Origin: Gordonia paraffinivorans NBRC 108238
GTDB taxonomy: Bacteria; Actinomycetota; Actinomycetes; Mycobacteriales; Mycobacteriaceae
DNA: 64,000 bases
Direction: 5' to 3'
Assembly (NCBI RefSeq): GCF_000344155.1
Contig: NZ_BAOQ01000003.1
Location: 62,001-126,000 of the forward strand
Shown: positions 1-64,000 of the stretch, piece after piece
Position numbering within the stretch: the stretch's first letter is position 1
Layout: every line of letters starts with the position of its first letter
Translations under genes and position numbers: made by a program
The notes under the pieces: model-generated
The model's database searches: none
What the model was told of the DNA's origin: nothing
What the model saw: only the letters and a program-made list of their open reading frames with translations

Positions 1-2148
1 GTAGGTGGGCAGCGGCCACAGGTCGTCGGCAACGATGCCCTCGAGCGTGTCGGCGACCTCGCGCACCGCCGACATCGCCGGGATCAGCACGTCGCGAGCG
101 TACTTCGATTCCTCGTAGGTGCTCTCGCCGTGCATCTCGGCGATCCCGGCGTCGAGGGTCGCGATCGCCTCCTGGAACTTCCCGATGAGTGCCGTGAGGT
201 CCTCGAGAAGCGGTGTGGGGGCGTCGATCCCGGCCATCTTGAGCGATGCGGCGGTCCCGGCGAGCTCGCCCTGGTAGCGGATCGCGGCGGGCATGATGAG
301 CGTCTTGGCGATCTCCGAGGTCTCCTTGGCCTCGACGAGCAGCGTCAACGCGTAGTACTCGAAGATCACGTCCTCGCGGGCCTCGAGTTCGCGCTTGGAC
401 AGGACGCCGTACTTCTCGAAGATCTCCACGACCTCCGGCGAGGTGTACTCGACCACCGCGTCGACGGTGGTGCGCAGGTTCTTCAGTCCGCGGGCGGCGG
501 CCTCGTGCTGCCATTCGTCGGAGTAGCCGTTGCCGTTGAAGATCACCGCACCGTGGTCGATCACGATCTGCTGCAGCACCTTCTGCACGGCGTCGTTGAG
601 GTCGACGCCGGCGTCGAGCAGCTTCTCGAGTTCGCTGGAGATGTGGTCGAGCGAGTCGGCCAGGATGGTGTTGATCGCGACCATCGGATCCGAGATGGAC
701 TGGTTGGATCCCGGTGCGCGGTACTCGAATCGGTTGCCGGTGAACGCGAACGGGCTGGTGCGGTTGCGATCACCCGGATCGGCCTTGAGCGGCGGCAGGG
801 TGTCGACCCCGAGCTCGATGACGCCGGCGGCCTTCGACCCGGTCGCGCCGCCCTTCGCGATCTGCTCGAAGACGTCCATCAACTGTTCGCCGAGGAAGAT
901 CGAGATGATCGCCGGCGGTGCCTCGTTGGCGCCGAGTCGGTGATCGTTCGACGCCGATGCGACGGCTGCGCGCAACAGCCCGCCGTACCTGTGGACGGCA
1001 CGGATGATGGCGCCGCAGAAGGTCAGGAACTGCATGTTCTCGTGCGGCGTGTCACCGGGGTTGAGCAGGTTGCCCTGGTTGGCGTTGCCCAGCGAGAAGT
1101 TCACGTGCTTGCCCGAGCCGTTGACGCCGGAGAACGGCTTCTCGTGCAGCAGGCACTTCATCCCGTACCGCTCGGCGACGTTCTTCATCGTCGTCATCAT
1201 CAACTGCTGGTGGTCGTGCGCGAGGACCGAACGCTCGAAGACCGGGGCGATCTCGAACTGACCCGGGGCGACCTCGTTGTGGCGTGTCTTGGCCGGGATG
1301 CCCTGTTTGAACAGCTCGCGATCGAGCTCGATCATGAACGACAGCACGCGATCCGGGATGGCGCCGAAGTAGTGGTCGTCGAACTCCTGGCCCTTCGACG
1401 GCGGTGCGCCGAAGAGGGTGCGGTTGGAGGTCATCAGGTCGGGTCGGGCGTAGAAGAAGTGCTCGTCGATGAGGAAGTACTCCTGCTCGGCGCCGGCGTA
1501 GGAGACGACTGTGTCGACATCGTCGTGGCCGAAGAGCTTGAGCAGCCGCATCGCCTGCTTGCTCATCGCCTGCTGGCTGCGCAGCAGCGGGGTCTTCATG
1601 TCGAGCGCCTCACCGGTCCAGGAGATGAAGATGGTGGGGATGCACAGGGTGTTGCCGTTCGGGTTCTCGAGGATGTACGCGGGGCTGGTCACGTCCCAGC
1701 CGGTGTAGCCGCGGGCCTCGAAGGTGCCGCGCAGGCCGCCGTTGGGGAAGCTCGACGCGTCCGGCTCACCCTGCAGCAGGGTCTTGCCGGCGAACTCGGC
1801 CATCGACGTCCCGCTGGAATCGGGTTCCAGGAACGAGTCGTGCTTCTCGGCGGTGAGGCCGGTGAGCGGATAGAAGACGTGTGCGTAGTGGGTGGCGCCC
1901 TTCTCGATCGCCCAGTCCTTCATCGCGACCGCGACGTAGTCGGCGAGAGTGGGGTCGAGCGGGCAGCCGGTGTCGATGGTCGCCGCGACCGCCTTGAAGA
2001 CGTGCCTCGGAAGGCGCTTCTTCATCTCCGACAGACCGAAGACGTTGCGGCCGAACGTGTCTGCCAGAGGTTCGGTGAAGCCGGGGGCCGATACCTCGTA
2101 GGAGGTCACGGCCTCGATGGCCTGACGGCGGGACATGCTGCCACTCAT
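1..2148 (-). CDS. glnN: Type III glutamine synthetase (GSIII), 3' end cut by window
   Basis: ATP-dependent synthesis of glutamine from glutamate and ammonia in the cytosol. 716 residues are readable and the frame is still open at the window edge; GSIII proteins are about 720-730 residues, so only a few C-terminal residues are missing. Recognised from the overall GSIII layout: N-terminal [14 protein letters not shown] segment, the glutamate-binding/catalytic stretch around [25 protein letters not shown], the VNGSGKH loop and [15 protein letters not shown]. Start chosen at the ATG preceded by AGGAG five bases upstream; a second ATG four codons later is possible. The gene stands alone here, with 137 bp between it and the convergent end of the LysR gene. 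GSIII is distinct from the type I enzymes that serve as main GS in Mycobacterium, so this is probably an additional enzyme. Confidence 0.93.
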
Positions 2149-2285
2149 GGTTGCTCCTGGTGTTTCACGCCGACCTCCGGTTCCGGTGGGTGCGACGACG
2201 ACGCTGGGGTGCCGCGGTTGCGAGCGCCTCGACGCTATGAGCTGGGTGTATGCCCGCCGTTGCCCCTGTGTGACGTGGAGGAAAA

Positions 2286-3245
2286 CTACGGTCTCGCGCG
2301 CGATGCGGGGCCGGCTCCCGGCCGCGTCCCGGAGCCCCTGGCCCAGTCCGAGTCCGGTCGGCCGCGCACGATCGCGTCTCGAACCGGTGAGTGGGTGTAT
2401 GGCAACCACAGCGCTTGCACCGGGGCCAGTGGCGGATCGTCGAACGAGACGACGCGAACCGACCCACCGTGCAGGTCACCCGGAGGGTCGGTGACGAACG
2501 CGCAGGCTTCGGGGAATCGCGCAACTGCCGTGGCAGGCGGTGTGCCCTGGACCGGATTCACGATCAGAGTTGGTTCGAAACCGCCACGGCGGCAAAACGA
2601 TACGAGAAAGTCTGTGTAGAAGGACCGTCGCTCGGGTGCCCACACGACAATGGGCGTATCGATGAGGTCGAGAACCGAGACGGAATTGCGGTGCGCGAGG
2701 GGATGGTCGGCGACGACCGCGATTCTCAACTCGTGGTAGGCGAACACGGCCGAGACGAGATTCGCCGACGACTCGACGCCGCGACGGAGCGCGACGTCGA
2801 TCTCGTTGGCGAACAACAGATCACGGAGCTGACCAGGGAAGACCTGCCGCGCTGTGATCGGCTGATGCGGCATCAGATCGATCGCGGGCGTGATGAGACG
2901 GTAGACCTCGTCGCCGGAGATGGCGGGCGAGTGCCCCACGACGAAGGGTTTGCTTTCGCCTTTCGCCGTCTCACGCACCTGGGTGAGTAGCGCGTGATTG
3001 CCCGCGAGCAGTGACTTGGCGCCGGAAAAGAGCGCGTTGCCGGCATCGGTCAGGTGGAGTTTGCGGCGGCGCCGGTCGAAGAGCGGAACGCCGACGTCGC
3101 GCTCGAGCTGGCGTATCGACGCGGACAAGGCCTGTTGTGTGAGGAACAGTCGAGCCGCGGCCGCGGACAACGTATCAGATTCGACCGCCACCACGAACTG
3201 ATGGAGACGGCGGGTGTCGAGGAGTTCGGTCTCAGGAAGGGGCAT
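2286..3245 (-). CDS. LysR-family transcriptional regulator
   Basis: 319-residue DNA-binding regulator. The N-terminal winged helix-turn-helix (about residues 10-70) is typical: [20 protein letters not shown], then [25 protein letters not shown] periplasmic-binding-like effector domain follows (about 90-290). Start chosen at the ATG giving [17 protein letters not shown]; a longer frame upstream runs through the AT-rich intergenic region and lacks family similarity. It is divergent from the SDR gene at 3329 with 83 bp between start codons. In this family that arrangement usually means the regulator controls the neighbour and itself. The C-terminal 30 residues are Arg/Pro/Gly-rich and longer than usual. 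The effector is unknown. Confidence 0.88.
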
Positions 3246-3328
3246 GCATGTCCTTATACAAGTCGTGTTTGTGTTAGCACCATAAAACATCGATTGATCT
3301 TTGTGTTTGTTCCGCAAAGACTGGGTGC

Positions 3329-4105
3329 ATGACCACACAGGAGAAATCAGCAGAAATCACCCGACTCGACGGGAAGGGTGCGCTCGTGGCCGGCGGCGCA
3401 AAGAACCTGGGGAGGCTGGTTGCGCTCGATCTCGCGCGTCGGGGAGCCGATGTGTTGATTCATTACAACAGTGACGCGACGAAGGCTGCTGCCGACGACA
3501 CCGTCGCCGAGATCCGGGCCATGGGTGGGCAGGCCGCCGCCCACCAGGCAGATCTCACGACTGCGTCTGCGGTCACCGATCTCTTCGACGCCGCAACCGC
3601 TGCGTTCGGTCGTCTCGACATCGCGGTCAACACCGTGGGCAAGGTCCTCCGCAAGCCGATCCTCGAGACGACCGAGGCGGACTACGACGTGATGTTCGAC
3701 GTCAATGCGAAGGCCGCGTACTTCTTCATCAAGGAGGCAGGCGCGCATCTCGAGCGGGGTGGCAAGGTGATCACCATCGTGACGAGCCTGCTCGCCGCGT
3801 ACACGGACGGTTACTCCACCTACGCGGGTGGCAAGAGTCCGGTCGAACACTTCAACCGCGCGGCGTCGAAGGAATTCGCCGACCGCGGAATATCGGTCAA
3901 TGCGATCGGCCCCGGTCCGATGGACACGCCGTTCTTCTATCCACAGGAAACCCCCGAGCGTGTCGAGTTCCACAAGTCGCAGGCCATGGGCGGACAGTTG
4001 ACCAAGATCGAGGACATCGCACCGATCGTCACGTTCCTGTGCACCGAGGGTTGGTGGATCACAGGTCAGACCCTGTTCGCCAACGGCGGCTACACCACAC
4101 GCTGA
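3329..4105 (+). CDS. SDR-family NAD(P)-dependent oxidoreductase
   Basis: 258-residue classical short-chain dehydrogenase. The cofactor motif is a variant, AGGAKNLG (residues 21-28), in place of TGxxxGxG. NTVG at 101-104 replaces NNAG, and the catalytic residues are Ser153, Tyr165 and Lys169 (YAGGK). It ends in the family's usual TGQTLFANGG segment, so it is full length. No clear Shine-Dalgarno sequence precedes the ATG. It lies divergent from the LysR gene and 26 bp upstream of the NTF2-like gene, so the two plus-strand genes probably form one LysR-controlled unit. Substrate cannot be read from the sequence. Confidence 0.88.
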   Translation: MTTQEKSAEITRLDGKGALVAGGAKNLGRLVALDLARRGADVLIHYNSDATKAAADDTVAEIRAMGGQAAAHQADLTTASAVTDLFDAATAAFGRLDIAVNTVGKVLRKPILETTEADYDVMFDVNAKAAYFFIKEAGAHLERGGKVITIVTSLLAAYTDGYSTYAGGKSPVEHFNRAASKEFADRGISVNAIGPGPMDTPFFYPQETPERVEFHKSQAMGGQLTKIEDIAPIVTFLCTEGWWITGQTLFANGGYTTR

Positions 4106-4131
4106 TTTCATTGCGACGCAAGGAGATGAAG

Positions 4132-4452
4132 ATGGTCGATGTGCCCACACCTGTGCAGCGACTGCTCGATGCCGTCAACAGCGGTGACACGGACGCCTTT
4201 CTGGATGCGTTCGCCGTCAACGGTCGTGTTGACGACTGGGGCCGAGTGTTCAGTGGTCGTGACGAGATCCGGCGCTGGAGCGATGCGGAGCTGATCGGCA
4301 AGCGCGCGACGCTTGCGCCGCTCGGTGCGGTCGGTGATTCCGAATCGGTCACCCTGACCGCGACAGTGGGCGGCGACGGTTTCAACGGTCCGTCCACATT
4401 CACCTTCGCCATCGAGGGCGATCTGGTGACGGGCATGACCATCCGCGAATGA
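4132..4452 (+). CDS. Small NTF2-like (SnoaL-type) protein
   Basis: 106 residues. The pattern VQRLLDAVNSGDTDAFLDAF, then GRVDDWGRVFSGRDEIRRWSD, is the N-terminal helix and first strand of the NTF2-like cone fold, here in a short single-domain form. Members bind small hydrophobic ligands or act as isomerases, cyclases or hydratases. Two in-frame ATGs lie six bases apart (4126 and 4132); the second is chosen because AAGGAG ends six bases before it. It follows the SDR gene closely and ends just before a strong hairpin, so SDR plus this gene look like a two-gene unit. No catalytic assignment is possible. Confidence 0.75.
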   Translation: MVDVPTPVQRLLDAVNSGDTDAFLDAFAVNGRVDDWGRVFSGRDEIRRWSDAELIGKRATLAPLGAVGDSESVTLTATVGGDGFNGPSTFTFAIEGDLVTGMTIRE

Positions 4453-4455
4453 GTC

Positions 4456-4498
4456 CGCGTCCTACCGCAACAAGGCCTCCTCGTTGCGGTAGGACGCG
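4456..4498. terminator. Perfect 16-bp hairpin between convergent genes
   Basis: CGCGTCCTACCGCAAC (4456-4471) pairs exactly with 4483-4498 across an 11-base loop. It sits 3 bp after the NTF2-like stop and 16 bp from the MFS stop. There is no run of T on either strand, so it is best read as a bidirectional, U-tract-less terminator. Confidence 0.75.
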
Positions 4499-4514
4499 CG
4501 GATTCACCGATGTC

Positions 4515-5900
4515 TCAGTCCGCGGACGGTCCTGCGGGCCGTACCGACCGCATCGCGATCCCCACGCCGAGCACGGCGAGCCCGGCGAACCCGAAGCACA
4601 GCAACCGGGTCGACGACGCCGGATCGGAGCCGAGACTGACGAGCAGGCCGGCGACCGCCGTGCCCACGGTGTTGGCGACCATCTGCACCGAGTTCACCCC
4701 GGCCGACGCGCGGGCGGCCTCGGCCTGATCGGTGGTGATGCCCATGGCGGCCGTCGCGACGTGGGGGAACGCCATGCCTATCCCGGTCCCGGCGAGGACG
4801 AGGCATGCATACCAACCGAAGACGGCTGCTGCCCCGGACAGCGGTTGCAGCACGCCGTAGCCGCTCAGGCCGACGGCCAGCAACCCGGGGCCGGCAACCC
4901 GCGCCGCCGACGCCGCACGACCGTGCGCCCAGGTGCTGCTGGTGATCTGCGCGATCGTCCACCCCGACGACAGCGCCGCGGGCAACAGACCGGCGGCGAA
5001 CGGCGACAGCCCGCCGACCTGTTGGCCGAACAGTGGGAGGAACGCCTCGGTGGTGGACCCGATGGCCAGGACCGCGACGGACAGATAGATCCACTTGAGC
5101 GGGTTGCCGCGGGTGTAGGCGAGGCGGGGGAGCAGGCCCGTGTCCCCACGACGGTCGACGGCGACGAAACCGGTCATCGCGGCGGCGGCGAGCACGCCCA
5201 GCAGCACGATCACCGTCGTCGAAGCCGCCACCGACGCCACCGAGACGGCGGCCGCGACCACCGTCACCGCCGCGAGCGACGCCCACGGCAGCGGATGCCG
5301 GTCGCCGGACCCGCGACCCCGGGGCAGGGCCCGCGCGGCCAGGACGGCGATCGCGGCGGTGAGCGCCGCGAGGAACCAGAACGATCCCCGCCACAGTCCG
5401 AGTTCGGCGAACATGCCGCCGAGCGCCGGTCCCACCAGGTTGCCGACGCCCCACATCGCCGAGATCAGCGCGACCGCACGGGACCAGATGCGTCGCGGCA
5501 GCGCGATCTGCACGACCGCGAAGGCCAACCCGGTCAGCAGGCCGCCGCCGAGGCCCTGGACGAGGCGTCCGGCGAGCAGGATTCCCATGGTCGGGGTGAG
5601 CGCGCAGATCACCGAGCCGACGGCGAACGCGCTGAACCCGATCAGGTAGGCGCCGCGCGCGCCGAACTGGGCCAGCGAGCGGGTCACCAGCATCGACGAG
5701 ACGACCGAGGCGATGAGGAAGACGGTGACGACCCAGGCGTAGAACTCCTCGCCGCCGATGTCGGCGACGGTGCTCGGCAACGACGCGGAGGTCAGGAAGG
5801 TGTTGATCGCGAAGACGAGGATGCCGCCGGCAAAGACGGAGACCGCGGCCCGGTGCTTGCGGGCGAGTAGCTCGGACCATCCGCCCGTTGTCGTCGACAT
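4515..5900 (-). CDS. MFS transporter, probably drug/metabolite exporter
   Basis: 461-residue integral membrane protein with about 13-14 predicted hydrophobic helices, as in the 14-TM DHA2 (EmrB/QacA) drug:proton antiporters. The helix 4-5 region RLVQGLGGGLLTGLAFAV followed by SAMWGVGNLVGPALGG is the antiporter motif area of that family. Start taken at the ATG giving MSTTTGGWSELLARKH; further in-frame ATGs at 5981 and 6002 would add 27 or 34 basic, polar residues and cannot be excluded because no start has a good ribosome site. It is divergent from the SRPBCC gene. Substrate unknown. Confidence 0.85.
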   Translation of the reverse strand: MSTTTGGWSELLARKHRAAVSVFAGGILVFAINTFLTSASLPSTVADIGGEEFYAWVVTVFLIASVVSSMLVTRSLAQFGARGAYLIGFSAFAVGSVICALTPTMGILLAGRLVQGLGGGLLTGLAFAVVQIALPRRIWSRAVALISAMWGVGNLVGPALGGMFAELGLWRGSFWFLAALTAAIAVLAARALPRGRGSGDRHPLPWASLAAVTVVAAAVSVASVAASTTVIVLLGVLAAAAMTGFVAVDRRGDTGLLPRLAYTRGNPLKWIYLSVAVLAIGSTTEAFLPLFGQQVGGLSPFAAGLLPAALSSGWTIAQITSSTWAHGRAASAARVAGPGLLAVGLSGYGVLQPLSGAAAVFGWYACLVLAGTGIGMAFPHVATAAMGITTDQAEAARASAGVNSVQMVANTVGTAVAGLLVSLGSDPASSTRLLCFGFAGLAVLGVGIAMRSVRPAGPSAD

Positions 5901-6049
5901 CGTCTGAAGGGATATCCGACCCGCAGCCGGACTGGCAAATCGCCGTCGTGTCGGACGGGACCTCGGCCGCGTCGAGGACATAGTCTCTAATCTCTCGGAC
6001 ACCGACCCGGACGAGCCGGGTCACCGACACTGCAGGAACGGGGACCAGC

Positions 6050-6493
6050 GTGGGAGTGGTAAGCCACCAGGTGAAGGTCGATGCGCCGCGTGAGCGCGTC
6101 TTCGAGTACGTCGACGGCTATCAGAACGTCCCGGAGTATCTCTTCGGGGTGAAGCGGTTCACCCCGACCACGGAGCAGACCCAGGGACTGGGCTCGACCT
6201 TCGAGGTCGCGATCGACGTCGGCCCCAAGACGCTCAAGAGCGTCGTCAAGTGCACCCAGTACATCCCCAACGAACTGATCGAACTCAGGGCCGTCGAGGG
6301 GTTCAGCGCCAACTCCACGTGGAAGTTCGCCGACGCCGAGGACGGCGGCACCGAGATGACCGTGGCATTCGACTTCAAGCTGCCCGGCGGCATCGCGGGC
6401 AAGCTGCTCGGCGGTCTCATCGGCCCGTTCGCCGACCAGGCCGTCAAGCACAGCGAGGAGACGATCGCGAAGAAGTTCGCCGATCACGGCTGA
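6050..6493 (+). CDS. SRPBCC (START/Bet v1-like) family protein
   Basis: 147 residues beginning with GTG. The opening VSHQVKVDAPRERVFEYVDGYQNVPEY is the standard start of the polyketide-cyclase/dehydrase SRPBCC fold, and the final long helix (GKLLGGLIGPFADQAVKHSE) closes the ligand cavity. Such proteins bind hydrophobic ligands; many actinobacterial copies have no known reaction. Possible -10 hexamers (TAGTCT, TAATCT) lie about 60-70 bp upstream in the spacer shared with the MFS gene. A hairpin follows the stop. Confidence 0.8.
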   Translation: MGVVSHQVKVDAPRERVFEYVDGYQNVPEYLFGVKRFTPTTEQTQGLGSTFEVAIDVGPKTLKSVVKCTQYIPNELIELRAVEGFSANSTWKFADAEDGGTEMTVAFDFKLPGGIAGKLLGGLIGPFADQAVKHSEETIAKKFADHG

Positions 6494-6516
6494 CGGTCAC
6501 CACCGACTCAGCACAT

Positions 6517-6552
6517 CGAGCCGGGGTCGTCGTCCGCGACGGCCCCGGCTCG
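6517..6552. terminator. GC-rich hairpin between convergent genes
   Basis: CGAGCCGGGG (6517-6526) pairs with CCCCGGCTCG (6543-6552); the 16-base interior can pair further (cgtcg/cgacg). It lies between the SRPBCC stop and the convergent TetR stop, with no T run. Confidence 0.65.
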
Positions 6553-6558
6553 TTCGTC

Positions 6559-7251
6559 TCAGTGGCGCGGTTCGAGCATCGGGACCAGGAACCGGCGCGC
6601 GATGTCGGCCAGTTGCGCGTCGTCGGTGATGTCGACGACGCGGCTCGGGACGGTGAGGAACGACGCCGAGATCCGCACGAACATCTCGGCGACGAGTTCG
6701 GCGTCGAGGTCCGCGGAGATGTTGCCCGCCGCCTGTTCCCGGCGGAGCTGGGCCGCGACGAACTGCTGCACCACCGACAGCAGGAGTCCGTCGTCGCCGA
6801 TCATCGACTCGATCAGCATGCTCGACTCGGTGTGCGCCATGCCGCTGATGAGCGGGTTTCCCGCGAAGGCGCGCAGCGAGCCGACGAATCCGAGCACCAC
6901 GCGGTCGGCGGCGGTCCTCGCCTTCGGGATGTCGGCCCGGAACTGGTCGAAATAGCGCCGGAACTCGCGTAGCACCACCTCGTCGACCAGGGCGTCCTTG
7001 GTCGCGAACTTGCGGTAGAGGGTCACGCGGGTCACGCCTGCGGCCTTGGCGACCTTCTCCATCGCCGTGCGCTGGATGCCGAATCTGCAGAAGAGGTCGT
7101 AGGCGGCGTCGAGCAGACGCTCGGCGGTCGGGTCGTTCTCCGCGGCGGTCGGGGTCATCGACCCCAGGAACGCCCGCTGGATCACCGAGCTCGACGACGA
7201 TCCGTGCGGCGGCTTCACGGTGCCGGTCAGCTCGGCGGCGTTGGATGTCAT
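6559..7251 (-). CDS. TetR-family regulator, probable repressor of lcp
   Basis: 230 residues. The TetR DNA-binding domain is at about residues 42-90: AERLLDAAYDLFCRFGIQRT, then VAKAAGVTRVTLYRKFATKDAL. The rest is a helical ligand-binding domain. A 40-residue polar N-terminal extension precedes it; the start at 7251 has GGAGGG ten bases upstream, while an ATG at codon 32 is a possible alternative. It is divergent from the rubber oxygenase gene, with 176 bp and two inverted repeats between the starts. TetR regulators next to lcp are known in Gordonia polyisoprenivorans (LcpR), so repression of lcp is the natural inference. Confidence 0.85.
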   Translation of the reverse strand: MTSNAAELTGTVKPPHGSSSSSVIQRAFLGSMTPTAAENDPTAERLLDAAYDLFCRFGIQRTAMEKVAKAAGVTRVTLYRKFATKDALVDEVVLREFRRYFDQFRADIPKARTAADRVVLGFVGSLRAFAGNPLISGMAHTESSMLIESMIGDDGLLLSVVQQFVAAQLRREQAAGNISADLDAELVAEMFVRISASFLTVPSRVVDITDDAQLADIARRFLVPMLEPRH

Positions 7252-7321
7252 CAGACGAGTCCCTCCTGCGTCTCCGGCGATCCTCCGCCCGGATCAACAA
7301 TCCCGAATTATCTCGATTCCG

Positions 7322-7339
7322 GTGTGCCCTCGGTCACAC
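7322..7339. promoter_or_regulatory. Imperfect 18-bp palindrome, candidate TetR operator
   Basis: GTGTGCCCTCGGTCACAC. The outer five bases on each side are exactly complementary (GTGTG/CACAC), one mismatch follows, then CC/GG around a TC centre. It lies 71 bp upstream of the TetR start and 89 bp upstream of the lcp start, in the shared divergent spacer. Confidence 0.45.
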
Positions 7340-7346
7340 GATGGTA

Positions 7347-7366
7347 CGTAAGGATACAAGGTTACG
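7347..7366. promoter_or_regulatory. Inverted repeat CGTAA-N10-TTACG in lcp/TetR spacer
   Basis: CGTAA at 7347-7351 and TTACG at 7362-7366 flank ten bases. It is 8 bp from the GTGTG/CACAC palindrome, in the only AT-richer part of the spacer, so it may mark a promoter/operator region. Half-sites are short. Confidence 0.3.
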
Positions 7367-7427
7367 CAGATTGTCACATTGATACATCGCCGAGGGATGC
7401 GCCTCGACGAGGATGGGGACGGGGACG

Positions 7428-8651
7428 ATGGAAGCACTCAACAGGCGCAAGCTGCTGAAGGCGGGCGGGATGGTCGGTGCGGCCGGAGCCGTTGCCGCGG
7501 TCGCCCCGGCGACGCCGTGGACCTGGTCGCCGGCGAACTCGTTGCCGGGGCGTGGAACGGGCGCCGACCCGAGGCAGGTCTGGGACGACGAGGCCGACCC
7601 GGTGATCGCGAAGGTCATCGAGAGCGGACAGGCCCCGCATGTGAACAGACTCCTGCGCACCTGGCACAAGAACTCGCAGCCCCTGCCCGCCGGACTGCCG
7701 AAGGAACTGCGGGACTTCATGGAACACGCACGGCAGCTGCCGCCGTGGACCGACCGGGCGAAGCTCGCCACCGCAGTGAAGTTCAACCAGAAGCGCGGCA
7801 CCTACCTCGGCGTCATCTACGGCTTCGCCAGCGGCATGATGAGCACGCTCATCCCCCGCGAGGCGCGGTCGGTCTACTACTCGAAGGGCGGCTGGGACCT
7901 CAAGGACCGCATCACCAAGACAGCGAAACTCGGCTACGACATCGGCTCGCTCAACGCGTATCAGCCCGGCGGCGAGATGATCGTGACCTGCCTGAAGACC
8001 CGGATGGCGCACGCCGGCGTCCGGTATCTGCTGCCGCAGTCGCCCCACTGGGTGCATTCCGCCGACGAGTCGGTGCCGATCAGTCAGGCCGACATCATGG
8101 TCACGTGGCACAGCCTGCCGACGACGGTGATGCGGAACTTCCGCACGTGGAAGGTGCCGATCGCACCCGACGAGTCGGAGGGCTTCCTGCACTCGTGGCA
8201 GGTCACCGCCCACATGCTGGGCGTGAAGGACGAGTACATCCCCAACTCCTGGGCCACCGCGGAATCGCAGGCCAAGCAGGTGCTCGACCCGATCCTGCAG
8301 CCCACCCCCGAGGGGCGCAAGCTCGCGAACATGCTGCTCGACCTCGGCATGAATCTCGACCTCACGCTGCTGTCCCGCGGCGTGCTGGGCGCGTTGACGC
8401 GATTCGTGCTGGGCGATCAGTCGGCCGATTGGCTGCAGATCCCGCGCGAGCCCGTCTGGAGCCCACTGCTCGAGACGGCGTGGACGCCGTACGTGCTCGT
8501 GCGCGAGGGCCTGCTCGACCTCGGCATGCCGCGCGAGGCCTACTGGGCGATCGACGAGTTCCTGAGGCAGTTCGTCCTCTGGTATGTGTCCGAGCTGCGG
8601 ATGCCGATCAACATCGAGATCCCGGTGATGAACAACCCGAAGTACAAGTGA
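7428..8651 (+). CDS. lcp: Latex clearing protein (rubber oxygenase Lcp)
   Basis: Secreted b-type heme dioxygenase that cleaves cis-1,4-polyisoprene into oligo-isoprenoids with keto and aldehyde ends. 407 residues. The N-terminus is a twin-arginine signal (NRRKLLKAGG plus an Ala/Gly/Val hydrophobic stretch to about residue 30), fitting export of a folded heme protein. The Streptomyces K30 Lcp key residues Glu148, Arg164, Lys167, Thr168 and axial His198 correspond, at exactly the same mutual spacing, to Glu145, Arg161, Lys164, Thr165 and His195 (motifs PREARS, RITKT, RMAHAGVR). Start chosen at 7428 because GGGGA lies eight bases upstream and the Tat signal begins there; an ATG five codons earlier is crowded by its own purine stretch. 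Divergent from a TetR gene. Family membership is firm; activity on rubber is inferred. Confidence 0.93.
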   Translation: MEALNRRKLLKAGGMVGAAGAVAAVAPATPWTWSPANSLPGRGTGADPRQVWDDEADPVIAKVIESGQAPHVNRLLRTWHKNSQPLPAGLPKELRDFMEHARQLPPWTDRAKLATAVKFNQKRGTYLGVIYGFASGMMSTLIPREARSVYYSKGGWDLKDRITKTAKLGYDIGSLNAYQPGGEMIVTCLKTRMAHAGVRYLLPQSPHWVHSADESVPISQADIMVTWHSLPTTVMRNFRTWKVPIAPDESEGFLHSWQVTAHMLGVKDEYIPNSWATAESQAKQVLDPILQPTPEGRKLANMLLDLGMNLDLTLLSRGVLGALTRFVLGDQSADWLQIPREPVWSPLLETAWTPYVLVREGLLDLGMPREAYWAIDEFLRQFVLWYVSELRMPINIEIPVMNNPKYK

Positions 8652-8678
8652 CCCGGCTGAGGCGCCCGGCGCCGGCTG

Positions 8679-10124
8679 TCAGTTCCGGGCGGCCGCCACG
8701 GGGGCCTCGGTCGGTGTCTTCTGGTCGTCGGTCTTGCGGCCGTCGTCCTTGGTGCGGCGCCCGAGGCGCAGCGGGATGCGGGGCCGGGCCGTCAGGTACT
8801 TGCTGAACGGCAGGCGCAGCAAGAGCTCGACGAGCAGCAGCGACAGGGTCAGGACCACGACGACGAGGATCACCGAACGCAGGGTGGCCGAGTTCGGGAA
8901 CCACTCGAACAGTCCGCTGAGGAAGCCGACGCGCCCGAGGACGTCGAGGATCAGCGGGTGCACGGCGAACACGCCGAACGCGCGCAGGGTCGCCTTGGCG
9001 ACCACGTTCGCCGCGGCCGGCCGGCCGGACGCGCGGCGGTCGTCCCAGAGCAGGCCGATCAGCCAGAGCAGGACGAAGCCGGCGACGTACCAGGGCAGGC
9101 TGGCCGGGTTCCAGGCCGTGTTGGCCTTCCACGGCACGTTGCCCGGGGAGGTCGCGAGCAGGTAGGCGGCCGAGGTGAACGCCGCAGCGCCCACGGCGAC
9201 CAGGAAGACCGCCGCCATGTGGTCGCGCAGCCACTTGTCGACGGCCTGCTGATGCTGCGCGGCGAGCACGCCCATCGCGATGAACAGCGCGTACATCGGC
9301 AGCGTCTTCCACAGGTGCTGGTAGGTGACGTCCCAGAATTGTCCGGAGGGCCGGGGGAGGTACTGGTACACCACGAACATCGCGACCTGGATGACCGCGC
9401 CGATGGAGAGAAGCGTCCACGGGTGGTTGCGGCCGCGCTCGAAGATCCACGAGATGAGCGGGAAGAACAGGTAGATCTGCATCGAGATCAGCAGGAAGTA
9501 CAGCTGGTACTTGCCCTCGCCGACGAGCAGATCGTGGGCGAGCTGGGGGAACAGCTCGTTCATCGGCGGGAACGGGTTGTCCCGGATGATGACGTGATCG
9601 GTGATCGTGTAGATCACGGTCCAAGCCAGGTACGGCCAGATCACCAGGCCGAATCGGCGGCGCCAGAACTGCACCGGGGACATGTCCCGGCCCTGGGTGC
9701 TGAGGACAAGTACGTACAGGGTCACCGCGACGAAGCCGTAGCGGGTGAGATGGCACAGCGTGCCGATCAGGTTCGCGGCGCGCACCTCGTCGGGGCCGCC
9801 GTTGATGGCGTTGACGCTGTGGGCGACGACGACGAAGGCGAACAGCGCGACACGGACGAAGTCTGCGGTGTGCGCGCGGGAGCGGGCCTTCTTGATCGCC
9901 GCAGCGTCGACGGCACCCTGTCGGGCGGAGTCACGGCGTGTGGCCTCGTCGCTCCGGTCTGCGTCGGAAGTCGCGGTGGCGGCGGAGCCCGCGTCCGGTG
10001 TGCCGGTTGCGGGGGAGGGGTCGGTCTCGGCGGTGGCGGGCGCGGTTTCGGCGACGGAGGTCGAAGAGACCTCGGACGTCGAGACGTCGTCGCCGGCGGT
10101 GCGCGCCGAGCTCGCTGCGTGCAC
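8679..10124 (-). CDS. Acyltransferase-3 family membrane protein (OafA-like)
   Basis: 481 residues, about ten hydrophobic helices. FVRVALFAFVVVAHSVNAI in the first helix carries the conserved His of the acyltransferase-3 family, which transfers acyl groups (often acetyl) to surface glycans or lipids. The first ~80 residues are a low-complexity Ser/Thr/Ala/Asp-rich cytoplasmic region, and the C-terminus is charged (RRTKDDGRKTDDQKTP). Start is uncertain: GTG at 10124 is chosen because GGGGAGGG lies ten bases upstream; a GTG 13 codons further on is an alternative. It converges with lcp across 27 bp. No neighbouring glycan locus identifies its substrate. Confidence 0.8.
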   Translation of the reverse strand: MHAASSARTAGDDVSTSEVSSTSVAETAPATAETDPSPATGTPDAGSAATATSDADRSDEATRRDSARQGAVDAAAIKKARSRAHTADFVRVALFAFVVVAHSVNAINGGPDEVRAANLIGTLCHLTRYGFVAVTLYVLVLSTQGRDMSPVQFWRRRFGLVIWPYLAWTVIYTITDHVIIRDNPFPPMNELFPQLAHDLLVGEGKYQLYFLLISMQIYLFFPLISWIFERGRNHPWTLLSIGAVIQVAMFVVYQYLPRPSGQFWDVTYQHLWKTLPMYALFIAMGVLAAQHQQAVDKWLRDHMAAVFLVAVGAAAFTSAAYLLATSPGNVPWKANTAWNPASLPWYVAGFVLLWLIGLLWDDRRASGRPAAANVVAKATLRAFGVFAVHPLILDVLGRVGFLSGLFEWFPNSATLRSVILVVVVLTLSLLLVELLLRLPFSKYLTARPRIPLRLGRRTKDDGRKTDDQKTPTEAPVAAARN

Positions 10125-10570
10125 CAAGAAAGAACCCTCCCCGGTTGACCAAACTGTTACCGATACGAAGTGTACGGACCGATTCCGGCAACGGCCTCGT
10201 CGCCGAGGGCTGTGCGGCGGTCCCGGAACGCAGCCGTGATCGCCCGGTTCCGTGTCGCCGACCACTGTACCCAGCGTCGTAGGCGGCGGCACCCGGACGG
10301 CGTCCGCGCAGGTCAAGGGGTATCTGGACGTACGCCGCGCGTGCGCGCCGCCGACCCGTGGAACCGGTGCGCGAGGCTGTCGCGCGCGATCGCCGGAGCG
10401 AGACCCATCTCACGCGCGATCTGCTTGCCGCCACTGTCGGGCGTACGCGCCTCGTCGCTGTGCCGGTACTCGGTGACGCGGCGGTGGGCGTAAACGGAAG
10501 TGACGGGTGGGTGCGGTGTGCACCCGGGTTGCTGCCGTAGACTCTCCGGTGCCGCCCGCGCGGGCGCGAC
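10125..10570. other. 446-bp intergenic stretch without a supported gene
   Basis: Holds the 5' region of the acyltransferase gene on its left and the upstream region of the tRNA on its right. Short open frames exist on both strands but have Arg/Pro-rich shadow-type composition and no ribosome sites. I see no repeat or RNA fold I can name. Confidence 0.5.
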
Positions 10571-10643
10571 GCCTTCGTAGCTCAGGGGATAGAGCAACCC
10601 TCTCCTAAAGGGTAGGTCGTAGGTTCGAATCCTACCGAGGGCA
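10571..10643 (+). tRNA. tRNA-Arg (anticodon CCT)
   Basis: Complete cloverleaf of 73 nt. The acceptor stem GCCTTCG pairs with CGAGGGC (one T-G wobble), the D stem is GCTC/GAGC, and the anticodon stem ACCCT/AGGGT holds loop CTCCTAA (anticodon CCT, reading AGG). The T arm is GTAGG-TTCGAAT-CCTAC, with discriminator A. The 3' CCA is not fully encoded. No integrase or duplicated 3' end is seen nearby. Confidence 0.97.
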
Positions 10644-10678
10644 CCGAACCGGCCTTGACCTGAGACTTTTCCGCTCCA

Positions 10679-11638
10679 CTAGTGGCGTGGCGACCGGGCG
10701 AACCGTCTCCGGTACACGAGGGGCGAGACCCCGACGGACGCCGCGAAGTGATGTCGCAGCAGCGTCGCCGACGCGAACCCGACGAGGCGCGCCACCTCCT
10801 CGACCGGTGCATCGGTCGATTCGAGCAGCTCCTTGGCGGCGAGCACCCGTTGTTCGGTCAGCCATCGCCGCGGTGACACCCCGACCTCGTCGACGAATCG
10901 CCGGGCGAACGTCCTGCTCGACATGTGCATGCGTTCGGCCATGGCGTCGACGGTGACGTCGCGGTCGAGATGTTCGAGCAGCCAGCCGAGCAGCTCGCCG
11001 AACCCCTCGTCGGAGCAAGCGGGCATCGGCATGTCGACGAACTGGCGCTGGCCGCCGTCGCGGTGCGGCGACACCACCATCCGCCGGGCGATGCGGTTGG
11101 CCACGCTCGCTCCCCACGCCTCGCGGACCAGGTGCAGCGACGCGTCGATGCCGGCGGCGGTGCCCGCGCTGGTGGTCACCGGTCCGTCGTCGACGAACAG
11201 GACGTCGGTGTCGACCTGCGCCTTCGGGAACTGCCGGGCGAGTTCCTCGCCGTAGCGCCAGTGGGTGGTGCAGCGGCGGCCGTCGAGGAGTCCGGCCGCA
11301 CCCGCGACGAACGCCCCGGAGCACACGGTCAGGACACGCCCGCCGTTGTCGACGACCGCACGCACGGTGTCGAGGATCTCCTCGGGGTAGTTGCCGTCGG
11401 TCTTGCCGCCCGGGATCGCGACGAGGTCGACGTCGCGGCACTCGTCGAGTGTGTGGGACACCTGCACGGAGATGCCGCGACCCACGGTGAGCGGTTGCGA
11501 CGGTTCGGGCGCAGCCACGCGGAAGTCGAACACCGGGACGCCGTCGTCGGAGCGGTCGAGGCCGAACACCTCGTAGACGACGCCGAACTCGAAGAGCGCG
11601 ACGTTGCCGTGGAGGAGGACGCCGACGGATTTCAGCAT
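10679..11638 (-). CDS. GlxA-type regulator: DJ-1/PfpI domain fused to AraC HTH
   Basis: 319 residues. The N-terminal half (about 1-170) is a DJ-1/PfpI class I glutamine-amidotransferase-like domain with the LTVCSGAFVAGAAGLLDG nucleophile-elbow segment and the THWRYGEEL continuation. The C-terminal ~100 residues are the double AraC helix-turn-helix (MAERMHMSSRTFARRF and VARLVGFASATLLRHHF). Start chosen at the ATG giving MLKSVGVLLHGNVALFEFG, where family similarity begins. Such regulators respond to small nitrogenous metabolites in some species. It stands alone; no target is evident. Confidence 0.88.
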   Translation of the reverse strand: MLKSVGVLLHGNVALFEFGVVYEVFGLDRSDDGVPVFDFRVAAPEPSQPLTVGRGISVQVSHTLDECRDVDLVAIPGGKTDGNYPEEILDTVRAVVDNGGRVLTVCSGAFVAGAAGLLDGRRCTTHWRYGEELARQFPKAQVDTDVLFVDDGPVTTSAGTAAGIDASLHLVREAWGASVANRIARRMVVSPHRDGGQRQFVDMPMPACSDEGFGELLGWLLEHLDRDVTVDAMAERMHMSSRTFARRFVDEVGVSPRRWLTEQRVLAAKELLESTDAPVEEVARLVGFASATLLRHHFAASVGVSPLVYRRRFARSPRH

Positions 11639-11720
11639 CCCGCCAGTATGGCAGAAGATTTGCGCATATTGACGTTCATGCCACTGTTGGCGAAATTCCT
11701 GCGGGCGGAAAATTGCTGCC

Positions 11721-11936
11721 ATGATCATCGCAGCCCTCGTCCTCGCCGCCGCCGTCCTCGTCGCCGTGATCGGACTCGTCGTCCTGACCCGTCGGACCCC
11801 GCCCGGCCGCCGCACGCCTCTCCAGCGCCTCGTCGACTGGTGGACGCGCGATCCCCGGCTGCCCTACGGTCCCGACACCGACCGTGTCGCAGCGGAATTG
11901 AGCATTCTCACCCGTCGCCACGACCGACTCGTCTGA
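11721..11936 (+). CDS. Small single-pass membrane protein, unknown function
   Basis: 71 residues: one hydrophobic helix from residue 2 to about 23 (MIIAALVLAAAVLVAVIGLV), then a basic/polar cytoplasmic tail with WWTRDPRLPYG. Composition and codon-position bias look like a real gene, but the ribosome site is weak. It lies between the divergent GlxA-type gene and the SDR gene. No family is recognised. Confidence 0.5.
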   Translation: MIIAALVLAAAVLVAVIGLVVLTRRTPPGRRTPLQRLVDWWTRDPRLPYGPDTDRVAAELSILTRRHDRLV

Positions 11937-11968
11937 CGCGGGTCCGGTGTGCCCGCCGAGGGCTGCGC

Positions 11969-11974
11969 TACGGT
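11969..11974 (+). promoter_or_regulatory. -10 element TACGGT for a leaderless SDR transcript
   Basis: TACGGT ends seven bases before the GTG at 11982 and no Shine-Dalgarno sequence intervenes, the spacing expected when transcription starts on the start codon. Confidence 0.5.
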
Positions 11975-11981
11975 AGCGGGC

Positions 11982-12791
11982 GTGAGCTCACAGACCGTTC
12001 TCGTCACCGGCGCGACCAGCGGCATCGGCGCCGAGGTCGCCCGTCAGTTCGTCGCCCGCGGGCACCGCGTCTTCGGCACCACCCGCAACCCCGACACCGT
12101 GCGCGACCCGATCCCGGGCGTCACCTATGTCCGCCTCGACAACGCCGACTACGACTCGGCCACCGCGTGTGCCGAGACCGTCGGGGCCGTCGACATCCTC
12201 GTCAACAACGCCGGCGAGTCGCAGGCCGGCGCCCTCGAGGACACGTCGATGCAGGCGATCGAGGATCTGTTCCGCGTCAACGTCTTCGGGCCGATCGCCC
12301 TCACGAAGGCGGTGCTGCCCGGGATGCGGGAGCGGCGTCGCGGAACCGTCGTCATGGTCGGGTCGATGCTGTCGAGCTTCCCGGTCGCATTCCGCTCCAA
12401 CTACGCGGCCACCAAGTCGGCGCTGAAGGCCTTCGCCTTCGCGACCCGGCGTGAGGTGGCGCCGTACGGGATCCGCATGATCGCGGTCGAGCCGGGGACC
12501 ATCGCGACCGGTATCGGCGACCGGCGCAGCATCCACATCGGCGAGAACTCGCCCTACCGTGCCGAGTACGAGACCCTGGCCGCGGCGACGCGTCGCAACG
12601 AGGACGCCGGCATCAGTGCCGAGTCGATGGCCCGACAGATCGTCGACGCCGCGCTCGCCGACCACCCGAAACCCTTCTATGCCCGGGGCAACAACGCCCC
12701 GCTGGTCTTCCTGCTGCGTCGCCTCGCGCCGCGTCAGCTCGTCCTGGACATGACCGCGCGCAAGCACGGCCTGCCGAAGGTGAAGATCTGA
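11982..12791 (+). CDS. SDR-family oxidoreductase
   Basis: 269 residues, GTG start. TGATSGIG at residues 9-16, NNAG at 75-78, catalytic Ser128, Tyr141 and Lys145 (YAATK), and the VEPGTIATG segment after it. The N-terminus matches classical SDRs only from this GTG; the frame is open further upstream. Its stop is two bases before the GTG of cobF, so the genes are probably co-transcribed, although the enzyme has no known role in corrin synthesis. Substrate unknown. Confidence 0.87.
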   Translation: MSSQTVLVTGATSGIGAEVARQFVARGHRVFGTTRNPDTVRDPIPGVTYVRLDNADYDSATACAETVGAVDILVNNAGESQAGALEDTSMQAIEDLFRVNVFGPIALTKAVLPGMRERRRGTVVMVGSMLSSFPVAFRSNYAATKSALKAFAFATRREVAPYGIRMIAVEPGTIATGIGDRRSIHIGENSPYRAEYETLAAATRRNEDAGISAESMARQIVDAALADHPKPFYARGNNAPLVFLLRRLAPRQLVLDMTARKHGLPKVKI

Positions 12792-12793
12792 CC

Positions 12794-13549
12794 GTGCGGA
12801 TCACGTTGCGGGTCATCGGGATCGGCCCCGGAGGCCCGCGCCAGATCACCCTTCAGGCCGTCGACGCGATGGCCGACGTCGACGCCTTCCTCGTGCTGGA
12901 GAAGGGGGCGGCCAAGAGCGGTCTGCTGCAGGCCCGTCGTGAGATCCTCGACGCCCATGCGCGGCAGGGATATTCGCTCGTCGAGATCCCCGACCCGCCC
13001 CGCGACCGCGATCCCGTCGACTACGACGCCGAGGTCCGGCGCTGGCATGCGGCACGTGCGGATCTGATCGCCCGCGCACTGCGCGACGAGGTCGGCGACG
13101 GCGGGGTGGCCGCGTTCCTCGTGTGGGGCGACCCGGCGCTCTACGACAGCACGCTCCGCATCGTCGAGGATCTGTCCGCCCACGACGACCTCGACCTCGA
13201 CGTCGAGGTGATCCCGGGTGTGACCAGCGCGAGTGCGCTCACCGCGGCGCACGGCATCGTGGCCAACCGCGTCGGCGAGCCGATTCACATCACCACCGGC
13301 CGTCGGCTTGCCGAGACCCCGGCGGGTGCGGACGCCAACCAGATCGTCATGCTCGACGGGGATCTCGCCTTTCGGCACACCGCCGACCCCGACGACCACA
13401 TCTGGTGGGGTGCCTACGTCGGCACCGCCGACGAGATCCTGATCAGCGGCCGGGTCGGTGACGTGACCGACCGGATCGTGGCCGCGCGTGCCGAGGCGCG
13501 CGAACGGATCGGTTGGATCATGGACATCTACCTGTTGCGCAAGGGGTAG
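12794..13549 (+). CDS. cobF: Precorrin-6A synthase (deacetylating) CobF
   Basis: S-adenosylmethionine-dependent methylase of the aerobic cobalamin pathway: it methylates C-1 of precorrin-5 with loss of acetate. 251 residues, GTG start. Tetrapyrrole-methylase features: VIGIGPGGPRQITLQAVDAM at the N-terminus, FLVWGDPALYDST (the GDP loop), and EVIPGVTSASALTAAHGI. The C-terminal GWIMDIYLL is typical of CobF. It lies directly after an SDR gene and no other cobalamin gene is in the window. Confidence 0.9.
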   Translation: MRITLRVIGIGPGGPRQITLQAVDAMADVDAFLVLEKGAAKSGLLQARREILDAHARQGYSLVEIPDPPRDRDPVDYDAEVRRWHAARADLIARALRDEVGDGGVAAFLVWGDPALYDSTLRIVEDLSAHDDLDLDVEVIPGVTSASALTAAHGIVANRVGEPIHITTGRRLAETPAGADANQIVMLDGDLAFRHTADPDDHIWWGAYVGTADEILISGRVGDVTDRIVAARAEARERIGWIMDIYLLRKG

Positions 13550-13625
13550 CGGGGGAGGCCTCGATCTGCCGGGCCGAACAGGTGCGAGCCCCCATCAGGA
13601 CTCACGCGTGCCCGGTCCGTGGTTC

Positions 13626-14375
13626 TCACATCAGCTCCCGTGCCACCAACTCCACAGTCACCAGTGCTGCGATCGAGCTCACCGCAAGCAGGCCGATCAG
13701 CACGAACAACTGCATGGCGGCCGCGGCCCACACGGACGCGCCGCCGAGGACCATGCCGACGAAGGCGCCGGGGATCGTCACCAGCCCGACCGCGCGGGTC
13801 TGGTCGAGCCCGGGGATGAGCGACGTCGCCGCGGCGGTCGCGCAGATCTCCAGTCGCGCGTCGCGAGGGAGCAGCCCCAACGACAACGCGGCCTCGACCT
13901 CGCCTGCGCGGGTGGTCAATTCGTCGTGCGCCCGGCGCCCCGTCAGCGACGTGGTGACCATGGCGTTACCGAGCAGGATGCCGGCCGTCGGGATCACGGC
14001 GATACCGCGGTCGGGGAGCACGCCCACGAGCACCAGTACCACGACCAGGATCAGCGTCGGCACCGCGACCGGTCCCACACACCAGCCGATCGCACGCACG
14101 TCGGGGGCCGCCTGCCGTATACGCCTGGCCGACGTGAACGCGGCAGCCGTCGCCATCACGAGCACGAACAACGCCGACGCCCACAGATACTCGACGACCA
14201 CCGCCAGGACGCCGGCCAACGCGGCCAGTTGGACGACGGCGCGCACCGACGCCACCACGGTGTCGGTCGCGAGGCCGCTGCGCCGGTTGACCAGTACGGC
14301 GACGACGGCGAGCAACACGATCGCGACCGCGAGGGCCGGACCGATGTTGACGACGGCGTCGCCGACTCCGTTCAC
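13626..14375 (-). CDS. FetB/UPF0014-family ABC transporter permease
   Basis: 249 residues, about seven hydrophobic helices. The signature segments VRAVVQLAALAGVLAVV, ILLGNAMVTTSLTGRR, AALSLGLLPRDA and LIPGLDQTRAVGLVTIPGAFVGMVLGG are those of the FetB family, the membrane half of an iron exporter in E. coli. The ATPase partner FetA is not adjacent. The start lies 10 bp beyond the cysQ stop, so it is likely the second gene of a cysQ-fetB unit. The metal role is inferred from the family only. Confidence 0.85.
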   Translation of the reverse strand: MNGVGDAVVNIGPALAVAIVLLAVVAVLVNRRSGLATDTVVASVRAVVQLAALAGVLAVVVEYLWASALFVLVMATAAAFTSARRIRQAAPDVRAIGWCVGPVAVPTLILVVVLVLVGVLPDRGIAVIPTAGILLGNAMVTTSLTGRRAHDELTTRAGEVEAALSLGLLPRDARLEICATAAATSLIPGLDQTRAVGLVTIPGAFVGMVLGGASVWAAAAMQLFVLIGLLAVSSIAALVTVELVARELM

Positions 14376-14385
14376 ACGGGCCAGT

Positions 14386-15126
14386 TCACCAGATCTGCTG
14401 CAGGGCCGCGAGCATGTCGTCGCGGATCTCGCTGCGGCAGATCACGAAGTCGGGCATGTAAGGGTGGCGGTTGTTGTAGACGATCTCCGAACCGTCGAGG
14501 CGACTGCAATGCAGGCCCGCGGCCAGCGCCACTCCCACCGGCGCGGCGTTGTCCCATTCGTACTGGCCGCCGGCGTGCACGTACGCATCGGCGTCGCCGC
14601 GGACGACGGCCATCGCCTTCGCTCCGGCCGAACCCACCGGCACCATCTGCAGACCGAGGCGGTTGGCCACGAAACTCGTCTCGTACGAGCCGCCCCAGCG
14701 AGAGGTCACCAGGCGCCGGGTCAGCGGGCCGTCGGTCTCGGCGACGGTGTCGGCCCGGAACAGCTCGCCGGTGGCCGGCAGCGAGACGGCGGCCTCGATG
14801 ACCCTGCCGTTCTCGGTCAGGGCCACGTGTACGGCCCAGTCGGCGGTGCCGTTGGCGAACTCCCTTGTGCCGTCGAGGGGGTCGATGATCCACACGCGCT
14901 CGGCGGTCGCCCGGTCGCCGACGTCAGCGGCCTCCTCCGACAACACGGCGTCGTTCGGGCGGTGCCTGCGCAGCACGGTGGAGATCCACGCCTGTGCCAG
15001 CGCGTCACCGACGTCGCCGAGCATTCCCCCGCCGAGGAGGTCGCCGGACCGGATCCCGAGCAGGATCTCCCCGGCGCCCTGCGCGATCCGGGCGGCCAGC
15101 TCGGCGTCGGAAAGACGGGAACTCAT
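14386..15126 (-). CDS. cysQ: 3'(2'),5'-bisphosphate nucleotidase CysQ (inositol-monophosphatase fold)
   Basis: Mg-dependent phosphatase that removes the 3'-phosphate of PAP/PAPS in sulfur assimilation; mycobacterial CysQ also accepts inositol phosphates and fructose bisphosphate. 246 residues. Metal-site motifs in order: LSEEAAD (Glu64/Glu65), WIIDPLDGT (Asp82, Asp85, Gly86, Thr87) followed by REF as in CysQ, and WDNAAPVGVA near the C-terminus. Start at the ATG giving MSSRLSDAEL, with AAAGGG immediately upstream. Only 25 bp separate it from the divergent glycosylase start codon. Confidence 0.9.
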   Translation of the reverse strand: MSSRLSDAELAARIAQGAGEILLGIRSGDLLGGGMLGDVGDALAQAWISTVLRRHRPNDAVLSEEAADVGDRATAERVWIIDPLDGTREFANGTADWAVHVALTENGRVIEAAVSLPATGELFRADTVAETDGPLTRRLVTSRWGGSYETSFVANRLGLQMVPVGSAGAKAMAVVRGDADAYVHAGGQYEWDNAAPVGVALAAGLHCSRLDGSEIVYNNRHPYMPDFVICRSEIRDDMLAALQQIW

Positions 15127-15151
15127 CCCTTTACTAGAGCACACTGGAGGC

Positions 15152-16042
15152 ATGCCCGAGCTTCCTGAGGTCGCCGCCATCGCCGACTATGTCGACGGCC
15201 GGGCGGCCGGACTCCCGATCCGGCGCGTCGATGTCGCATCCCTCTCGGTCCTGAAGACCGCCGACCCGCCGTACACCGCCCTGGCCGGCCGGATCGTCGA
15301 ATCCGTCGGCCGGATCGGTAAATACCTGGTCATCCGCACCGTCCCGGGTTCGGAGGCCACCGCGTCGGAACCGATGATCGCGATGGTCGTCCACCTCTCG
15401 CGGGCCGGCTGGGTGCGCTGGAGCGAGGACCTCTCGCCCAAACCGCTGCGGCCCGGCGGGAAGTCGCCGATCGCGCTTCGGGTGCACTGCGGCCTGCCCG
15501 GCGAGGGATTCGACGTCACCGAGGCCGGCACCCAGAAGCGGCTCGCGGTGTGGCTGGTCCGCGACCCCGCCGAGATCGATCGCGTCGCCGGACTCGGCCC
15601 GGACGCCCTCGAGCTGACCGAGGAGCGCCTCGCGGAGATCCTGGCCTCGACGACCGGCCGCATCAAGAACGTGCTCACCGACCAGCGCGTGATCGCCGGC
15701 ATCGGCAACGCCTACTCCGACGAGATCCTGCACACCGCGCGGCTGTCGCCGTTCGCGTCGTCGAAAACCCTGAAGCCGGACCAGGTGAGCGCCCTCTACG
15801 ACGCGATGCGGACCGTGCTCACCGATGCCAGCAGCCGTCTCGAGGGGCAGGAGGTGGCGCGGCTCAAGTCCGAGAAGCGCATCGGCCTGCGCGTGCACGC
15901 GCGCACCGGCCTGCCGTGCCCGGTGTGCGGCGACGCCATCCGGGAGGTCTCGTTCGCCGACCGCTCGTTCCAGTACTGCCCGACCTGTCAGACCGGCGGC
16001 AAGGTGCTCGCCGACCGCCGCATGTCGCGGCTCCTCAAGTAG
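15152..16042 (+). CDS. Fpg/Nei-family DNA glycosylase-AP lyase
   Basis: Base-excision repair of oxidised bases. 296 residues. It begins MPELPEV, so Pro2 is the catalytic N-terminal amine and Glu3 the acid, followed by the helix-two-turn-helix (RIKNVLTDQRVIAGIGNAYSDEIL) and a C-terminal zinc finger with Cys256, Cys259, Cys276 and Cys279. Ten residues (ADRRMSRLLK) extend past the finger. TGGAGG precedes the ATG closely. Fpg (8-oxoG) versus Nei (oxidised pyrimidine) specificity is not certain; the body resembles the divergent actinobacterial copies rather than canonical MutM. Confidence 0.9.
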   Translation: MPELPEVAAIADYVDGRAAGLPIRRVDVASLSVLKTADPPYTALAGRIVESVGRIGKYLVIRTVPGSEATASEPMIAMVVHLSRAGWVRWSEDLSPKPLRPGGKSPIALRVHCGLPGEGFDVTEAGTQKRLAVWLVRDPAEIDRVAGLGPDALELTEERLAEILASTTGRIKNVLTDQRVIAGIGNAYSDEILHTARLSPFASSKTLKPDQVSALYDAMRTVLTDASSRLEGQEVARLKSEKRIGLRVHARTGLPCPVCGDAIREVSFADRSFQYCPTCQTGGKVLADRRMSRLLK

Positions 16043-16069
16043 CGGCTTCCGGCGCAACTTACCGCCCGG

Positions 16070-16075
16070 TAGCCT
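16070..16075 (+). promoter_or_regulatory. -10 element TAGCCT, leaderless start
   Basis: TAGCCT ends seven bases before the GTG at 16083; no Shine-Dalgarno sequence is present. Confidence 0.45.
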
Positions 16076-16082
16076 GGGCGTC

Positions 16083-16826
16083 GTGACCCCACGGCAGAAG
16101 ATCCTCATCACCGGTGCGAGTTCGGGACTCGGCGAGGGCATGGCCCGTCGGTTCGCGGCGCGGGGGCGCGCGCTCGGACTCGCGGCGCGTCGCCTGGAGC
16201 GACTGGAGACCCTGGCGGCCGAACTCCGGCCGTCTGCGGCGCAGGTGGCGGTGACGCCGCTCGACGTCACCGACCTCGACGCGGTGCCGGTCGCCTTCCG
16301 GAAGCTCGCCGACGAGCTCGGCGGCCTCGACCGCGTCATCGTCAACGCCGGCCTCGGCAAGGGTGCCCCGCTGGGCACCGGCAAGGCCGCAGCCAACATC
16401 GAGACCGTCCAGACCAACCTCGTCGGCGCCCTCGCGCAGGCCGAGGCAGCCCTGGAGATCTTCCGTGAACAGAACGCCGGGCACCTCGTGCTGATCAGTT
16501 CGATCTCCGGCGTCCACGGGCTGCCGAAGGCGCAGGCCGCGTACTCGGCGTCGAAGGCCGGACTCACCGCGCTCGGGCAGGGGCTGCAGGCGGAATTCGC
16601 CGGCTCGCCCATCACGGTGTCGGTGATCGCGCCCGGTTACATCGAGACCGACATCAACCGGGGTGTGAAGACCTCGCTCATGGTCGACACCGACAAGGGC
16701 GTCGACGCGCTGGTGAAGGCGATCGAGGCCGAGAAGAGCTGGGCTCCGGTGCCGGCGTGGCCGTGGACCCCGATCGCCGCGGCGCTGAAGTATCTTCCGC
16801 TGTCGCTGAGCCGCCGCCTGGTCTGA
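16083..16826 (+). CDS. SDR-family oxidoreductase
   Basis: 247 residues, GTG start. TGASSGLG at 10-17, NAG at 88-90, ISSISG with Ser140, Tyr154 and Lys158 (YSASK), and APGYIETD after it. The C-terminal region WAPVPAWPWTPIAAALKYLPLSLSRRLV resembles the membrane-associated tail of the mycobacterial SDR group that acts on lipid-type substrates; this is a weak inference. It follows the glycosylase gene by 40 bp but has its own promoter-like hexamer. A hairpin follows the stop. Confidence 0.87.
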   Translation: MTPRQKILITGASSGLGEGMARRFAARGRALGLAARRLERLETLAAELRPSAAQVAVTPLDVTDLDAVPVAFRKLADELGGLDRVIVNAGLGKGAPLGTGKAAANIETVQTNLVGALAQAEAALEIFREQNAGHLVLISSISGVHGLPKAQAAYSASKAGLTALGQGLQAEFAGSPITVSVIAPGYIETDINRGVKTSLMVDTDKGVDALVKAIEAEKSWAPVPAWPWTPIAAALKYLPLSLSRRLV

Positions 16827-16834
16827 CCCGTCTC

Positions 16835-16869
16835 CGGCCGATCCCGCCGCAGCGGGACTCATTCGGCCG
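16835..16869 (+). terminator. Two-part hairpin after SDR gene
   Basis: Outer arms CGGCCGA (16835-16841) and TCGGCCG (16863-16869) enclose a second stem TCCCGC/GCGGGA (16842-16847 with 16852-16857). No T run. Confidence 0.5.
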
Positions 16870-16903
16870 ACGGATCTTCCGGTCACCCGGCGGCGGAGGA
16901 GGT

Positions 16904-16909
16904 TAGCGT
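16904..16909 (+). promoter_or_regulatory. -10 element TAGCGT, leaderless start
   Basis: TAGCGT ends six bases before the ATG at 16916. Confidence 0.4.
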
Positions 16910-16915
16910 GGCGGA

Positions 16916-17452
16916 ATGTCTCGGGAGCGGGCGTCCTTCCGCCGGGCGGGCGGCGTCCTGACCTGTGTCGGCGTCGCACTTGTCGTCGGCGGTGGTTGCA
17001 CGCCGGCCGATCCCGCCGGACCGGACAGGACGACCGCGACCATCGTCGACAAGGGCGCGGGCAAGGTCGCGACCGCCGGCCCCGCGCGTGACCTCGACCC
17101 GGTGATGCGCCGATTCCCGCTCCTCGCAGACGGAACGGTCGACGGCTGGGTCGCGGGGACGATCGGCGCCGCGCCCGGTTCGTCGGAGCGGGTCCCCGGG
17201 CCCACGACGTACTGGTTCGACGCGGTCGTCGACGTGGGGACCGAGCAGGTCGCCGCGTGGGTCCGGGAGTACGACGCGGCTTCGGTGGCGGCGCCGGATT
17301 CGGTGGCCGTCGAGCTGCGGGATCTCGTGCTGTCGGGCGAGTTCGTCGGCGGTCGCCGCCTCGACGATGCGTTCTCCTCGGCGCGGTGGCATGCGAGGGT
17401 GTACCTGTTGCCGACGACAGGCCGCGTCGTCGTCCTCGGAATCGGGGACTGA
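16916..17452 (+). CDS. Uncharacterised exported protein, possible lipoprotein
   Basis: 178 residues. A basic N-terminus (MSRERASFRRAG) and hydrophobic stretch (VLTCVGVALVVGGG) are followed by Cys28, which could be lipidated although the preceding residues are a poor lipobox. The mature part is acidic with WVREYDAASVAAPD and ends WHARVYLLPTTGRVVVLGIGD, suggesting a small alpha/beta domain. No family recognised. It is 20 bp upstream of the next unknown gene, followed by the repeat lipoprotein, so the three may form a functional group. Confidence 0.6.
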   Translation: MSRERASFRRAGGVLTCVGVALVVGGGCTPADPAGPDRTTATIVDKGAGKVATAGPARDLDPVMRRFPLLADGTVDGWVAGTIGAAPGSSERVPGPTTYWFDAVVDVGTEQVAAWVREYDAASVAAPDSVAVELRDLVLSGEFVGGRRLDDAFSSARWHARVYLLPTTGRVVVLGIGD

Positions 17453-17458
17453 CCTGCG

Positions 17459-17464
17459 TAAGGT
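17459..17464 (+). promoter_or_regulatory. -10 element TAAGGT, leaderless start
   Basis: TAAGGT ends eight bases before the GTG at 17473. Confidence 0.4.
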
Positions 17465-17472
17465 GACCTCTC

Positions 17473-18006
17473 GTGGCGAGCAAGCAGGGGCAGACGGTGG
17501 CCTGGGGCGCATTCCAGGTGTTCGGCGGCCGACGACGCGATCAGGTCAGTGAGCTCCTCGGTGACGTCTTCGGGCGTGACGACGTGGAGGCCCTGGCCGC
17601 CGACTGGCGCGGGGTCGTCTACTTCACCCTCGCCGAGGACGAGACCGTCGATCCCGAGACCGTGATCGGCTTCGACCCGTCGAGCGGCAGTTCGGGTGAG
17701 CTGGCCACCGTCGACGAAGTGCTGGCCGCGGTGCGCAGCGGCGAGGTCGCCGACGCGGTCGACGTGGCGAGCTTCGACGCGTGGCGCACCGCCACCGGCA
17801 CCCGGTCCCTCGACATGGGTTCGTGCGTGCCGCCCGCCCTGTTCGAGTTCCTCGGCGGCGACCCGGCCGAAAGGGTCACCGAGCCGGAGGATCTCGTGAC
17901 CTACGTGGCGACCGCCGCCGCGATCATGGGCCGGCTCGAGAAGCTCGGCGTCGAGCCCGGCGACGAGATCCCCGACGAGGTGTTCGACGAGAGCTACTGG
18001 CAGTAG
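17473..18006 (+). CDS. Uncharacterised cytoplasmic protein, possibly DUF1851/GAD-like
   Basis: 177 residues, GTG start, acidic, no signal or membrane segment. The layout (WRGVVYFTLAED, VIGFDPSSG, ATVDEVLAAVRSGEVADAVD, LFEFLGGDPAERVTEPEDLVTY) recalls small alpha/beta proteins of the DUF1851 / immunity-protein type, but I cannot confirm the family. The C-terminus ends in an acidic DEIPDEVFDESYWQ. It sits between two exported-protein genes. Confidence 0.6.
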   Translation: MASKQGQTVAWGAFQVFGGRRRDQVSELLGDVFGRDDVEALAADWRGVVYFTLAEDETVDPETVIGFDPSSGSSGELATVDEVLAAVRSGEVADAVDVASFDAWRTATGTRSLDMGSCVPPALFEFLGGDPAERVTEPEDLVTYVATAAAIMGRLEKLGVEPGDEIPDEVFDESYWQ

Positions 18007-18030
18007 ACGACACCGCACCGAGACCACGCC

Positions 18031-18070
18031 GAACGAAGCAGCTTCGAACGAAGCAGTACCAATGAAGCAG
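18031..18070. repeat. Three short direct repeats, GAACGAAGCAG-like
   Basis: Identical copies at 18031-18041 and 18045-18055 and a degenerate one (AATGAAGCAG) ending at 18070, about 14-15 bp apart, in the spacer upstream of the repeat lipoprotein. Could be a direct-repeat regulator site or slippage product. Confidence 0.4.
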
Positions 18071-18210
18071 TGGCAGTGAGGAAACGGCACAGCATGTGAC
18101 GAATCCTGGCACCGGTCGAACCGATTTTGCGCCGAAATACCCTTGCGTCCGTCCTGTCCGTGTTTTCATACCTGCGATCAGCCGTTTCGAGTTTTTTCGG
18201 AGGTGTCGGG

Positions 18211-19047
18211 GTGAAACGGATGTGGGCAGCTCTGGCTGCCGTGTTCGCTCTCTGTCTCGTTGTCGCGGGGTGCTCGGGTTCGGGTGACTCGACCCACTCC
18301 ACGTCGTCGAGCTCGTCGGTCAGCAACGTCGCCAAGACCGGGACCTGGGACAAGGAGGGCAAGCCGGTCAACGGGGGTCCCGCGGGCGCCGACGGCTCCA
18401 GCGGCAACAACCTGACCAAGGACTACTGCGCTCACAACATCGATCCCAAGTGCCCCAGGGGGAGCTATCTGGGTGCGCATGTCGCCGCGCACGAGAAGAG
18501 CGGTTCCTGGGATGCCAACGGAAACCCGGTGAACGGCGGTCCCACCGGCGCGGACGGCTCCACGGGCAACAACCTGACCCAGGAATATTGCGCTCGCAAC
18601 GAGGATCCCGCGTGCCCCAAGGGCAGCTACGTCGGTCCGAACGCGATCCGCAATCCCGACGGCAGCCACTCCTTCGTCAAGTGCGAGGGCACCGTCTGCA
18701 CCAATCCCAATCACGGAGGCGGTGAGGGCACCGGCGCCTGGGATGCCAACGGCAAGCCGGTGAACGGCGGACCGACCGGTGCGGACGGTTCGACGGGCAA
18801 CAATCTGACCCACGAATACTGTGCGCAGAACGAGGACCCGGCCTGCCCGCACGGAACCTACGTGGGACCCAACGCGATCAAGAGCCCCGACGGCGCGAAT
18901 CGGTACGTCCCCTGTGAGGGCACCGTCTGCACCAATCCGAACCACGGCGCGGGCGCGGCGTCCGACGACCACTCCGACGGCGACCCGGGCGACGACCCCG
19001 ACCATGCCGATAAGGCTCCGCGGAGCGCGGAGGCGGGTGGCAACTGA
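18211..19047 (+). CDS. Lipoprotein with three tandem internal repeats, unknown function
   Basis: 278 residues. GTG start preceded by GGAGG with a seven-base spacer, one of the few textbook ribosome sites here. The signal peptide ends in a good lipobox with Cys21 (VVAGC), then a Ser-rich linker. Three repeats follow at about residues 44-97, 98-174 and 175-252. Each opens with G-x-WD-x-x-G-x-PVNGGP, then GADGS-GNNLT, YC, CP-G-Y-G. Repeats 2 and 3 add an NPDG segment and a second Cys pair (CEGTVCTNPNH). The tail is acidic (Asp-rich). The Cys spacing suggests disulfide-stabilised small domains outside the membrane. No family recognised. Confidence 0.82.
   Translation: MKRMWAALAAVFALCLVVAGCSGSGDSTHSTSSSSSVSNVAKTGTWDKEGKPVNGGPAGADGSSGNNLTKDYCAHNIDPKCPRGSYLGAHVAAHEKSGSWDANGNPVNGGPTGADGSTGNNLTQEYCARNEDPACPKGSYVGPNAIRNPDGSHSFVKCEGTVCTNPNHGGGEGTGAWDANGKPVNGGPTGADGSTGNNLTHEYCAQNEDPACPHGTYVGPNAIKSPDGANRYVPCEGTVCTNPNHGAGAASDDHSDGDPGDDPDHADKAPRSAEAGGN
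18340..18966 (+). repeat. Three coding repeats within the lipoprotein gene
   Basis: Units start near 18340, 18502 and 18733 and are about 162, 231 and 234 bp. Units 2 and 3 are the most alike; unit 1 lacks the last third (the CEGTVC segment). This indicates an older duplication followed by a more recent one. Confidence 0.8.
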
Positions 19048-19068
19048 GCCGGCCGGAACACGGTCGTG

Positions 19069-19112
19069 ACGAACCGGCCGCGGCGAGTGCGTACTCGCCG
19101 CGGCCGGTTCGT
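19069..19112. terminator. Perfect 19-bp hairpin between convergent genes
   Basis: 19069-19087 pairs exactly with 19094-19112 around the loop TGCGTA. It lies between the lipoprotein stop and the pgi stop. No T run. Confidence 0.75.
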
Positions 19113-19136
19113 GTGAGAGGTCTCTGACGCCGTTGC

Positions 19137-20834
19137 TCAGACAGCGCGTCCGCGGTGCCTGCGGTACCAGGCGACCAGCTCGTTGGTCGATGCGTCGTCA
19201 TCGGCGTTCGGCGCCTCGGCCTGGGTGATGGTGCCGAGCAACGCCTTCGCCTGCTTCTTGCCGAGCTCGACGCCCCACTGGTCGAACGGGTTGATCCCCC
19301 AGATCGCACCCTCGACGAACACCTGGTGCTCGTAGAGCGCGATCAGCTGGCCCACCACCGACGGGGTCAGCTTGGGCGCGAGGATCGACGTGGTGGGCCG
19401 GTTGCCCGGCATCACCTTGTGCGGGACCACGTGCGGCGGAACGCCTTCGGCGGCGATCTCGTCGGCGGTCTTGCCGAACGCAAGGACCTTGGTCTGCGCG
19501 AAGAAGTTGCTCATCAACAGGTCGTGCATCGAACCCGATCCGTCGGGGGAGGCCGGCAGGTCGTCGGTCGGTTCGGCGAACCCGATGAAGTCGGCGGGCA
19601 CGATCCGCGTGCCCTGGTGCAGGAGTTGATAGAACGCGTGCTGGCCGTTGGTTCCCGGTTCGCCCCAGAAGATCTCGCCGGTGTCGGTGGTGACGTGGTG
19701 TCCGCCCGCGGTGACGGACTTGCCGTTGGACTCCATGGTCAGCTGCTGGAGGTAGGCGGCGAAACGCGCGAGGTCGTTGCTGTAGGGGAGCACCGCTCGG
19801 GTGCCGATGTCCCAGAAGTTGTTGTACCAGAGGCCGATCAGGCCCAGGATCACCGGCGCGTTGCGCTCGAGCGACTGCGTGCGGAAGTGGTCGTCGACGA
19901 TACGGAAGCCGTCGAGGAACTCCGCGAAGCGCTCCTTTCCGATCGCGGCCATCACCGAGAGTCCGATCGCGGAGTCGACGGAGTAGCGGCCGCCGACCCA
20001 GTCCCAGAAGCCGAACATGTGGTCGGTGTCGATGCCGAACTTCGCGACCTCGTCGGCGTTCGTGCTCACCGCCACGAAATGCTTTGCCACAGCGTCCCTG
20101 TCGCCGCCGACTGCGTCGAGGAGCCACTGTCGTGCGGCGGCGGCGTTGGTGAGCGTCTCGAGGGTGGTGAAGGTCTTCGAGGCGATGATGAACAGCGTGG
20201 TCTCCGGGTCGAGTCCGGCGAGGGTGCCGACCAGATCGGCCGGGTCGACGTTGGAGACGAAATGACAGGTGATCCCGGCGTCGACGTAGTGGCGCAGCGC
20301 CCGATACACCATCACGGGGCCGAGGTCGGAGCCGCCGATGCCGATGTTGACGACGTCGGTGATCCGTTTTCCGGTGTGGCCCTTCCACTCTCCACTGCGG
20401 AGACGGTCGGTGAACGCGCCCATGCGGTCGAGGACGTCGTGGACGTCGGCCACCACGTCCTGCCCGTCGACGACGAGTTCGGCATCTCTCGGCAGCCGCA
20501 GCGCCGTGTGCAGGACCGCGCGGTCCTCCGAGGTGTTGATGTGGGCGCCGGCGAACATGTCGTCGCGCATCTCCTCGAGCCCGACCTCGCGGGCGAGGCC
20601 GATCAGCAACTCGAGCGTCTCGCGGAGCACCCGGTGCTTGGAGTAGTCGATGTGGAGATCGCCGACGTCGACGGTCAGGTCGCGCCCCCGGTCGGGATCG
20701 ATCGCGAACACCTCGCGCAGATGCATCGCGTAGACGTGCGGCTGGTGCGCCGCGAGAGCCTGCCAGGACTGCGTTGCGGTGATGTCCCCCTGATCGGTGC
20801 CGGTGAAGTCACTTCCGGTTGCCTGCGTGCTCAT
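19137..20834 (-). CDS. pgi: Glucose-6-phosphate isomerase
   Basis: Interconverts glucose 6-phosphate and fructose 6-phosphate in glycolysis and gluconeogenesis. 565 residues, normal for the family. Landmarks: [15 protein letters not shown] (phosphate loop), SKTFTTLET, signature [14 protein letters not shown], the [18 protein letters not shown] segment with catalytic residues, and the C-terminal signature region [20 protein letters not shown]. Start at the ATG giving [10 protein letters not shown]. It is followed on the same strand's upstream side by chorismate mutase, as in Mycobacterium. Confidence 0.97.
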
Positions 20835-20925
20835 GACATCCAACCCTATGTGGTCGCCGTCTCCCACGCGACGCTCGTCACACTCGTGGGCGCAACCTCA
20901 CAATTCGGGCGCGGCCGCCCGCAGA

Positions 20926-21285
20926 TCAGCGGCCGAGGGGGCCGCGGCCGAGGCGCAGCAGCAGCATCGCCAGGGTGTGCCCCTCCTGGCCGAGGTCGGC
21001 GAAACGCTCGAGGACCTTCACCTCGCGGCTGTGCACCAGTCGCGGACCACCCGACGCCATGCGGGCCGCGCCGATCTTCTTCGACACCGCCGAACGTCGT
21101 TTGACCGCGGCGAGGATGACGGCGTCGAGACGGTCGATCTCGCGTCGCAACTGGTCGATGTCGTCGGGAAGATCGGCGACATCGGTGGTGAGGTCGTACT
21201 TCTCGAGGTCGATCGTGTTCTCGAACGACGTTCCGGTGGGCTGCGGGGAATCGTCGGATCCGGAACTGGGGCTGCGGTCGGTCAC
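20926..21285 (-). CDS. Chorismate mutase (AroQ-delta type)
   Basis: Converts chorismate to prephenate for Phe and Tyr synthesis. 119 residues from the GTG at 21285; the helical core starts at IDQLRREIDRLDAVILAAVKRRSAV and includes the active-site Arg/Lys set and the VHSREVKVLERF stretch. It ends LRLGRGPLGR, like the mycobacterial short enzyme whose C-terminus contacts DAHP synthase and gains activity in the complex. The N-terminal ~35 residues are polar and disordered-looking. The position between pgi and uvrD1 matches Mycobacterium (Rv0948c). The start is leaderless-like (CAAAAT six bases upstream). Confidence 0.9.
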   Translation of the reverse strand: MTDRSPSSGSDDSPQPTGTSFENTIDLEKYDLTTDVADLPDDIDQLRREIDRLDAVILAAVKRRSAVSKKIGAARMASGGPRLVHSREVKVLERFADLGQEGHTLAMLLLRLGRGPLGR

Positions 21286-21352
21286 GGCCCGATTTTGCCA
21301 CGTCGCGGACCGGGTACCCGCATCCGCCCGACGGATCTGGACACTGGAGCGC

Positions 21353-23194
21353 ATGCTCAACACGCGCACGATGTCGATGATCGCGGTCGCGCTGATCACG
21401 GGGCAGTTGCTCGTCCGGGGGTGGCTCGCGGCGACCGGCGACTTCTACTGGGACGACCTGGTGCTCATCGCGCGCGCCTCGTCGGCCCCCATCCTCTCCT
21501 GGGAGTTCCTCGGCCACGCCCACGACGGGCATTTCATGCCCGCGGCCTTCCTCGTGGCCGGGGTGACGACGTGGCTGGCTCCGTTGAACTGGCTGCTGCC
21601 CGCGGCCACGCTCGTCGTGCTGCAGCTGATCGCGTCGGTCTGCGTGTGGCGGATGATCCGCACCGTCGCGCCGCGGGCACGCGCGGGGGCGATCGTCGCG
21701 CTCGCCTTCTACCTGTTCAGTCCGATGACCGTGCCCGCCTTCGCCTGGTGGTCGGCGGCGCTCAACACTCTGCCCATGCAGGCCGCGATGGCCTGGATCG
21801 TCGCCGACGCGGTGACGCTCGTGCGGGGAGAGGTGGACGACTCCCGGCGGCGGATGCTGTGGATCCGCTCGACGGTCGTCTTCCTGGTGGCGCTGGCCTT
21901 CTTCGAGAAGTCGCTGTTCATCCTCCCGACAGTTCTCGTCGTCGCCGTGCTCGCCGCCGGCGCCGACCGCCGGGCCGTGGGCCGGGCGCTGCGGTCCGCG
22001 CGCGAGCTGTGGGTGTCGATGACCGCGCTGACGGTGGTGTGGGCGGCGGTCTACTTCGCGACGGTCGGCCTGGGCGACGGCCGGCACTCGGTCGCCCAGA
22101 CCGCCCGGCTCGTCTGGGGATCGGTGAACCAGGCGATCGTGCCGTCTCTCGTCGGCGGGCCGTGGGAGTGGGACCGGTGGACCCCGAGCCCGCCGACGGG
22201 CTTCGCGGCGACCTGGATGATCGTGGCCGGGTGGGCCGTCCTGGTCGCGGTGGTCGGCTGGGCCTGCCTGCGGCGCCGCGGCGGCCTGCCGATCGTGGTG
22301 TTCGGGCTGGTCTACGCGGTGGCGGCCCAGATCCCGATCATGTGGAACCGGTCGAGCCCCGAGACCGCGCTCGTCCTGGCCCAGCACATGCGCTACCTGC
22401 CAGACACGGCTCTGGTGCTGACCATCGTGATCGCGCTGCTCGCCGCCGCCGAGCCCAGGGGCCGGGCCGGCGACCACCGCGCCACCCATCGGGCGGGTCG
22501 GGGCGACCCCGACTCCCCTCGGCCGGACCCGGGCCGCCCCGACGCGGCGAGGGAACTGCTCGCGCCGGCGGCCGCGGCCCTGGTGATCGTGTCGGCGGTG
22601 GTGTCGCTGGTCTCGTTCTCGGCGTCGTGGCGGGACAATCCCACCGGCGACTACCTCGACACCGCCGTCGTCGCCCTGCGTGAGAACGCCGACGAGACGA
22701 TGCTCGACCAGTCGGTGCCGCTGGAGATCCTCCAACCGGTCGTCTATCCCGACAACCAGATCAGCCGGATCTTCGGCCGGGTCGAGCCGCGCCCGCGGTT
22801 CGGGGCCGGCACCGAACGGCTGCTCGTCCTCGACACCGCCGGCGACGCGGTGCCCGGCGGCGTGACGCGGCGGCGGCTGATCTTCGAGGGGGCGGGCGAC
22901 TGCGGTCGTCCCGAGGTCGACGGGCCGACGCGCCTGCGGCTCGACGGTCCGCTGTTCCGGTGGCCCTGGACCGTCGCGATCGGCTACTGCGCCACACGCG
23001 ACGGCGAGATCGAGATATCGCTCGACGAGGGCGAGGCCGTCCGGGTCCCGGTCCGGGCCGGCCTCGGCGCCGTGTACGTGCGGCTCGACGGCGCGGGCGA
23101 CGCGGTCACCGTCCGGCCCCTGACCCCCGGCCTGCGGATGCACACCGGGGCCGGGCGGGTCGGCGAGGCCGTCGAGGCGCGTTTCGCCGGCTGA
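21353..23194 (+). CDS. Large polytopic membrane protein, GT-C-like
   Basis: 613 residues. About ten hydrophobic helices span residues 1-430, and a 180-residue extracytoplasmic tail follows, rich in short beta-type segments (RLRLDGPLFRWPW, VAIGYCATRDGEIEISL). DFYWDDLVLIARA just after the first helix is the acidic first loop expected of GT-C fold polyprenyl-phosphate sugar transferases, so a role in envelope glycan assembly is possible but not shown. A low-complexity Arg/Pro/Asp region lies around residues 365-400. TGGAG precedes the ATG. It converges with the exported-protein gene; the pair interrupts the pgi-uvrD1 order of Mycobacterium. Confidence 0.75.
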   Translation: MLNTRTMSMIAVALITGQLLVRGWLAATGDFYWDDLVLIARASSAPILSWEFLGHAHDGHFMPAAFLVAGVTTWLAPLNWLLPAATLVVLQLIASVCVWRMIRTVAPRARAGAIVALAFYLFSPMTVPAFAWWSAALNTLPMQAAMAWIVADAVTLVRGEVDDSRRRMLWIRSTVVFLVALAFFEKSLFILPTVLVVAVLAAGADRRAVGRALRSARELWVSMTALTVVWAAVYFATVGLGDGRHSVAQTARLVWGSVNQAIVPSLVGGPWEWDRWTPSPPTGFAATWMIVAGWAVLVAVVGWACLRRRGGLPIVVFGLVYAVAAQIPIMWNRSSPETALVLAQHMRYLPDTALVLTIVIALLAAAEPRGRAGDHRATHRAGRGDPDSPRPDPGRPDAARELLAPAAAALVIVSAVVSLVSFSASWRDNPTGDYLDTAVVALRENADETMLDQSVPLEILQPVVYPDNQISRIFGRVEPRPRFGAGTERLLVLDTAGDAVPGGVTRRRLIFEGAGDCGRPEVDGPTRLRLDGPLFRWPWTVAIGYCATRDGEIEISLDEGEAVRVPVRAGLGAVYVRLDGAGDAVTVRPLTPGLRMHTGAGRVGEAVEARFAG

Positions 23195-23235
23195 CCGGCG
23201 TCAGCCGGACGGGCCGACTGTGGGGACGACCGGCG

Positions 23236-24792
23236 TCAGTCGACCTGCGCCACGGCGATCTTGCCGGTGTGGCCCTCCTGGACGACCAGCAACCGCAGGG
23301 CGAGGGCCGTCTCCGATTCCTTGGTGAAGTACACGACCTCGACGTCGTCGGCGGCCTTCACCTGCTCCTTCATCTGGTCCTTGAGCACCTTGGTGCCCTC
23401 CCAGGACGGGTCGAAGCCGCTGCCGACGATGTGCTCCTTGTAGCCGGGACCGAAGGTCACGTGCAGGCTTCCGTCGGTGCCGATGCCGTCGAACAGGTAG
23501 TCGCCGCGCTTGACCGCGTAGTAGCTGGGCAGGCCGGTCACGCTGGAGTTGTACGCGGCCTGCTCGGGGTTCTTGTTCCCGGTGCGGACGTAGACGACCT
23601 CGGTGTTGGTCATCTTCTCGTTGTCGTCGATGAGCTTGTTGAGCGCGGCGTCGGTGGTGTCGACGAAGCCGAGGTAGGTGAACGCGGACTGCGGACGGAT
23701 CGACGAGTTCGCCGGCAGGTTGGTGGCGGTGCACCGGGTGACGGCGGTCTGGCCGAAGTCCACGCGCACGACGGGCTTGCACTCGCCGCCGAGCGCCCCG
23801 GCGGGACGGTCGCCGACGGAGAAGTTCAGGGTCAGCCCGAAGTTGAAGTGTCCGCGGGCGTTGTCGGACCAGGTGTTGCCGTTCACCGTGAAGTCGTAGG
23901 CGCAGGCCGCGGTGGTGCACTGGCCGACCAGACGCGGGGAGACCGCCGGCGTCTTGGGCCACAGGCCCGGCGCCGGCACCGACAGCAGGTCGCCGACCAG
24001 CGCGCGCTGGTTGGCGAACACCTTCTGCGCCCGATCCGCGGGCTGCAGGTCGATCGAGGTGTCGATGTCGTACGTCGCCGACCCGACGGTCAGCTCTCCC
24101 TTGACGTGGGTGACGTTCTTCGAGTCCGGCTCGTAGGTGACCTCCCACGAGCCGATCTTGACCTTGTTGTCGCCGATGAACTCGATGGGCGGGTCGCTGG
24201 TCGGCCAGCGACGGGCGTCGGGGGTCCCGCGGTTGGGGCTCGGCAGCTCGGCGCCGAGCTGCTGCTCGGAGTTCTCCTCGACGTTGCCGATCTGCGCGGC
24301 GAGGTTGTCCGGGCCGAGGACGGTGCCCAGCCGGGGCAGGCCCACGAATCGGGAGGACGCCCACTTGTTGTCGAGCGGGGCCATGTCGAGGTTGAGCTTC
24401 TCGTCGGCGACGAGCAGGTCGTTCCAGAACGCGCCGGGCGCGCTGATGAACGGGTTGTTGCCGATCTGGCGGTACTCGGCCTGGTTGGACCCCAGGGTGA
24501 TGGTGCCCTCGGCGGTGTTCGACGAGGTGGCGATGAGGTCCTCGAACTCGACCGTGCCCTCGCCGCCGGCGTTGTCGTACTTGTAGCCGACCTTGCCGGT
24601 GTACTTCGCCGCCGGGCTCATGGCCATCTTGAACAGGACCTCGTCCAGGCTCTTCTGGGCGCGGAAGGCCGCGGTCGGCTCGGCCGAGCCGGAGGCGGTG
24701 AAGGGCACGAACGACACGACGAGGGCGGCGACGAGTGCCAGGACACCCACGCCCAGCGCGACGATGGCGGGGGCAAGGGACGGTCGTTTCAT
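23236..24792 (-). CDS. Membrane-anchored exported protein, unknown function
   Basis: 518 residues: one N-terminal hydrophobic helix (VALGVGVLALVAALVVSFVP) and a long extracytoplasmic domain. The body has alternating beta-type segments, several NG turns (FTVNGNTWSDNARG) and Cys residues that could pair (QCTTAACAYDF, GGECKPVV, TRCTATN). It ends AVAQVD with no C-terminal anchor. I do not recognise the family. It is convergent with the GT-C-like gene and divergent from uvrD1, with 201 bp between starts. Confidence 0.75.
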   Translation of the reverse strand: MKRPSLAPAIVALGVGVLALVAALVVSFVPFTASGSAEPTAAFRAQKSLDEVLFKMAMSPAAKYTGKVGYKYDNAGGEGTVEFEDLIATSSNTAEGTITLGSNQAEYRQIGNNPFISAPGAFWNDLLVADEKLNLDMAPLDNKWASSRFVGLPRLGTVLGPDNLAAQIGNVEENSEQQLGAELPSPNRGTPDARRWPTSDPPIEFIGDNKVKIGSWEVTYEPDSKNVTHVKGELTVGSATYDIDTSIDLQPADRAQKVFANQRALVGDLLSVPAPGLWPKTPAVSPRLVGQCTTAACAYDFTVNGNTWSDNARGHFNFGLTLNFSVGDRPAGALGGECKPVVRVDFGQTAVTRCTATNLPANSSIRPQSAFTYLGFVDTTDAALNKLIDDNEKMTNTEVVYVRTGNKNPEQAAYNSSVTGLPSYYAVKRGDYLFDGIGTDGSLHVTFGPGYKEHIVGSGFDPSWEGTKVLKDQMKEQVKAADDVEVVYFTKESETALALRLLVVQEGHTGKIAVAQVD

Positions 24793-24993
24793 TCGGTCGC
24801 CTCTTTCGGTCGTCGAGGCACGCGTCCGTGATCTACGGGCGCCCCCGAGAGCCAGTGATACCAGGTCATCGTAGCCATGGGGACTGGTCCGACGAGGGTC
24901 AACTCCCCAGGTGGTCCGCCGATCGCAGGACGACGCCCGCCGGGCCGGGCCGACGGGGGCGGTGTCGGTCGGTGCGGGTAGCCTGAACTACCG

Positions 24994-27486
24994 ATGAACA
25001 GCTCTTCTCCCGCCCCCCTGCTCGCCGGCCGCACCTCGTCTTCCTCCTCGGGTGCGCCTGCTGCCGACGACCGGGTCGAGCGCCTGCTCGACGGGCTGAA
25101 TCCGCAGCAGCGTGCAGCGGTGCTGCACGCGGGAGCGCCGCTGCTGATCGTGGCCGGCGCGGGTTCGGGCAAGACGTCGGTCCTGACCCGGCGCATCGCC
25201 TACCTGCTCGCCGCGCGGGACGTGACGCCGGGGCAGATCCTGGCCATCACCTTCACCAACAAGGCCGCCGCGGAGATGCGCGAGCGCGTCATCGACCTGG
25301 TCGGCCCGCGTGCGGCATACATGTGGGTGTCGACCTTCCACTCCACGTGCGTCCGCATGCTGCGCGCGCAGTCGGGGCTGCTGGAGGGGATGAACTCCAA
25401 CTTCTCCATCTACGACGCCGACGACTCCAAGCGGTTGCTGGGCATGATCATCCGCGATCTGGACCTCGACCCCAAGAAGTTCAGCCCGCGCGGAGTCGCG
25501 GTGGCGATCTCCAACTTCAAGAACGAGCTGGTCACGCCGGAGGGCGCGGCCGCTGCCGCCGGCGAGGACGACCTCGCGGCCAAGACCATCGCCCGCATCT
25601 TCGCCGAGTACCAGCGGCGCCTGCGCGCGGCGAACGCCTTCGATTTCGACGATCTGATCGGCGAGACCGTCGCGCTGCTGCACAACCATCCGCAGGTGGC
25701 CGAGTACTACCGGCGCCGGTTCCGTCACGTGCTCGTCGACGAGTACCAGGACACCAACCACGCGCAGTACGTCCTCATCCGCGAGTTGGTGGGGGAGCAG
25801 ACCACCGCGAGCGGCCTCGAGCCGTCGGAGCTGTGCGTGGTCGGTGACGCCGACCAGTCGATCTACGCGTTCCGCGGTGCGACGATCCGCAACATCGAGG
25901 AGTTCGAGCGCGACTTCCCGGACGCCGAAACCGTTCTGCTGGAACAGAACTACCGGTCGACGCAGACGATCCTGTCGGCGGCGAACGCGGTCATCGCCCG
26001 CAACCCCAACCGCCGCGAGAAGAAGCTGTGGACCGACTCGGGCGACGGCGATCCGATCGTCGGCTACGTCGCCGACTCCGATCGCGACGAGGCCACCTTC
26101 ATCGCCAAGGAGATCGAGGAGCTCACCGACTACTCGATCGGCGGGTCGTCGAGCTTCAAGTACTCCGACGTCGCGGTCTTCTATCGCACCAACACGGGTT
26201 CGCGCGCGATCGAAGAGGTCTTCGTGCGCCACGGCATCCCGTACAAGGTCGTCGGCGGCACCAAGTTCTACGAGCGCAAGGAGGTGCGCGACATCGTCGC
26301 GTACCTGCGCGTGGTCGCCAACCCCGACGACTCGGTGAGCCTGCGCCGCATCCTCAACACCCCGCGCCGCGGCATCGGCGACCGGGCCGAGGCGTGCGTC
26401 GCCGTGCACGCGGAGAACACCGGCCGCAGTTTCTACGAGTCCCTGATCGACGCGTCCGAGGGCAAGGTCGCACTGCTGAACACGCGCGCGGTCAAGCAGA
26501 TCGGCATGTTCGTCGAACTCATCGAGGGCCTGCGCACCGACTTCCTCACGCACTTCGGCGATTCCGACACCGCCGACGCCGACACCGTCGTGCTCGACGC
26601 TACGGAGGAGGCGGCCGACATCGGCGAGCTCGTCGACGCCATCGTGGAGCGGACCGGCTACCGCGCCGAGCTCGAGGCGTCGAACGACCCCCAGGATGGC
26701 GCGCGGCTGGACAACATCAACGAACTCGTCGCCGTCGCACGGGAATTCAGCGCCGACGCGGCACAACTCGACGAGTCCGACGATCCCGAGGTCGATCGCG
26801 AGGGCGAACCCGAACCCGGTTCGCTCGCGGCGTTCCTCGAGCGCGTCTCGCTCGTCGCCGACGCCGATCAGGTGCCCGACGAGGGCGAGGGCGTGGTCAC
26901 GATGATGACGCTGCACACCGCCAAGGGCCTGGAGTTCCCGGTGGTCTTCGTGACCGGTTGGGAGGACGGGCATTTCCCGCACATGCGCGCGCTGGGCGAC
27001 CCGAACGAGCTGAGCGAGGAGCGTCGCCTGGCCTACGTCGGCATCACCCGCGCCAAGCAGCGTCTGTACCTGACGCGGGCGGTCACCCGCGCGTCGTGGG
27101 GGCAGCCGGTGTCGAATCCGGAATCCCGCTTTCTGCAGGAGATCCCGCAGCATCTGATCGACTGGCGGCGCCTGGAACCCCGCCGCGGCATGCGCGGTTT
27201 CGGCGGTTCGACCGGTGGCGTCTTCGGCCGGGACGGCGCGTTCTCCGACTCCGGCTCGTCGTTCGGCCGCGGCCGTTCGTCGTACTCGCCGGACCCGGCG
27301 CGCGGGCGGAACAAGAAGGTGCAGTTGGAGATCGGCGACCGCCACAACCATCCGAAGTACGGGCTGGGCAAGGTCGTCGCGAAGGAGGGGAGCGGCGCCA
27401 CCGAGCGGGTCGTCATCGACTACGGCGGCAGCGCGGGACGCGTCACGCTGCTGACGGCGGGCGGGATTCCGGGCGAGAAGCTCTAG
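24994..27486 (+). CDS. uvrD1: ATP-dependent DNA helicase UvrD1/PcrA
   Basis: Superfamily 1A 3'-5' helicase for repair and replication. 830 residues. Motifs in order: LNPQQRAAVLHAG (Q motif), AGAGSGKT (54-61, Walker A), FTNKAAAEMRERV (Ia), DEYQDTN (249-255, Walker B), GDADQSIYAFRGA (III), NYRSTQTIL (IV), TLHTAKGLEFPVVF (V), YVGITRAKQRLYLTRA (VI). The C-terminal segment from about residue 775 (VQLEIGDRHNHPKYGLGKVV) is the Tudor-like domain found in mycobacterial UvrD1, which binds Ku and RNA polymerase. A 30-residue Ser/Ala-rich N-terminal extension is disordered. TAGCCT lies nine bases before the start. Confidence 0.96.
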   Translation: MNSSSPAPLLAGRTSSSSSGAPAADDRVERLLDGLNPQQRAAVLHAGAPLLIVAGAGSGKTSVLTRRIAYLLAARDVTPGQILAITFTNKAAAEMRERVIDLVGPRAAYMWVSTFHSTCVRMLRAQSGLLEGMNSNFSIYDADDSKRLLGMIIRDLDLDPKKFSPRGVAVAISNFKNELVTPEGAAAAAGEDDLAAKTIARIFAEYQRRLRAANAFDFDDLIGETVALLHNHPQVAEYYRRRFRHVLVDEYQDTNHAQYVLIRELVGEQTTASGLEPSELCVVGDADQSIYAFRGATIRNIEEFERDFPDAETVLLEQNYRSTQTILSAANAVIARNPNRREKKLWTDSGDGDPIVGYVADSDRDEATFIAKEIEELTDYSIGGSSSFKYSDVAVFYRTNTGSRAIEEVFVRHGIPYKVVGGTKFYERKEVRDIVAYLRVVANPDDSVSLRRILNTPRRGIGDRAEACVAVHAENTGRSFYESLIDASEGKVALLNTRAVKQIGMFVELIEGLRTDFLTHFGDSDTADADTVVLDATEEAADIGELVDAIVERTGYRAELEASNDPQDGARLDNINELVAVAREFSADAAQLDESDDPEVDREGEPEPGSLAAFLERVSLVADADQVPDEGEGVVTMMTLHTAKGLEFPVVFVTGWEDGHFPHMRALGDPNELSEERRLAYVGITRAKQRLYLTRAVTRASWGQPVSNPESRFLQEIPQHLIDWRRLEPRRGMRGFGGSTGGVFGRDGAFSDSGSSFGRGRSSYSPDPARGRNKKVQLEIGDRHNHPKYGLGKVVAKEGSGATERVVIDYGGSAGRVTLLTAGGIPGEKL

Positions 27487-27538
27487 GCCGCACCTGCGCT
27501 GTGAGGGAAGCGGAGTCGCGCGCGACCTCGCTTCGGGC

Positions 27539-27562
27539 CGGCGACCTCGATCGAGGTCGCCG
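27539..27562. promoter_or_regulatory. Perfect 24-bp palindrome after uvrD1
   Basis: CGGCGACCTCGATCGAGGTCGCCG reads identically on both strands with no loop; a second perfect palindrome GTCGCGCGCGAC is at 27515-27526. Both are in the 206-bp spacer between convergent uvrD1 and the M23 gene. They could form a terminator cruciform or be a protein-binding site; the lack of a loop favours protein binding. Confidence 0.45.
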
Positions 27563-27692
27563 CTGCGGAATGATGACGGCGGCGATATGGGGCGATATGG
27601 GTTGTGCCTTGCCGACGTAGAGCGGGAAGAGGCGGCGCTCGCGAGGGGGGCCGTTGCGATCGCCCCCGGCAGGGAGCGCGATACGGATGCTT

Positions 27693-28721
27693 CTAGCCGG
27701 TGTAACCGGTCATGCGGACGCCCTTGGACGCCAGCCACGGCACCGGATCGATCTTGGTGGTGCCGTTTTTCCACACCTCGAAGTGCAGGTGCGGGCCGAA
27801 GGAGAAGCCCTCGTTGCCGACCAGGGCGATGACGTCGCCGGCGGTGACCTTCTGGCCCTCGCGGACCAGGACGCCCGAACCTGACATGTGGCCGTACATG
27901 GTGACGGTGCCGTCGTCGGCGCGGACCTGGACCCAATGGCCGTAGCCGGAGGCCGGCTCGGCCTTGATGACGACGCCGTCGGTCACGGCGTGGATCGGGG
28001 TGCCCAGCGGGGCGGCCATGTCGATGCCGCCGTGCATGGAGCCCCAGCGCATCTCGAATGCGGAGGTGAAAGAGTAGGCGCCGAGCGGGATCGGCGAGAC
28101 GAACAGCGGGCGGCGGGCGAGGGCCTCGCGGCGGGCCTCGTCGGCGGCCATCTTCGCGCCGACGGCCAGCTGCTGGTCGAACACGTCCATCTGGTCGCCG
28201 GCAGGCGCGGCTGCCGCGACACCCGGACCGAGGTCGGCCGGTGCGGTCGCGTCGTTGACGGCTGCGGCGTTCACGGGAGCCGTGGCGGGGGCGTCGTCAC
28301 CGCTGCTGCTCACCTGCGAGACGGCGGCCACGGCTGCGCCTGCGGCCATCGCGATGAGGGCGGCGCGACCGCCCTTGAGGGCATTCGGCGGAGCCGCGAC
28401 GCGGTGCTTGCCGCCGCGTCGGGCGCGACGGCCGGCGGGATTGGTGCGGAACGGGAGGGGCTCGGCATCGGCATCGCCGGCCTCGTCCTCGGGAAGCATC
28501 TCGAGGACGTCGGCCTCGGAGCCCTCGACGTCGAACGGCTCGTCGTGCCGGTACTGGTCGAACTCGTGCTCGGGGATCAGGATGTCCTGGGTGATCTCCG
28601 AATGGGTGGGGCGGTAGTAGCCCTTCCAGGTGGACGGAGTCCAGGTGGTCTGCTCGGCGGAGTCGAAGTCGTAGTCGTAGTCGTCGAGATCGGCGTGGAC
28701 GACCGGGATGATCGTGGTCAT
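27693..28721 (-). CDS. M23 (LytM-type) peptidoglycan peptidase
   Basis: 342 residues. Acidic, Tyr-rich cytoplasmic N-terminus (VVHADLDDYDYDFD), basic stretch, one transmembrane helix at about 117-135 (RAALIAMAAGAAVAAV), an Ala-rich linker with a short helical part, then the M23 domain at about 205-342. Zinc ligands His230 and Asp234 (HGGIDMAAPLGTPI) and His313, with His311 (GPHLHFEVW) and His278 also conserved. Endopeptidase on peptidoglycan cross-bridges is the family role. The start is not certain because the ATG abuts its GAGGAG. Position between uvrD1 and sucC matches Mycobacterium (Rv0950c). Confidence 0.9.
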   Translation of the reverse strand: MTTIIPVVHADLDDYDYDFDSAEQTTWTPSTWKGYYRPTHSEITQDILIPEHEFDQYRHDEPFDVEGSEADVLEMLPEDEAGDADAEPLPFRTNPAGRRARRGGKHRVAAPPNALKGGRAALIAMAAGAAVAAVSQVSSSGDDAPATAPVNAAAVNDATAPADLGPGVAAAAPAGDQMDVFDQQLAVGAKMAADEARREALARRPLFVSPIPLGAYSFTSAFEMRWGSMHGGIDMAAPLGTPIHAVTDGVVIKAEPASGYGHWVQVRADDGTVTMYGHMSGSGVLVREGQKVTAGDVIALVGNEGFSFGPHLHFEVWKNGTTKIDPVPWLASKGVRMTGYTG

Positions 28722-29257
28722 CTCCTCGGACCTGACGTCATCGACCAACCCGCCCGATCGGACGCGGCTCGATCCGCCTGAGACACCCGGTCCCGCCAAA
28801 TCGTCCACCTCATCTCTTCGTTGCCGCGGATTCGACGTTGTCGTCTGTAATCCTTTTGTGACCAATCCCTGGGAGCCGACGGTAACGAAATGATTGCGGC
28901 AAGTCCAACGGTGGAATGCCGCGAATCGGAAGTTTGTGAGGCAGGTCACACACTCCGCGAGGTTTCGCCACGGTGTCGAATTCCCGGTTCGGCAGTCTGG
29001 ATGCACTGCCGGGTTCGGGTCATCGCCGGAAAGTATTGTCCACCCCGCGCGGGCGGCGCGCTCGGGCGGGGTGCGGGACGAGAGGAACGTCGCAGGTGGG
29101 GCGTAGTACGACGTACTCGTGAGTAAGTTCGGACCGAGCGAGTGATCTGTTGCACAAGGGCAGGGTGCGTGCGAGGGCGAGATAGGGCACGGGTTTAAAG
29201 TCCGTTATGGCCCGCGTTACACCCTTGGGCGGGCAAATCTACGAGATGGTGAGCTGA
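28722..29257. other. 536-bp divergent spacer between M23 peptidase and sucC
   Basis: Contains the control regions of both genes. The half next to the M23 gene is AT-richer and holds the GTAAT-N6-GTGAC repeat. The half next to sucC has TTTAAAGTCCGTTATGG (around 29193-29210) as a possible -10 area and GGTGAG five bases before the sucC ATG. Short open frames here lack coding character. Confidence 0.5.
28847..28862 (+). promoter_or_regulatory. GTAAT-N6-GTGAC direct repeat, candidate MtrA box
   Basis: GTAAT (28847-28851), six bases, GTGAC (28858-28862). The response regulator MtrA of actinobacteria binds GTNAC-like half-sites in direct repeat with this spacing and controls M23-type cell-wall peptidases in Corynebacterium. 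It lies about 125 bp upstream of the M23 start. First half-site deviates by one base. Confidence 0.35.
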
Positions 29258-30421
<1,164 letters not shown>

Positions 30422-30435
30422 GGGAGCCACGCCAA

Positions 30436-31338
30436 ATGTCGATCTTTCTGAACAAGGACAACAAGGTCATCGTCCAGGGCATCACCGGCGGTGAGGGCAC
30501 CAAGCACACCGCCCTGATGCTCAAGGCGGGCACCAACATCGTCGGCGGCGTCAACGCCCGCAAGGCCGGCACCACCGTGTCGCATGTGGACGCCGACGGC
30601 AACACCGTCGAGCTGCCGGTGTTCGCATCGGTCGCCGAGGCGATGAAGGAGACCGGGGCCGACACCTCGATCGCCTTCGTGCCGCCGAAGTTCTCGAAGG
30701 ACGCCATCATCGAGGCGATCGACGCGGAGATCCCGCTGCTGGTCGTCATCACCGAGGGCATCCCGGTGCAGGACACCGCCTACGCGTGGGCCTACAACCT
30801 CAAGAAGGGTGGCAAGACCCGCATCATCGGTCCGAACTGCCCCGGCATCATCACCCCGGGCGAGTCGCTGGTCGGCATCACGCCGAACAACATCACCGGC
30901 AAGGGCCCGATCGGTCTGGTCTCGAAGTCGGGCACCCTGACCTACCAGATGATGTACGAGCTCCGCGACCTCGGCTTCTCGACCGCCATCGGCATCGGCG
31001 GCGACCCGGTCATCGGCACCACTCACATCGACGCCATCGAGGCGTTCGAGAAGGACCCGGAGACCAAGCTGATCGTCATGATCGGTGAGATCGGCGGCGA
31101 CGCCGAGGAGCGTGCGGCCGACTACATCAAGGCCAACGTGACCAAGCCGGTCGTCGGCTACGTCGCAGGCTTCACCGCGCCGGAGGGCAAGACCATGGGT
31201 CACGCCGGCGCGATCGTGTCCGGCAGCTCCGGCACCGCGCAGGCCAAGAAGGAGGCCCTCGAGGCCGCCGGCGTCAAGGTCGGCAAGACCCCCTCGGAGA
31301 CCGCCGCGCTGGCACGTCAGCTCTACGAGGCCCTGTAG
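30436..31338 (+). CDS. sucD: Succinyl-CoA synthetase, alpha subunit
   Basis: 300 residues. CoA-binding Rossmann domain ([19 protein letters not shown]), [13 protein letters not shown], and the phosphohistidine loop [16 protein letters not shown] with His256 as the phosphorylated residue. GGGAG lies eight bases before the ATG. Co-transcribed with sucC; a strong terminator follows the stop. Confidence 0.97.
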
Positions 31339-31362
31339 GTCGTACCGACACAGGTCATTCGC

Positions 31363-31408
31363 ACACGAGAAAGCCCGAGCGGGTCCGCCCGCTCGGGCTT
31401 TCTCGTGT
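31363..31408 (+). terminator. Perfect 21-bp stem, 4-base loop, after sucD
   Basis: 31363-31383 pairs exactly with 31388-31408 around TCCG, starting ACACGAGAAAGCCCGAGC. On the opposite strand it can serve the convergent HNH gene. One arm contains CTTT rather than a U tract. Confidence 0.85.
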
Positions 31409-31447
31409 CCTGGACCCGGTCCCGCCGTGCCGGGTCCTGGCGTGCGG

Positions 31448-32536
31448 TCATTCGCAGGCGACGCCGTCGCCGTCCCGGTCGAGCTTCGCGCGGTACCCGG
31501 GTTGACCCTCGTACAGCGGTGCGGCGCCGGCGGCGCGGGCCGCTGCGCAGTTGGGGTAGTACGCCGACGGCGCCTGGACGCCAGGCGTCCCGGCAGGGGC
31601 TTCGGTCGTCGGGGCGTAGAGCCGCGGCGGGGTGTAGGCGGGCTCGGACGTCGGCGTCCGGTGTGCGGGGGCCGCGGTGGACGTTGCGGTGTCACGCTGC
31701 TCGGCCGGCGTGGTGGCCGGGGCCCCGGTGTCGTCGCAGGTCGACAGGACGCGGATGATGGCGTCCTTCTCCGCCTGGGTGACCCACAGGCCGTATTCGG
31801 CCTTCACGTCGACCTGACGGCTCACGTACGCGCAGCGGTAGGCCTTGTTCGGCGGCAGCCAGGTGGCGGCGTCACCCGCGCCCTTCTTCTGGTTGGTCGG
31901 GCCGTCGACCGCCTGCAGGTTGCGGGGGTCGTTCGCGAGGTCGGCACGGCGTTCGGGGGAGAGTTGCTGCGCTCCCTTCTGCCACGCATCCGACAGTGCG
32001 ACGACGTGGTCGATCTGCACCGCCGACGACGTGCCCTGGCCGCGGACGAACGGGATCGTCTTGCCCGTGTAGGCGTCGTGCAGCGTCCCCGAGAGGACGA
32101 CGCAGCCCCTGGTGCCGGGTTTGACGGTGATGTCGGTCAGATCTCGGCGAAGGATGTCGTTGCGGGTGTCGCAGCCGTTGTGTCCGCCCTCGACGTTCAC
32201 GTCGTCGGACCACTGCTGGCCGAACAGGGCCCGGTCGTAGCCGGTCTTCGGTGCGCGTCCCTTGACCGGAAGGGCGTCGAGCTTGGCCAGCGTGGCGGCG
32301 ACGGACGGCGAGGCGGCGGGTGTCGAGGTGGCGGTGGTGATCGCAGAGGGCGTCGAGGGCTCGCCCCGGGCGGACGTGTGTCCGGCGGCGCTGCCTGTCC
32401 CGACCGCCGTGGGCGTCGTGGTGGCGGGATCGGCGAGACCGCAACCGGTGCCTCCGATGACGAGCGCGACGACGGCGGCACCGACCGACAGCCATCGGGC
32501 CGCCGACGGCAGACATGCGTGTACAGATCCGAGCAT
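31448..32536 (-). CDS. Exported HNH-family nuclease with Excalibur domain
   Basis: 362 residues. N-terminal signal with Cys32 in a weak lipobox (GGTGC), a Thr/Ser/Ala-rich linker, then a GmrSD-C/HNH-type nuclease domain at about 85-265: QIDHVVALSDAW (catalytic D-H), NDPRNLQAVDGPTNQKKG and AYRCAYVSRQVDVKAEYGLWV. A Pro/Thr-rich spacer leads to a C-terminal Excalibur calcium-binding motif (YYPNCAAARAAG, ending LDRDGDGVACE). Secreted proteins of this layout are common in actinobacteria and are thought to degrade external DNA. It follows the PAP2 gene on the same strand after 80 bp. Confidence 0.88.
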   Translation of the reverse strand: MLGSVHACLPSAARWLSVGAAVVALVIGGTGCGLADPATTTPTAVGTGSAAGHTSARGEPSTPSAITTATSTPAASPSVAATLAKLDALPVKGRAPKTGYDRALFGQQWSDDVNVEGGHNGCDTRNDILRRDLTDITVKPGTRGCVVLSGTLHDAYTGKTIPFVRGQGTSSAVQIDHVVALSDAWQKGAQQLSPERRADLANDPRNLQAVDGPTNQKKGAGDAATWLPPNKAYRCAYVSRQVDVKAEYGLWVTQAEKDAIIRVLSTCDDTGAPATTPAEQRDTATSTAAPAHRTPTSEPAYTPPRLYAPTTEAPAGTPGVQAPSAYYPNCAAARAAGAAPLYEGQPGYRAKLDRDGDGVACE

Positions 32537-32616
32537 CGTTGACCGAACTCCTCATGAAGCGTCTCGGGTCACATCATGCCCGTGGGTGCCGACAAGGAGC
32601 CGTGCGGCCGCGTCGG

Positions 32617-33492
32617 TCAGGAGTCGGTCGTCACCCGTCGATCGGCTGCGCCCGCCATCTCCCGCAGGCGCGGCGTCCCGTAGATGACGACCGCGGCCAG
32701 GGCGATGATGCCGGCGACCGCGACGATGTCGAGGATGTAGTGATTGGCCGTGCCCACGACGACGAACGAGGTCACCAGCGGGTAGATCACCCCGAGCGCC
32801 CGGACGAGCGGCTTCTTCGCGATCAGGAAGATCATCAGCCCCGACCAGATCGCCCATCCGCAGTGCAGCGACGGCATCGCGGCGAACTCGTTGGTCATCG
32901 ACTGCGGGCCCGGCGAGCCCGATTCCTCCCACCATCCCCACGACGAGGTGACGCTCATGACGTCGACGAATCCGTCGTACATCCGCGGCGGTGCGGTCGG
33001 GTAGGTGTAGAAGCCGACCAGGGCGAGGAGGGTGGTCGCGGCCAGCAACAGCGACGCCTTCCGGTACTCCGTCTGGTGCCGGACGTAGAGCCAGACGGCC
33101 ACGCCGATGGTCACCCACCAGTGCAGCGTGTGGTACTCCAGCGCAGACACCGCCGACAGCAGGTCGTCACCGGCGACCCACTGGTTGACCCGCTGCTCGA
33201 TGTCGATGCGCAGGAACGCCTCGAGGCGCATGATCTCCGAACCGTGTTCGAAGGCCGGCGCGACGTCCTTGCCGCCGGCGTTGCGGACGGCCGAGTAGGC
33301 GCTGTAGACGCCGAGGACGATCGCGATCTCCATCAGCAGTCGCATGACCGCAGTGGGCGAGGGCATCCACGGGCGGCGCGACCCCGGGGACGGCTGGTCC
33401 GACGCCCCGGCGACGTCGTCGCGGGCCGGCCGGACGGTCGCGGAAACGGCGCGCCGGTCCTCGACGGGCCCTCGCGAGGCAACCTCAGTCAT
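32617..33492 (-). CDS. PAP2-family membrane phosphatase/phosphotransferase (Aur1/Ipt-like)
   Basis: 291 residues with about six helices. The PAP2 motif pattern FYTYPTAPPRM, MPSLHCGWAIW and GTANHYILDIVAG is that of the inositolphosphotransferase-like branch, whose members move phospho-head-groups between lipids or onto glycans. The catalytic His residues are in SLHCG and ANHYILD. The start at 33492 follows TACGGT by six bases and makes a leaderless transcript likely. It shares a 17-bp promoter with the GT87-like gene on the other strand. Substrate unknown; an envelope phospholipid/glycolipid role fits the pair. Confidence 0.87.
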   Translation of the reverse strand: MTEVASRGPVEDRRAVSATVRPARDDVAGASDQPSPGSRRPWMPSPTAVMRLLMEIAIVLGVYSAYSAVRNAGGKDVAPAFEHGSEIMRLEAFLRIDIEQRVNQWVAGDDLLSAVSALEYHTLHWWVTIGVAVWLYVRHQTEYRKASLLLAATTLLALVGFYTYPTAPPRMYDGFVDVMSVTSSWGWWEESGSPGPQSMTNEFAAMPSLHCGWAIWSGLMIFLIAKKPLVRALGVIYPLVTSFVVVGTANHYILDIVAVAGIIALAAVVIYGTPRLREMAGAADRRVTTDS

Positions 33493-33509
33493 GTGTGTAC
33501 CGTACATAC
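33493..33509. promoter_or_regulatory. 17-bp symmetric divergent promoter for two leaderless genes
   Basis: The whole spacer between two divergent ATGs. Plus strand: TACCGT (33498-33503) then six bases then ATG (33510). Minus strand: TACGGT (33504-33499) then six bases then ATG (33492). The two hexamers overlap by five bases in TACCGTA and sit inside the palindrome TGTAC-C-GTACA (33496-33506). Each -35 must lie inside the opposite gene. Confidence 0.6.
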
Positions 33510-34955
33510 ATGCTCAGGGTCGGGATCTCGACCCTCGGCCGGGGGCGTGCAGGATGGCCCGCGTGGGTCCTGATGCTCCTGCGAGGGCGGAGGGGACAGA
33601 CACTCGCGTACGCCTGCTTCTTCGTCACCGCGCTGGTCATGCGGAGCGTTTCGGACCTGTCCACCCATCGGTTGTGGGCCGACTGTGCGATCGTCGGGTA
33701 CGGCGTCGCCCTGGCCGTGAGCCTGGTATCCCTGCCGGTGCTGTCCGGTCGACGACGCGCCCGGGTCGCGTTCGGCGCCGCGACGGCCGGAGCGCTGCTG
33801 GTGCCGCTGGCACTGCTGCTCACCGGGCGGTACGGCGTGCAGAACGAGGTGACCATCATCGAGCAGTCCGCCGCTGTCCTGTTGTCCACCGGGACACCCT
33901 ATGTGCACGATGCGTCGACTCTCGATCAGATCAATCCGTACCTGCCCGGAATGGCACTGTTCGGCGTGCCCGCAGTCGTGGCCGGCATGGTCGGGGACGG
34001 ACTCGGGCAGGTCTGGGTCGCCGCGCTGACCGATCCGCGGATCTGGTGTCTTCTCGTCGCGCTCGTGAGCGCGGGCGCGGCGCTGCGTCTGCACCGGGTG
34101 CGGTCCCGGTGGGCGCGGGCGGCGATGTTCCTGTCCCTCCTGTCGCCGACCGTCGCGCTCGAGATGTCCACCAGCGGTGTCGATCTGCCGCTGGCCGGCC
34201 TGCTGGTCCTGGGCATCGCGCTCGCCGGGGCCGGACGGGTGAAGTCGGCGGCACTGGCCCTCGCCGGGGCGCTCGCGCTCAAGTGGGTGGCCGTGATCGC
34301 CGTGCCGGTGGTCGCGCTGCTCGTCCTCCGGCAGGAGGGCCGACGCCGCGCGGCGGTGTTCCTCGCAGTCTGCACGGCGGCGTTCGGGGTCCTGCTCGTC
34401 CCGGCGCTGGTGTCGGTGGTCGACATGCTCGCCCAGGTCGTGCGGTTCCCGGCCGGTGTGGGGGTGGTGGCGACGCCCGCCCGTAGCCCGATGCCCGGCG
34501 TCCTGCTCGCGTCGACCGGCAGCGCGGGACGCGCCTGCGCGCTCGTGCTGCTGGCCGTGGCCGCGACGGCGATCGCGGTGCTGGTGATCCGGCGTCCGCC
34601 GCGCACCGCCGGGCGGGCCTATGTGTACGCCGGCATCGGTTTCGTCGCCTTCTTCCTGCTGGCCCCCACCGGGCGGTTCGGATACATGGTCATCCCGGTG
34701 ATGCTCTTCGGCGCCGCGTACGCGACCTCGCGTCTCGTGAACCGACCGGCGGACAGCGGCGAGCATCCGGCCGTGACCCCGGACGTCGCGCCACCGGATC
34801 ACGCGACATCCGACGCCATGTCGCGGAACGATCACGGCCCATTTCCGCGCCCGTGCAACGAGATGCCGCGTGGGATAATCCGGCGATGTACTCCACTGCG
34901 CAGCCGGGCGCGATGTCCCGATTGGCGGGGGAATCGCTCCGTTTCGCAGGGGTGA
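33510..34955 (+). CDS. Polytopic membrane protein, GT87/mannosyltransferase-like
   Basis: 481 residues, about ten to eleven helices. The loop TPYVHDASTLDQINPYLPGM after the third or fourth helix resembles the GT-C/GT87 (DUF2029) polyprenyl-phosphomannose-dependent mannosyltransferases of actinobacteria, where TxPYxxxxxxFxYPP is usual. ALKWVAVIAVPVVALLVLRQEGRR and PTGRFGYMVIPVML are later family-like segments. The C-terminal ~70 residues are polar and the last 23 codons overlap the next gene. Probably envelope mannolipid or glycan assembly. Shares its promoter with the PAP2 gene. Confidence 0.72.
   Translation: MLRVGISTLGRGRAGWPAWVLMLLRGRRGQTLAYACFFVTALVMRSVSDLSTHRLWADCAIVGYGVALAVSLVSLPVLSGRRRARVAFGAATAGALLVPLALLLTGRYGVQNEVTIIEQSAAVLLSTGTPYVHDASTLDQINPYLPGMALFGVPAVVAGMVGDGLGQVWVAALTDPRIWCLLVALVSAGAALRLHRVRSRWARAAMFLSLLSPTVALEMSTSGVDLPLAGLLVLGIALAGAGRVKSAALALAGALALKWVAVIAVPVVALLVLRQEGRRRAAVFLAVCTAAFGVLLVPALVSVVDMLAQVVRFPAGVGVVATPARSPMPGVLLASTGSAGRACALVLLAVAATAIAVLVIRRPPRTAGRAYVYAGIGFVAFFLLAPTGRFGYMVIPVMLFGAAYATSRLVNRPADSGEHPAVTPDVAPPDHATSDAMSRNDHGPFPRPCNEMPRGIIRRCTPLRSRARCPDWRGNRSVSQG
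34874..34879 (+). promoter_or_regulatory. -10 element GATAAT, leaderless start inside upstream gene
   Basis: GATAAT ends six bases before the ATG at 34886 and lies within the 3' end of the GT87-like gene. Confidence 0.45.
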
Positions 34956-35593
34956 TGCTCGAGGTCGCCGAGGCCGCTCCGCTTCTCGGACCGGCGATCC
35001 GGGCGGTCCGCGTCCGCACCGTCGAGGCGGCCGACGCGGCCCGCCTGTGGGCCGGGGACAAGGTGCGAACCGTTCTCGGAGCGGTCATCAGGGAGGTCGT
35101 CGACGTCCTCACCGAGGAGGTCGATCTCACCGATCTCGTCCTGCAGAACGTCGATCTCGAACGGTTGATCGCCGCGGTTCTCGAGGTCATCGACCTCGAT
35201 GCGGTGATCGAGACGGTCGATCTCGATCGCGCTGTCGCACAGGTGGACCTGATGCGGGCCATCGACCTCGTCGACCTGCACGAGGTGATCGGCAAGGTCG
35301 ACCTCGACGAGGTCGCCAAACGCATCGACCTCGATGCGATCGCCGCGCGCATCGACATCGACGCGATCCTCGGCCGGGTGGACCTGGTCGGGCTCGCCGA
35401 GGAGATCATCGACGGCGTCGACCTGCCCGACATCATCCGGGAGGCGAGCACCTCGGTCACCGCCGACGTGATGACCGACGTGCGCAGCAGCAGTGAGCGG
35501 GCCGACGACGCGGTCGCCAACGCGGTCAACCGGTTCCTGCGCCGACGCGGTGCCGGCGCCGACGTGTCCACGCGGGACGGGGTCGACGGATGA
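34886..35593 (+). CDS. Nonapeptide-repeat protein, unknown function
   Basis: 235 residues. Residues 79-186 are eleven tandem copies of a short unit with consensus [VI]-D-[LI]-D-x-[VAI]-[IVA]-x-x, starting at residues 79, 89, 102, 111, 120, 129, 138, 147, 156, 165 and 178; seven successive intervals are exactly nine residues. Examples: VDLHEVIGK, VDLDEVAKR, IDLDAIAAR, IDIDAILGR. The N-terminal 75 residues have amphipathic helices and the tail (SSSERADDAVANAVNRFLRRR) is basic. There is no signal or membrane segment. The stop overlaps the RDD gene start (ATGA), implying translational coupling and a joint job at the membrane. Start choice: GATAAT lies six bases upstream; ATGs at 34853 and 34913 are alternatives. 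Confidence 0.82.
   Translation: MYSTAQPGAMSRLAGESLRFAGVMLEVAEAAPLLGPAIRAVRVRTVEAADAARLWAGDKVRTVLGAVIREVVDVLTEEVDLTDLVLQNVDLERLIAAVLEVIDLDAVIETVDLDRAVAQVDLMRAIDLVDLHEVIGKVDLDEVAKRIDLDAIAARIDIDAILGRVDLVGLAEEIIDGVDLPDIIREASTSVTADVMTDVRSSSERADDAVANAVNRFLRRRGAGADVSTRDGVDG
35120..35443 (+). repeat. Coding array of eleven ~27-bp units
   Basis: Encodes the [VI]DL-type nonapeptides. At DNA level the units share GTCGA(C/T)CTC-like starts but have diverged, so the array is old and selected at protein level rather than a recent minisatellite. Confidence 0.75.
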
Positions 35594-36075
35594 CCGCCGA
35601 GCCGAAGCCGAGACCCGCCGAGCCGCATGCGGTTCACCGCGCGCATGCCGTGCAGGATCGCGACAAGACCGCCGGCATCGTGAGCCGCGGCATCGCGGCC
35701 TTTCTCGACCTGCTGATCGTGTGGATGATCCTCGGTGCATGCTACGCGGGTCTGTCACTGCTGAAGTTCGCCCTGACGGTCAGCGAGTTCCATTTCCTTC
35801 ATGTCGACATCCTGTTCACCACAACGGGTTTCGTGGTCACCTCGGTGCTCTACCTGGCTGCGTGCTGGGGCGTGTCCGGTCGCACGCCGGGCTCGGTGGT
35901 CATGGGCCTGCGGGTGGTCGATTCCACGGGCGGTCGAGTCCGTCCGCTGGTCGCGGTGCTGCGGGCGGTGCTCTGCACGGTCTTCGCGATCGGGCTGGTC
36001 TGGGTCGTGGTCGACCGCCGACGCCGTTCGGTCGCCGACATCCTCCTGCGCACCCGCGTCGTCTACTCCCGCTGA
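35590..36075 (+). CDS. RDD-family membrane protein
   Basis: 161 residues. Polar 25-residue N-terminus, then the RDD fold: first helix with SRGIAAFLDLLIVWMILG (Arg and Asp of the RDD motif), second helix TTTGFVVTSVLYLAACWG, SGRTPGSVVMGLRVVD, and third helix AVLRAVLCTVFAIGLVWVVVDRRRRSVADIL. RDD proteins are small transporters or accessory membrane proteins; some act as Na+/H+ antiporters. Start overlaps the stop of the nonapeptide-repeat gene by four bases. Confidence 0.9.
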   Translation: MTAEPKPRPAEPHAVHRAHAVQDRDKTAGIVSRGIAAFLDLLIVWMILGACYAGLSLLKFALTVSEFHFLHVDILFTTTGFVVTSVLYLAACWGVSGRTPGSVVMGLRVVDSTGGRVRPLVAVLRAVLCTVFAIGLVWVVVDRRRRSVADILLRTRVVYSR

Positions 36076-36115
36076 CCGCCCGGCCCGCTTCGGCGACCAC
36101 CGCGCCGGCGGGCGA

Positions 36116-36121
36116 TACGGT
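36116..36121 (+). promoter_or_regulatory. -10 element TACGGT, leaderless start
   Basis: TACGGT ends six bases before the ATG at 36128. Confidence 0.45.
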
Positions 36122-36127
36122 GGGGGA

Positions 36128-37597
36128 ATGGGTCAACGGGAGCGTCTGACGGCGGTGCGGTTGCGGGACATGCTCGTCGACGACGGGACCTGGGAGTCCT
36201 GGGACACCGTCATCGCCCGTCCGGCCGAGACCTCCGACGGCGAGGACCGGGCCTATGCCGACGACCTCGCACGGGCCAGGCAGCGGGCCGGCACCGACGA
36301 GGCGGTGATCACCGGTGCCGGGATGATCGGCGGGAACCGGGCCGCGATCGTGCTGAGCGAGTTCGGGTTCCTCGGCGGGTCGATCGGCCGGGACGCCGGC
36401 AAGCGCATCGTCGACGCCGTCGTGCGCGCGACCGCCGAGCGGCTGCCGCTGGTCGCCCTGCCGGCATCCGGTGGGACCAGGATGCAGGAGGGCACGGCCG
36501 CGTTCCTGCAGATGGTCGCGATCACCGGTGCCGTCACCGCGCACAAGGCCGCGGGGCTGCCCTACATCGTCTACCTGCGTCACCCGACCACCGGCGGGGT
36601 GTTCGCGTCGTGGGGATCGCTGGGCCACGTGACCTGGGCGCAGCCCGGGGCGCTGGTCGGGTTCCTCGGTCCCCGGGTGTACGAGGGCCTGCACGGCGAG
36701 CCCTTCCCGGACGGCATCCAGACCGCCGAGAACCTCGTGCGCACAACGGTTGTCGACGACGTGGTGGAACCCGCGGAACTCCCCGACCGGCTCGCCGCCG
36801 TGCTGCGCCTGCTCGCTCGGCGGCACGAGATGTCCGGCGGGGAAGCGGACTGCGGACCCGCGTCGGTACCGGTCACCCGCGACGCCGAGGCCTGGGCGAG
36901 CGTTCTCGCCACCCGCGAACCGGGACGTGCAGGGCTGGTCGAGTTCCTCGCCCTGGAGGAGTCCGCCGCGCTGTCCGACGCCGGTCCGCTCCGGTTCTCG
37001 CTGAGCAGTTTCGGCGGCCGCGTCGCGCTGGTGGTCGGATACGACCGCGTCTCCCAGGAGCGGGGAGAACTGCTCGGTCCGCGGCACCTCCGCGAGGCGC
37101 GCCGGGCGATCATGGCGGCCGGCGACCTCGGTATGCCCGTCGTCACGGTGATCGACACGCCGGGCGCGGAGCTGTCCGTGGTGGCCGAGGAAGGCGGCCT
37201 GGCCGCCCAGATCGCCCGCTGCACCGTCGAATTGATCAAGGTGCCGGTCCCGACGGTGTCGATCCTGCTCGGCCAGGGTGCCGGCGGCGCGGCACTGGCG
37301 CTCTTCCCGGCGGACCTGCGGGTGGCCCGGGCCGACGCGTGGCTGTCGCCGCTCCCGCCGGAGGGTGCGAGCCTGATCGTGTACCGCGACCTCGACCACG
37401 CCGCCGAGATGGCCGCGCGCCAGGGGATTCTCGCGCGGCGCCTCGCCGCGCAGCAGGTGGTGGACGTCGTGGTCGACGCCGAGACCGACCGGCAGGCGCT
37501 GGCCGGCCTGCGCGCCGCGGTCGCCCGTTTCCTCGCCACGTCGCCGGAGCCGGACATCCCGGCCCGCGTCCGCGTTCCGGTGGCGGAGGAGCGATGA
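36128..37597 (+). CDS. Fused acetyl/acyl-CoA carboxylase carboxyltransferase (AccD/AccA type)
   Basis: 489 residues, two consecutive crotonase-fold halves. The N-half (RIVDAVVRATAERLPLVALPASGGTRMQEGTAAFLQM) corresponds to the beta carboxyltransferase and the C-half (MPVVTVIDTPGAELSVVAEEGG, LLGQGAGGAALALFPADL) to the alpha part, as in Mycobacterium AccD3-like proteins. It would transfer carboxyl from biotin to acyl-CoA but has no biotin carboxylase gene beside it, so it must use a distant one. It lacks the zinc-ribbon of free-standing AccD. Stop overlaps the Nudix start (ATGA). Confidence 0.85.
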   Translation: MGQRERLTAVRLRDMLVDDGTWESWDTVIARPAETSDGEDRAYADDLARARQRAGTDEAVITGAGMIGGNRAAIVLSEFGFLGGSIGRDAGKRIVDAVVRATAERLPLVALPASGGTRMQEGTAAFLQMVAITGAVTAHKAAGLPYIVYLRHPTTGGVFASWGSLGHVTWAQPGALVGFLGPRVYEGLHGEPFPDGIQTAENLVRTTVVDDVVEPAELPDRLAAVLRLLARRHEMSGGEADCGPASVPVTRDAEAWASVLATREPGRAGLVEFLALEESAALSDAGPLRFSLSSFGGRVALVVGYDRVSQERGELLGPRHLREARRAIMAAGDLGMPVVTVIDTPGAELSVVAEEGGLAAQIARCTVELIKVPVPTVSILLGQGAGGAALALFPADLRVARADAWLSPLPPEGASLIVYRDLDHAAEMAARQGILARRLAAQQVVDVVVDAETDRQALAGLRAAVARFLATSPEPDIPARVRVPVAEER

Positions 37598-38022
37598 CGC
37601 GGCGGATCGTCGCCGTCGGCGCCGTGATCACCGATGAGCATGGACGAATCCTGTTGGTCCAGCGGCGGAATCCGCCGGCGGCGGGAAAGTGGTCGATTCC
37701 GGGCGGCAAGGTCGAACCGGGGGAGTCGCTCGAGGCCGCGGTCGAGCGGGAGATCCTCGAGGAGACCGGACTCCACGTCGAGGTCGGTGAATTGCTGTGG
37801 AGCGTCGACATTCCCGTGACCGGCGTCGGCGCCGCGAACGACGCTGCGGCCGACGACGCGGTGTTCGAGGTGCACGACTTCGCCGCGCGCGTCCGCTCCG
37901 GGACGCTGCGCGCCGGTGACGACGCCGCCGACGCAGGCTGGTTCGGGATCGACGAGATGGCCGGGCTGCCGGTCACCAAAGGGCTGCCGGAGTACCTGCG
38001 CGCGCACGGGCAGGCCGAGTGA
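37594..38022 (+). CDS. Nudix hydrolase (MutT-like)
   Basis: 142 residues. Complete Nudix box: GGKVEPGESLEAAVEREILE followed by ETGL, with the catalytic REILEE core. The N-terminus RRIVAVGAVITDEHGRILLVQR and the WSIPGG approach are typical of MutT/ADP-ribose-type enzymes that hydrolyse nucleoside diphosphate derivatives. Translationally coupled to the carboxyltransferase gene. The substrate cannot be told. Confidence 0.9.
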   Translation: MTRRIVAVGAVITDEHGRILLVQRRNPPAAGKWSIPGGKVEPGESLEAAVEREILEETGLHVEVGELLWSVDIPVTGVGAANDAAADDAVFEVHDFAARVRSGTLRAGDDAADAGWFGIDEMAGLPVTKGLPEYLRAHGQAE

Positions 38023-38080
38023 CCGCGCCGCGGCCGGGCGGGTGGTGGTGCGGCGGGCGCGACGTGTGGATGATGGGGAC

Positions 38081-38707
38081 ATGACCGATCTGCTGCCGCT
38101 GGACCCCGACCAACTCCTCACGACCACACGATCGGTGCGCAAGCGCCTCGACTACGACCGCCCGGTTCCGCTCGAGGTCGTGAAGGAGGCCCTCGAGGTC
38201 GCCCTCCAGGCGCCCACCGGCAGCAACAGCCAGACCTGGCATTGGATCGTCGTCACCGAACCCGAACTCAAGCAGAAGATCGCCGACTACTACGCGCAGT
38301 CCTTCGCCAAGTACTATGCCGGCCAGAAGTTCCGCGACGAGACCGGACGCCGCGTCGCGTCGAGCGCCCAGTACCTCGCCGACACGATGGGGCAGGTCCC
38401 GGTGCTGGTCATCGGGGCCATCTTCACCGGCGGCGAGCTGCCCGCGGGCAATCAGGCCGGAGTGTGGGGGTCGCTGTTGCCCGCGGCGTGGAGTCTCCAG
38501 CTCGCCCTGCGCGCCCGCGGGCTCGGGTCCGCGTGGACGACGCTGCACCTGGCCTACGAGAAAGAGGTCGCCGAGCTCCTGGGCATCCCCCGGGACAAGG
38601 GCATCCACCAGGGCGTCCTGTTGCCGGTGGCCTACACCAAGGGCACCGACTTCAAGCCGGCGCCGCGCAAGCCCCTCGACTCGGTGCTCCACGTCAACGG
38701 CTGGTGA
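38081..38707 (+). CDS. Nitroreductase-family protein
   Basis: 208 residues, FMN-dependent NAD(P)H oxidoreductase fold. TTRSVRKRLDYDRPV (FMN phosphate-binding Arg/Ser), APTGSNSQTWHWIVV, then AAWSLQLALRARGLGSAWTTLH and LGIPRDKGIHQGVLLPVAYTKG. Start at the ATG six bases after GATGAT. The physiological substrate of such enzymes is often unknown; quinones and nitro-aromatics are typical in vitro. It lies between the Nudix and TetR genes. Confidence 0.88.
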   Translation: MTDLLPLDPDQLLTTTRSVRKRLDYDRPVPLEVVKEALEVALQAPTGSNSQTWHWIVVTEPELKQKIADYYAQSFAKYYAGQKFRDETGRRVASSAQYLADTMGQVPVLVIGAIFTGGELPAGNQAGVWGSLLPAAWSLQLALRARGLGSAWTTLHLAYEKEVAELLGIPRDKGIHQGVLLPVAYTKGTDFKPAPRKPLDSVLHVNGW

Positions 38708-38779
38708 GGTTCGGCGGGCGGGGATGCGCGGGCGGTGAGCCGCCGGTCGCGACCACCGGTCGGTAGAGTGCGGATCACC

Positions 38780-39421
38780 ATGTCCGCGACGAGTGACACC
38801 CCCGAGGTGGAGGCGGCCAACGCGCCGCGCCCGCCGACGCGCCGAACCCAGGCGAAGGCCGCGCGCCGCGCCGAGCTGCTGACCGCCGCCGCCCGCCAGA
38901 TGGCCGAGCGCGGGTTCTCCGGGGTGCGGCTGGAGGACATCGGGCGCGCGGTCGGGATCAGCGGACCCGCGATGTACCGGCACTTCTCGTCGAAGTCCGA
39001 ACTGCTCGACGAGATGCTCGTCGACATCAGCCAGCGGCTGCACGACGGGGGCGTCGAGGTCGTCGGACGGGGCGCGCCGCCGGCCGAGACCCTGTTGGCG
39101 CTCATCGGATTCCACATCGACGTGCTGGTCACCAAACCGGACCTGATCGTCGTGCAGGACCGTGACCTGTCATCGACCTCTCCCGAGGCCAACCACCGGG
39201 TGCGCTCGCTGCAGCGACGCTACGTCGAGCGCTGGGTGGACGTGCTGATCGCCGTGTCCGAGCAGGACGGCCGTGCCCTCGACCGCGCCGAGGCGCGGGT
39301 GCGGGTGCACGCCATGTTCGGCCTGCTCAACTCCTCGCCGCGCCTGCCGGAGTACGACGAGGCGGAACTGCGTCGTCTGCTGACCGCGATGGCGCTGGCC
39401 GCGCTGCGGTGCGAGGCCTGA
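38780..39421 (+). CDS. TetR-family regulator
   Basis: 213 residues. HTH domain at about 25-75: RRAELLTAAARQMAERGFSG, then LEDIGRAVGISGPAMYRHFSSKSELL. The ligand domain is of the type seen in regulators of acyl-CoA metabolism. It converges with the acyl-CoA ligase gene across 12 bp. TAGAGT lies ten bases before the chosen ATG. Confidence 0.87.
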   Translation: MSATSDTPEVEAANAPRPPTRRTQAKAARRAELLTAAARQMAERGFSGVRLEDIGRAVGISGPAMYRHFSSKSELLDEMLVDISQRLHDGGVEVVGRGAPPAETLLALIGFHIDVLVTKPDLIVVQDRDLSSTSPEANHRVRSLQRRYVERWVDVLIAVSEQDGRALDRAEARVRVHAMFGLLNSSPRLPEYDEAELRRLLTAMALAALRCEA

Positions 39422-39433
39422 GCCCGACGCGGT

Positions 39434-41077
39434 TCAGCGCAGCTTGCGGCGGAGCAGTTTGCCGGTGGCCGTCCGCGGCAGTGCGTTCACGAGCTCGATC
39501 TCCCGCGGGTACTTGTAGGCGGCCATGCGTTCGCGGCAGTACTCGATGAGCGCGGTCGGGGTGACGTGGGCGCCGGGGCGCAGGGCGACATAGGCCCGCG
39601 TCGACTCGCCGCGATAGTCGTCGGGGATCCCGATCACCGCCGCCTCGACGACGTCCGGATGGGAGTGCAGGACCTGCTCGATCTCGAACGGCCAGATCTT
39701 GTACCCGGACGCGTTGATGAGGTCGTTGCTGCGGTCGATCACGTAGAACCAGCCGTCGGAGTCCATGAACCCGACGTCGCCGGTGCGCATCCGGCCGTCG
39801 CGCAACGCCGAGTCGGGATCGTCCTCCCTGCCCCAGTACCCGGCGGCGATCTGCGGACCGCTGGTGACGATCTCTCCGAAAACCCGCGGGGGAACCGGGT
39901 TTCCGGATTCGTCCACGACCTCGGCCATGGTGTCGGAGACGGGCAGGCCCACCGACAGGGCGCCGGTCTCGGGATCGACCGGGGCCCGGACGCCGGGAGG
40001 CACCATGTGGGTGGGCGAGGAGGACTCGGTCTGTCCGTAGACGTTGTGGATCATGCCGCCGAGCTGCGCCTCCAACCTGTCGGCGACATCCGGGAGCACC
40101 GGTGCGCCGCCGGAGTACCGCAGTCGCAACGACTCGAGCGCCGCCGGTGTCGCGTCGGGGTGGTCGGCGAGCGCGATGTACGCGGTGATGGCCGCCACCG
40201 AGAATGCCGGACGCCAGGTGCGGACGGCGTCGAGGACGAGGCCGGCGTCGAACCGGTGGGTCAGGATGACCGGCGATCGCGCCGAGAACGCGAGCAGCAC
40301 GGAGCCGACGAGGCCGGTGACGTGGAAGACCGGGGACATGCACAGGATCGGCTCGCCTGGCTGCAGGCCCGTCCAGTCGCGATACCCCTGGGCATTGAAC
40401 GCCAGGTTGCGGTGCGTCAGCATGGCGCCCTTCGGCGGGCCGGTCGTCCCGGCGGTCGGGGCGAGCACGGCCACGTCGTCGGGGGCGGGATCGTGGCGGA
40501 CCACCTCGCGCGACCCGCTGCCGATGACCTCGAGCAGGTCGACCGTTCCCGCGGGCCGGGCGCGCCGCACGCCGAACACCCGCTGCGGGTCCTCGTTCCC
40601 GGCGAAGTCGAGCGGGGAGCAGGTGACGACCAGCTCGACCGACGGGGTCGCCTCGACCTCGTCGGCGACCTCCGCGTGCACCTCTTCGAGCAGCAGGAGC
40701 GCACGCGGCGTGAAATCGTCGAGCGCCCTGCGAAATTCGGTGCGCCGGTAGATCGGGCTGATCAGTGCAGCGATGCACCCGGCCTTCCAGGCCGCGAGCA
40801 TTCCGAGGACGATGGCCGGCTCGTTCTGGACGGCGATCCCGACGCGGTCCCCGGGGCGTAGCCCGCGTTCCCGCAGCAGCCGGGCGAGCGCATCGGATGC
40901 GGCGTCGAGGTCTGCCCGGGAGAGGGTCGCCCCGAAGTAGTGGATCGCCGGCTCGTCCGGCCCGGCGGCGACGGCCGCGGCGAACATAGTCAGCGGCGAG
41001 GTGAACTCGGGCTCGAGATGCTCGGACAGCCGGCCGGGGTAGTGTGCCAGCCATGGACGGGAGTCGTAGGCGTTCAT
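39434..41077 (-). CDS. Acyl-CoA ligase (AMP-forming)
   Basis: 547 residues of the acyl-adenylate family; activates a carboxylic acid with ATP and CoA. P-loop A3 is LAPTAGTTGPPKGAML (Ala for the usual Ser), A5 is NVYGQTESSSPTH, A8 is RTGDVGFMDSDGWFYVIDRS, and the catalytic Lys is in PRTATGKLLRRKL. It is a close paralogue of the ligase at 43312: both share AFNAQ-YRDW, IHNVYG and FKxWPxExE segments. The paralogues flank the XRE-TetR regulator gene on opposite strands, so this one is probably under the same control. Substrate unknown. Confidence 0.9.
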   Translation of the reverse strand: MNAYDSRPWLAHYPGRLSEHLEPEFTSPLTMFAAAVAAGPDEPAIHYFGATLSRADLDAASDALARLLRERGLRPGDRVGIAVQNEPAIVLGMLAAWKAGCIAALISPIYRRTEFRRALDDFTPRALLLLEEVHAEVADEVEATPSVELVVTCSPLDFAGNEDPQRVFGVRRARPAGTVDLLEVIGSGSREVVRHDPAPDDVAVLAPTAGTTGPPKGAMLTHRNLAFNAQGYRDWTGLQPGEPILCMSPVFHVTGLVGSVLLAFSARSPVILTHRFDAGLVLDAVRTWRPAFSVAAITAYIALADHPDATPAALESLRLRYSGGAPVLPDVADRLEAQLGGMIHNVYGQTESSSPTHMVPPGVRAPVDPETGALSVGLPVSDTMAEVVDESGNPVPPRVFGEIVTSGPQIAAGYWGREDDPDSALRDGRMRTGDVGFMDSDGWFYVIDRSNDLINASGYKIWPFEIEQVLHSHPDVVEAAVIGIPDDYRGESTRAYVALRPGAHVTPTALIEYCRERMAAYKYPREIELVNALPRTATGKLLRRKLR

Positions 41078-41183
41078 GCGTCGATGCTCATCCGGCGACG
41101 CCCACGCGCCGGGTGCCCTCGGCGCGATGCTGCGACTGATCGTTGTCCACGCCGAAGAGTCTACGAAAACCGAGCGCTACCCA

Positions 41184-41189
41184 TAAGGT
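41184..41189 (+). promoter_or_regulatory. -10 element TAAGGT, leaderless start
   Basis: TAAGGT ends seven bases before the GTG at 41197; supports GTG over the upstream in-frame ATG at 41143. Confidence 0.5.
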
Positions 41190-41196
41190 GTTCAGC

Positions 41197-42036
41197 GTGG
41201 CCGAACAGCCGATGACCGACAGTGGAGCCGCCGTCCGCGAACTGCGCAAGCAGTCGGGCGTGACGCTGCGTGGGTTGGCCGCCGGCATCGGGGTGAGCGT
41301 CGGGACGATGAGCGCGATCGAGAACGGCAAGGTCGGGCTGACCGTCGACCGGCTCCGGGACATCGCGCGCTGCCTCGACGTCCCGGTCTCGCGGCTGCTC
41401 GAGCCGCGTCCGGAGGCCCCGCCGCCGAAGGATCCCGAGCCCACCGACTGGCGGGAGTTCCCGCCGCTCACGCTCGATCCGGTGCTGCAGTCGGCCATCG
41501 AGGTCTTCGAGGAGCTGGGCTATCACGGCGCGACGATGCGACTGATCGCCGCCGGCGCCGACATCAGCGTCGCCGGGATCTACCACCACTACCCGAGCAA
41601 ACAGCATCTGCTGGTCGCGCTGGTCAACCTCGCGCACAGCGATCTGGTCGGACGCCTGGACGCTGCGGCGGCCGGCGCGGAACCGGTGACCGCCTTCGCG
41701 AACATGGTCGAGGCGTTGACGCTCTTCCACGTCGAACGCCGGCCGCTCGCGCTGGTGCTCGCGACCGAGTTGCGTCGCCTCGAGGAACCGAACCGGTCGC
41801 TCCTCAAGGCGTCGATGGCCCAGATCGAACAGCGCCTGCTCGACACCGCGCGAAAGGCCGCCGAGCAGGGCGCCTTCCGCGACGGCGACCTGTCGACGGC
41901 GACGCGCGCCATCGTCACGATGTGCCTGGCGGTGCCCACCTGGCTCGACGACGTCGACCGTGCGGAGGGCCGCCGGCTCGCGCGGGAGTACGCGGGCCTG
42001 GCGCTCGACATGGTGGGTGCCGCCGCGCAGCGGTAG
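41197..42036 (+). CDS. Double-headed regulator: XRE HTH fused to TetR
   Basis: 279 residues, GTG start. Residues about 12-67 form a Cro/CI (XRE) helix-turn-helix (VRELRKQSGVTLRGLAAGIG, VSVGTMSAIENGKVGL). After a Pro-rich linker, residues about 94-140 form a TetR DNA-binding domain (AIEVFEELGYHGATMRLIAA, then DISVAGIYHHYPSKQHLL) and the rest a TetR ligand-binding domain. Such fusions occur in actinobacterial regulators of acyl-CoA and aromatic catabolism. It lies between two paralogous acyl-CoA ligases and directly upstream of the cyclase operon, whose spacer carries several dyads. Confidence 0.88.
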   Translation: MAEQPMTDSGAAVRELRKQSGVTLRGLAAGIGVSVGTMSAIENGKVGLTVDRLRDIARCLDVPVSRLLEPRPEAPPPKDPEPTDWREFPPLTLDPVLQSAIEVFEELGYHGATMRLIAAGADISVAGIYHHYPSKQHLLVALVNLAHSDLVGRLDAAAAGAEPVTAFANMVEALTLFHVERRPLALVLATELRRLEEPNRSLLKASMAQIEQRLLDTARKAAEQGAFRDGDLSTATRAIVTMCLAVPTWLDDVDRAEGRRLAREYAGLALDMVGAAAQR

Positions 42037-42084
42037 CGCTGCATTTCGGTATCTGCGGCGGGTCGTGAGCACGCCGTTCAGTAG

Positions 42085-42103
42085 TGTTCAGCCATCCTGA
42101 ACA
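42085..42103. promoter_or_regulatory. Inverted repeat TGTTCAG-N5-CTGAACA
   Basis: Perfect 7-bp arms around CCATC; more GTTCAG half-sites occur at 42076-42081, 42233-42238 and 42245-42250, so the cyclase promoter region has a family of TGTTCAG-type sites. Confidence 0.5.
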
Positions 42104-42168
42104 TCGTCGATGGCCTGCGGATTCTTGCGCCTTCCCGACAAACATTGGGACATAGCCGATTTCGGCAC

Positions 42169-42197
42169 TTGACGACTTCGCGTCGGGGTGCGATGCT
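42169..42197 (+). promoter_or_regulatory. Candidate promoter TTGACG-N17-GATGCT for cyclase operon
   Basis: TTGACG (42169-42174) and GATGCT (42192-42197) with a 17-bp spacer. The predicted start falls about seven bases further, immediately upstream of the CCGAGCG palindrome. Confidence 0.4.
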
Positions 42198-42213
42198 CGT
42201 CACAATGAACACA

Positions 42214-42229
42214 CCGAGCGAGCGCTCGG
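42214..42229. promoter_or_regulatory. Perfect palindrome CCGAGCG-AG-CGCTCGG, candidate TetR-type operator
   Basis: 16-bp dyad, just downstream of the predicted promoter, nested inside a wider TGAAC...GTTCA dyad (42206-42237). CCGAGCG/CGCTCGG half-sites are common for TetR operators. Confidence 0.45.
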
Positions 42230-42316
42230 ACAGTTCAGTGAGATGTTCAGTCCATCAGGTCGAGTCCTCGGCCCGGTCGTCCGCCGCCGGTCGTGGGATG
42301 AATCAAAGGAGATGAG

Positions 42317-43291
42317 ATGACCGAGAACACCGCACCGTCCATGGCCGAGCTGCTCGGTGCCGACGCCCCGTCGAACTGGGGCAAGTGGGGTCCCGACGAC
42401 GAGGTGGGCGCCCTGAACTACCTCGACGCGAGCGAGGTGCTGCGCGGCGTGCAGCACATCAAGTCGGGCGAGACCTTCACCCTGCAGATCGAGATGGGTC
42501 GCAAGGAGAGCCCCGGCGATCCGCTGTGGCCGGGCCGCGAGGGCATCTCGCGCACCAACATCCTCGACGAGGCCTCGTGGGACGGCGACGGCGCTCCGCA
42601 GTTCCCGGGCGGCCTGCACTACGCCGACGACACCGCGAAGATCTTCCTCCAGGGCTCCACGCAGTACGACGCGCTGGGCCACGTCTGGTACGACGGCAAG
42701 CTCTGGAACGGCTACGACGCCCGCAGCACCGTCGACGCCCTGGAGAAGGCCTCGGTCCTGCCGATCGCCGAGAAGGGCGTGGTGGGCCGCGGCGTGCTCA
42801 TCGACATGGCGCGCCACCGCGGCAAGGAGTACCTGGAGAAGGGTGAGACCTTCGACCACAAGGACCTCGAAGAGGCCGCTGCCGCACAGGGTGTCACCAT
42901 CGAGCCGCACGACGTCCTCATCATCCGGACCGGCTGGCTGAAGTACTGGTACGACCTGAACGATCCCGAGACCTTCTACGACGGCTTCTGTGAGCCGGGT
43001 CTGACCTACTCGCGCGAGTTGGTGGAGTGGTTCCAGGACAAGGAGATCCCGAACCTGGTCACCGACACCATCGCCAACGAGGTCACCACCGATCCGGTCT
43101 CGGGTGTCGCGCTGCCGCTGCACAACGCCCTCATGCGCAACCTCGGCGTGGTGTTCACCGAGATCGTGTGGCTCGAGGAACTGGCCAAGGCATGTGCGGC
43201 CGACAACCGCTGGAGCTTCCTGTACGTCGCGGCCCCGCTGAAGGTCGTCAGCGGCACCGGCGCGCCGGTGAACCCCGTCGTCATTCGCTGA
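42317..43291 (+). CDS. Cyclase-family (PF04199) hydrolase with altered metal motif
   Basis: 324 residues. Recognised by GKWGPDDEVGALNYL, GLHYADDTAKIFLQGSTQYDA, GRGVLIDMARHRG, HDVLIIRTGW and NEVTTDPV. Relatives include kynurenine formamidase and isatin hydrolase, metal-dependent enzymes that open cyclic or formyl amides. The usual HxGTHxDxxxH signature is QGSTQYDALGH here, so two metal-binding His are Gln while the Asp and last His remain; this seems to be a subfamily feature rather than damage. AAGGAG lies seven to eight bases before the ATG. First gene of cyclase-ligase-dehydrogenase. Confidence 0.82.
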   Translation: MTENTAPSMAELLGADAPSNWGKWGPDDEVGALNYLDASEVLRGVQHIKSGETFTLQIEMGRKESPGDPLWPGREGISRTNILDEASWDGDGAPQFPGGLHYADDTAKIFLQGSTQYDALGHVWYDGKLWNGYDARSTVDALEKASVLPIAEKGVVGRGVLIDMARHRGKEYLEKGETFDHKDLEEAAAAQGVTIEPHDVLIIRTGWLKYWYDLNDPETFYDGFCEPGLTYSRELVEWFQDKEIPNLVTDTIANEVTTDPVSGVALPLHNALMRNLGVVFTEIVWLEELAKACAADNRWSFLYVAAPLKVVSGTGAPVNPVVIR

Positions 43292-43311
43292 GAAGGGTGA
43301 GAAGAGCAGAC

Positions 43312-44973
43312 ATGAGCGTCTACGACGACATGGTGTGGCGCAAGCATTACCGGGAGCAGGATCTCGCGCCGCGCACGATCGAATTCGACTCGGCCGTCGA
43401 CATGTTCGCGGCCACCGTGGCCCGGAATCCCGATGCCGACATCATCCGGTACTTCGACGGCGCGATCTCGGCGCGCGAACTCGACGAGCTCAGCGACGCG
43501 TTCGCGGTCGGCATCCTGGATCTCGGCTTCACCCCGGGCGACCGCGCCGTGGTCTACGCCCAGAACATCCCGCAGTTCGTCATCGCCCAGCTCGGCATCT
43601 GGAAGGCCGGCGGCATCGCCGTCTCGGCCAACCCCATGTACCGCAGCCGCGAGCTCGCCGAGATCCTCGTCGACTCCGGCGCCACCGTGCTGGTCGCGAT
43701 GCAGTCGCTGTACCGCGACGTCGCGCAGGAGTCGTTGCGCGACAACGAGACCTCGGTGCGCACGGTCATCACCACGTCGGAGCTGGAGTACCAGACCGCG
43801 AACACCGGCACGCTGGCCGGTGTCGAGGTCGTCGAGTGCCCCGACACGGTCGACATGGCGACGATGCTGGCCAAGTACCGCGGCCAGCGGCCGCCGAAGG
43901 CCGACCTGAACGGCGACAGCGTCGCGTTCCTCACCTACACCTCGGGGACCACCGGCCCGCCGAAGGGCGCGATGACCACCCATCGCAACGTGGTCTTCAA
44001 CGCGCAGACCTACCGCGACTGGGTCGGCATCGACTCGAACGACGTGATCCTCGGTGTGGCGCCGCTCTTCCACATCACGGGTCTCATCGCCCACATCGCG
44101 CTCGCCGAGCTCACCGGTGCCCCGCTGGTCCTGATGTACCGCATGGATCCCAAGGACACCATCGCGACCATCGAGCGGGAGAAGGCGACGTTCACGGTCG
44201 GTTCGATCACGGTGTTCATCGCGCTGATGAACGTGCCGGACGTCGATCCGAAGGCGCTGGCCAGCCTCTCCAAGATCTACTCCGGCGGAGCACCCATCCC
44301 GCCGAGCACGATCGCGGAGTTCAAGGACCGGTTCGGCCACTACATCCACAACGTGTACGGCCTGACCGAGACGACCTCGCCGTCGCATGCGGTTCCGTTC
44401 GGGGTGTCCGCCCCGGCCGACGAGGAGACCGGTGCCACCTCGGTGGGCGTGCCGATCTACGACACGATCGTCCGCATCGTCGACGAGAAGGGCAACGACC
44501 TGCCCGCGGGGGAGATCGGCGAGCTGGTCACGGCCGGTCCGCAGGTGGTCGCCGGCTACTGGAACAAGCCGGAGGCGACCGCCAAGGGCATCCCGAACGG
44601 CGTCCTGCACACCGGCGACGTCGGCTACATGGACGCCGACGGGTGGTTCTACATCGTCGACCGCAAGAAGGACCAGATCAACACCAGCGGTTTCAAGGTC
44701 TGGCCACGCGAGGTCGAGGACGTGCTCTACGAGCACCCTGCGGTGCGCGAGGCGGCCGTCATCGGCGTGCCCGACTCCTATCGCGGCGAGACCGTGAAGG
44801 CGTTCGTGAGCCTGCGTCCCGGCACCACCGCCGAGCCGCAGGAGCTCATCGAGCACTGCAAGCAGCGCATGGCGGCCTACAAGTACCCGCGTGAGGTCGT
44901 GGTGATGACCGACATCCCCAAGACCGCGACCGGAAAGCTGCTGCGGCGCGAACTGCGCACGGTAGGACAGTGA
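43312..44973 (+). CDS. Acyl-CoA ligase (AMP-forming)
   Basis: 553 residues. A3 loop TYTSGTTGPPKGAMTTHRN, A5 NVYGLTETTSPSHAVPFG, A8 HTGDVGYMDADGWFYIVDRK, catalytic Lys in PKTATGKLLRREL. It would activate the acid made by the preceding cyclase for beta-oxidation. It follows the cyclase gene by 20 bp and precedes the dehydrogenase by 28 bp. Paralogous to the minus-strand ligase at 39434, with near-identical A8 and hinge regions. Substrate unknown. Confidence 0.92.
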   Translation: MSVYDDMVWRKHYREQDLAPRTIEFDSAVDMFAATVARNPDADIIRYFDGAISARELDELSDAFAVGILDLGFTPGDRAVVYAQNIPQFVIAQLGIWKAGGIAVSANPMYRSRELAEILVDSGATVLVAMQSLYRDVAQESLRDNETSVRTVITTSELEYQTANTGTLAGVEVVECPDTVDMATMLAKYRGQRPPKADLNGDSVAFLTYTSGTTGPPKGAMTTHRNVVFNAQTYRDWVGIDSNDVILGVAPLFHITGLIAHIALAELTGAPLVLMYRMDPKDTIATIEREKATFTVGSITVFIALMNVPDVDPKALASLSKIYSGGAPIPPSTIAEFKDRFGHYIHNVYGLTETTSPSHAVPFGVSAPADEETGATSVGVPIYDTIVRIVDEKGNDLPAGEIGELVTAGPQVVAGYWNKPEATAKGIPNGVLHTGDVGYMDADGWFYIVDRKKDQINTSGFKVWPREVEDVLYEHPAVREAAVIGVPDSYRGETVKAFVSLRPGTTAEPQELIEHCKQRMAAYKYPREVVVMTDIPKTATGKLLRRELRTVGQ

Positions 44974-45001
44974 TTCGACGTCTTCTTGCAGGAGAGAGAT
45001 C

Positions 45002-46264
45002 ATGAGCTCAACACCCGCGGCCGACGCCGCGATCCATCCGGACCTCACCTTCCGTGCGCCCGCCGAGACCCTCGACCTCCGCCCGTCGCCGAAGGCCCTC
45101 GAGCTGCGCGAGAAGCTCATCGCGTTCATGCACGAGGAGGTCTTCCCGGCCGAGGCGCGATACGAACACGAACGCGGCGCGGCCGGCCCCGACGACCACG
45201 ATGTCCCGCCCGTCGTCGAAGAACTCAAGGCGCAGGCGCGCGCACGCGGACTGTGGAATCTGTTCCTGCCGTCGGAATCCGGGATCAGCCAGCTCGACTA
45301 CGCCGGTCTCGCCGAGATCTCCGGCTGGAGCCTGCACCTGGCACCGGAAGCGATCAACGGCCAGGCGCCCGACACCGGCAATATGGAGTTGCTGCACCTG
45401 TTCGGCACCGACGAGCAGAAGAAGACCTGGCTCGAACCGCTGCTCGACGGCACCATCCGCTCCGCCTTCTCGATGACCGAGAAGGACGTTGCCAGTTCGG
45501 ACGCCACGAACATCGAGACGAGCATCGTCCGCGACGGCGACGAGTACGTCATCAACGGTCGCAAGTGGTGGACCAGCGGCGCCGCCGACCCGCGCTGCAA
45601 GATCCTCATCGTGATGGGCAAGACCGACCCGTCGGCCGACACCCATCGCCAGCAGTCGATGGTCCTCGTGCCGATCGACACCCCCGGCGTCACCGTCGTG
45701 CGCGACGTGCCGGTGTTCGGCCGTCACGACCAGCACGGCCACGTCGAGATCGTCTACGAGAACGTGCGTGTCCCGGTCACCAACCTCCTCGGGGAGGAGG
45801 GCGCCGGATTCGCGATGGCGCAGGCGCGTCTCGGGCCGGGGCGCATCCATCACTGCATGCGTGCGCTAGGCGCCGCCGAGCGGGCCCTGCACCACATGGT
45901 GGGGCGGGCCAAGGCGCGCGTCGCGTTCGGCAAGCCGCTCGCCGAGCAGGGCGTCGTCCAGCAGCAGATCGCCGAGTCGCGCATCGCCATCGACCAGGCC
46001 CGCCTCCTGTGCCAGCTTGCCGCCAAGACGATCGACGAGCTCGGCAACAAGGCTGCGGCGCCGTACGTCTCGGCCGCGAAGGTCTCGGTGCCCCGGGTGG
46101 CGCTCGAGGTGATCGACCGCGCGATCCAGGTCCACGGCGGCGCCGGCGTCAGCGACGACGTCCCGTTGGCCGCGCTGTACGGCTGGCATCGGGCGATGCG
46201 CATCTTCGACGGTCCGGACGAGGTGCACCTGCGCACCATCGCCAAGCGCGAGCTGCGGCGCTGA
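45002..46264 (+). CDS. Acyl-CoA dehydrogenase, ACAD10/11-like
   Basis: FAD-dependent acyl-CoA dehydrogenase, 420 residues. KRSAFSMTEKDVASSDATN-type FAD/acyl loop (here RSAFSMTEKDVASSDA), then INGRKWWTSGA, and LGPGRIHHCMRALGAAERAL, the helix that is diagnostic for the ACAD10/ACAD11 branch, some members of which process 4-hydroxyacyl-CoA. The C-terminal QVHGGAGVSDDVPLAALYGWHRAMRI is also of that branch. GGAGAG precedes the ATG closely. Last gene of the cyclase operon; a perfect hairpin follows. Confidence 0.9.
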   Translation: MSSTPAADAAIHPDLTFRAPAETLDLRPSPKALELREKLIAFMHEEVFPAEARYEHERGAAGPDDHDVPPVVEELKAQARARGLWNLFLPSESGISQLDYAGLAEISGWSLHLAPEAINGQAPDTGNMELLHLFGTDEQKKTWLEPLLDGTIRSAFSMTEKDVASSDATNIETSIVRDGDEYVINGRKWWTSGAADPRCKILIVMGKTDPSADTHRQQSMVLVPIDTPGVTVVRDVPVFGRHDQHGHVEIVYENVRVPVTNLLGEEGAGFAMAQARLGPGRIHHCMRALGAAERALHHMVGRAKARVAFGKPLAEQGVVQQQIAESRIAIDQARLLCQLAAKTIDELGNKAAAPYVSAAKVSVPRVALEVIDRAIQVHGGAGVSDDVPLAALYGWHRAMRIFDGPDEVHLRTIAKRELRR

Positions 46265-46270
46265 CCGTGA

Positions 46271-46299
46271 CGGCCGGATGCAGTCTCCGCATCCGGCCG
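46271..46299 (+). terminator. Perfect 11-bp hairpin closing the cyclase operon
   Basis: CGGCCGGATGC (46271-46281) pairs with GCATCCGGCCG (46289-46299), loop AGTCTCC. Seven bases after the dehydrogenase stop; no T run. Confidence 0.7.
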
Positions 46300-46415
46300 C
46301 CCGGATGAATCTCCTCTCGCCCGCCTGCGGCGGATTGCCGGTCGGCTTACGCTGGGCCGCAGGTCACGACATCGACTGCGTGGCCGTCCGGGGGAGACAT
46401 CGTCAGGAGCGCGCC

Positions 46416-47060
46416 GTGAACCAAGCCGATCCCAGCCAGCAGGGCGGACAGTGGTCGCCGACCCCGCCGGGGGCGCCACCGGGCGGGGTCCCCGGTGGAC
46501 CCGCAGGTGGACCCGGCCCCCAATGGGGCCCGTCCGGCCCGGGCGGGTACCCGACCGGCGGTTGGGGGCCGACGCCGCCGATGGCGCCGCCGGCGAGGCC
46601 CCGTCCCGAGCCCGCGGTCCTCGCCGCGCTCGGCGCCGCGGTCGCCGGGGTCGTCACCTACTTCATGGGTTTCGTCAGCTGGGTCTCGGTGTCGGCCGCG
46701 GCCGAGGAGGACATCGACCGGTGGGGGCGTGACTTCGAGGAGGGGAGCGGCGGCATCCCGGGCTTCTTCTCCTACGAGGTCGTGCTCAACCCCGGCAAGT
46801 TCTTCATCCTGCTGGGGGCGATCGGCGTCGCGACGACTTTCACGCTCGTCCCGAGATACCGGAAGGCGCTGCCGTTCCTGGCGGTGGCCGCCGTGGCCGG
46901 CTGGCTCGCCCTGTTCGCCGCCGCCCTCGTCGTGCCGCCGTTCCTCGATCTCGGCGCCGGGGCCATCGTCGGCCTGATACTCGGGTTCCTGCAGGTGGCA
47001 CTGCTTCTGACGGCGTCGTTCTTGTACGGTCTCAGGAAGGATGACGTCCCACCTGCCTGA
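46416..47060 (+). CDS. DUF5336 membrane protein (34-kDa antigen-like)
   Basis: 214 residues from a GTG with AGGAG seven bases upstream. Residues 1-70 are Pro/Gly/Gln-rich and disordered; four hydrophobic helices follow (AVLAALGAAVAGVVTYFMGF, KFFILLGAIGVATTFTLV, FLAVAAVAGWLALFAAALV, AIVGLILGFLQVALLL). This matches the DUF5336 family, whose Mycobacterium member Rv0954 lies next to sucCD and is linked to the cell-division/septal region. Here about 15 kb separates it from sucD. The end overlaps the methyltransferase start by 20 bp. Confidence 0.85.
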   Translation: MNQADPSQQGGQWSPTPPGAPPGGVPGGPAGGPGPQWGPSGPGGYPTGGWGPTPPMAPPARPRPEPAVLAALGAAVAGVVTYFMGFVSWVSVSAAAEEDIDRWGRDFEEGSGGIPGFFSYEVVLNPGKFFILLGAIGVATTFTLVPRYRKALPFLAVAAVAGWLALFAAALVVPPFLDLGAGAIVGLILGFLQVALLLTASFLYGLRKDDVPPA

Positions 47061-47895
47061 CCCGCAGCGGCCGGGAATCGAGCTCCCGGCCGCGGTTCGC
47101 GACGACGACCCGCTGGTTGTCGCGCTCCGGCGCGCCGGCTGTGTGTTCGCCGAGGCGGAGGCCTCCCTCCTGCACGAGAACGCCTCGGGGCCGGACGAAC
47201 TCGACGAGTGGCGTGCACGCCGTGTGGCCGGCGAGCCGCTCGAGCACATCGTGGGCCGGGTGCGGTTCGGAGACCTGTGCTTGAGCGTCGGGTCGGGTGT
47301 CTTCGTGCCGCGGCAACGCTCGCTGCTGCTGGCCGAGCATGCGGTGCGGGCGGTGAGGGAGCGCGCGAATCCGATCGTGCTCGAGGCATTCTGCGGCGTC
47401 GCGCCGATCGCCGCGACGGTGGCGGCTGCGGTGCGCGGCACGCGACTGCACGTCGCCGACATCGATGACACCGCGCTCGTGCACGCGAGACGGAATCTGC
47501 CCGACCACGCGCGGGTCCACCACGGTCCGGGCCTCGAGGGGGTGCCGACCGGGCTCCGCGGACGTCTCGACGTGATCGCGGCGGTGCCGCCCTACGTGCC
47601 GGACCCGGCCTTCGACCTCCTCGCACACGAGGCCCGTGATCACGAACCGCGGCGGGCCCTGACCGGCGGCGCCGACGGTCTCGACCATGTCACCGCACTC
47701 GTCGACGACGCACGCGAGTGGCTGTCGGGCTCAGGCGTGCTGCTCGTCGAGATGAACGTCGCCCAGTTCGGGGCGATCGCCCGCCGGGAACGAGGACGAG
47801 ATCTCGACATCGACGCGATAGCGGGCGACGACGGGCAGACCGTCGTCGCGAGGCTGCGTCGACGAACGGCTTCCTCGCAGTCCGGTCGCCACTGA
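47041..47895 (+). CDS. PrmC/HemK-like methyltransferase
   Basis: 284 residues. SAM-binding segment VLEAFCGVAPIAATVAAAV (D/E-x-F/G-x-G-x-G variant) and ADIDDTALVHARRNL fit the N5-glutamine methyltransferase family, as does EHIVGRVRFGDLCLSVGSGVFVPR. The catalytic NPPY is AVPPYVPD here, so the Asn that positions the glutamine is replaced by Val; activity on release factors is doubtful. The last six codons and stop lie in or next to the first copy of a 30-bp tandem repeat, so the C-terminus may have been trimmed or extended by repeat change. Likely a divergent paralogue, not the housekeeping PrmC. Confidence 0.78.
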   Translation: MTSHLPDPQRPGIELPAAVRDDDPLVVALRRAGCVFAEAEASLLHENASGPDELDEWRARRVAGEPLEHIVGRVRFGDLCLSVGSGVFVPRQRSLLLAEHAVRAVRERANPIVLEAFCGVAPIAATVAAAVRGTRLHVADIDDTALVHARRNLPDHARVHHGPGLEGVPTGLRGRLDVIAAVPPYVPDPAFDLLAHEARDHEPRRALTGGADGLDHVTALVDDAREWLSGSGVLLVEMNVAQFGAIARRERGRDLDIDAIAGDDGQTVVARLRRRTASSQSGRH

Positions 47896-48000
47896 GCGCC
47901 CTCGGCGCGGTCCGGTCGCCACTGAGCGCCCGCGGCGCAGCCCAGTCGCCACTGAGCGCCCTCGGCGCGGTCCGGTCGCCACTGTGCGCCCTCGGCGCGT
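47881..48000. repeat. Four tandem copies of a 30-bp repeat
   Basis: Copies at 47881-47910, 47911-47940, 47941-47970 and 47971-48000, all exactly 30 bp, built on TCCGGTCGCCACTGAGCGCC plus CTCGGCGCGG. Differences between copies are few (for example CGCGGCGCAG in copy 2, CCCAGTC in copy 3, ACTGTGC in copy 4). The methyltransferase stop codon is in copy 1. The array has no spacers, so it is not CRISPR; it is a minisatellite/VNTR candidate. Confidence 0.9.
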
Positions 48001-48031
48001 TTCGTATGTGTAAACGATCTGCTCGGATCTC

Positions 48032-48068
48032 TTGCACGCCCATGGGCGGTGGTGCAGACTAATTGCAC
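48032..48068. promoter_or_regulatory. Two TTGCAC direct repeats flanking palindrome GCCCATGGGC
   Basis: TTGCAC at 48032-48037 and 48063-48068 (31 bp apart); GCCCATGGGC at 48038-48047. The region becomes AT-rich afterwards (CACAAAAATGTATTCAC), about 90 bp before the oxidoreductase start, so it is a plausible promoter/operator. Confidence 0.3.
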
Positions 48069-48155
48069 ACAAAAATGTATTCACTTAGCGGATCGGTGAG
48101 GTTCCCGAACCGCGAAGCCTCCTCGCGCCGAAGGCGCACAGCCCCTGGAGACCAC

Positions 48156-50117
48156 ATGCCGAGAACCGCCGCCGACTATCCGCACCTGTTCACGCCGGGT
48201 CGGATCGGAACCCTCGAGATCGACAACCGGATACTCAAGTCGCCGCAGAGCACAGCGACCTCCAACGCGGACGGTACCGTCACCGCGCGGACGGTCGAGC
48301 ACTACAAGCGACTCGGGCAGGGCGGTGTCGGCCTGGTCATGATGGAGTACAGCTTCATCGACTCCGACGCGAGCAAGGCGATCCACAACCAGCTCGGCAA
48401 CGCCCACCGCGAGCACACCCCGGGCCTGGGCTGGGTCGTCGACGAGGTGCACGCCACCGGAGCCCGCGTCGGCCTGCAGATCGCGCACGGCGGCCGGCAG
48501 AAGTTCCTCGGCACCGCTCCCATCAAGTCGGCCACCGACTCGTCGTGGTCGGATGTCGAGGGTCAGTACGGCGTGGTGCCGACCCCGATGACCGTCGACG
48601 AGATCGATGCGGTGGTCAGCGCGTTCGGCGACGCCGCCGCACGTGCCCATGCAGCACGCTTCGATATCGTCGAGGTGCATGCGGGGCATGGCTACCTGAT
48701 CACGAATTTCCTGTCGCCGCATACAAACTGGCGCACGGATGAGTACGGCGGCAGCTTCGACAACCGCGCGCGGCTGCTGCTGCGGATCGTCGACGACATC
48801 CGGGCGAAGGTCCCCCGCGACTTCCCGCTGAGCATCCGGTTGTCGGTCACCGACTACGAGCCGGACGGCATCCCCATCGAGGAGACCGTCGAGCTGTGCC
48901 GTCGTCTCGAGGCACACGGCGTCGACGTGCTGCACTGCTCGGGCGGGCACCACGCCGGCATGGAATGGGAGGTCAGCCCCTGGTACCAGGTGCGGACTCC
49001 CCACCGGTGGGGTTGGGAGAAGATCAAGGACGCGGTCTCCATCCCGGTCATCGCGTCGGGGTCGATCGTCTCGCCCGAGACGGCCGAGGAGATCTTGGCC
49101 TCCGGCTCGGCCGACTTCGTCTCCCTCGGACGCCCGCTGCTCGCCGACCCGGACTGGGCGCGCAAGGCGAAAGCCGGTCGCGTGCTGGAGATCACGCCGT
49201 GCATCCGATGCAACGACGGCTGCCTCCATCGCGGGCTGAACAAGGGGCGGAGCGTCGGCTGCAGCGTCAATCCGAGTGTCGCCGAGGAAGGCCGGTTCCC
49301 GGTGACGGCGGCCGAGGAGTCCAGGAGGATCGCCGTGATCGGCGGCGGTCCGGCCGGGCTCCACGCCGCCGCCGTCCTGCACGACCGCGGCCACGACGTC
49401 ACGCTCTACGAACCCGGTGAACTCGGCGGCCTGCTGAACCACGCGCAGGGATCGACGGTCAAGCAGGACCTCGCGGCACTGGCCCGGCACCTGATCCACG
49501 AGGTGTCGCGGCGCGACGTCCGGGTCGTCGCCCGGGCCGCGGACGCGCAGACGATCGCCGAGGGCGGATTCGACGCCGCCGTGGTGGCCACCGGCGCCCC
49601 GGACGAGTCGCCGCGGTTCCCGATCGAGGGGAGACTCCCGGTTCGCACGGCCGCGCAGGTTCGGGTGACCGATGCGCCGCGTGGCCGCGTTGTCATCGTG
49701 GGCGGTGGATTCCAGGGGTGCGAGGTCGCGCTTCGGGTGTCGGCGGCCGCGGCGACAGGCGAGGCGACCACGGTGACGATCGTCGAGTCCAACGACGGAC
49801 TGCTCGCCGGCGAGGAGGTCTTCACCGACGCCGAGCGGCTGCCGCTGTTCCTGGACGCGGCCGGTGTCTCGGTCCGGTGCGGTCACACCGTCGTCGGGAT
49901 CGACGACGAGGGCGTCCGCGTCGAGACGGCCGGGGGAGTGGAGACCGTTCCGGCCGACGCCGTCGTGCTCGCGCTCGGCCGGCGTCGTGCCGACTCCGCG
50001 CTCGCCGACGAACTCGAGGCCGCCGGCGTCGACGTCCGGGTCATCGGCTCCGCCCGCGAGCCGGGGCGCGTGTTCGACGCCATCCACACGGCGTTCTTCA
50101 CCGCGCGGTCACTCTGA
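48156..50117 (+). CDS. NADH:flavin oxidoreductase with FeS and FAD domains (2,4-dienoyl-CoA reductase type)
   Basis: 653 residues. N-terminal Old Yellow Enzyme FMN barrel (LFTPGRIGTLEIDNRILKSP, QIAHGGRQ, EVHAGHGYLITNFLSPHTNW, then RTDEYGGS), a 4Fe-4S site with the pattern C-x2-C-x3-C-x11-C (CIRCNDGC...GCSVNP), and a C-terminal FAD/NAD(P) module (IAVIGGGPAGLHAAAVL, VVIVGGGFQGCEVAL). This is the layout of bacterial 2,4-dienoyl-CoA reductase and trimethylamine dehydrogenase relatives, which reduce enoyl or alicyclic substrates. Start chosen at the ATG with TGGAG seven bases upstream. Followed by a VOC gene. Confidence 0.92.
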   Translation: MPRTAADYPHLFTPGRIGTLEIDNRILKSPQSTATSNADGTVTARTVEHYKRLGQGGVGLVMMEYSFIDSDASKAIHNQLGNAHREHTPGLGWVVDEVHATGARVGLQIAHGGRQKFLGTAPIKSATDSSWSDVEGQYGVVPTPMTVDEIDAVVSAFGDAAARAHAARFDIVEVHAGHGYLITNFLSPHTNWRTDEYGGSFDNRARLLLRIVDDIRAKVPRDFPLSIRLSVTDYEPDGIPIEETVELCRRLEAHGVDVLHCSGGHHAGMEWEVSPWYQVRTPHRWGWEKIKDAVSIPVIASGSIVSPETAEEILASGSADFVSLGRPLLADPDWARKAKAGRVLEITPCIRCNDGCLHRGLNKGRSVGCSVNPSVAEEGRFPVTAAEESRRIAVIGGGPAGLHAAAVLHDRGHDVTLYEPGELGGLLNHAQGSTVKQDLAALARHLIHEVSRRDVRVVARAADAQTIAEGGFDAAVVATGAPDESPRFPIEGRLPVRTAAQVRVTDAPRGRVVIVGGGFQGCEVALRVSAAAATGEATTVTIVESNDGLLAGEEVFTDAERLPLFLDAAGVSVRCGHTVVGIDDEGVRVETAGGVETVPADAVVLALGRRRADSALADELEAAGVDVRVIGSAREPGRVFDAIHTAFFTARSL

Positions 50118-50118
50118 C

Positions 50119-50147
50119 CCGATACCCCGAATCTGTACGGGTATCGG
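50119..50147 (+). terminator. 9-bp hairpin after flavin oxidoreductase
   Basis: CCGATACCC (50119-50127) pairs with GGGTATCGG (50139-50147), 11-base loop. It could equally be an operator for the VOC gene 66 bp downstream. Confidence 0.5.
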
Positions 50148-50212
50148 TTCGCACACAACAGAATTCCCATACCGGGCGAAACGGTGACGATGGTCATCAG
50201 GAGAGGAACAAG

Positions 50213-51067
50213 ATGAAGATCCACGGGATCAGCTGGGTTGGTTCGCGCACGTCGAACTACCAGGCGATGCGCGACTTCGCCGCCGAGACGCTCGGTCTGG
50301 AGGTCGAGCGCGAGCAGCAGAACGCAGTCGTGTTCGGATTCCCGGACGGCTCGGCGCTCGAGGTGTTCAAGCCGACCGACGACGACCACTCGTTCTTCGA
50401 GCACCCCGTCGCGGGCCTCATCGTGGACGACGTGCGCGAGGCACGCGCCGAGCTCGAGGCCAAGGGCGTCGAGTTCATCGGCGAGGTCCACGACGGGGTC
50501 GAGGACTCGTGGGGCACCGCATGGTCGCACCTGCGCGCACCCGACGGCCACGTCTACGTCCTCATCAGCCGTCCCGCGCTCACCGAGCCGAAGAAGCCGG
50601 TCGAGACCACTCGGCGTTTCGACGAGCTGCGCATCTGCCTGAAGGTCAAGGACCTCGACGAGGCGGTGAAGGTCTATCGCGAGGGTCTCGGCATGGAGAT
50701 CGTCGACGAGTGGACGCACCCGGCCGGCCAGCGCGGCGTCCTCTTCGGCGTCGTGCCCGCCGCGGTCGAGCTGTTCGACGAGGCGCAGTGGGAACTCGTC
50801 GACGACGCAGAGCTCGGCCGCCAGGTGGCCGGCGACCACGCCCTGCGCGTCGAGGTCCGCGACGTCGACGAGATCGAGGCCCTCGCGAAGGTGCTCGCCG
50901 ACGTCGGCGTCTCGCGCGACGGCGAGGTCACCACGACCCCGTGGGAGCAGAACTGCCTGCGCATGAGCACCTCGGAGGGCGAGCAGCTGACCCTGTTCAC
51001 CCTGCCCGCCGAGGAGCGCGTCGTGCGCGAGGAGGCCCGCTCGGTCCTGTCGGTCCGACAGGCATAG
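50213..51067 (+). CDS. Two-domain VOC (glyoxalase/extradiol-type) protein
   Basis: 284 residues made of two vicinal-oxygen-chelate domains: about 1-120 (ISWVGSRTSNYQAMRDFAAE, ending SHLRAPDGHVYVLI) and 130-265 (ELRICLKVKDLDEAVKVYRE, ending EGEQLTLFTL). Metal-binding His/Glu positions are only partly obvious (His3-region HGISW, Glu in ALEVF). Members catalyse glyoxalase, epimerase or ring-cleavage reactions. AGGAGAGG lies close before the ATG. Probably functions with the preceding oxidoreductase; reaction unknown. Confidence 0.82.
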   Translation: MKIHGISWVGSRTSNYQAMRDFAAETLGLEVEREQQNAVVFGFPDGSALEVFKPTDDDHSFFEHPVAGLIVDDVREARAELEAKGVEFIGEVHDGVEDSWGTAWSHLRAPDGHVYVLISRPALTEPKKPVETTRRFDELRICLKVKDLDEAVKVYREGLGMEIVDEWTHPAGQRGVLFGVVPAAVELFDEAQWELVDDAELGRQVAGDHALRVEVRDVDEIEALAKVLADVGVSRDGEVTTTPWEQNCLRMSTSEGEQLTLFTLPAEERVVREEARSVLSVRQA

Positions 51068-51117
51068 ACCCCCGTCGTGGTGGGACTCCCGGGTTTCGCC
51101 GGATCATCCCCGGCTCG

Positions 51118-54100
51118 TCAGATCCCCATCGATTCCCGTAGACGAGCGACCTCCGCCCGGTACTTCTCGACGTTGCGCATCTTGACGCTCTCGTAGCCGC
51201 GCACCATGTCGGGAAGTCCGGCGAGTTCCACCACGGCGGGCCTTTCGGCCTCGCCGATCCGACCGTCGGCGAGGCCGGCGAGCACGGCGTCGAGAAGCTC
51301 GCGGTACTCGGCGATCAGTGCCCGCTCGGTGCGGCGGATCTCGTTGCGCCCGAACGGGTCCAGCGGGGTGCCGCGGAGCTTCTTCAGCTTCGCGAGCGTG
51401 CCGAGCGGGCGGTCGGCCCAGGCGCCGAGGGACATCTTCTCCCGCATGCCCAGCCGGCGCAGCGTCGGCGGATGCAGTCGGACGGCGACCTCGGCGTCCT
51501 CGCCGAACTGATCGGCGACCTGCGCCGCGAACGCCGGATCCTGCGTCAGCCGGGCCACCTCGTATTCGTCCTTGTACGCCATCAGCTTGTACAGGTTGCG
51601 GGCCACGGCGTCGGTGAACGCCGGGTCGCCGACCTCGCGGTGCACCCGCTCGACGACGCCGAGGTACTCGCGCGCGTACCGTTCGTCGGCGTAGGCGATC
51701 AACTCGTCGTAGCGGACGGCGACGGCGCGGGTCAGGTCCGCGTCGAGTCCGAGCCCGTCGACCATGCGCGTCGCGTGTGCGCTCGGCTCGACCTCGGTGC
51801 GTGCGGCCCCGTGCAGGTCGGCGATGGTCGCCGACACCGCATCCGGCTCCGCCACGGCCTGGCGGCCACGGCGGAACGCCTGGATGTTGGCGTCCACCGC
51901 GACGCCGTTGAGGCCGATCGCGCGCTCGATCGACTGCGCCGTCACCGCGAGTGCGCCCGCCTGGTAGGCGGCGCCGACCATGAGCATGTTCGCGTACTGC
52001 TCGTCGCCGAACAACGACGTCGACAGGGCGCCCGGGTCGAGGTAGAGCCCGCGGGCCACCTTGGCGTCGATCGCCGAGTGGATGGCGGTCTCGGCGGGGA
52101 AGCCCACCGAGGTGTCGATGACCATCAGGCCGGTGGGGACCTTTGTCGTGGAGACCACGGCGACGGTCTTCTCCGGTGCCGCGACCTTGAGGTTCACCGG
52201 ATCGGTGGCGACCAGCGGATCGCAGGCGAGATACAGGTCGCAGTCGTCGCTCGCGACCTTCGCGGCCTGCTCGACGGCGTGTGGCGCGATCTTGATGTCG
52301 CTGACGACCGCGCCGCCCTTCTGCGCGAGGCCGGTCATGTCGACGGTGCGTGCGGCGTGGCCGTCGAGCACCGCGGCGGTGGCCAGCACCTGCGAGACGG
52401 TCACCACGCCGGTGCCGCCGATGCCGGTGACGCGCAGCGTGAACGTGTCGCGCACCGCCGGGATCGGCGGTTGCGGCAGGTCGGCGTCGGCGATGTCGGC
52501 GGCCCGCTTGCGGGTGCGCGCCGTTCCCGGGGTGACGGTGACGAACGACGGGCAGTCGCCCTTCAGGCACGAGAAGTCGAGGTTGCACGAACTCTGGTCG
52601 ATCTGGGTCTTGCGGCCGAACTCGGTCTGCACCGGGTGGACCGACAGGCAGTTCGACTTCTCTCCGCAGTCGCCGCAGCCCTCGCAGATGCGCTCGTTGA
52701 TCATCACGCGCGTGGTCGGGGTCGGCATCAGGCCGCGCTTGCGCTTGCGGCGCTTCTCGGCGGCGCAGTGCTGGTCGTGGACGAGCACCGTGACGCCCGG
52801 AACCGCGGCGAGCTCGGTTTGCACGTCGAGCAGGTCGTCGCGGTGGCGGACCTCGACGCGCTTCGGCAGGCCCAGGCCCCTGGTGCGCTTCGGGTCGTCG
52901 GAGGTCACCACGACCTTCGCGACCCCCTCGTCGAGGAGGAGCGACGTCAGGCGCGGCAGGTCCATCTCACCGACCGGGTCCTGGCCGCCGGTCATCGCGA
53001 CCGTGCCGTTGTAGAGCAGCTTGTAGGTGATGTTCTCCCCGGAGGCCACCGCCGCACGCAGGGCGAGCGAGCCCGAGTGGGCGAACGTGCCGTCGCCGAT
53101 GTTCTGGACGAAGTGGTCGGCGGACACGAACGGCGCCATGCCGATCCACTGCGCGCCCTCGCCGCCCATCTGGGTGACGCCGGCGATGTCGCCGACCTGG
53201 CGCGGGTCCATCAGCAACACCATTGCGTGGCAACCGATCCCCGCGCCGACGAGGGTGTTCTCGGAGACCTTGGTCGAGCTGTTGTGCGGGCACCCGGAGC
53301 AGAAGTACGGCGTGCGCACCGCGAGGGGGAGTTCGATCCTGGTGCGGCGCTGCGACTTCCGGTCGATCCAGGCCTGCGCCGCTTCGACGTGATGCCGCGC
53401 GAGGCGGGCGGCGAGGCCGCGGGTGACCGCGTCGACGTCGAGCTCGCCGAAGCGCGAGAAGAGCGTGGAGCCGTCCTCGTTGACCTTGCCCACGATCCGC
53501 GGCGCCCGCGGGTGGCGGAAGAGGATGTCGCGCATCATCGTCTCGATGAAGTCGCGCTTCTCCTCGATGACGATGACCTCGTCGAGATCGCCGCGCGCGG
53601 TGTCGAACATGAAGCGGTTCAGGATGTCGCGCTCGAGCGGGTAGACCATGCCCAGCTTCAGGATGCGGATGCCGAGCCGGCGCAGGTCGGCGTCGTCGAT
53701 TCCCATGAGGCGCAGCGCCTCGCGGAGGTCGAGATAGGTCTTGCCCGCCGCGACGATGCCGATGCGGTCGTCGGGGGTGGACACGACGATCCGGTTGATG
53801 CCGTTGAGCCGCGCGTACTCGAGGGCCCGTGGGATCCGGGTGGTCAGCTGGTTCTGTTCGAGCTCCATCAGGTTGGCGCCGAGCAGTCGTCCGCTCGGGA
53901 CGTGCGGGCTGCGGCCGAGATCGCCGTAGGTGGGGACGGTGCGGTCGGGGTCGACCTGGGCGGTGGACGCGCCGTCGGCCACATGCGCCGAGATCTTCAG
54001 CGACGTCCACAGGCCGCTGACGCGGCTCATGACGGCGGCGTGGACGCCGAGGTCGAGGATGTCCTGCGAATCGGCGGGGTAGAGGATCGGGATGTAGAGG

Positions 54101-54681
54101 TCGGCCAGCGCCATCTCGGAGGCGCAGGGCACGGTCGAGGACTTGGCGCCGGGGTCGTCGCCGACGATCGCCACCGCTCCGCCGTCCGGGTGGGTGCCGA
54201 CGAGGTTGGCGTGCCGCAGCGCGTCGGTGGCGCGGTCGAGGCCGGGCGCCTTGCCGTACCAGTAGCCGACCACGCCGTCGCGGGGCCTGCCGTCGGGTCC
54301 CGGGGCCAGGTCGGCGACCTGCGCGGCGACCTGGGAGCCCATGACCGAGGTCGCGGCGAGCTCTTCGTTCAGGCCGGGGCGGTGGACGATGTCGTAGGGC
54401 GTCAGAAGGTCGCGGCGGCGGGCCAGTTCGAGGTCGTAGCCGGCGAGGGGGGAGCCCTCGTACCCGGAGATGAACGATGCGGTCTCGAGGTTCTGGCGGC
54501 GGTCGACGCGAGCGCGGTCGCGGACCATGCGCACCAGGGCCTGGATGCCGGTGAGGTAGACGGTGCCCGATTCGCGGGTGTATCGGTCCTCGAGGGAGAA
54601 CCCTTCGGAGATGGGCTCTGGCCTGCGGCTTTGCGGGGTGGGCACCTGCTGGGGGCGGGCGCGGTCGTCTGCGAGGGTCAT
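51118..54681 (-). CDS. Indolepyruvate ferredoxin oxidoreductase, fused large form
   Basis: 2-oxoacid:acceptor oxidoreductase, 1187 residues, with the alpha, TPP and gamma domains in one chain as in aerobic proteobacteria and actinobacteria. TPP region: CSGCPHNSSTKV, GIGCHAMVLLMDP, NIGDGTFAHSGSLALRAAV, YNGTVAMTGGQ. FeS-type Cys cluster: ICEGCGDCGEKSNC and SCNLDFSCLKGDC. Gamma domain: VTGIGGTGVVTVSQVLATAA, MTGLAQKGGAVVSDI. It oxidises aryl- or branched 2-oxoacids to acyl-CoA. Start at the ATG giving MTLADDRARP, with AGGTGA upstream. It is divergent from the leucine operon (236 bp), so it may feed isovaleryl-CoA into it. Confidence 0.93.
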   Translation of the reverse strand: MTLADDRARPQQVPTPQSRRPEPISEGFSLEDRYTRESGTVYLTGIQALVRMVRDRARVDRRQNLETASFISGYEGSPLAGYDLELARRRDLLTPYDIVHRPGLNEELAATSVMGSQVAAQVADLAPGPDGRPRDGVVGYWYGKAPGLDRATDALRHANLVGTHPDGGAVAIVGDDPGAKSSTVPCASEMALADLYIPILYPADSQDILDLGVHAAVMSRVSGLWTSLKISAHVADGASTAQVDPDRTVPTYGDLGRSPHVPSGRLLGANLMELEQNQLTTRIPRALEYARLNGINRIVVSTPDDRIGIVAAGKTYLDLREALRLMGIDDADLRRLGIRILKLGMVYPLERDILNRFMFDTARGDLDEVIVIEEKRDFIETMMRDILFRHPRAPRIVGKVNEDGSTLFSRFGELDVDAVTRGLAARLARHHVEAAQAWIDRKSQRRTRIELPLAVRTPYFCSGCPHNSSTKVSENTLVGAGIGCHAMVLLMDPRQVGDIAGVTQMGGEGAQWIGMAPFVSADHFVQNIGDGTFAHSGSLALRAAVASGENITYKLLYNGTVAMTGGQDPVGEMDLPRLTSLLLDEGVAKVVVTSDDPKRTRGLGLPKRVEVRHRDDLLDVQTELAAVPGVTVLVHDQHCAAEKRRKRKRGLMPTPTTRVMINERICEGCGDCGEKSNCLSVHPVQTEFGRKTQIDQSSCNLDFSCLKGDCPSFVTVTPGTARTRKRAADIADADLPQPPIPAVRDTFTLRVTGIGGTGVVTVSQVLATAAVLDGHAARTVDMTGLAQKGGAVVSDIKIAPHAVEQAAKVASDDCDLYLACDPLVATDPVNLKVAAPEKTVAVVSTTKVPTGLMVIDTSVGFPAETAIHSAIDAKVARGLYLDPGALSTSLFGDEQYANMLMVGAAYQAGALAVTAQSIERAIGLNGVAVDANIQAFRRGRQAVAEPDAVSATIADLHGAARTEVEPSAHATRMVDGLGLDADLTRAVAVRYDELIAYADERYAREYLGVVERVHREVGDPAFTDAVARNLYKLMAYKDEYEVARLTQDPAFAAQVADQFGEDAEVAVRLHPPTLRRLGMREKMSLGAWADRPLGTLAKLKKLRGTPLDPFGRNEIRRTERALIAEYRELLDAVLAGLADGRIGEAERPAVVELAGLPDMVRGYESVKMRNVEKYRAEVARLRESMGI

Positions 54682-54853
54682 GGGGTCACCTGGCCTTCTA
54701 TGTGCGGTGGTCGTCCCGGTGGTGCCGGGGTGGACGCATCGGTTGTCGCGGCCCGAGGGTGGTGGGCCTCCCACCACACTACGAGATGAAGGTGATCCGC
54801 GTCACGTCGACCGCACCGATCGGTGTCGGGAGCGCAACTTCGGCACGACCCGC

Positions 54854-54882
54854 GTGACACGGGCCACTGGATGCTCTACGAT
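54854..54882 (+). promoter_or_regulatory. Promoter GTGACA-N17-TACGAT of the leucine operon
   Basis: -35 GTGACA (54854-54859, one base from TTGACA), 17-bp spacer, -10 TACGAT (54877-54882). The predicted start, about 54889, is the first base of the palindrome at 54888. Confidence 0.6.
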
Positions 54883-54887
54883 CACCA

Positions 54888-54911
54888 TTCAGTTAATTCC
54901 AACTAACTGAA
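54888..54911. promoter_or_regulatory. Operator TTCAGTTA-N8-TAACTGAA
   Basis: Perfect 8-bp arms around ATTCCAAC; a smaller dyad AGTT-N6-AACT is nested inside. It covers the predicted transcription start and ends six bases before the accD1 ATG, so a bound protein should block both initiation and the ribosome site. Confidence 0.6.
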
Positions 54912-54917
54912 GGGTCG

Positions 54918-56498
54918 ATGGTGACCAGCACGCTCGACGGCTTCCGTGCCGTGCACCAGCAGAATCTCGATCTGCTCCGCCAGCGCCTCGCGAAGGTGGC
55001 AGAAGGGGGCGGCGCCAAGGCGCGGGAACGCCACGTCTCACGCGGCAAGCTCCTCCCGCGCGACCGCGTCGACGGTCTCCTCGATGTCGGCTCCCCGTTC
55101 ATCGAGGTCGCGCCGCTCGCCGCCTTCGGCATGTACGACGACAAGGCGCCGGCCGCGGGCGTGATCGCCGGCGTCGGCCGCGTGGCCGGGCGGGAATGCA
55201 TGATCGTCGCCAACGACGCCACCGTGTCGGGCGGCACGTACTACCCGATCACCGTCAAGAAGCACCTGCGGGCGCAGGAGATCGCCGCGGCCAACCGGCT
55301 GCCCTGCATCTATCTCGTCGACTCCGGCGGCGCGATGCTGCTGCAGCAGGACGAGGTCTTCCCCGACCGCGACCACTTCGGCCGGATCTTCTACAACCAG
55401 GCGACCATGAGCGCCGCCGGAATCCCGCAGATCGCGGCCGTGCTCGGCTCCTCGACCGCGGGCGGCGCCTATGTCCCGGCGATGAGCGACGAGACCGTCA
55501 TCGTCCGCAACCAGGGCACCATCTTCCTGGCCGGCCCGCCCCTGGTGAAGGCGGCCACCGGCGAGGACGTCTCGGCCGAGGACCTCGGCGGCGGCGCGAT
55601 GCACTCGTCGGTCTCCGGCGTCACCGACCACCTCGTCGACAACGACCAGCAGGCGCTGGCCAAGGTGCGCGAGATCGTCGCGACCCTCGGCCCGCGCGAG
55701 GCGCCGCAGTGGGAGACCGTCCCCTCGCGCGACCCGCTGCGCCCGCAGACCGACATCTACGACGTGGTCCCCACCGATCCGCGCACTCCCTACGACGTGC
55801 GCGAGGTCATCGAGATCATGTGCGACGCCGGTGAATACACCGAGTTCAAGGCGAACTACGGCACCAGCCTCGTCACCGCCTTCGCCCACATCCACGGGCA
55901 CCCGGTCGGCATCATCGCCAACAACGGCGTCCTGTTCAGCGAATCCGCCCTCAAGGGCGCGCATTTCATCGAACTGTGCGATCAGCGTCGCATCCCCCTG
56001 GTCTTCCTGCAGAACATCACCGGCTTCATGGTCGGCAAGGCCTACGAGCAGGGCGGCATCGCCAAGCACGGCGCCAAGATGGTCAACGCCGTCGCCTGCG
56101 CGCGCGTCCCGAAGTTCACCGTGATGATCGGCGGCTCCTTCGGCGCCGGCAACTACTCGATGTGCGGCCGCGCGTACTCGCCCCGCTTCCTGTGGATGTG
56201 GCCCAACGCCCGCATCTCGGTGATGGGCGGCTCGCAGGCCGCCGACACCCTGGCCACGGTGCGCCGCAACCAGATCGAGCGGTCGGGCGACACCTGGCCG
56301 GCCGAGGACGAGGAGGCCTTCAAGGCCCCGATCCGCGAGCAGTTCGAGCGCCAGTCCGACGCCTACTACTCGACCGCGCGGCTGTGGGACGACGGCATCG
56401 TCGACCCGGCCCAGACCCGCACGCTGCTCGGGCTCGCCCTCGAGACGGCGCGCCACGCACCCCTCGCCGACCCGCGCTACGGCGTCTTCCGGATGTGA
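54918..56498 (+). CDS. accD1: Acyl-CoA carboxylase beta subunit (methylcrotonyl-CoA type)
   Basis: Carboxyltransferase that carboxylates 3-methylcrotonyl-CoA in leucine breakdown, with AccA1. 526 residues, two crotonase-fold halves. Landmarks: [55 protein letters not shown] (oxyanion loop), [33 protein letters not shown] and [20 protein letters not shown], the last typical of methylcrotonyl- and geranyl-CoA carboxylases. First gene of the operon; the order matches Mycobacterium Rv2502c-Rv2498c. Start six bases after the operator. Confidence 0.95.
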
Positions 56499-56590
56499 TC
56501 GCGATGGTGGAGGTACAGCAGCAGGTCGCCGAATCCCGCGATCACACCGAATCCCCCGATGCCGCAACCGATGCACGAAGGACCCCGACC

Positions 56591-58636
56591 GTGAGCACCA
56601 GACCCATCCGCAGTGTCCTGGTGGCGAACCGTGGTGAGATCGCCTGCCGGGTGATCGACACGCTGCGCCGCATGGGAATCCGCAGCATCGCCGTCTATTC
56701 CGACGCCGACGCGCAGGCGCGCCACGTCCGCGAGGCCGACGTCGCGGTGCGCATCGGGCCCGCCGAGGCGGCCCGGAGCTACCTCGACATCGAGGCGGTG
56801 GTGGACGCCGCGCGCAAGACCGGAGCGGACGCCGTCCACCCGGGCTACGGATTCCTCTCGGAGAACCAGAGATTCGCCGCGGCGCTCGCCGAGGCGGGCA
56901 TCGTCTTCATCGGACCGCCCGCCGAGGCCATCGCGACCATGGGCGACAAGATCACCGCACGCGCGGCCGTGACGGCCCGCGACGTCCCGGTCGTCCCCGG
57001 TCTGTCGCGTCCCGGCCTGACCGACGAGGACCTGATCGCCGCGGCGCCCGACATCGGATTCCCGGTGCTCATCAAACCGAGCGCGGGCGGTGGCGGCAAG
57101 GGCATGCACCGCGTCGCCGAGCCCGCCGAACTGCCGGCGGCGCTGCAGCGCGCACGTCGCGAGGCCGGTGCCGCCTTCGGCGACGACGCGCTGTTCATCG
57201 AGCATTTCGTGGACACCCCGCGACACATCGAGGTCCAGGTCCTCGCCGACCGGCACGGCAACGTCGTGCACCTCGGCGAGCGCGAGTGCTCGCTGCAGCG
57301 CCGGCACCAGAAGGTCATCGAGGAGGCGCCGTCGGCGCTGCTCGACGCCGACACCCGCGCCCGGATCGGCGCGGCCGCCTGCGACGCGGCGCGCTCGGTC
57401 GGCTACACCGGCGCCGGGACGGTCGAGTTCATCGTCTCCGCGCACAGGCCCGACGAGTTCTTCTTCATGGAGATGAACACCCGGCTGCAGGTCGAGCACC
57501 CCGTCACCGAACTCGTGACCGGTATCGACCTGGTGGAGCAGCAGATCCGCGTCGCCCGCGGCGAGGAGCTCGGGTTCGCCCAGGACGACATCACGCTGAC
57601 CGGGCACGCCATCGAGGCCCGCGTCTACGCCGAGGACCCGGCGCGCGGCTTCCTGCCCACCGGCGGCACCATCGAGCACCTGGTGCACCCGGACACCTCG
57701 CCGGGCAGCGGCGTCCGCGTCGACTCCGCCATGCTCGAAGGGCTGCGCGTCGGGAGCGACTACGACCCGATGCTCGCCAAGGTCATCGCCCACGGGACCG
57801 ATCGGGAGGAGGCCCTCGAGCGCCTCGACCAGGCGCTGGCGCACACGCGGGTGCTCGGCGTGGTCACCAACATCGACTTCTGCCGGTTCGTGCTGAGGCA
57901 GCCGGCCGTGGTCGACGCAGACCTCGACACCGAACTGCTCGACCGGCTCGTCGCCGACTACGAGGTCGCCGAACCCTCGCCGGAGGCCCAGGTCCTCGTC
58001 GGCCTGGCCCGGATCGGGGTCCGGGACAGCGGGGACGTGTGGTCGTCGGCCGTCGGGTGGCGCATCGGCGACACCGCACCGGTGATCACCCGACTCGTCA
58101 GCGGCGGGCACCACTCCACCGTCTCGATCCGGGTCGACCACGCCGACGCGCAGGCCGTCTCCGGCCGGGCGACGGTCGCCGTCGAGGGCGTCGACGACGC
58201 CGAGCCGTGGGAGGCGGATGTCGTCTACCTGCCCGCGGGCGACGGGCAGGGGTCGGCCCGGCTCATCGTCGACGGCGTCAGCCAGTCGTGGTCGTCGGTT
58301 CTCGTCGGCGAATCCTGGTGGGTCTCCGGGCCTTCGGGCACCTGGATCCTCGACCTCGCCCGCCCCGTCCTCGACGAGGCCGCCGACGAGCGCGCCGGCG
58401 AGATCACCAGCCCGATGCCCGGGACCGTCGTCGCCGTGGCCGCCGGTTCCGGCGACGAGGTCGCCTCCGGCGCGGCGGTGGTGGTCGTCGAGGCCATGAA
58501 GATGGAACACACGCTCTCCGCGCCGATCGACGGGACCGCAGAGGTGTCGGTGAAGATCGGGGACAAGGTCGACGCCGGGCAGGTCCTCGCGGTCATCACA
58601 CCCGCAGAGGCCGCCGAACCCGCGCCCGCGCGGTGA
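56591..58636 (+). CDS. accA1: Biotin-dependent acyl-CoA carboxylase alpha subunit
   Basis: Biotin carboxylase plus biotin carrier in one chain, 681 residues. [34 protein letters not shown] (ATP-grasp loop), [36 protein letters not shown], and the C-terminal biotinyl site [10 protein letters not shown] with Lys637. GTG at 56591 is chosen because GAAGGA lies eight bases upstream; an ATG at 56504 would add 29 polar residues and lacks a ribosome site. It pairs with the preceding accD1. Confidence 0.94.
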
Positions 58637-58684
58637 TGCGCGGGCACCCCGAACCCACCGACGAGACGTAAAGGACTGCAGGAC

Positions 58685-59830
58685 ATGGAACTCACCCAGG
58701 AATACACCGACCTCATCGAGACGGTGCGCGACTTCGCGCAGTCGGTCGTGGCCCCCGTGGCCGCAAAGCACGACGAGGAGCACAGCTTCCCGTACGAGGT
58801 CGTCGACCAGATGGGCAAGATGGGACTGTTCGGCCTGCCCTTCCCCGAGGAGTACGGCGGCATGGGCGGCGACTACTTCGCCCTCGCGCTCGCGCTCGAG
58901 GAGCTCGGCAAGGTCGACCAGTCGGTCGCCATCACCCTCGAGGCCGGTGTGAGTCTCGGCGCGATGCCGATCTACAAGTTCGGCACCGAGGAGCAGAAGC
59001 AGAGGTACCTGCCCGACCTCACCGCCGGCAAGGCGCTCGCAGGGTTCGGCCTCACCGAACCGGGTGCGGGATCGGACGCCGGGGCCACCGCGACCACCGC
59101 CCGCGACGACGGCGACTCGTGGATCATCAACGGCAACAAGCAGTTCATCACCAACTCCGGCACCGACATCACCTCGCTGGTCACCGTCACCGCGGTCAGC
59201 GGGGTGAAGGAGAACGGCAAGAAGGAGATCTCGACGATCATCGTGCCCTCGGGCACACCGGGATTCACCGCCGAACCCGCCTACAACAAGGTCGGCTGGA
59301 ACGCCTCGGACACCCACCCGCTCACCTTCAGCGACGTGCGGGTGCCAAAGGAGAACCTGCTCGGCGAGCGCGGCCGGGGCTACGCCAACTTCCTGTCCAT
59401 CCTCGACGAGGGGCGCATCGCGATCGCGGCGCTCGCCACCGGTGCCGCGCAGGGCTGTGTCGACGAGAGCGTGAAGTACGCCAAGGAACGCCAGTCCTTC
59501 GGCAAGCCGATCGGCGAGTACCAGTCGGTGTCGTTCGCCATCGCGCGGATGGAGGCCCGCGCGCACGTGGCGCGCACCGCCTACTACGACGCGGCGGCGA
59601 AGATGCTGGCCGGCAAGCCGTTCAAGAAGGAGGCCTCGATCGCGAAGATGATCGCCAGCGAGGCCGCCATGGACAACGCGCGGACGGCGACCCAGATCCA
59701 CGGCGGCTACGGCTTCATGAACGAATATCCCGTCGCGCGCCACTACCGGGACTCCAAGATCCTCGAGATCGGCGAGGGCACCACCGAGGTCCAGCTCATG
59801 CTCATCGCGCGAGAGCTGGGGTTCGCATGA
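58685..59830 (+). CDS. fadE19: Acyl-CoA dehydrogenase (isovaleryl-CoA step), FadE19-like
   Basis: 381 residues. GFGLTEPGAGSDAGATATTA (FAD/substrate loop), ITNSGTDITSL, FGKPIGEYQSVSFAIARMEA, QIHGGYGFMNEYPVARHYRD and EIGEGTTEVQLMLIAREL. The operon position calls for oxidation of isovaleryl-CoA to 3-methylcrotonyl-CoA. Catalytic Glu364 sits in the EGTTE motif, the position used by short/medium-chain enzymes; true mammalian isovaleryl-CoA dehydrogenase uses a different Glu and has Ala there, so specificity may be broader. AAAGGA lies nine bases before the ATG. Its stop overlaps the maoC start. Confidence 0.92.
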   Translation: MELTQEYTDLIETVRDFAQSVVAPVAAKHDEEHSFPYEVVDQMGKMGLFGLPFPEEYGGMGGDYFALALALEELGKVDQSVAITLEAGVSLGAMPIYKFGTEEQKQRYLPDLTAGKALAGFGLTEPGAGSDAGATATTARDDGDSWIINGNKQFITNSGTDITSLVTVTAVSGVKENGKKEISTIIVPSGTPGFTAEPAYNKVGWNASDTHPLTFSDVRVPKENLLGERGRGYANFLSILDEGRIAIAALATGAAQGCVDESVKYAKERQSFGKPIGEYQSVSFAIARMEARAHVARTAYYDAAAKMLAGKPFKKEASIAKMIASEAAMDNARTATQIHGGYGFMNEYPVARHYRDSKILEIGEGTTEVQLMLIARELGFA

Positions 59831-60342
59831 GCACCGCGAGCGGCGCCGGGAACACCGCCGACAGCCCGCGCCGGGTGATCCAGCGCGGCCTGTGGTTCGA
59901 GGAGTTCGAGGAGGGCACGATCTACGAGCATCGCCCCGGACGCACCGTGACCGAGGCCGACAACGTGCTCTTCACGACGCTGACGATGAACACGCAGGCG
60001 CTGCACCTCGACGCCGCGTGGTCGGCGCAGCAGCCCGGGTTCGGCGGTCAGCGTCTCGTCAACTCGATGTTCACGCTCTCGACCATCGTCGGGTTGTCGG
60101 TGAGCCAGCTGACTCAGGGCACCCTGGTGGCCAATCTCGGCTTCTCCGAGGTCGCCTTCCCGTCACCGTTGTTCGCCGGCGACACGCTCTACGCCGAGAC
60201 CGTGTGCACGGGTAAGCGCGAATCGAGGTCGCGTCCGGGGGAGGGCGTGGTGAACTTGACCCACATCGGACGCAACCAGCACGGCGAGGTCGTCGCGCGA
60301 GCCGCGCGGGCCACGTTGGTGCGCAGACAACCTACGGAGTGA
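59827..60342 (+). CDS. MaoC-like hydratase (probable methylglutaconyl-CoA hydratase)
   Basis: 171 residues, single hot-dog domain. WFEEFEEGTIYEHRPGRTVTEADNVLF with the catalytic Asp and MNTQALHLDAAWSAQ with the catalytic His are the (R)-hydratase motif; LVANLGFSEVAFPSPLFAGDTL follows. In this operon it would hydrate 3-methylglutaconyl-CoA to HMG-CoA, in place of a crotonase. Start ATG overlaps the fadE stop (ATGA); citE starts eight bases after its stop. Confidence 0.9.
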   Translation: MSTASGAGNTADSPRRVIQRGLWFEEFEEGTIYEHRPGRTVTEADNVLFTTLTMNTQALHLDAAWSAQQPGFGGQRLVNSMFTLSTIVGLSVSQLTQGTLVANLGFSEVAFPSPLFAGDTLYAETVCTGKRESRSRPGEGVVNLTHIGRNQHGEVVARAARATLVRRQPTE

Positions 60343-60349
60343 GACGACG

Positions 60350-61264
60350 ATGGTCTTCGATGCAAGCGCGGACAATTCGCTGGTGGGCGGGACGGATCGC
60401 AAGGACCCCCAACTGCTGAACGCCTGGCTCCCGTCGGGCCCGGCGCTGCTGTTCTGTCCCGCGGACCGGCCCGAGCGCTACCAGAAGGCACTCGACCGCG
60501 CCGACGTGGTGATCCTCGACCTCGAGGACGCGGTGTCGCCGGACAACCGGGCCGCGGCCCGGGAGGCGTTGGTCGCCAACCCGATCGACCCCGACCGCAC
60601 CATCGTCCGCATCAACCCGGCGGGCACCGGCGACTATCGCCGCGACCTGGCCGCGGTCGCGGAGACCAACTACCGCGTCGTCATGCAGGCGAAGTCCGAG
60701 GACGTGGCGTCGATCCTCGACACCGCGCTGCAGACCATCGCGCTCATCGAGACCCCGCTCGGGGCGACCCGCGCCAACGAGATCGCCGCGACCTCCAACT
60801 GCATCGGCCTGATGTGGGGCGCCGAGGATCTCGTCGCCGGTCTCGGCGGGTCGTCGAGCCGGTTCGGCCCCGACGAGCCGCGTTCCGGCGAGTACCGCGA
60901 CGTGGCCTCCTGGGTGCGCTCCATGGTGCGCATCGCAGCCGCCGCGCACGGCAAGTTCGCCATCGACTCGGTGCATCTCGACATCGACGACGTCGACGGG
61001 CTGATCGCCGAGGTCCGCGACGCCGTGGCCCTGGGGTACACCGCGACCGCCTGCATCCACCCGTCGCAGGTCGAGCACATCCGCGCCGGCTACCGACCCT
61101 CGGACGAGGCGGTCGAGTGGGCGCGCCGGGTGCTCGAGGGCGCCGCCGAACACAACGGCGGGGTCTTCAGCCTCGACGGCCAGATGATCGACGGCCCGGT
61201 GTTGCGGCAGGCGGAGGTCGTCCTCTCCCGCGTGGCCTCCGGCGAATCCACCGAGGACTCCTGA
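60350..61264 (+). CDS. citE: CitE-like beta-hydroxyacyl-CoA lyase (HMG-/citramalyl-CoA lyase)
   Basis: 304 residues of the HpcH/CitE TIM-barrel family. [20 protein letters not shown] (Arg40 region), LDLEDAV (57-62, metal-proximal acid), [16 protein letters not shown] (metal Glu), [11 protein letters not shown] and HPSQVEHI. The Mycobacterium orthologue Rv2498c is reported to cleave (S)-citramalyl-CoA and HMG-CoA, linking itaconate and leucine breakdown. Here it would split HMG-CoA to acetyl-CoA and acetoacetate. An 85-bp spacer precedes fadD. Confidence 0.9.
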
Positions 61265-61349
61265 GTCCTCCGTTCCCCCAACGTATCCAGACTTCCCCGA
61301 CTTCTCAGAATCCCCCACCCTCAGAATCCCCGACAGACCGGAGCACGAG

Positions 61350-63005
61350 ATGAGCACAGACGCTCCCGCCCAGAACCTCGCACACACCCGCGGCCCCGAC
61401 ACCCCGCCCCTCCTCGAGGAGACGATCGGGGCGACTCTCGCGCGCACCGTCGAGCAGTACGGTGACCGGATCGCCCTCATCGACGCCGCGGCCGGCCGGC
61501 AGTGGACCTACACCGAGTTCCTCCGTGACGTCCGCGCACTGGCGGCCGGGCTCCTGCGCCTCGGCGTCGCACCGGGTGACCGGGTCGGCCTGTGGGCTCC
61601 GAACCGGTTCGAGTGGGTTCTCGCCCAGTACGCGACCGCGGAGATCGGCGCGATCCTGGTCAACGTCAACCCCGCCTACCGCCAGAACGAACTCGAGTAC
61701 GCGCTGACCCAGTCGGGGACCGGCCTCGTCCTCGCGGCCGAGCGGTTCAAGGACTCCGGGTACGCGACGATGCTGGAGGAGGCCCGGCCCAAGTGCCCGG
61801 ACCTGCGAGACGTGGTGCTGTTCGAGTCCCCGGAGTGGGCCGAACTCACCGCAAGGCCGTCGGAGGAGGAACTCGCCCGCGTCGCCGAGGTCGCCGCCTC
61901 GCTGTCGCCGGACGACGCGGTCAACATCCAGTACACCTCGGGCACAACGGGTTTCCCGAAGGGGGCGACGCTGTCGCACCGCAACATCGGGAACAACGGC
62001 TACCTGGTGGGCGAGCTCCTCGGCTACACCGCCGACGACCGCATCTGCATCCCGGTGCCCTTCTACCACTGCTTCGGCATGGTCATGGGCAACCTCGCCG
62101 CCACGAGCCACGGTGCGGCCATGGTGATCCCGGGCCCGGCCTTCGATCCGCGGGCCGCGCTCGACGCGGTCGAGAAGTACCGGTGCACCAGTCTCTACGG
62201 GGTGCCGACGATGTTCATCGCCGAACTGGCCCTGCTGGATTCGGCCCCGGACGGCTACCGCCCCGACCTGTCGTCGCTGCGCACCGGCATCATGGCCGGT
62301 TCGCCGTGTCCCGAGCACGTGATGCGGCAGGTGGTCGATCGCATGCACATGAGCGAGGTGTCGATCTGCTACGGCATGACCGAGACCTCGCCGGTGTCCA
62401 CGCAGACCCGGGTCGACGACCCGCTGGAGCTGCGCGTGGGCACGGTCGGACGCGTGGGACCGCACCTGGAGATCAAGATCATCGATCCCACCACGGGGGA
62501 GACGCTGGGGCGCAACGAGACCGGAGAGCTGTGCACCCGCGGCTACTCGGTGATGAAGGGCTACTGGAACGACCCGGAGAAGACCGCCGAGGCGATCGAC
62601 GCCGACGGCTGGATGCACACCGGGGACCTCGCCGAGATGGACGACGCTGGCTATGTGCGCATCACCGGCCGGATCAAGGACATGGTGATCCGCGGCGGCG
62701 AGAACATCTACCCGCGTGAGATCGAGGAATTCCTCTACACCCATCCCGACATCCTCGACGCGCAGGTGATCGGCGTGCCCGACGAGAAGTACGGCGAGGA
62801 GCTCATGGCATGGGTGCGCCTGCGCGACCACGCCGACGACCTCACCGCCGAGGACGTCCGCGCCTTCGCCGAGGGCAAGATCGCGCGCCACAAGATCCCG
62901 AGGTACGTCCACGTGGTCAAGGAGTTCCCGATGACCGTGACCGGCAAGGTGCGCAAGGTCGCGATGCGCGAAGAGGCCATCCATCTCATCGAGGAGCTGG
63001 GATGA
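61350..63005 (+). CDS. Fatty-acid/short-chain acyl-CoA ligase, FadD35-like
   Basis: 551 residues. A3 [20 protein letters not shown]5 [16 protein letters not shown]8 [20 protein letters not shown] plus [19 protein letters not shown], catalytic Lys in [13 protein letters not shown]. Typical of medium/short-chain acyl-CoA synthetases. Mycobacterium keeps a related ligase (fadD35) in the same neighbourhood. GGAG lies six bases before the ATG. It would activate free branched acids such as isovalerate. Its stop overlaps the next start (ATGA). Confidence 0.92.
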
Positions 63006-64000
63006 CCGGTGTGGTCCCGCCGGGTGACCCGGCGCCGACCCCCGACGCCGCGATCGAGCGGTTCCGCCGCCACGTCGAGGAGCGATTCGGCGTCACCGCA
63101 ACCGATTACGACGCGCTCTGGTCGTGGTCGGTGCGGGAGCCCGCCCGCTTCTGGCGCGCCGTCTGGGAGTTCTTCGACCTCGACGAACTGGCCGCCGAAC
63201 CCCTCGGCGAGGGCGACGAGGCCGTCCTGGCCGATGCCCGGATGCCCGGTGCCCGCTGGTTCCCCGGCGTGAAGCTCAACTACGTCGCGCAGGTCCTGCG
63301 GCACGCCGGTCTCCCGGGCGCCGCGATCGTCGGCCTCGACGAGACCGGCGCGCGCACGGAGATCGCGTGGTCGGAGCTGCCCGGGATGGTGGCCTCGCTC
63401 GCGGCGACGCTGCGCAACCTCGGCGTCGGGCCGGGGGACGTGGTGGCCGCCTACCTGCCGGACATCCCCGAGGCCGTCGTCGCCTTCCTGGCGACCGCGA
63501 GCCTCGGCGCCATCTGGTCGGGGTGCGGCCAGGACTACGCGCCGCAGGGCGCCGCCGGCCGCCTCGGGCAGCTGCGGCCGAAGGTCCTGTTCAGCGCGGC
63601 CGGTTACCGATGGGGCGGCAAGGACATCGACAAGCGGGCCGACTCCGCCGAGCTCGCCGGACTGCTCGACGGGCTGGTCGCCCACATCACGATCGGCGAC
63701 GCACCCGCCGGTGCGCCGGGTGCGATCGACTTCGGCGAGGCGCTGTCGACCCCCACCGCCGAGTTCTCCCCGCTGGCGGTCGATGTCGACCACCCGCTGT
63801 GGGTCCTGTTCAGCTCCGGCACCACCGGCCGGCCCAAGGGCATCGTCCACGGTCACGGCGGGGTGGTCGTCGAACACCTGAAAGCCACTGCGCTCCATGG
63901 TGATCTGTCGTCCGACGACGTGTTCTTCTGGCAGACCGCGCTCAGCTGGATGATGTGGAACTATCAGGTCGCCGGTCTGCTGTGCGGCGCGCGGATCGTC
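63002..64000 (+). CDS. Acetoacetyl-CoA synthetase, 3' end beyond window
   Basis: 333 codons visible of a protein that is usually about 650 residues. N-terminus with [24 protein letters not shown] and [18 protein letters not shown] is specific for acetoacetate-CoA ligases; [18 protein letters not shown] is the A3 loop and [19 protein letters not shown] the following conserved stretch. It would recover the acetoacetate released by the CitE-type lyase as acetoacetyl-CoA. Translationally coupled to the FadD gene. Confidence 0.93.

Follow-up and report, generated by a model that had tools for sequence, protein, structure and literature searches.

A nine-residue helical-repeat protein encoded beside, or fused to, an RDD membrane protein in Actinomycetota

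The protein described here represents an uncatalogued helical-repeat family that is tied to the known RDD family of membrane proteins. It is encoded in a 64,000 nucleotide stretch of DNA from Gordonia paraffinivorans NBRC 108238 (contig NZ_BAOQ01000003.1, positions 62,001–126,000; referred to below as the window), where a forward-strand ORF of 235 amino acids (34886–35593) carries nine-residue repeats and runs directly into a second forward-strand ORF (35590–36075) for an RDD protein of 161 amino acids. Computational comparison of homologous loci reveals that the two genes overlap, keep their order, occur together, are missing together and are found fused in that same order, and that the repeat units share a defined helix register. 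We consider it probable that the pair forms a split membrane complex, the first protein being a detached N-terminal, probably cytoplasmic, domain of the RDD protein that docks on it by a conserved C-terminal cap.

According to an alignment of 48 rows and a structural model, the repeat protein begins with a helical N-terminal region (residues 9–78; 34910–35119, forward strand) with an LPxxG-type turn, in which P32 and G35 are kept in at least 90% of the rows. This is followed by a helix array (residues 79–177; 35120–35416, forward strand) containing ten unit starts, at residues 79, 89, 102, 111, 120, 129, 138, 147, 156 and 165, and an eleventh in-phase match to the [VI]D[LI] motif lies at residue 178; an out-of-phase match at residue 126 was left out of the count. 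The existence of the repeat in this ORF, first noticed by a sequence-only reading, is confirmed, as is the number of eleven units that it gave. The unit steps are 10, 13, seven times 9 and then 13. The same reading had placed seven units in strict nine-residue register and here it needs amending: the register stands, with seven steps joining eight units, but the first step of 10 had gone unmentioned. Between residues 73 and 183 there are 35 identities at a lag of nine, against a maximum of 25 in 20,000 shuffles, and the motif occurs 12 times in the protein (shuffle mean 1.1, maximum 7). At lag 7 the identities fall to 12, in keeping with the proposal of a regular, non-heptad repeat, which is helical in the models; a coiled-coil heptad was rejected on this periodicity.

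AlphaFold2 models were built for two members of the family, the window protein (using 48 sequences) and a homologue with a longer array, L092. The former has a mean pLDDT of 80.5, with block values of 72–88 across the array, and the array is modelled as short helices, not as disorder. In L092 the mean is lower (68.7) and the first 79 residues fall below 50, but the same helix pattern is seen, with values mostly of 80–90 over residues 101–210. Tandem helical units of the kind that make up a solenoid are present in both models, the regular unit being a seven-residue helix followed by a two-residue VD break (HHHHHHH--). The two 13-residue steps, which had been read as nine plus four, are each modelled as an 11-residue helix, that is with about one extra turn. 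With a pTM of only 0.25 in window-protein and L092 models alike, they bear on the local helix pattern rather than on an overall shape or a continuous stacked superhelix.

Evidence for the helix register comes from both models and, as a model-free check, from the placement of proline. We compiled 599 units picked solely by their two neighbours (units within one protein are not independent), excluding loci L189 and L191 and counting homologues with identical last 110 residues once. Aspartate occupies position 2 in 95.8% of these units and arginine position 9 in 77.5%. Proline is confined to positions 2–5 (4, 26, 1 and 10 occurrences, respectively; 41 in total), which match the helix positions that tolerate it. 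Glycine does not exceed 8.2% at any position; with a looser selection of units, position 5 reaches 10.6%. Stereochemical rules place the hydrophobic staple, N-cap, N1, N2 and N4 relative to the start of a helix. Applied to the modelled register, they make D2 the helix N-cap and assign L3, D4 and V6 to N1, N2 and N4, respectively; V1 and V6 form the hydrophobic-staple pair and R9 lies at the helix end.

The downstream gene product matches the RDD family (Pfam PF06271) with an E-value of 1.5e-12 and 48.4 bits against a cut-off of 24.1. Its hydrophobic segments span residues 35–53, 72–90 and 123–141. The genome holds three RDD matches above the Pfam cut-off and only the copy at 35590–36075 has an array partner beside it. 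In the window the genes share an ATGA sequence (35590–35593, forward strand), the stop of the repeat gene supplying the start of the RDD gene. Across 68 pairs the offset between the genes is −3 in 36, −7 in 16, −13 in 7 and −16 in 5, the remaining 4 lying between 0 and +4, so that the chosen RDD start overlaps the stop of the repeat gene in 64 of 68, where overlapping start codons at −3, −7 or −13 were given preference if available. RDD domains are also carried by certain Mas proteins encoded in mce operons, for which the accessible part of the source only proposes transport (PMC1810536).

The linkage of the two genes extends far beyond this genome. Of 59 genomes searched within the genus, 53 hold the repeat protein and 53 its RDD partner (protein search, E ≤ 0.001), and the six genomes lacking one are the same six that lack the other. 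Were the losses independent, such a coincidence would have a probability of about 2e-8, uncorrected for kinship. Coordinates place the genes next to each other in 52 of the 53 genomes; in the remaining one, G021, the match was fragmented, but its locus (L012) contains the ATGA overlap and the RDD gene therefore adjoins in 53/53. An RDD gene was linked at 29/29 loci of the first set (after L030 had been dropped), at 30/30 class-level loci and then 25 of 28 further ones, at 68/69 loci of a set comprising 22 Gordonia, 6 Rhodococcus, 2 Nocardioides and 39 from the Mycobacterium group and MAGs, and at 24/24 newly examined loci of a phylum sample; these sets are not independent, as several genomes of the 69-locus set recur in the others. 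Counted per genome, the RDD gene adjoins the repeat gene or is fused to it in 55 of 56 of the class sample and in all 23 of the further phylum sample. Loci that repeated earlier ones (L039–L041, L139, L164 and L166) were dropped.

Of the three class-level loci without an RDD gene, L188 reaches the end of its contig and the other two, L189 and L191, are array-like, in genomes that also hold a fused array–RDD gene. The L189 and L191 proteins have a Lys/Ala-rich N-terminus and array-like units of DLT type, with no RDD ORF detected in the locus, and are possibly a distinct paralogous family. The homologue at a Mycobacterium sp. locus (L137) is degenerate and its cap is altered, and the 8.1 kb of the locus yielded no RDD ORF; joint decay of the cap and the RDD partner is a possible explanation.

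Natural fusions provide the strongest evidence for a physical partnership between the array protein and the RDD protein. A single frame encodes array, cap and RDD domain at 17 loci in 16 genomes, and at every one the array leads. A tree was built from 158 distinct RDD domains, 16 of them fused; on it the fused/split label requires 6 changes compared with 15.5 when shuffled, and at least four changes are forced by well-supported branches, although the tree rests on few columns and several fused rows sit on long branches, making their placement unsure. These changes indicate that fused and split forms have probably interchanged more than once. In the same tree the RDD protein of L098, from a contig labelled as an Acidobacteria MAG, groups with Mycobacterium-group rows, so the contig is probably mislabelled or a contaminant. 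Covariation between cap and RDD protein, underpowered at an effective depth of 92 for 197 columns, gave a best inter-protein pair with a z-score of 6.2, compared with values of up to 5.7 in 20 phylogeny-destroying random pairings, and carries no weight here. The direct partnership that the sequence-only reading had drawn from the ATGA overlap is backed by the conservation of that overlap, by co-absence and by the fusions. Equal synthesis of the two proteins and regulation of an RDD transporter, which that reading also put forward, are only possible.

Could the two genes nevertheless be functionally separate and joined only through operon organisation? Overlapping genes are common in such genomes, but the fusions, and the absence of both genes from the same 6 of 59 genomes while their neighbours change, make this very improbable. 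The window has a PAP2 protein upstream of the pair, together with an ORF that matches no Pfam family, and a carboxyltransferase downstream. Two recurrent upstream ORF clusters, which we take to be sucCD, are present at 21 of 22 Gordonia loci and one downstream cluster at 18 of 22, whilst in Rhodococcus, the Mycobacterium group and deeper lineages the neighbours other than RDD differ (a comparison that rests on crude ORF calling). Since the other neighbours vary between genera, the pair itself is what is kept; no shared pathway emerged from the neighbourhood comparison across genera. Two further ORFs in the window may be mentioned. One, upstream at 33495–34955, has no Pfam match and many hydrophobic stretches, and its frame enters the repeat gene by about 70 nucleotides. 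The other (31448–32536, reverse strand) encodes a protein ending in DRDGDGVACE, presumably an Excalibur-like motif, and has the look of an HNH-like nuclease.

The start of the repeat gene at 34886 is supported by an extended −10-like element, TGGGATAAT (34871–34879, forward strand), that lies 6 nucleotides before the ATG. The pattern TGnGATAAT is found 6 nucleotides before the chosen start at 13 of 21 loci of the genus, including that of the window, and before an in-frame start at 10 of 68 loci of the 69-locus set; the sequence of the latter loci, 1,099,180 nucleotides counting both strands, holds 11 instances of a similar pattern combined with a start codon, those cases included. TGGGATAAT is a candidate promoter, and its conserved spacing suggests that in part of the genus the repeat–RDD pair is read from a leaderless transcript whose first nucleotide is in the start codon or immediately beside it.

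Whilst the sequence-only reading had centred on the array, comparison of homologues shifts the emphasis elsewhere. Run length, taken as the longest series of in-phase units in a protein, extends from 1 (a unit lacking in-phase neighbours) to 31 units across 161 homologues. In the window protein it is 8, in the 22 Gordonia proteins 3–17, in the 6 Rhodococcus proteins 8–10 and in the 2 Nocardioides proteins 4 and 9, but the 39 Mycobacterium-group and MAG rows have runs of only 1–3. Close relatives of the window protein differ from it by exactly one unit in the alignment, L008 having one fewer and L012 one more. Despite their short runs, the RDD neighbour is kept in 38 of the 39 Mycobacterium-group rows. 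With the array nearly missing in that group it cannot be the essential element; it is dispensable, and the conserved part is a C-terminal cap that persists. The cap, delimited by conservation in 48 rows and by the model (residues 163–226; 35372–35563, forward strand), overlaps the last array unit in the window protein and includes a long helix (residues 180–226). Its consensus is RVDLxxLAxxIIDGVDLPxIIREASTSVTADVMTDVRSxxERADDAVAxxVxRxLRRR, and all ten residues that are invariant in the 48 rows lie within it (D166, A171, G177, L180, I183, V199, R200, A206, D207 and R220).

Conservation of the cap while run length drifts between 1 and 31 units is also what would be expected of an assembly or stability factor, in which the cap would bind the nascent RDD protein and aid its insertion or persistence and the array would be a drifting spacer. 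The position of the repeat gene, first and with a translational overlap, would suit such a factor too. Permanent fusions would be odd for a chaperone, however, and many lineages retain long, regular arrays, so that we regard this explanation as unlikely.

The array of the window protein (residues 73–183) has a net charge of −22, and the family mean is about −1 per unit. The acidic helical N domain of MgtE gates its pore and, by analogy, the acidic array might bind ions or a metabolite and so gate an RDD ion exchanger. This would agree with the charge and with the accessible parts of two papers, one reporting a Halobacillus RDD protein as an Na+(Li+,K+)/H+ antiporter (PMC5996927), the other stating that RDD has, within the membrane, a conserved site that faces the cytoplasm (PMC12419801). 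Yet D2 and D4 can be explained by helix capping, R9 partly balances the charge, many members have hardly any array, and another RDD protein, SppI (YteJ) of Bacillus, is described in the accessible part of its paper as an inhibitor of the SppA protease (PMC7568657). Gating of this type seems to us quite unlikely. The strong negative charge of the window member could equally be taken to suggest an acidic mimic of nucleic acid acting away from the membrane, in the way that the pentapeptide-repeat protein MfpA mimics nucleic acid towards gyrase. The weak mean charge across the family, with arginine at position 9 in most units, and the linkage and fusion to RDD, for which a mimic offers no explanation, render this idea barely credible and it was rejected.

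A split membrane complex accommodates these observations best. In it, the N-terminal helical region would be followed by a length-variable array of two-turn helices and then by the cap helix, with V1 of each unit serving as hydrophobic staple, D2 as N-cap and D4 in the first turn, L3, V6 and I7 forming the core and R9 closing the helix. As the cap survives where the array does not, it is the likely docking element, and the cap helix would dock on the RDD protein. The array may be a helical arm, adjustable in length, that serves as a scaffold for the RDD protein or tunes it, and in that sense might regulate it. The repeat protein would probably reside on the cytoplasmic side. Of 69 homologues, 41 contain a moderately hydrophobic stretch of 19 residues, frequently within the N-terminal region, so parts of the repeat protein may touch the membrane; the window protein has no such stretch. 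A more ambitious version is possible but doubtful, namely that the family is an uncatalogued and perhaps minimal kind of helical repeat, with one capped two-turn helix per nine residues. In it the repeat protein would be a cytoplasmic arm of tunable length, an obligate subunit, fused and split repeatedly, of one branch of RDD proteins in Actinomycetota, whose activity it would gate or position.

At E ≤ 1 the window repeat protein has no match in Pfam. Nineteen diverse members produced a single stray Pfam match (E 0.0017), and the one NCBIfam match to the repeat protein scores 17 bits against a cut-off of 400. Protein searches (E ≤ 0.001) detected the repeat protein in 12 of 121 genomes of the order; one of these, L030, is a histidine-kinase-like chance match (E 4.8e-4) and was dropped as a homologue. 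Profile searches confined to Actinomycetota (E ≤ 1e-6) found carriers among 69 of 201 family, 56 of 296 class and 27 of 396 phylum genomes, samples that overlap. The 17 top-ranked homologues among named organisms are all from Gordonia. A tblastn search (E ≤ 1e-5) of 72,556 plasmid and 50,697 phage records found no copy of the repeat protein and, in viral contigs, none of 180 stretches fitting a pattern for it was confirmed, so a mobile origin of the gene has no support in these collections. Nor did the accessible portions of the open literature contain a paper describing the pair or joining an RDD family protein to a nonapeptide repeat.

RDD proteins are barely understood, and a dedicated soluble subunit with natural fusions offers a handle on one branch of the family. 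The repeat can be written as a consensus rule and lacks a Pfam or NCBIfam model, and could found a new repeat family. The array is also a possible test case for very short helical units.

How does the array compare with known repeat systems? The TPR, HEAT and PPR units of α-solenoids are about 30–40 residues long. In the models the array likewise consists of tandem helical units, but these are of nine residues, and Foldseek found no PDB match at E ≤ 10 for either array model. In a follow-up comparison by VIA the first array model offered nothing to align; three fold matches of that model to viral models (E ≥ 4.5) were judged meaningless, and in a PDB profile search the sole match at E ≤ 1 was a designed bundle (E 0.11). 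RTX nonapeptide repeats (consensus GGxGxDxux) have the same period of nine and are likewise rich in aspartate and aliphatic residues, but they are glycine-rich and form a calcium-binding β-roll. The RTX repeat (PF00353) was rejected here, with no Pfam match, low glycine at all unit positions and models that are all helix; the β-roll fold is stated in the accessible part of the source (PMC2174480), whereas the present array is glycine-poor and helical in the models. The pentapeptide repeat (PF00805) was set aside too, with no Pfam match and 10 identities at a lag of five, where a lag of nine gives 35. Another comparison is with the MgtE N domain (PF03448), an acidic superhelix whose short helices are joined to a membrane protein, from which the array differs in having no Pfam match to that family, a strict nine-residue repeat and another membrane partner. 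The downstream gene of the window is by contrast a clear member of the RDD family (PF06271), its R/D/D signature being kept (R33 in 69/69, D40 in 68/69 and D150 in 69/69 rows). The accessible parts of the papers on the Halobacillus antiporter and on Bacillus SppI/YteJ mention no array partner (PMC5996927, PMC7568657). Lying beside or fused to an RDD protein as it does, the array suggests an uncatalogued arm of this membrane protein family.
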